From positions 1 to 20,653 of the IMG/VR virus record IMGVR_UViG_3300017727_004754: a stretch of DNA of 20,653 bases. The stretch is one strand, 5' to 3'. The DNA is from a virus. Below, piece by piece: positions 1-20,653 of the stretch. Under the pieces are notes generated by a model. It worked only from the letters and a program-made list of their open reading frames with translations. It made no database searches and was not told the DNA's origin. The number at the start of each line of letters is the position of its first letter. Positions within the stretch are counted from its first letter, which is position 1. The translations under genes were made by a program, and so were the position numbers.

Positions 1-1
1 G

Positions 2-3000
2 AACAAGGTTGCTACGTTGTTCGCTACTGGGTTTGGAGGTTTACAAAGTGCATCGTTTAACTCCCGAGACGTCCTCGATAACGGGGGAGATGCAGGACAA
101 GCCTTAAATGCGGGTATCCTAGGATTCGGGACTACCTTCCTTGTCTCAAACGGTTTTAACAAGATAGGTTTGGGTGGTGTTGAAGACTTCCGACGTCGTG
201 CCGCTTTAGGTGGTAGGATCGCTAAGTCACAGCTCATGCAAAGACTTGTTAATGTCGGTGTCGGTGTAGTCGGAGAAGGCATCGAGGAGTTTGTGGATGA
301 GTTTATTAACGGTCTTCATACCCAGGAATTCACAGGAGCTAGTTCTCAGGAGCTTGCTGTCAACGCTTTTAAAGCCGCTGTTATCGGGGGTGGTTACGGG
401 GGATCTTTTGGTCTGGTTAGGCAAACAGGAGAACTACCCTCTACTAGCGACAGCACCGAGTCAGTTGGTGAGACAACTGATGAAGCTATGGCGGGGATGG
501 AACAGGGTGTAAGAGATTCAAGAAAAGAGTTATCGCAGTCCGTTCAAGATCTTCTTCAAGTAACGAATAGCCGTATTGCTACTCTTGAGAGTAAAGAAGA
601 GCTTAATGAGGCTGAGCTGACAGAGCTTGAAGATCTCCAAGAGCAGAAAAAAGATCTACTAGACCCTAATCGTAATGTTTCTCCTGATGTAGTAAGCGAG
701 TTAGGGAAAGCCTCTGGCTTAACTAAACAAGAGATTGGTGAGTTAAGCGACTCTGAGAACCTGACATTAGAATACGATAGCGTAGAAGAGATCCCTACGG
801 TGATCAGGTCAAACGCTGCGAGCACTACGACCATCACAGTCGATGGGAAAGAAAAAGTTATCGTAAGAATCTCATCTATTGATCTCAAACAAGCGGAAGG
901 GTTTTCTATTACACCTCCGGCTGAGCCGGTTAGTGATAAGCAGGAACCGGTTAGTGATAAGCAGGAAGAAGAGGAGAGTTCTGAAAATGTAGAGAACGAG
1001 AATGTAGTTCCTGTTGATGAGGTCACCCCTTCTTCTACTAAGTTTAGTCCTCCTTCTGAACCTACCATTAGAGATAGGCGTGAAGAACCAGACCTACCTA
1101 TATCAGTTAATAAAAAATCCAAGGCTACTCGACGCGAGATATCCGGTGGAACTAAAGAGTCGGACATTATTGATCCTACCAAGCGTAAGGAAAAGTTTGA
1201 GAATATTGGTTATAAAGACCAAGGGGCTGAGGTCACTGATAGTGTGTCAGACCGTATCCTTAAAGCTTACAAAAAAATAGTGAGTAAAATAGGTGCGGTG
1301 TACGTAATGGGCCGACTTGGAGGACACCTTAACGGCGGTGTGACAATATCCCCCAACCTTGATTCTAATACAACATCCCGTGTTTTAGCTCATGAGCTTG
1401 GTCATGCTACTCACGGAGCATATTCAGAAGAAATAAACGAGTCCTCTGAAATACAAGAGGAGATAGCTAAGATTGAAGAGAACCTGTATCCTGGTCTTAG
1501 AAAGAAAGTTTCTGAATCCGATAACGCTGATGTAAAATTCTTTAACTACCTACTGTCTCCTAACGAAATTATTGCGGAGTTTAATGTTCTTCGTTTCACC
1601 AACCCTAAGCTAGCAAAGAAGATCGCTCCCAAACTGGACGCAGTCCTCAAAAAAGGAGAGTCTAATGCTGATGTGGTAAAGAAGAGAAATTCTACGTCAG
1701 GCTTTACAGGATCACCTATTCCAGTAAACCGATTCTTTACCGTAAACAAAGATGGTGTTGTGGCTAGATCTGATAAAGGTCCTTCAGAATCAACATTACC
1801 AGACTACCGAGAAACTTTAAGAAGAGCCGATAGGGGGCATGTCTTTCTTGTCTCAAGCCGCATCTTAGAACTGGTGAAAGCGGGTAAGCTGAAACAAGCA
1901 GAGGTTATACTTAACAGGCTCAAAAAAAGTATTGAGGAAAGAGGTACACTCTCCCCAAATGCTAGCAGAAGCCTAAAAGAAATAGAAGAGGTTTTGGAAG
2001 AAGCTATGCCTTCCGAGCTTTCGGGAGTTGATCGCAGCTCAGTAAACCCTGACACCTTCGTTAATTTTGTGTATGACGATAACGGCGTGCCAACTGCTCT
2101 GGACATCGAGGGTAACGAACTCTCTCCCGCCGAAGCAGAGAGGAGACTGAAAGTCAAACAGAACGAAGAACAGCTTTCGGATAATCTTCAAGAGCGTCTT
2201 GAGCTTTCTTTAATAGAGAACCCTTCTAACGAAATCAAAGAAGAGATTGAAGAAGCTAAACTAAAAGCTGAAGAGTCTCAGCTCCTTGCCCCTATTGAAG
2301 ATGACCAAGATGTAGACGAGGACGTATCTGAGGATGAAGAAGTAGCTGAGGACCAAGACGAGGATAACACTCCTACCCCTGAGACACCTTTGGTTAATTT
2401 GCCTTACAATGTTCTAAAGGAAAAAGCAGCGTCTATCAATGCTCAGATAAACCTCAACCGGACAATGGGATTTTTCCCAGCTCTCGCTGACACCCGTCCG
2501 ATTGCTTTAAACAGAAGTAAGAAAGACCTCGCTGAATTTATTGAGGAAAATCAAGGGGCTGAGAAAGGTAGGGGCGTCAGCCTTAACAGGACTAAAACTG
2601 ACGTAGCCGAAGAGACTCTCGGTAAAACAGAAGAATCCAAAGAAGAAAAATCAAGCGATACTTCTGTTGATTTAGAACCCTTACGAAAAAGAAACACGGA
2701 TCTTATAGGAGAGGCTACGAATGGGAAGCACTACGGTAAGGGTGGTATTCCGAAAAAGTTTTTCACTGAGGAGCCGACTCAAGATCTTGTGGAAGACCTT
2801 GATACGTGGATTGGTAAAAAGGAAGACGCTTCCATAGAATATGAAAATAAGGCGAACCCAGACCCCAACGTAGAGTCTCATCGTAGAGACGAGATTGAAT
2901 TGGCACTGGCTCTTTCCGAGTCTCTAGGAAACACTCTCGCAAAAGATCCTGGTATCAGTGAGGAGGTAGTGGAAGAGAGTCCAACCACAGAAGAGGAAGC

Positions 3001-6000
3001 TGCGGAGAAAAATCCTGATGGAGACCGGTTGGATGTTCCTTCTTCTAAAATTAGAGAGATGAAAGAAGGGGTATTAGAGGCTCTGGAGGACACTTCATCC
3101 GAGATCATATCAGACTCTGAAAGATCTAGATTCAAATCTCTTATTGAAAAAGCTAACACCGAATCAGATCTGGTTGAAATTCAGAACGAGGTCATAAACA
3201 TTGTAGTTGAGCCTGACTTATCAGAGGAAGGTTCTATCGATGAAAATGAGGATGTTGATGTCGATGCCTTTTTACGAGAAGCTAATGCGTATCAGAAAGA
3301 ACAGTACACAGAACGCTTTATTTCTGGTGAGAATTCCGTAGATATTGTTCGTGATCTCAGAACCAACGGGTCGGCTGATCTACTGACTGATGAAGAGATT
3401 GAAGATCAAGAAGACTCTGACGAAGGAGATGCGCTGGTGTTATACAGCATGATTTTCCCCGATCCCGCCTTAGTGTTAAAAGCTGCTAAAGGGATCTGGA
3501 ACACGACCAAGAAATTCACCGAATTCTCCAAGAGAATGATCGAGGGTTTTGGTAATCGTATCCGACCTATTCTTGGACGATTGTTTGCCGATCTCAAGAA
3601 AAACGATGGGAAGGTCGATAACAGTAAAGTCATAGAACCTGGGAGCGTTGCCAAGCGCCGCAGCATAAAACCAGATGATGATTCTGACGTAGACGCTAAG
3701 TTAGAAGAAGACAAAAAGAACGCAGGACAAGTAGGGTTATCTCCTCTCAATAGCGAAGAAGATATAGAAACTCCAGACACGGCTATCCCTTTGCTTTCTC
3801 GGGAAGATGCTAAGTTACTAGGACAGGACAAACAATCAGTTCTTAATCTTGCAGATGCGGTTACGGGGTCTAAGCCAGTTCGTTCCGTTATGGAGTACAC
3901 GGCGTCTTTGTTTAACCTCCCACTGGGTAATGCTAAGATCATGCTTCAAAACGTGAAGGACTTTCTCCCAAACATAGCTATAACTGCTAACGCATTTTCA
4001 ATGTCCACACTCCCTTCTGAAGCTAAGGTTATGAGGACTTTGCTCGAAGAAAAGTTTCCTGACCTTAAAGTTAAAAAAGATGACAAGGGTAATATTGAGA
4101 TTCTAGGAGTCCTTCGTAAAGACGGGGGACCTACCCCTAAATATTTCTCAGACTTAGCGGAAGAAATACAGAGAGACTTTGAAGCGTTTGACTTTGCCAG
4201 CGATAACGTGCGCGACTTCTTCAGAGAAGTGGTAAAATTTAATCGATGGGCGGTAAAAATGGCTAGCTCAGAAGGGGTCGTTCTTGCAGAAGTTATGAAC
4301 GAAGACGGAACTGGCATAGACATTGGACGTCTATCCGAGTTAATCTACGCTGCAAGAGGAAAAGTAACGCACCGAGATATACTGGACAACCCTCGTAATA
4401 GCAGAGACTACAAAAATCGCATGGCTAAAACTGGAGCCAAGGGTCAGCGTAAGTTTAAGACCGAAGCCGACGGAATTACTGCTGGGTATATTTACCAGGA
4501 CCACCCTTTCGACCGGATGGTCGATCAGATTATTTCTGTTAAGGCTATGGTGTATAACCAGCGTTTGTTTAGTGACAGTGACTTCCGCTCGGTAGCCCTT
4601 CCTTCTAAAAGAACCGTAGTCACAGAAGAGCGAGTAGATCCTATCTCTGGAGAAACTATAGTTAAGAGGAAAAGTATCAAGAAGGGGGACGAGCTTCTCG
4701 AAGATGTGGTTAGGCTCGGACCTCTCTCTATGCGTGCTTCTTCGGCTGACGCCAAACAGATTCAAGACGGCATCGACCGTATTCACTCAAGCAGTTCTCT
4801 TATTACTGGACTTGCTGACCTCGCTTCTATTCCTAGTAAACTTGCCCTCGCGATTGATTTAAGTGCGATGTTCTTGCAGAATCTCTACACACTGTTCACT
4901 AAACCTTTCCGTTGGGCTAAAATAACTGGTCTCTCAGTTTCAAATCTTGCAGGTAAGCCGGAAAGACTTAGAAAAGAAGTAGCTCAGCGTGCTGACTATA
5001 TTAAACTGGCTGTCCAGCACGGAGGTCAATGGGCTACTATTGCTGAAGAATTTATCAGCAACAGAGCAGAAGCTGACGTATTAGAAAGACAGAGAGACGG
5101 CGCTCAAGCAGCAGGACGTGCAGCAGTCCGACCTGTTCAACGTGTGTACACTAAGTTCGGTGAGCTTCAAGGAATTATGCAGTCACTAGCTGCGTCTTAC
5201 ACTTTCGAGTCCGATATCCTTCGTTTAAAAGCAGAAGGTAAGTTTACTACAGAGAACATTGCTTTAGCAGCTAAGTCTGCTGATAATATTCACGGACGAG
5301 AAAACTTAGCCCGATACGGTCTTAACAGCAACCTGGTTACAGCTAGCCGAGGGTTTCTTACAGCAGCCGGTATGTATGTTGGTTTTGCGTCGGTGGTTCT
5401 AGATTTGGCTAGCCCTAATAAACAGATTAGGAAAAATGCTACACGGCGTCTAGGTCTGTTTGCGGTAGGTGTTCATGTATCTTACTTTGCTCTCGCCATT
5501 GCTGCTGAGATGGCTGATGAAGATGAGGATGACGAAAACGCAATCTCTAGAGCTGCCAAAAAAATAGGACGTCGCATGATTCCAGGAGCAAAAGACTACC
5601 TTACAATCGATTACCAAGTTGGCAATGGAACTAAGAAGTTACAGTGGGGAGGATTCTACCGTGGTCTTATGAATGCCGTCGCCGGATCTGCTGCTCAGAA
5701 CTTAGCAGACACCATGGGAATGGAGAATGCAAACATCGATAAAACTACTGTTGATAGAATGGGTAACTTTTTGGGAGGTAAGCTTCGTAGCTCCATGCAC
5801 ATGGCTGATCAGTTAATATCGGGTGAGGATTTCTTTGGTAATCCAGCAACTAAAGTGGAAATACTACGTGCTAACCTGATCCCACTCTCAGCCGGTCCTG
5901 CTGTTGTTGCTGCTACTGATCCAGTTTTAACCTACCTTCACAAGTCCACCGGAATTTCTTTGGTAAATCTAGACCGAATCGCAGTAGAGAAACCTGACCT

Positions 6001-6514
6001 CAAACTAAGCATCTTCGATACCATCTCTAACTTCGTAGGTATCAATGGGTATGTGGAGGGGGAATCAGCTAAGTTTAATCGCGCTCTCGATAAAGAAGCT
6101 AAGTCTCAGTTTAGTAAAAGTTACGACACCCTTACTATGCAAGAAGCTAGAAAAGTAAGGACAGGAGTGAACCAGCAAGGTGTATCGAAACCCAGGTTTA
6201 AGAGAAGCATGGAGCCTATATTTGAGATGAATAGGAGGCGGCTCAAGAGAGATCTAGGTGGTGTTAGATACAACAACCTAAATACTAAGACTATAGATTC
6301 TCTGATAGCAAGGTTCCCGTTTAGTGTCGTCATGAAAAAGAACGAAGAGACAACTAGAGTTCCTTTGAATCTTCAGAATAAGATGCGCGGTGAAATTGTT
6401 GAAGGTCTAAAAAAAGCAATAGACAACGGTATAGCAAACGATGCCCTCCGCCTTAAAGCGAAGGACATCGCGAACGAATCTCGTAAGGCTAACGGCTTAC
6501 CTACTGTTAAATAA
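2..6514 (+). CDS. Giant virion-type polyvalent protein with HExxH metalloprotease motif (5' partial)
   Basis: The reading frame has no stop up to the left edge, so the true start lies outside; a TTG at 17 is no convincing start. Numbering residues from 17, an HELGH motif at 459-463, with a likely third ligand in the downstream NEIIAEF segment (about 515-521), is typical of zinc metallopeptidases found in phage polyvalent proteins. Residues about 160-350 and 700-1150 are very rich in Glu, Asp, Lys and Ser and look like coiled or disordered linkers. Around 1609-1640 the pattern LALAIDLSAMFLQN resembles the polyvalent-protein domain often called LPD38. Two hydrophobic stretches near 1779-1797 and 1812-1833 could span a membrane. 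Known proteins of this build are packaged in the virion and enter the cell with the DNA, where the parts act on host targets; that role is inferred here. The gene ends in an 8-base tail-to-tail overlap with the next gene. The protease motif is clear; the remaining domain calls are tentative. Confidence 0.85.
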   Translation, partial: NKVATLFATGFGGLQSASFNSRDVLDNGGDAGQALNAGILGFGTTFLVSNGFNKIGLGGVEDFRRRAALGGRIAKSQLMQRLVNVGVGVVGEGIEEFVDEFINGLHTQEFTGASSQELAVNAFKAAVIGGGYGGSFGLVRQTGELPSTSDSTESVGETTDEAMAGMEQGVRDSRKELSQSVQDLLQVTNSRIATLESKEELNEAELTELEDLQEQKKDLLDPNRNVSPDVVSELGKASGLTKQEIGELSDSENLTLEYDSVEEIPTVIRSNAASTTTITVDGKEKVIVRISSIDLKQAEGFSITPPAEPVSDKQEPVSDKQEEEESSENVENENVVPVDEVTPSSTKFSPPSEPTIRDRREEPDLPISVNKKSKATRREISGGTKESDIIDPTKRKEKFENIGYKDQGAEVTDSVSDRILKAYKKIVSKIGAVYVMGRLGGHLNGGVTISPNLDSNTTSRVLAHELGHATHGAYSEEINESSEIQEEIAKIEENLYPGLRKKVSESDNADVKFFNYLLSPNEIIAEFNVLRFTNPKLAKKIAPKLDAVLKKGESNADVVKKRNSTSGFTGSPIPVNRFFTVNKDGVVARSDKGPSESTLPDYRETLRRADRGHVFLVSSRILELVKAGKLKQAEVILNRLKKSIEERGTLSPNASRSLKEIEEVLEEAMPSELSGVDRSSVNPDTFVNFVYDDNGVPTALDIEGNELSPAEAERRLKVKQNEEQLSDNLQERLELSLIENPSNEIKEEIEEAKLKAEESQLLAPIEDDQDVDEDVSEDEEVAEDQDEDNTPTPETPLVNLPYNVLKEKAASINAQINLNRTMGFFPALADTRPIALNRSKKDLAEFIEENQGAEKGRGVSLNRTKTDVAEETLGKTEESKEEKSSDTSVDLEPLRKRNTDLIGEATNGKHYGKGGIPKKFFTEEPTQDLVEDLDTWIGKKEDASIEYENKANPDPNVESHRRDEIELALALSESLGNTLAKDPGISEEVVEESPTTEEEAAEKNPDGDRLDVPSSKIREMKEGVLEALEDTSSEIISDSERSRFKSLIEKANTESDLVEIQNEVINIVVEPDLSEEGSIDENEDVDVDAFLREANAYQKEQYTERFISGENSVDIVRDLRTNGSADLLTDEEIEDQEDSDEGDALVLYSMIFPDPALVLKAAKGIWNTTKKFTEFSKRMIEGFGNRIRPILGRLFADLKKNDGKVDNSKVIEPGSVAKRRSIKPDDDSDVDAKLEEDKKNAGQVGLSPLNSEEDIETPDTAIPLLSREDAKLLGQDKQSVLNLADAVTGSKPVRSVMEYTASLFNLPLGNAKIMLQNVKDFLPNIAITANAFSMSTLPSEAKVMRTLLEEKFPDLKVKKDDKGNIEILGVLRKDGGPTPKYFSDLAEEIQRDFEAFDFASDNVRDFFREVVKFNRWAVKMASSEGVVLAEVMNEDGTGIDIGRLSELIYAARGKVTHRDILDNPRNSRDYKNRMAKTGAKGQRKFKTEADGITAGYIYQDHPFDRMVDQIISVKAMVYNQRLFSDSDFRSVALPSKRTVVTEERVDPISGETIVKRKSIKKGDELLEDVVRLGPLSMRASSADAKQIQDGIDRIHSSSSLITGLADLASIPSKLALAIDLSAMFLQNLYTLFTKPFRWAKITGLSVSNLAGKPERLRKEVAQRADYIKLAVQHGGQWATIAEEFISNRAEADVLERQRDGAQAAGRAAVRPVQRVYTKFGELQGIMQSLAASYTFESDILRLKAEGKFTTENIALAAKSADNIHGRENLARYGLNSNLVTASRGFLTAAGMYVGFASVVLDLASPNKQIRKNATRRLGLFAVGVHVSYFALAIAAEMADEDEDDENAISRAAKKIGRRMIPGAKDYLTIDYQVGNGTKKLQWGGFYRGLMNAVAGSAAQNLADTMGMENANIDKTTVDRMGNFLGGKLRSSMHMADQLISGEDFFGNPATKVEILRANLIPLSAGPAVVAATDPVLTYLHKSTGISLVNLDRIAVEKPDLKLSIFDTISNFVGINGYVEGESAKFNRALDKEAKSQFSKSYDTLTMQEARKVRTGVNQQGVSKPRFKRSMEPIFEMNRRRLKRDLGGVRYNNLNTKTIDSLIARFPFSVVMKKNEETTRVPLNLQNKMRGEIVEGLKKAIDNGIANDALRLKAKDIANESRKANGLPTVK
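923..964 (+). repeat. Two tandem 21-bp units inside the giant gene
   Basis: Two adjacent 21-base copies differ at one base (GAG versus GAA) and encode the heptad EPVSDKQ twice, at residues 303-316 of the giant protein. They sit in an acidic linker ahead of the protease domain. The near identity suggests a recent duplication by slippage, in a region that tolerates length change. Confidence 0.85.
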
Positions 6515-6725
6515 ACGCCTCCATTGTCTCGATATCGAGAGAGATATCAACAAGTGCATCGTCTAAGTTTACTTCAGAAGAACCCTCTGATAGCTCTTCG
6601 TCTCTTTTGGATAACTCAGCCGTAGCTGCTGCCAGTATAAAAGCTCCGGCTGTCGTAGCTGGTTCGGCGTATTTTCTCTGGACTCGCAAAAGCCCTGTCG
6701 TGGTCATGTTATTTGGTGTTTTCAT
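6507..6725 (-). CDS. Small hypothetical protein (72 aa) at the end of the replication operon
   Basis: This ATG-initiated frame starts 12 bases after the polymerase stop codon and runs 8 bases into the tail of the convergent giant gene. It is the last frame of the minus-strand operon and fills a stretch that would otherwise be empty, in a genome with almost no gaps. The first half is mildly basic with an alanine-rich patch near residues 26-36 (GAFILAAATAEL). The second half is acidic (many Glu and Asp) and ends in the hydrophobic residues EAFI. No family is recognised and no Shine-Dalgarno sequence is seen, so coupled translation from the polymerase is likely. A second ATG at codon 7 is an alternative start. 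It could be a non-coding tail that is open by chance, but position and packing favour a gene. Confidence 0.5.
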   Translation of the reverse strand: MKTPNNMTTTGLLRVQRKYAEPATTAGAFILAAATAELSKRDEELSEGSSEVNLDDALVDISLDIETMEAFI

Positions 6726-6737
6726 AGAGTGCTAAAA

Positions 6738-8747
6738 TTATCTCGGTATGTCAGTAAGGTCGGCCCAGTTGGGGCCTATCTCCCCGTCCACAAGCACGGG
6801 TACTCTGAGGTCTACGGCTGTCTCCATTACGTGAGACATTTCTCTGAATGCTTCGTCCGACCCTCCTGGGTCTGAGAAGTCTAGTTCATCGTGAACCGTC
6901 ATACGGGGTACTCCCGTCGCATCAAATATCCCGTCCTCCCAACACTTCACCATAGCCGACTTCATCTGATCAGCAGCCGTTCCTTGAATGGTGTAGTTGG
7001 TCGCCTTGTATAGTCCGGCTCGCATGATGTTTAACCCGTATTTCTTAATAGCTATCAAGCGTGGTAGAGGTATAGAATCAGCATCGTATTTACAAGGCTC
7101 CCATTTATCGAACACCACCTTTCGTCCCAGCAAAGTCTCAGAGTAACCCTTCCTACCTGCTCTTCTTGAAAAGTAGTCCATCGTATCAGACACGTAAGGT
7201 AGCGCGTCGTTGTAGGACTGAAGGAGCACCTTGGCTTTCTTGAACGGTATCCCTAGTTGAGCGGCGAGGGATTTGGCTTGAAGACCGTAGACAATACCGA
7301 AGTTAATATTCTTAATAGGTTTACGCCACTTCTTATACTTCTCCTCAGTGCTGATATCCCAACCAGCAATAGGGGCCACTAGATCTAGACACCAGTTGTG
7401 GTAATCAGTTTGGGGGTTGTCGATATACTGCTGTCGAAGACGGTCGCCGGACGACCCAACCGCATAGTGCGCGAAGATCCTGTTCTCGATAGAGGCGTAG
7501 TCATACTTACGCCAGAATGGGTGACCCTCATCCGGCACAAAGCAAGATCGGATCATATGAGCTAAGTTGTTTCTAGATGGAAGGTTCTGTAGGTTGGGAT
7601 TTCTAGAGCTGAAGCGTCCGGTCTTGGCTCCTAACGGATCAAACTCCCCGAATAGTTTACCGTTGATGCTGGACTCAAGAATGTAACCATCTATAAATGT
7701 GGACTTATACTTCTTCAGCTCTTCTATATCAATGATCAGCTTACACAGATTGTGATCCGATTGCTCAAGCACCGAGGCTTTAAGTGATACCTGTCCCGTT
7801 GGAGTACGCTGAGTCTCTATCCCAAGTGAATCAAAGATAGGCCCCATCTCTTTAGGAGAACCTGTCTGCGTTCCCTTACGTCCAGTAATTTTGTCGATTT
7901 TCTTTTGAGCGTTATTAATATTTTTCTCAAACCCTTTACTTGCTTTCTCGGCTGCGTCTATGTCTACCGACACACCGGCCATACGCATCTCGATCAGTAG
8001 AGGTAATAGCTTACACTCCAAATCAAAAGAGGCATCGAGACCGGCCTTGTTTAGTTTCTTGTACTGCTTCTTAGCCAGCTCGATAGGTGCGCGTACGTCT
8101 GACTCAGCATAGAAACCCACAAGGGTAGCCGGTGTTCGGTAGAGGTTCTGCATTGCGTTAGCGCGTAAACTCTTTTTAGAAGACGGCTTTGAACTCTGTC
8201 CGAAAGCTTTCCAACACCAATCATATAGGATGCTCTCGTCCTTACCCCTAATCCCGTACCTACTGCAAGACCCGCCGAGGCTAGCATCCTCGTAGTAGTT
8301 GAGAAGTTTCTCAGCTATACGGGTATCCCACAACTTTCCCTTAACCACGACGTTCTCCTCTCTCAACCATCCCAAATCGTAGATAAGATTGTGTCCTACT
8401 TTAGTCTGACGGCTCCTTGATAGCTGCTTTCTAAGCCAGTTAAAAACTACCTCGGGATCGTGGTTATCCTCACCGTTGCACTCATGCCGTATCGGGTAGT
8501 ACCTCTGCCAACCATCGTCAGTGCCTACTGCTACCCCTATTATATGGCCGACCCCTCGTCCCCAGCCAGCGCCAAACTGTATCAGTCCTGGGTCTTTGGT
8601 CTCGACATCTATGCAGATGGCTTTTGCCCTCGATAGATCGGGGAAGTCAGACCGTCTCTTCCAACCGGTCTTAGGGATCTCCGGTCTTGGGTTAAACTTG
8701 ATCTTCTTCCGTTTACCATCGGACTTTAGATTAAACAGGTCAGGCAT
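6738..8747 (-). CDS. polA: Family A DNA polymerase with 3'-5' proofreading domain
   Basis: This is the replicative polymerase of the phage. The N-terminal DEDDy exonuclease shows ExoI D47-x-E49, ExoII with N120 and D124 (GHNLIYD), and ExoIII with Y213 and D217 (YAESD). The polymerase domain shows motif A DYASIENR at 416-423, motif B R475, K479, F483 and Y487 (NINFGIVYG), and motif C VHDE at 618-621. All catalytic carboxylates are present. At 669 residues it is close to T7 polymerase (704) and lacks the 5'-nuclease domain of bacterial Pol I. F483 aligns with E. coli F762. The ATG overlaps the stop of the upstream clamp-like gene by 8 bases, indicating coupled translation of polymerase and putative processivity factor. 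Family assignment is very secure. Confidence 0.98.
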   Translation of the reverse strand: MPDLFNLKSDGKRKKIKFNPRPEIPKTGWKRRSDFPDLSRAKAICIDVETKDPGLIQFGAGWGRGVGHIIGVAVGTDDGWQRYYPIRHECNGEDNHDPEVVFNWLRKQLSRSRQTKVGHNLIYDLGWLREENVVVKGKLWDTRIAEKLLNYYEDASLGGSCSRYGIRGKDESILYDWCWKAFGQSSKPSSKKSLRANAMQNLYRTPATLVGFYAESDVRAPIELAKKQYKKLNKAGLDASFDLECKLLPLLIEMRMAGVSVDIDAAEKASKGFEKNINNAQKKIDKITGRKGTQTGSPKEMGPIFDSLGIETQRTPTGQVSLKASVLEQSDHNLCKLIIDIEELKKYKSTFIDGYILESSINGKLFGEFDPLGAKTGRFSSRNPNLQNLPSRNNLAHMIRSCFVPDEGHPFWRKYDYASIENRIFAHYAVGSSGDRLRQQYIDNPQTDYHNWCLDLVAPIAGWDISTEEKYKKWRKPIKNINFGIVYGLQAKSLAAQLGIPFKKAKVLLQSYNDALPYVSDTMDYFSRRAGRKGYSETLLGRKVVFDKWEPCKYDADSIPLPRLIAIKKYGLNIMRAGLYKATNYTIQGTAADQMKSAMVKCWEDGIFDATGVPRMTVHDELDFSDPGGSDEAFREMSHVMETAVDLRVPVLVDGEIGPNWADLTDIPR

Positions 8748-9708
8748 TAGCGTATGTGGTTAGCACCATCCTAAAGTGCTTCTGTCCGTTAGCATGTAGG
8801 CTCTTCATGCCCTTGTCAATATAGATAATGTTATCGATGGTAAGATCCATAAGAATATCGAACAAGGGTTTTCTGACAGTAAAGCTAAACTCTCCCCTGC
8901 TCTTGATCCTTAACTCTCCCACGGATTTGCCCTCGTCTAGAGTGTAGGTTATGCCTTCGTTAGATACCGTGACCGTGTCGCACTTGATACCCGACAACTC
9001 CTCTACTACCTGTTCGTTGATTTTAACTTCGTCTCCTTTAGTTACGACAACCCCTTGAAATGTTGGGAATTTTTCAGAGTCAATTATCTGACTGCAAACT
9101 GTCATACCGTCATCGTAGTAAAACTTGATGTGAGTCCCGTCATACGCTACACGATTTACCTTAGCGTCCAAGGTTGACATAAACTTCAGAGTGTCTATGG
9201 GAAGAACCAGATCAATATTTTTACTTAGGCCGGAAGGAAGAGCGAGTATCACTTTTCTATTAGTGGCAACTGCCATGCGGTCTTTTAAGAGAACACCTTG
9301 GAGGGCGTGCAAAGGATCTGAGGGGTTGATACATTCAAGCAAACACTTAATTGCTTTCTTACTAGGAAACTTTTTCACCTTCTCAGGTTCAGACAGTACA
9401 TCGATGATAGGCATGGCGGTCCCCTCAACTGTGGTAATTGTTACTCTTTCTCTCTTGTGTTTAACCAGCATCTTACCGTTCTTGTGGGTGTAGACCACAC
9501 CTTCCCTAGGCTTACGGAAGAAGTTTAATAAAGGTTTTGGAGAGAAAGCGCAGTCAAGTCCGTTTTGGAAAGGAACCTGAACGCAGAAAACACCACCATA
9601 AGATACCATCTTATTGTTGTGAAACTTAACCATAGAAGCAGCAACCGAGGGTGAGTTTTCACTGCACGATTTCATCACGTGCGTCAGTTTATTCTTGATG
9701 TCATTCAT
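8740..9708 (-). CDS. Beta-clamp-like protein, putative polymerase processivity factor
   Basis: The middle of this 322-residue protein resembles the second domain of bacterial DnaN clamps. A beta strand leads to an ATNRK segment (about 148-152), where DnaN has TDGHR. Next comes a proline-preceded helix (VLPIDTLKFM) and a strand-rich part, then IIDSEKFPTF (about 208-217), where DnaN has a glycine and FP before the third domain. The length is close to DnaN (about 366) and the C terminus is short and hydrophobic. A clamp would encircle DNA and tether the polymerase, which fits its place directly before the polymerase gene with an 8-base overlap. I place the start at the ATG that overlaps the helicase stop by 8 bases (ATGAATGA), not at a TTG five codons upstream. 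Sequence identity to true clamps is low, so another DNA-binding beta-rich fold is possible. Confidence 0.6.
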   Translation of the reverse strand: MNDIKNKLTHVMKSCSENSPSVAASMVKFHNNKMVSYGGVFCVQVPFQNGLDCAFSPKPLLNFFRKPREGVVYTHKNGKMLVKHKRERVTITTVEGTAMPIIDVLSEPEKVKKFPSKKAIKCLLECINPSDPLHALQGVLLKDRMAVATNRKVILALPSGLSKNIDLVLPIDTLKFMSTLDAKVNRVAYDGTHIKFYYDDGMTVCSQIIDSEKFPTFQGVVVTKGDEVKINEQVVEELSGIKCDTVTVSNEGITYTLDEGKSVGELRIKSRGEFSFTVRKPLFDILMDLTIDNIIYIDKGMKSLHANGQKHFRMVLTTYANA

Positions 9709-11386
9709 AGGTAATTTCTTCAATAGTTTGAAACTTGCAGTTCATATCAACCAGGATTTTAGTAGGATCTTTTAGCTCATCGGGCGCTCTTTCTACAGCT
9801 TCAGCCGCTGTCTTAGGGTATCCTTTGTATGCAGAAGGACGGCCGTTCTTTTTCTTTAAAGCCTTCCACCAGAATGATCGGAACCTATTTACTGGTGCTT
9901 CGTAGGCGCTCTCGGGATAGTCTCCCTTAGTAAACGATCCAGACAGCGTAGCGTAGTTAGTGCGGAAATAGTATTGTTTCGTTTGTCTCGATACACCAAC
10001 TCGATAGAGTGTGGAGATGACGTCGAAGCTCTCTGTACTAGGTTCGAGGGTTTCTCTAACCATGACATCATCCTGCCCCGCCTTCTTCTCAATAGTATCG
10101 GGTGGAGGGAACTCGTATCCGCACTGAGCACAAACCGATGCTCGGGTGTGAGCATACGTCTCACACTGGGGGCATACCTTTACCGGAGCCTCGCCCTCAT
10201 TACCGTCACCTTTCTGTCTTTTCGCCGGTATAACGGGGCAGTTGATAGCCCCTAGTCTTCGCGTGTTACCGGCAAAGTCCAGGATTAGACAGTTCTGCTT
10301 TGTCCCTTTCTTAATTGCTTTCAATCTTCCTGTCTGGTCACTGATATCAACCCCTTTCTTATACACGCAACGTGTCCCTCGTCCACACATCTGTACCCAT
10401 AGAGCCGTTGACTGTGTAGCACGGGCGACGGCGATGAGATCGAGAGGAGTGAAGTCGTATCCGGTGGTGTAGAGACCGACGTTGACCATGGCTCTACACT
10501 TCCCACGCTCCCACTTTGCCTGCTCCTCCTCTCTTCTTTCTGATTTAGAGTGGAGACAGATCGCGCTGATACCGTAAGACTCGAACATCTCAGCCAGTGC
10601 TATTCCGTGCTCAATACCGGAGGCGAATACCATCCAGTGCTTTCGATCCATGCCATATCGAATACACTCCTCCACCACGGCTTTGTTATTCTCCATTGTA
10701 TTAGAGATCTCTTCCGCCTGCTTCTTGTTAAAGTCCCCTCCTTTAATAGACATCGCGCTAACGTCGAACTCAGTAGCTGCTTTCTTGGTTATAAGCGGGG
10801 ATAGGTAGCCCTGATCGACGAACCAATTAAACTTCTCAGTTTTAGTGTAGTCGAACGAGACATAGTCAACCCACTTATGCTCTGTCAGATAACCCTGACC
10901 TAGTCGATACGGTGTAGCTGACAGGTAGATGATCTTCATCTTAGGGTTTATCTCAAGCAAGCAAGAGATGAAGCGATCATACATCGAATCCTGCTCCGGC
11001 GAAAGCATGTGGGCTTCGTCAATAAAGAGGACGTTGACTTTACCAAACTCTTCAGCACGTCTATGAACAGACTGGATACCGGCGTAGATTACTCGGTTGC
11101 GTTTATCCCGCATGTTAAGGCCGGAGGAGTAGATCCCTACGTCAGCTAACTTCCACATCTTCTTCATGGCGGTAGCGTTCTGGTCGATGATCTTTGCATC
11201 GTGCGTTAAGCTCATGACCCTGTCTCGCTTATACTTGCGTGCAATCTTACGGATCAGCGCGTTCATGATAAAAGTCTTACCGACACCTGTCGGAGCCACC
11301 CCCAGAGGATTACCATCTTTGTTGTGTATATCGTTCCATAAGGTGTCTACTGCCTCCCTCTGGTAACATCGTTGTTTAAGCTTCAT
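9701..11386 (-). CDS. DEAH-box superfamily 2 DNA helicase with zinc ribbon
   Basis: This ATP-driven helicase or translocase has Walker A PTGVGKT at 32-38, motif II DEAH at 123-126, motif III SAT at 156-158 and the C-terminal motifs TTGYDF (307-312) and Q332-MCGRGTR (motif VI). After the RecA-like domains, four cysteines (C405, C408, C419, C422) form a zinc ribbon. A C-terminal part of about 130 residues has no recognised fold; its WW-containing segment near 510 resembles tails of other phage SSL2/RecQ-type helicases. In phages such enzymes unwind DNA for replication or recombination. The start codon overlaps the nuclease stop (ATGA) and the 3' end overlaps the clamp-like gene, so all three are probably made together. 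The superfamily is certain; the exact role in replication is inferred. Confidence 0.95.
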   Translation of the reverse strand: MKLKQRCYQREAVDTLWNDIHNKDGNPLGVAPTGVGKTFIMNALIRKIARKYKRDRVMSLTHDAKIIDQNATAMKKMWKLADVGIYSSGLNMRDKRNRVIYAGIQSVHRRAEEFGKVNVLFIDEAHMLSPEQDSMYDRFISCLLEINPKMKIIYLSATPYRLGQGYLTEHKWVDYVSFDYTKTEKFNWFVDQGYLSPLITKKAATEFDVSAMSIKGGDFNKKQAEEISNTMENNKAVVEECIRYGMDRKHWMVFASGIEHGIALAEMFESYGISAICLHSKSERREEEQAKWERGKCRAMVNVGLYTTGYDFTPLDLIAVARATQSTALWVQMCGRGTRCVYKKGVDISDQTGRLKAIKKGTKQNCLILDFAGNTRRLGAINCPVIPAKRQKGDGNEGEAPVKVCPQCETYAHTRASVCAQCGYEFPPPDTIEKKAGQDDVMVRETLEPSTESFDVISTLYRVGVSRQTKQYYFRTNYATLSGSFTKGDYPESAYEAPVNRFRSFWWKALKKKNGRPSAYKGYPKTAAEAVERAPDELKDPTKILVDMNCKFQTIEEITYE

Positions 11387-12240
11387 CTGTTAATGTCTTC
11401 CCATCTTTCACATAAAATTCCGTAGTCTCTTCCTTTAGTGCATTCCCACTCCCCACCTTCGGCGGGTTGAGAAAAGAAGCAGGAACGGCATGACTTAACG
11501 GACTCTTTTCCCTTGAAACAGTTTTCCTTGAAATCGCAGTAGGCACATCGCCAGTCTGAGTAGTTCAGACTTATGCCACGGGGGGGACGATCCGCGCCCA
11601 GGATTTGATCGGCCCTTACCTTAATCTTCTCAAAAGTCTTTGGACATGGATCGATCCACAGGATGTGGATGTCGTCGTCGTTTTTATTTACAGCAAGGAA
11701 AAGAGATCCTCCTAAACGTGGCTCGTAACCAAGATACCCTTGGACCTGATCCCAGTATTTTGGATCGGATTTTTTCAACCCTTCCTTCTTGAGCTTCTGA
11801 AACCTTTTATCGTTGTAAGTTTTATACTCAGTCTTAAATGGCTTCGTGCTCTTGGTGAACCTGCCATTAATATCTTTAGCCACACCGTCCATCGATCCCT
11901 GAAGATGTCCGTCAAAGTCTGATACGTGAAACTGTTTTCCGGTCTTAGGGTCTACGTTCCATATCTTTAGGCCAACTCCTCTAAGCATGTGCTCGAAGAA
12001 GAACTCCTCACGGTGTCCCCTCTGAAAGAGCCGCAGGATACGAGGAGGGAACACGGGCTTTGAAACTTTACGGTATCTATAGAAAGCGGCACGAACGCAT
12101 GGGTCTCCTATCATCGATAACCCAAGGTGCTCCCGCTTCTTTCCTTCGTTACTAGGGATCTTTATGTGGATATCTTCCTCCCCCATGTTCATGGACCACT
12201 CGTCTATGGCGGACCTGAGCTTGTTGACATCAAACTTCAT
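11383..12240 (-). CDS. PD-(D/E)XK nuclease with Fe-S-type cysteines (Cas4/RecB-like)
   Basis: The 285-residue protein has the RecB-family nuclease core: GSMDG with D118, EYK with E138 and K140, and a downstream Gln/Tyr motif (DQVQGYLGY, about 164-172). C48 near the N terminus plus C232, C235 and C241 near the C terminus match the four cysteines that bind an iron-sulfur cluster in Cas4 and AddB. A second set (C251, C254, C267, C277) follows, a zinc-binding tail I associate with phage nucleases of this kind. Likely work is DNA end resection for recombination, partnered with the helicase that follows. I chose the ATG at 12240 because it gives the same 4-base ATGA overlap used elsewhere in the operon; an upstream ATG would add 11 residues. 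Metal content is inferred from cysteine spacing. Confidence 0.88.
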   Translation of the reverse strand: MKFDVNKLRSAIDEWSMNMGEEDIHIKIPSNEGKKREHLGLSMIGDPCVRAAFYRYRKVSKPVFPPRILRLFQRGHREEFFFEHMLRGVGLKIWNVDPKTGKQFHVSDFDGHLQGSMDGVAKDINGRFTKSTKPFKTEYKTYNDKRFQKLKKEGLKKSDPKYWDQVQGYLGYEPRLGGSLFLAVNKNDDDIHILWIDPCPKTFEKIKVRADQILGADRPPRGISLNYSDWRCAYCDFKENCFKGKESVKSCRSCFFSQPAEGGEWECTKGRDYGILCERWEDINR

Positions 12241-12965
12241 CTGTTTAAGTAGTAGTTCAAAGTGTAAAGCCAATCCTCTTCACCTTCCGGCTCCTTCATC
12301 TTTTCGTTTTGCAACCACGTCAGGTATCCACGGTCGTCCTCAACCACGTCTTTGAGCCATCGTTCTTTATGTTTACCAAAGGTAAACTTACGCATCAACA
12401 CCGGCTTGTTGGTAGCCTTAATCATCTTAGCGACAACTTCCTCGTCAGTCAGTGCATTGTCGTTAATCTTCTGAACCTGCTTCTCAAGTAGATTGTAAAG
12501 CTGCTCAAGAACCAGGATGTCTCCCCACGCATCATGCGCGACAGCGTCTATCTCCATCCCAAAGTAGTATCGCAGGTACTGGAGATTGTGCCTCTCGATC
12601 TTGTAGTCTTTGTCGAGGTGTCGTATCACACGAAGGGTATCGATAACATGAGGGAACTCGATCCCTTCCTTGGCAAGCATACCGGTATCAAAGGGTGCGT
12701 TGTGCGCTACAAAGACTACCTTGTTTCTATTCTTCTTCAGGAACTTGTGCTCGTCTGATCCCTTGAACCTTGTCTTATCTGTGACCATAGTCTCTGTGAT
12801 ATGGTGAACAGCCATAGCACCTACCCCGATACTCACACCGGATGGCGGTTGATATAACTCGTTGACATCCCGCTTACCGCACCGATAAGCGAGCTGAATG
12901 AGACGGTCTCTTTCCTCTGTGCCGGTTGTTTCGGTATCGGCAAACATAAGTGGTAGTTTCTTCAT
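12237..12965 (-). CDS. DEDDh 3'-5' exonuclease, DnaQ/ExoX-like
   Basis: This 242-residue exonuclease has ExoI D10-T-E12 (ADTETTG), ExoII HNAPFD with D93, and ExoIII HDAWGD with H144 and D149, the full DEDDh set. A C-terminal segment (about 190-221) with FGKHKERW and GYLTWLQN matches the small domain at the end of E. coli exonuclease X and related phage proteins. It probably degrades single-stranded or nicked DNA during recombination and repair, or trims ends; the polymerase already has its own proofreading domain, so proofreading is less likely. Its ATG overlaps the RusA stop by 4 bases and its stop overlaps the nuclease start by 4 bases. Catalytic residues are complete and the call is secure. 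Confidence 0.94.
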   Translation of the reverse strand: MKKLPLMFADTETTGTEERDRLIQLAYRCGKRDVNELYQPPSGVSIGVGAMAVHHITETMVTDKTRFKGSDEHKFLKKNRNKVVFVAHNAPFDTGMLAKEGIEFPHVIDTLRVIRHLDKDYKIERHNLQYLRYYFGMEIDAVAHDAWGDILVLEQLYNLLEKQVQKINDNALTDEEVVAKMIKATNKPVLMRKFTFGKHKERWLKDVVEDDRGYLTWLQNEKMKEPEGEEDWLYTLNYYLNR

Positions 12966-13333
12966 AAAGGCTGTATGTTAATGTGGATCTCTAGTCGTGA
13001 GTTCTCTCGGTCGTAACGGTGCATAGGTCTCTCGATCTCCCATGTGCTGTCGTCTTGACCGAATGCGTCTTGCAATCCATCTTCGTAGGCTTTGCATGAC
13101 GCAATTAAATTCGTGTCATCCTTACGAGACTTTGTCTTCCAGTAAGGGATATACTTAATCGATATAATAACGAAGCCATCGGGGAAGTCTAACTCCTGCT
13201 TTAGAAGATAGGCTTCCCGTCTGGCTTTCGTGCGGTGACTCTTGGTTGACGACGCCTTAGCAAAACGGTTAGGCCGTGCATTAGGAGACAAGCACCTGTT
13301 AGGCATCGGCAACTCAAGAATCTTTGTGATCAT
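12962..13333 (-). CDS. rusA: RusA-like Holliday junction resolvase
   Basis: The 123-residue length, an N-terminal LSPNAR segment and the core KDDTN (71-75) followed by KAYEDGL (81-87) and GQDD (92-95) match the RusA family. In that family conserved aspartates bind magnesium at the junction; here D72 or D73, D85 and D94 or D95 are candidates. RusA acts as a dimer that cuts four-way junctions, resolving recombination intermediates and branched replication products before packaging. It lies just after the SSB-like gene (6-base gap) and overlaps the exonuclease start by 4 bases. The family call is strong; the exact catalytic residues are read from pattern only. Confidence 0.88.
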   Translation of the reverse strand: MITKILELPMPNRCLSPNARPNRFAKASSTKSHRTKARREAYLLKQELDFPDGFVIISIKYIPYWKTKSRKDDTNLIASCKAYEDGLQDAFGQDDSTWEIERPMHRYDRENSRLEIHINIQPL

Positions 13334-13339
13334 CTGATA

Positions 13340-14011
<672 letters not shown>

Positions 14012-14078
14012 AATAGGTTTTACTTTAACGTGGACTGCATTCCGAACTCACCACTTACAGGCAGGTGACACCACAGTT

Positions 14079-14828
14079 TTATTTCTTCTTAATCCTGGTG
14101 CTCTTCTTCTTGAGCTTCCAGAAAATCTTTCCAAGGTGCATGTCTTCAAGCATGTCAAGACCACCTCTCCGGTTCTTGGCGAGGTAAGCCGTATCACCCT
14201 TGGCCGTGCGGAGACGACGGGCGGGGTTACCGCTCTCGTCATCAGGATCGACATCGATGAAGTAGATGTCCCCAATAAGGTAAGGGAAATCATGGTTCAT
14301 CTTCTGACCCTCGAAGTCAGGTACATACTGAGTTCCTGACTTTTCCCCATCCTCATCGTAAGTATCTTCTCGCCCTTTGTGGAATAGAAATACCCAGTTC
14401 TTATCATCGTCTCGCATTTCGCGAACCATGTCATCCATCTCCTGAGCAAGGACACCGTAAGCCTGCATTGCATTCTTGTGGTGTGGTAGCTCGTCCTTCA
14501 ACCGGATCTTAGACAACTCGGACATGCTATCGACAATGATCGTCTCGTAATCTTTAGACCCGCGAACGAAGTTGACAGCCTCGTCGAACTGCTCAACGGT
14601 ATGAGCTTCGATAACTGGCACGTCATAAGTGATCTTCTTCTGATCACCGTAGACACGCTTAATGTTTTCGGTAGTGAGGGAATCAGCACCAGTTTTCTCT
14701 ACCATTATCACAAGAGGACGTGGCGCTGTAGCTGCAAGTAGGGTTTTGCCTCCTCCAGCATCGGAGTATATGGCACACTTCACCCCGCCTTTTCCTGCCA
14801 AGTCATTGGCTGATTTAACTCTGGGCAT
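14079..14828 (-). CDS. Sak4-like RecA-fold ATPase
   Basis: The 249-residue protein opens with a P-loop (SDAGGGKT, 22-29) and a Walker B strand ETIIVD (95-100), the compact RecA core of phage Sak4-type recombinases (AAA_24-like family). The segment WVFLFHKGRED that follows the Walker B helix is also typical. Sak4 proteins work with phage SSB in single-strand annealing and strand exchange, and an SSB-like gene is next in the operon. The usual first glycine of the Walker A motif is serine here. I chose the ATG at 14828, which overlaps the upstream stop by 14 bases; a frame extension of 50 residues upstream is basic, unlike the family, and lies inside the preceding gene. The C terminus is a run of lysines. 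Confidence 0.88.
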   Translation of the reverse strand: MPRVKSANDLAGKGGVKCAIYSDAGGGKTLLAATAPRPLVIMVEKTGADSLTTENIKRVYGDQKKITYDVPVIEAHTVEQFDEAVNFVRGSKDYETIIVDSMSELSKIRLKDELPHHKNAMQAYGVLAQEMDDMVREMRDDDKNWVFLFHKGREDTYDEDGEKSGTQYVPDFEGQKMNHDFPYLIGDIYFIDVDPDDESGNPARRLRTAKGDTAYLAKNRRGGLDMLEDMHLGKIFWKLKKKSTRIKKK

Positions 14829-15237
14829 CTTCTTCGAGGTCTTTGAATTTAATCTCAGGAAGGCCCTGCTTGGTAGTAACCCATCGATCAATCTGATCGA
14901 GGTTCTTACGAGACTCTGTTTCGTTAAGGACCCTGACCGCAACGGACGGAATGAATTGATCGTAAAGATCGGGTGCATCCGATTGGAACTGCTGCTGCTG
15001 CTCCTTGTTGCAGGTGATGGTAAGCTTACGGTTTACAGTGATGGCTACGCCGTGCATCTTCACTGTCTTGCTTCCGTGGTTTTTCACCTCCTCGGGGAGA
15101 AAGTGGTCTGCCATTTTATGACGCATCGCAGAGATCTCTTCGTTGAGAGCATTGCGTTGCGTGTGTAGTTCACTCAGCTTTTTACGTGCTGCTTCGATCT
15201 GCTTAGCAGTCGGTGTCTTCTTTTTTGCTTTCGTCAT
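14815..15237 (-). CDS. Conserved-type hypothetical protein, first gene of the replication operon (140 aa)
   Basis: This gene opens the minus-strand operon, starting at the edge of the divergent control region and overlapping the Sak4-like gene by 14 bases. The first 45 residues are lysine-rich and helical, probably a coiled coil (AARKKLSELHTQRNALNEEI). A beta-like stretch follows (KTVKMHGVAITVNRKLTIT, 58-76), then a helix with a QQQQ run near 80-83 and a C-terminal acidic end. I associate this layout with small proteins found next to Sak4 genes in other phages, but I cannot assign a function. The start is the only ATG close to the control region. It has no Shine-Dalgarno sequence and instead has an AAACAA leader. 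Confidence 0.85.
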   Translation of the reverse strand: MTKAKKKTPTAKQIEAARKKLSELHTQRNALNEEISAMRHKMADHFLPEEVKNHGSKTVKMHGVAITVNRKLTITCNKEQQQQFQSDAPDLYDQFIPSVAVRVLNETESRKNLDQIDRWVTTKQGLPEIKFKDLEEDAQS

Positions 15238-15246
15238 GGTGAAAGT

Positions 15247-15252
15247 TTGTTT
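15247..15252 (-). promoter_or_regulatory. AAACAA leader motif before the first operon gene
   Basis: On the minus strand AAACAA lies 9 bases before ACC-ATG-type start context (TTCACCATG). No Shine-Dalgarno sequence lies at usual spacing. The same leader style recurs before the starts at 19682 and 20209. Confidence 0.35.
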
Positions 15253-15256
15253 AATT

Positions 15257-15279
15257 CTCTCCGGCTTAATTGTCCAGAG
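15257..15279. promoter_or_regulatory. Imperfect inverted repeat, candidate operator
   Basis: The arms CTCT-cc-GG and CC-AGAG face each other across a 9-base AT-rich centre, with two unpaired bases in the left arm. It lies between the AT-rich core and the minus-strand start, where a repressor site would be expected. The match is short and could be chance. Confidence 0.22.
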
Positions 15280-15310
15280 GAAAGTTTTAATTTTCTAAAA
15301 ATTTTTTAAG

Positions 15311-15339
15311 TTGACTGAATCAGGTGAGTCGCGTAGGTC
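15311..15339 (+). promoter_or_regulatory. Possible sigma70-like promoter for the HTH-primase operon
   Basis: TTGACT at 15311-15316 matches the -35 consensus at five of six bases. Seventeen bases later, TAGGTC at 15334-15339 is a poor -10 box. If used, the transcript would begin almost at the ATG at 15346, giving a near-leaderless message, which would fit the lack of a ribosome site there. Confidence 0.3.
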
Positions 15340-15345
15340 TCGGCA

Positions 15346-15555
15346 ATGGACCGAACACTGAAGACCGAAACGAGGCAGCTACTAGCCGTATGCGACTTAA
15401 CATACCAGAAAATTTCAGATAAATCAGGAGTGCCTTATGGTGCGCTCTATCACTTTGCCACCAAGGGGGACGACATGTCTTCCGAGAACATGCAGAAGCT
15501 GTATGAGTTTCTGTCTGGGAGAGTTCTCTTAGAAGGGGAGGACGGCAGTGAATAA
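15346..15555 (+). CDS. Small HTH (XRE/Cro-like) DNA-binding regulator
   Basis: This 69-residue protein has a helix-turn-helix pattern at about 19-50: TYQKISDKSGVPYGALYHF, where the SGV turn and following helix match Cro/CI-type domains, then a further helix (SSENMQKLYEFLSG). The length suits a single-domain Cro-like repressor or activator. It is first in the plus-strand operon, faces the divergent control region directly, and its stop overlaps the primase start by 8 bases, so regulator and primase are made together. It probably binds the intergenic region and sets the balance between the two replication transcripts; that role is inferred. No ribosome site precedes the ATG. Confidence 0.75.
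   Translation: MDRTLKTETRQLLAVCDLTYQKISDKSGVPYGALYHFATKGDDMSSENMQKLYEFLSGRVLLEGEDGSE
15533..15541 (+). promoter_or_regulatory. Strong Shine-Dalgarno sequence deciding the primase GTG start
   Basis: AAGGGGAGG lies 6 bases before the GTG at 15548, inside the end of the HTH gene. It is the best ribosome site I found in the window and supports the GTG over an ATG fourteen codons downstream. Confidence 0.7.
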
Positions 15556-17929
15556 AGTTAATATCAATTACGAAAAGCTTCCTTCTTGCATGAAGAAGCT
15601 GGATAGATGGGTGTGCTTTGACATAGCCCCCCATCCTAATAAACCGGACAGCACTCTCAAGATACCTTACATCGCAGGTAGCGACAAGAAAGCTAGGTCT
15701 AATGATCCCGAAACATTCTCCTCTTACAAAGAAGCTCTAGCCTGTGTCAATCGTGGCGAGCGCGACCATCTCGGTTTCTGCTTTATGAAAAAAGATGGTA
15801 TGGTCGCCCTGGATATCGACTACACTAGTTGCCCAGAGGAGCAGGGTAAGAATAAACTTATCTTTCAAACCTTCCCATCATACAGTGAGAGGTCTGTGTC
15901 CGGCAAAGGATCCCACATCTTTATGCGTGGTGAGCTTAACGGCCGTGGTCTCCATAACTCCCATCTTGGTGTATTCGATGACTGCCGTTTCATCTTAGTC
16001 ACAGGTGATATTATCGAAGGACGAGACAAGATTAATAGTGGAAACAAGGAAGCCCTTCTCTCTCTTCAAGAGGACGTGAGGACGAGCGAAGGAAAGGGAT
16101 ACGACTTCGATCTTGAGGAAACTGAGTGGGACGCTCAGCCATGCTGGGTCAACTACATCTGTGGATGTATCTACGGTAAAAAGTTTTTCAATCTGATCGA
16201 CGGTAAGTGGGAGGGTCTAGGTTACCCTTCCCAGTCGGAGGCTGACCATGCCCTAGTCAATATGTTCTGTGACGTTACTGAGAGCAACGAGCTAGTCCGG
16301 TATTTGTTTGCCGAGTCTGGTCTCTACAGGGAGTGGAAAGCTCGAAGAGATTCAGAGTCGGGGGAGTATTCGGTGAAAGGATACATCGACTACTCGATCA
16401 GGGAGAACAGGGGGAAGAAGCTACGCGCTGCTGAAGTTAGAAAGAGGGCTGTAAAGAACATTGAGAAACGTAGAAGAGAAAAGAAAGTAGCTAGGAAAAA
16501 GAGGAGTAAAAAGAAAGCGGTGTCAGACAACAGCTTCAGTGATGATGAGATCTTCACTGTATCAAGTAAGGAAAGCTTCAACTACCCGACGGATTTGATA
16601 GATGCTGTTCCTTCCAAAATCGTAAGGTGTCTTGCTCGATACCTCTACAAGAGAAGCTACCGTCCTAATCAGCAGGTCTCTATACTTTCTGCTTTGGTGG
16701 CTATTGTTAAGGAGTGCCAGCGTGCATGGCTTACTCCTAGTGGAACGGCGTGTGTGCTAAACTTGTGGGTTCTAGGCGAGTCTGGTTGGGGCAAAGAAGC
16801 GTTCACCAAGTCTTTGGGATGGATAACATCTGACCTGATTGAAGACCACCCTCAGTATGGAGAAAGCCATGTTGGGAAGTTTGCTTCGGGTGAAGCGGTG
16901 GAGACCGCTATCTCCGAGAGCAAACGGGTTATGTCTCATGTCCCCGAAGCTGGGGCGTATTGGCGTAAGCTACTCAATCCTCACAAACCACCGCATATCG
17001 ATGCCTTGTGTGAGGCTACTCTTAATACGTTTATGGCTGCTGATCCTAAGTCGTTTTGGAAAACAAGACGTAGAGCTAAGAAAGACGAGGACACCATGAC
17101 GAGAGTCTACCGTCCGGCTGTTAGTATGTATGGTGAATCCACAATAGAAGACCTGTTCGGTGACCTGGATTTGTCAGCCTCTAAGACTGGCCTATTGCAG
17201 CGACAGATTTTCTTCTGCTTGAAGGAGCCGGATTACGTTGAACCTAACAACTTAAACCCTGACATGCCACGCAAGCTTCGCGATAGCCTTGTCTCCCTCT
17301 CGGAGGCAGCGGACGCGCTGGATCAAAAGGACGATACGATTCGAGCACGCATTACAAAGAAAGCCCACCACATGATCTCCAGCTATGAGAAAGAGAAGAC
17401 CAACCATGGGTTTGGTAAGGCTAAGGATAAGCTAAAAGCTGAGCTTATGAACCGCTCGGCTATCAAGGTCTATCGTATGGCCACCGTATTGGCAGTAGGG
17501 GATGACTATGAAAATCCGGTGATCAAGGAGAAGCACGCCTCCTTCGCTATCAAGATGATCGAACACTGCGACCTCTCGATGGTGAAGAGGTTTAAGACTG
17601 GCGACATTGGCAAAGGTCAGGTAAAGCAAGAGCGGGACATGCTCAAAGTGATTGATCAGGTAGTCTCTGCCTCTGTACGTAACCGTCGTCGAAGCTATAG
17701 AATGTCTGAGGCTGCATCCGAGGACACGTCCATCGTCCCCTACTCACTGCTAAAAAATAAAATGAAAACTCGGACGAGCTTTTCTGGGGATAGGCTCGGC
17801 ACTCTCACCGCCATTGATAGATGTATCGACAACCTGTGCCGTGCCGGAACTCTCGTCCGCCTGAGTAAGGTAGACTGTGAAGAGGATTACGACACGGCAG
17901 CAGGTCTGCTTCGATACACGGGGGACTAG
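15548..17929 (+). CDS. Primase-polymerase (AEP, COG4983-like) fused to a P-loop DUF3987-like domain
   Basis: This 793-residue protein probably primes phage replication. The N-terminal domain matches primase-polymerase-like proteins: DRWVCFD (19-25), KIPY (38-41), SNDPETFSSYKEA (51-63), the metal-binding DID at 89-91, and SVSGKGSH (116-123), corresponding to AEP motifs I and II; CRFILVTGD (146-154) follows. YPSQSEADHAL (226-236) is a known signature after this domain. A lysine/arginine-rich linker (about 285-325) leads to a P-loop domain with GESGWGKE at 410-417 and later a strand near VSMYGES, resembling DUF3987 helicase-like proteins. The usual Ser/Thr after the P-loop lysine is Glu. The GTG start has a strong Shine-Dalgarno sequence and overlaps the HTH gene by 8 bases. 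The stop shares CTAG with the convergent gene. The primase call is strong; helicase activity is uncertain. Confidence 0.9.
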   Translation: MNKVNINYEKLPSCMKKLDRWVCFDIAPHPNKPDSTLKIPYIAGSDKKARSNDPETFSSYKEALACVNRGERDHLGFCFMKKDGMVALDIDYTSCPEEQGKNKLIFQTFPSYSERSVSGKGSHIFMRGELNGRGLHNSHLGVFDDCRFILVTGDIIEGRDKINSGNKEALLSLQEDVRTSEGKGYDFDLEETEWDAQPCWVNYICGCIYGKKFFNLIDGKWEGLGYPSQSEADHALVNMFCDVTESNELVRYLFAESGLYREWKARRDSESGEYSVKGYIDYSIRENRGKKLRAAEVRKRAVKNIEKRRREKKVARKKRSKKKAVSDNSFSDDEIFTVSSKESFNYPTDLIDAVPSKIVRCLARYLYKRSYRPNQQVSILSALVAIVKECQRAWLTPSGTACVLNLWVLGESGWGKEAFTKSLGWITSDLIEDHPQYGESHVGKFASGEAVETAISESKRVMSHVPEAGAYWRKLLNPHKPPHIDALCEATLNTFMAADPKSFWKTRRRAKKDEDTMTRVYRPAVSMYGESTIEDLFGDLDLSASKTGLLQRQIFFCLKEPDYVEPNNLNPDMPRKLRDSLVSLSEAADALDQKDDTIRARITKKAHHMISSYEKEKTNHGFGKAKDKLKAELMNRSAIKVYRMATVLAVGDDYENPVIKEKHASFAIKMIEHCDLSMVKRFKTGDIGKGQVKQERDMLKVIDQVVSASVRNRRRSYRMSEAASEDTSIVPYSLLKNKMKTRTSFSGDRLGTLTAIDRCIDNLCRAGTLVRLSKVDCEEDYDTAAGLLRYTGD

Positions 17930-18591
17930 TCTTGCCAGTCTAGATCTGCGTAACGCACACCCTCATCGATGTGGGTATGCCTATCGTCAACCCCTTCTTT
18001 ATATGCCCTGGTCCAAATCTCACAGGACTTCTCCCCATTAGAGAAGGAGTCTGGTATCGCATATCCACGATGAGAGGTTGGGCATTTCTCGCAGTACGTT
18101 TCAGAGAGTGCTGCTTCGTATGCTAGAGTAGCTAGCTTGTCCGGCGTAACCTGCTCCATACATCTATCCGTTTGGTAGAATGGTTCATAGTCCGTGCTCT
18201 CGATGACAAGAGATACAGAGGCAGTGTAGACGCTGCTCTTCTGTTTCTCTTGAGCGTAGGCATCCAAAGCATCGGGTAGATCCTCGAAGGCGGTAACTGT
18301 CTCGACCTCAGTTAGCTTATCCATCACCGATAACAACACTGATCTACCGCCTCCAACCCTGATGTAGAGAGATCGAGAGTTTGACATCACCGTCCGTTCC
18401 ACCATGTCCCAGATCCCTAGAGACCTAACATGTCTGGAAGGTGTATGCTCAGTCACTGTGGACAGACCGTGGAACTGACTAGGAGATAGTCCGGTGAGTT
18501 CATTAAACTTACGCTCGAAGTCCCAGTCTTGGCAGCTACCATTATCGCTAGGGGTCACCAGTTTTTCTTGAAGAACTTTAATGTGGTTCAT
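17926..18591 (-). CDS. Hypothetical protein (221 aa), last gene of the accessory operon
   Basis: I recognise no family. The protein is soluble with mixed charge. The middle (about 74-130) has alternating hydrophobic residues suggesting beta strands (SLYIRVGGGRSVLLSVM, VYTASVSLVIES) around a glycine turn. The C-terminal third begins with a helix (DKLATLAYEAALSETY) and carries C167, C170 and C190, with histidines at 174, 205 and 207 that could complete a metal site. Its ATG overlaps the methyltransferase-like gene stop by 4 bases (ATGA), so the two are probably co-translated and may act together. The stop codon overlaps that of the convergent primase gene. The frame is clearly real from its packing and composition. 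Confidence 0.85.
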   Translation of the reverse strand: MNHIKVLQEKLVTPSDNGSCQDWDFERKFNELTGLSPSQFHGLSTVTEHTPSRHVRSLGIWDMVERTVMSNSRSLYIRVGGGRSVLLSVMDKLTEVETVTAFEDLPDALDAYAQEKQKSSVYTASVSLVIESTDYEPFYQTDRCMEQVTPDKLATLAYEAALSETYCEKCPTSHRGYAIPDSFSNGEKSCEIWTRAYKEGVDDRHTHIDEGVRYADLDWQD

Positions 18592-19682
18592 GCCTTGCCT
18601 GTGATTTGGGTTGCGAGAGCGTGAGCGATCCCGTCGTAGGTAACGGACTTAACTTTACCACGGTCGGCTACTGGCCCCATCGATGGTCCGCCGCAGGGTG
18701 ACTGGTTCTTCCATCTCCACTTGCCAGCGTGCTTCCCTTTACTTACTTGGTATCCGTTCTCTTCTACGGACAACATGTTAGTTGCTGTCAACTTGCTGGC
18801 GTTCTTTAACCACAAGCATGTCTCCTTTGTTTCGGGGTCACCAAACCAATAGGGTTGTATTATCTGATCAGGCTTTCTCCACATGGACGAAAGGAATCCT
18901 TTGGGATTCTCTATCACTACCTTCTCTGATGAATCCCAGATGAGCTTGACGAACTCGATAGCATCGGCCCTTGCCTCACGCCTCTCTTTTCCAACCAGCT
19001 TATCCGGTCCTAGTTTCTGGTGATACCCGACTCCAGGATACTTCTCGTAGTCAGGATCCTTAAAGGCATACGCCGCACTCACGGTGAGGTAGGTGCAGGG
19101 AGGGAAGGCGTACACCTCATCCCACTCCATCGACAGGTAGGGTGTCACATCTCCGGTGATATGCCAACCGTAAGGACTTCGTGTGTCGAGGATGTCACAG
19201 GATACTGCGTCGTGTCCGAGGGCAGTCAGTTCGTCTCTGACCTTACCGGACTCCTCACATGCTACGAGGATTCGTTTAGCACCTGCCTTGAACTGGCTGA
19301 TGAACGGGGCTGCGAGGGTGGAGGCAGCTAGGGCTAAGGCCACCGCTGCACCTGCAACCTTCTTAGTTGGTGCGTGACCTCGGCGGATAGTTATCTCATC
19401 CGGCCCGACCGTGATGTCAACGTGAGTTGCATCCTCTCCGAACACATCCAAGATCTCGTTCGTGTTCGTGTCGATGATAGGTCTAACGTCAGTGCCAGCA
19501 ACTTTTCTCTGCCGACCTTCCGTCGATCTACTAGGTTTACTGTAGACGATCTCATCGTTGTGGTGATCGAATCGCGAATAGAATTCGTCACCTCTCTCCC
19601 ATCCTTCAGCAGCGAGGGCTTGTCCCTCGATCCAGATTCGGGCTTTGCTTCGGTTCTTACCGATACGTAATGTTTTCTTCAT
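18588..19682 (-). CDS. Cytosine-C5-methyltransferase-like protein with N-terminal extra domain and hydrophobic segment
   Basis: The catalytic part (about 135-364) opens with an AdoMet-site-like strand (RILVACEESGKVRDEL), contains the PPC motif at 194-196 (FPPCTYL) whose cysteine is the nucleophile of C5 methyltransferases, and has ENP at 258-260 in place of the usual ENV. WRKPDQIIQPYWFG and ETCLWLK (286-292) are hallmarks of the phage branch of this family. Residues 1-104 form a separate domain (RIWIEG, RKVAG, RPIIDTN) which I have seen attached to phage methyltransferases and which resembles small AbrB/SymE-like folds. Between them, residues about 109-128 are almost all Ala, Val, Leu and Phe, enough for one membrane helix. 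It could modify phage DNA against host restriction, or act on a nucleotide; the substrate is not visible. It is followed by a gene overlapping by 4 bases. Confidence 0.85.
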   Translation of the reverse strand: MKKTLRIGKNRSKARIWIEGQALAAEGWERGDEFYSRFDHHNDEIVYSKPSRSTEGRQRKVAGTDVRPIIDTNTNEILDVFGEDATHVDITVGPDEITIRRGHAPTKKVAGAAVALALAASTLAAPFISQFKAGAKRILVACEESGKVRDELTALGHDAVSCDILDTRSPYGWHITGDVTPYLSMEWDEVYAFPPCTYLTVSAAYAFKDPDYEKYPGVGYHQKLGPDKLVGKERREARADAIEFVKLIWDSSEKVVIENPKGFLSSMWRKPDQIIQPYWFGDPETKETCLWLKNASKLTATNMLSVEENGYQVSKGKHAGKWRWKNQSPCGGPSMGPVADRGKVKSVTYDGIAHALATQITGKA

Positions 19683-19690
19683 GGTTCTAG

Positions 19691-19700
19691 TTGTTTGTTT
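19691..19700 (-). promoter_or_regulatory. AAACAAACAA leader before the methyltransferase-like gene
   Basis: On the minus strand AAACAAACAA precedes CTAGAACCATG in the 20-base gap after the previous gene. No Shine-Dalgarno sequence is present. The arrangement is like the leaders of the starts at 15237 and 20209. Confidence 0.35.
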
Positions 19701-19702
19701 TT

Positions 19703-20209
19703 TTAAAGACCTAGATTTTTAATCGCTTCGTTGCGACGTTTCTTGGCTAGGTCAAGGTTAGTTGTAGTTGTGTAGGTTACCCCTGCCAAACTGACACGGT
19801 AGATAGTAGCTTCGTAGATACCATCCATGCCGTCGGGGTTAGCCTTGGCCGATGCGATTAGATCGCTAGACCGACTACCCCTCCATTCAGCTCCGTGCTT
19901 CTTCTCAAGCAGATCGAACACAGCGTCACGTACTTCCCGTGATCTACTGATATCAGTCTGCTTAGTTGAGCGAGCTATCATTACGCCGTTCCTATAGAAC
20001 ATGGCTCGATAGACCCCTCCACGTTGAGAAAGACCGTAGTCCTCTCCCTTCTTTTCTACCAGCTCGAAGATATCACCTTCGGATACATGACCGAGAACCT
20101 CTTTGGCGAGGTCGGCCAGTGTAACCTGTGTTCGTTCTGGATTCTCTGTAGTCTTAGCTACCTTTCTTGTTTTCATTTTTGTCTTGGGTTTGTTTTTCTT
20201 TGTACTCAT
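19703..20209 (-). CDS. Hypothetical protein with a duplicated 37-residue domain (168 aa)
   Basis: The first 28 residues are highly basic (MSTKKNKPKTKMKTRK), then comes a helix (ADLAKEVLGHV). Two similar units follow at about 65-101 and 130-166. Each starts G-[VI]-Y-x-A-x-[FI]-Y-R, continues through a Thr-rich strand and ends in a helix of the form (K/R)xxRxxAxxxL. This strand-strand-helix build recalls small DNA-binding folds such as AP2 or integrase arm-binding domains, and with the basic tail suggests nucleic-acid binding; this is inference. I chose the ATG at 20209 because it has the ACC-ATG leader seen at other starts and reduces overlap with the upstream zinc-knuckle gene to 56 bases; a start at 20305 would add 32 residues of unrelated composition. 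Confidence 0.75.
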   Translation of the reverse strand: MSTKKNKPKTKMKTRKVAKTTENPERTQVTLADLAKEVLGHVSEGDIFELVEKKGEDYGLSQRGGVYRAMFYRNGVMIARSTKQTDISRSREVRDAVFDLLEKKHGAEWRGSRSSDLIASAKANPDGMDGIYEATIYRVSLAGVTYTTTTNLDLAKKRRNEAIKNLGL

Positions 20210-20345
20210 GGTTAGAGATTGTGTTGTTTCTACAGATACAAGGGACTCTCTGATGCGGTATGTCCGGTTCGTATGACCGTTCCAAGTTGTAACCCTTGTC
20301 ATCACATATCCAGCAGTCGTAGTTTACTTTTTTATTCTTACTCAT
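20154..20345 (-). CDS. Small zinc-knuckle protein (63 aa)
   Basis: The ATG overlaps the stop of the preceding gene by 8 bases and has AGGA about 8 bases upstream. C11 and C14 (CWIC) with C36 and C38 (CIC) form a four-cysteine set like a small zinc knuckle, and a glycine after the first pair (CDDKG) recalls DnaJ-type fingers. The last 20 residues are rich in Lys, Glu, Asn and Gln and overlap the next gene in another frame by 56 bases, so this tail is under double coding. It probably binds metal and perhaps nucleic acid or a host protein. The function is unknown. Confidence 0.6.
   Translation of the reverse strand: MSKNKKVNYDCWICDDKGYNLERSYEPDIPHQRVPCICRNNTISNHEYKEKQTQDKNENKKGS
20224..20229 (-). 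promoter_or_regulatory. AAACAA leader motif before the 168-aa gene
   Basis: On the minus strand AAACAA is followed by CACAATCTCTAACC and the ATG at 20209. It supports the choice of start, as the same motif and ACC-ATG context precede two other starts. It lies within the coding part of the zinc-knuckle gene. Confidence 0.35.
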
Positions 20346-20653
20346 AAAACATGTCCTCGTAATCCTCGTCGTCGTTTATAATCACAGCTTTGATCGGTAT
20401 AAAATCGTCGGCTGTAAACCCGTCACACATCATAGTTATCGACCCGCCTCCTTGTGATTCGGGTAGGAATACGATGCGGAAAAACGAGTCACTAGGTTGG
20501 TATGCTATCTTGATGGACGGCATGATCCCCTGCTCCCACAGATCGGCGATTGAGTCGTTCCTGGGTATCCTCATGTGGAAAACACAAAGGACGTGCGTGT
20601 TGTATTTGTCTGCCCGTAGAGCAGGATCAAACGTGTATCCGTCATAGACGATC
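20338..20653 (-). CDS. Hypothetical protein, 5' end cut by the window edge
   Basis: The minus-strand frame is open without a stop from the right edge to 20338. An internal ATG at 20574 would give 78 residues, but it has no ribosome site, and the 26 codons before it read as ordinary protein (VYDGYTFDPALRADKYNTHV), so the gene very likely starts outside. The visible 104 residues hold several hydrophobic strands (FFRIVFLPES, GSITMMCDGF, IPIKAVII) and an acidic C terminus (DDEDYEDMFYE). No family is recognised. Its stop overlaps the start of the zinc-knuckle gene by 8 bases, placing it upstream in the same operon. Confidence 0.65.
   Translation of the reverse strand, partial: IVYDGYTFDPALRADKYNTHVLCVFHMRIPRNDSIADLWEQGIMPSIKIAYQPSDSFFRIVFLPESQGGGSITMMCDGFTADDFIPIKAVIINDDEDYEDMFYE

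Follow-up and report, generated by a model that had tools for sequence, protein, structure and literature searches.

Phages encode DNA methyltransferases of the phrog_757 family as standalone proteins of about 185-271 aa, an example being Bcep1-12 of Burkholderia phage Bcep1. Plasmids of Azospirillum, Halomonas and Iodobacter carry proteins recorded as DNA cytosine methyltransferases, MraZ is a transcription factor made of two AbrB halves, and M.HhaI has the C5-cytosine methyltransferase fold. Here we describe a gene from a 20,653-base IMG/VR virus record (the window, meaning the whole stretch of DNA that was analysed) in which an MraZ-like domain is fused to a phrog_757 methyltransferase. The original prediction centred on a membrane-length hydrophobic segment within this protein; the rare fusion is the more interesting feature. 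The features discussed below are as follows.

18588..19682, minus strand: the complete gene of 364 aa, joining an MraZ-like N-terminal domain to a phrog_757 methyltransferase (open reading frame, phrog_757 match, relatives of like architecture)
19377..19682, minus strand: residues 1-102, the N-terminal domain with an MraZ-like tandem AbrB fold, which probably binds DNA (AlphaFold2, VIA-align, sequence relatives)
19284..19376, minus strand: inter-domain linker, residues 103-133 (sits between the domains in the AlphaFold2 model; low identity to two relatives, L034 and L036)
19299..19358, minus strand: hydrophobic segment, residues 109-128 (hydropathy and composition; modelled as a helix over 112-127 at low confidence)
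18591..19283, minus strand: catalytic domain, residues 134-364, compact C5-cytosine methyltransferase fold of phrog_757 (family profile, VIA-align, conserved Cys and Glu)
15548..17929, plus strand: DNA primase gene, context and not part of the protein (phrog_3022, E 8.6e-118)

The two domains and their fusion

The catalytic part belongs to a known phage family. Residues 134-362 match the phrog_757 profile ‘DNA methyltransferase’ with an E-value of 1.1e-49 over model positions 13-220 of 247, and VIA-align superposes this part on M.HhaI with a Z-score of 12.1 (197 residues, rmsd 4.2), bearing out the original description of the protein as DNA-methyltransferase-like. M.HhaI and DNMT3 are the top VIA-align rows at Z 11-12 and Foldseek ranks 1 to 8 are C5-methyltransferases, the fold being that of this class. 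The Cys and Glu motifs of a C5-cytosine DNA methyltransferase are both present: Cys196 of the PPC motif is conserved in 38 of the 38 members of alignment A7 and Glu258 of the EN motif in 37 of them. We take these to be the catalytic residues, as expected of a C5-cytosine methyltransferase, and the enzyme would methylate cytosine. The window protein matched nothing in Pfam or NCBIfam; Pfam DNA_methylase (PF00145) in particular touched a single one of the 38 alignment members, at E 0.06. A search of the defence-system library likewise returned no match.

The N-terminal domain is modelled by AlphaFold2 at a pLDDT of about 95-98 over residues 1-100 and shows the tandem swapped-hairpin AbrB fold. 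Residues 1-104 align with MraZ at a VIA-align Z of 7.9 over 91 residues (rmsd 2.9), a score just under the value of 8 below which a match can mean merely a common arrangement; the first row that is not MraZ reaches a Z of only 3.7. The match rests on VIA-align and this gap to the other rows because the Foldseek E-values for MraZ are weak (best 0.021). Profiles of AbrB and of SymE each matched 2 of 17 members of the N-terminal domain family, weakly. Neither the N-terminal profile nor the other profile found a solved structure by sequence, and single-protein patterns of the N-terminal part alone found no relatives. From its modelled fold, the domain probably binds DNA.

Plasmids supply 80 records with the same domain, and of the 40 rows listed 39 are annotated as DNA cytosine methyltransferase; the phage collection supplies 3 records. 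Among viral contigs 16 carry it, 14 as a standalone protein and 2 fused to a phrog_757 domain, and two further standalone contigs were found (L127 and L128). At 8 of the 14 standalone loci the next open reading frame is small, about 50-60 aa, with one strong hydrophobic span and a basic tail, and is noted here without a claim of homology to the window segment. This frame is placed as follows.

Immediately following the domain gene, from about 1225-1330 or 3275-3285 on: small hydrophobic open reading frame (L021, L022, L024, L027, L029, L030, L031, L032)

A separate case is the plasmid protein at 2046-2366 of L016 (Vibrio anguillarum p292), where the N-terminal domain is joined to the apparent last residues of a cytosine methyltransferase, so that by its sequence it looks as if the middle had been deleted.

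Three other proteins combine both domains with a hydrophobic stretch between them: L034, L035 and L036. The contig of L035 is the same as that of L018, L038, L124 and L125, that of L036 the same as L023, L040 and L126, and that of L034 comes from a Rubritalea MAG, its placement by binning being taken as given. Their N-terminal domains are identical to that of the window at 47 of 99 (L034), 46 of 99 (L035) and 39 of 93 positions (L036). With 4 cases in all among the material searched, the pairing of an MraZ-like domain with a compact methyltransferase appears to be rare. It is absent from the phage collection records matched by the whole query or by the N-terminal domain, and none of the 276 matching phage records covers 80% of the query. 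Searching 387 genomes of the phylum of G008 with alignment A4 gave one match, that of L034 itself. More fused cases may exist, since the contig scans used short degenerate patterns. Each half was already known and it is their pairing that is rare.

In L034 the fused methyltransferase (4001-4816; 271 aa) stops short after its PC motif, where it has FTPC in place of FPPC, yet it retains both the N-terminal domain and the linker. For a protein that did nothing but methylate this would be odd, a point against the explanation favoured below. L034 and L035 each have a relative of the window's primase near the fusion gene, encoded on the other strand, and these are therefore related phages. A search with the primase alone gave no relatives, and a three-row primase alignment recovered only a phage that was already known (L124, the same as L035).

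Two other genes of the window were recorded. A DNA polymerase processivity factor (8740-9723, minus strand; phrog_947, E 4.6e-17) lies beside a family A DNA polymerase. At 13340-14011 on the minus strand is a 223-aa protein, with no Pfam or PHROG match, which ends in a long Asp run, and this tail is reminiscent of the acidic tails of single-strand DNA-binding proteins.

The hydrophobic segment and its linker

The original prediction had placed the segment between the N-terminal and the catalytic domain, and this is where the AlphaFold2 model and the domain matches put it. Residues 109-128 read VAGAAVALALAASTLAAPFI (nucleotides 19358-19299 on the minus strand), with nine Ala, three Leu, two Val and one each of Phe, Ile, Gly, Ser, Thr and Pro. 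The position was given correctly, and the description as a nearly pure run of Ala, Val, Leu and Phe slightly overstated the purity, as these make up 15 of the 20 residues. The uncharged run extends over 21 residues (109-129) and the top 19-residue Kyte-Doolittle mean of the protein, 1.87, lies at residue 110. When the whole protein was shuffled 20,000 times, 530 shuffles matched a hydropathy of 1.87 or more and 250 matched a 21-residue run, a rate of 1-3% that applies to one protein picked after the fact. Among the 14 window proteins scanned, a 2170-residue open frame (2-6514, plus strand; no PHROG match) scores higher, with the most hydrophobic 19-residue stretch at 1.95. On these two grounds the hydropathy of the segment alone is unremarkable. 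What lifts the segment above chance is a shorter hydrophobic stretch at the corresponding position in each of the three fused relatives. The segment is thus confirmed as real, though its hydropathy is not rare in itself.

The linker is hydrophobic in 4 of the 4 proteins found with this architecture. Its uncharged run measures 21 residues in the window protein and 14 in each of L034, L035 and L036, where the 19-residue means are 1.47, 1.44 and 1.64, respectively. Its identity to the window is 7 of 30 positions in L034, 15 of 30 in L035 and 7 of 31 in L036. In two of the three relatives (L034 and L036) the linker therefore drifts faster than the domains, keeping its hydrophobic character but not its length. 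Calculated as a helix, its hydrophobic moment is 1.18 in L034, 0.93 in L035, 0.76 in L036 and 0.46 in the window.

Nearly all standalone relatives of the catalytic domain lack the segment. In 37 of 85 standalone phrog_757 loci the first strand is preceded by fewer than 14 open residues, and in one the motif is missing. Among the 47 measured, a 14-residue mean of at least 1.77 occurs only in L112 and L094, as opposed to all three fused relatives, and in both the hydrophobic stretch lies mostly upstream of the ATG nearest the first strand. Where the N-terminal domain is fused to a longer cytosine methyltransferase, the linker position carries a charged stretch in 6 of the 6 proteins inspected (five plasmid, one phage). 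An internal restart yielding a separate methyltransferase was also considered: L035 has an in-frame ATG exactly at the position where standalone enzymes start, but the window has none there.

AlphaFold2, run on 38 sequences (mean pLDDT 84.6, pTM 0.68), draws a helix over residues 112-127 in the full model, at a pLDDT of about 45-53, below that of any other part of the protein; in a separate model of residues 1-136 the segment is without structure. A buried helix had been one of the options originally offered. The helix itself was drawn, but the model does not show it buried in the catalytic core, the outcome named beforehand as refuting an anchor: the segment is placed with the least confidence, and nearly all standalone relatives lack it.

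Possible roles of the linker

Architecture, folds, the conserved Cys and Glu and the kept hydrophobicity of the linker are computed rather than inferred. The explanation that we consider quite probable is a soluble phage DNA methyltransferase, in which an MraZ/AbrB-like DNA-binding domain is combined with a compact C5-cytosine methyltransferase that has no apparent large target-recognition domain, and the segment is an inter-domain linker and not a membrane span. Here the N-terminal domain would grip DNA and help to bring the enzyme to it, and the compact catalytic domain would methylate cytosine, the likely job being to shield the phage's own DNA from host restriction or to mark chosen sites. 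The hydrophobic segment would join the two domains, probably as a short helix packed on the surface of the protein's own domains or of a partner subunit; such packing is inferred, since the low pLDDT leaves the helix not confidently placed. Solubility of the protein likewise follows from this reading and would be expected. The linker option of the original prediction fits these data.

The original prediction had raised, among its options, a membrane-anchored modification enzyme. A true transmembrane or in-plane helix tethering the methyltransferase at the inner membrane, where it would act on DNA entering or being packaged, could draw on the 21-residue uncharged run with its mean of 1.87, on the basic residues at either side and on the hydrophobic character found in some measure in all three relatives, but we regard it as improbable. 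A 14-residue span is too short to cross the bilayer as a single helix, and with runs of this length in the relatives there is no conserved hydrophobic span of about 20 residues. Counting the other way, the window protein passes the usual Kyte-Doolittle cut-off of 1.6 and L036 does so barely. Insertion energies summed with Hessa-scale values, without a position term, are unfavourable throughout, at +2.4 in the window protein and about +6 to +7 in its relatives; the membrane assessment as a whole consists of hydropathy sums. Moreover, with one crossing the two DNA-acting domains would lie on opposite sides of the membrane, one of them outside the cytoplasm. An anchor was rejected on the short linker of the relatives, on this topology and on the absence of the segment from nearly all standalone enzymes. 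An in-plane or shallow helix between the domains, leaving both in the cytoplasm and placing the methyltransferase at the inner membrane to modify phage DNA on entry, strikes us as very unlikely. The membrane idea would have been the surprising part and it is unsupported. A signal peptide was also considered and rejected, as the stretch starts only at residue 109 and L034 and L035 start in line with residue 1.

Two further readings concern what a soluble linker might do. As a special case of the soluble linker enzyme, the segment could serve dimerisation or packing, as a helix that a second copy of the protein covers on its hydrophobic face; this is a tentative proposal that we would not put first. 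MraZ-like domains are known to assemble into rings and the N-terminal domain shares their fold; the higher hydrophobic moments of the relatives are expected of a one-faced helix, and in a model of the monomer such a helix would have no settled place, which agrees with the AlphaFold2 result. The idea is inseparable here from the broader explanation, however. It is also conceivable, though rather unlikely, that two once-separate genes were joined and that the join is a neutral scar with no function beyond its length. The faster change of the linker than of either domain in L034 and L036, the existence of both halves as separate proteins in other phages and the ATG of L035 would all be in keeping with this. 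Yet hydrophobicity was kept in all four proteins despite the drift, which suggests some constraint.

Comparison with known systems

If the fusion of a soluble DNA-binding module and enzyme works as proposed, an MraZ/AbrB-type module would take the place of a target-recognition domain in a compact C5-methyltransferase. Each module is also found by itself in other phages, and the part of each in site choice is thus open to comparison.

The catalytic domain of the window is of the same family as the standalone phrog_757 methyltransferases and is about 35-46% identical to the phage matches (60 listed of 276). Most of the standalone enzymes, unlike the window protein, start just ahead of the first strand, with neither an MraZ-like domain nor a hydrophobic linker. 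With the plasmid proteins the window shares its N-terminal domain, in which R15, E19, G20, L23, G31, P68, I70 and D71 are invariant in 9 of 9; their methyltransferase, called cytosine-specific in the records, is different from and longer than that of the window, and their linker is charged. MraZ has the same fold as the N-terminal domain at about 11% identity, whereas in the window this domain is fused to an enzyme. M.HhaI, at 327 residues, is longer than the catalytic part of the window protein (about 230 residues, with no large target-recognition domain apparent) and only about 14% identical to it, but the catalytic fold is shared and the PC and EN motifs follow each other in the expected order.
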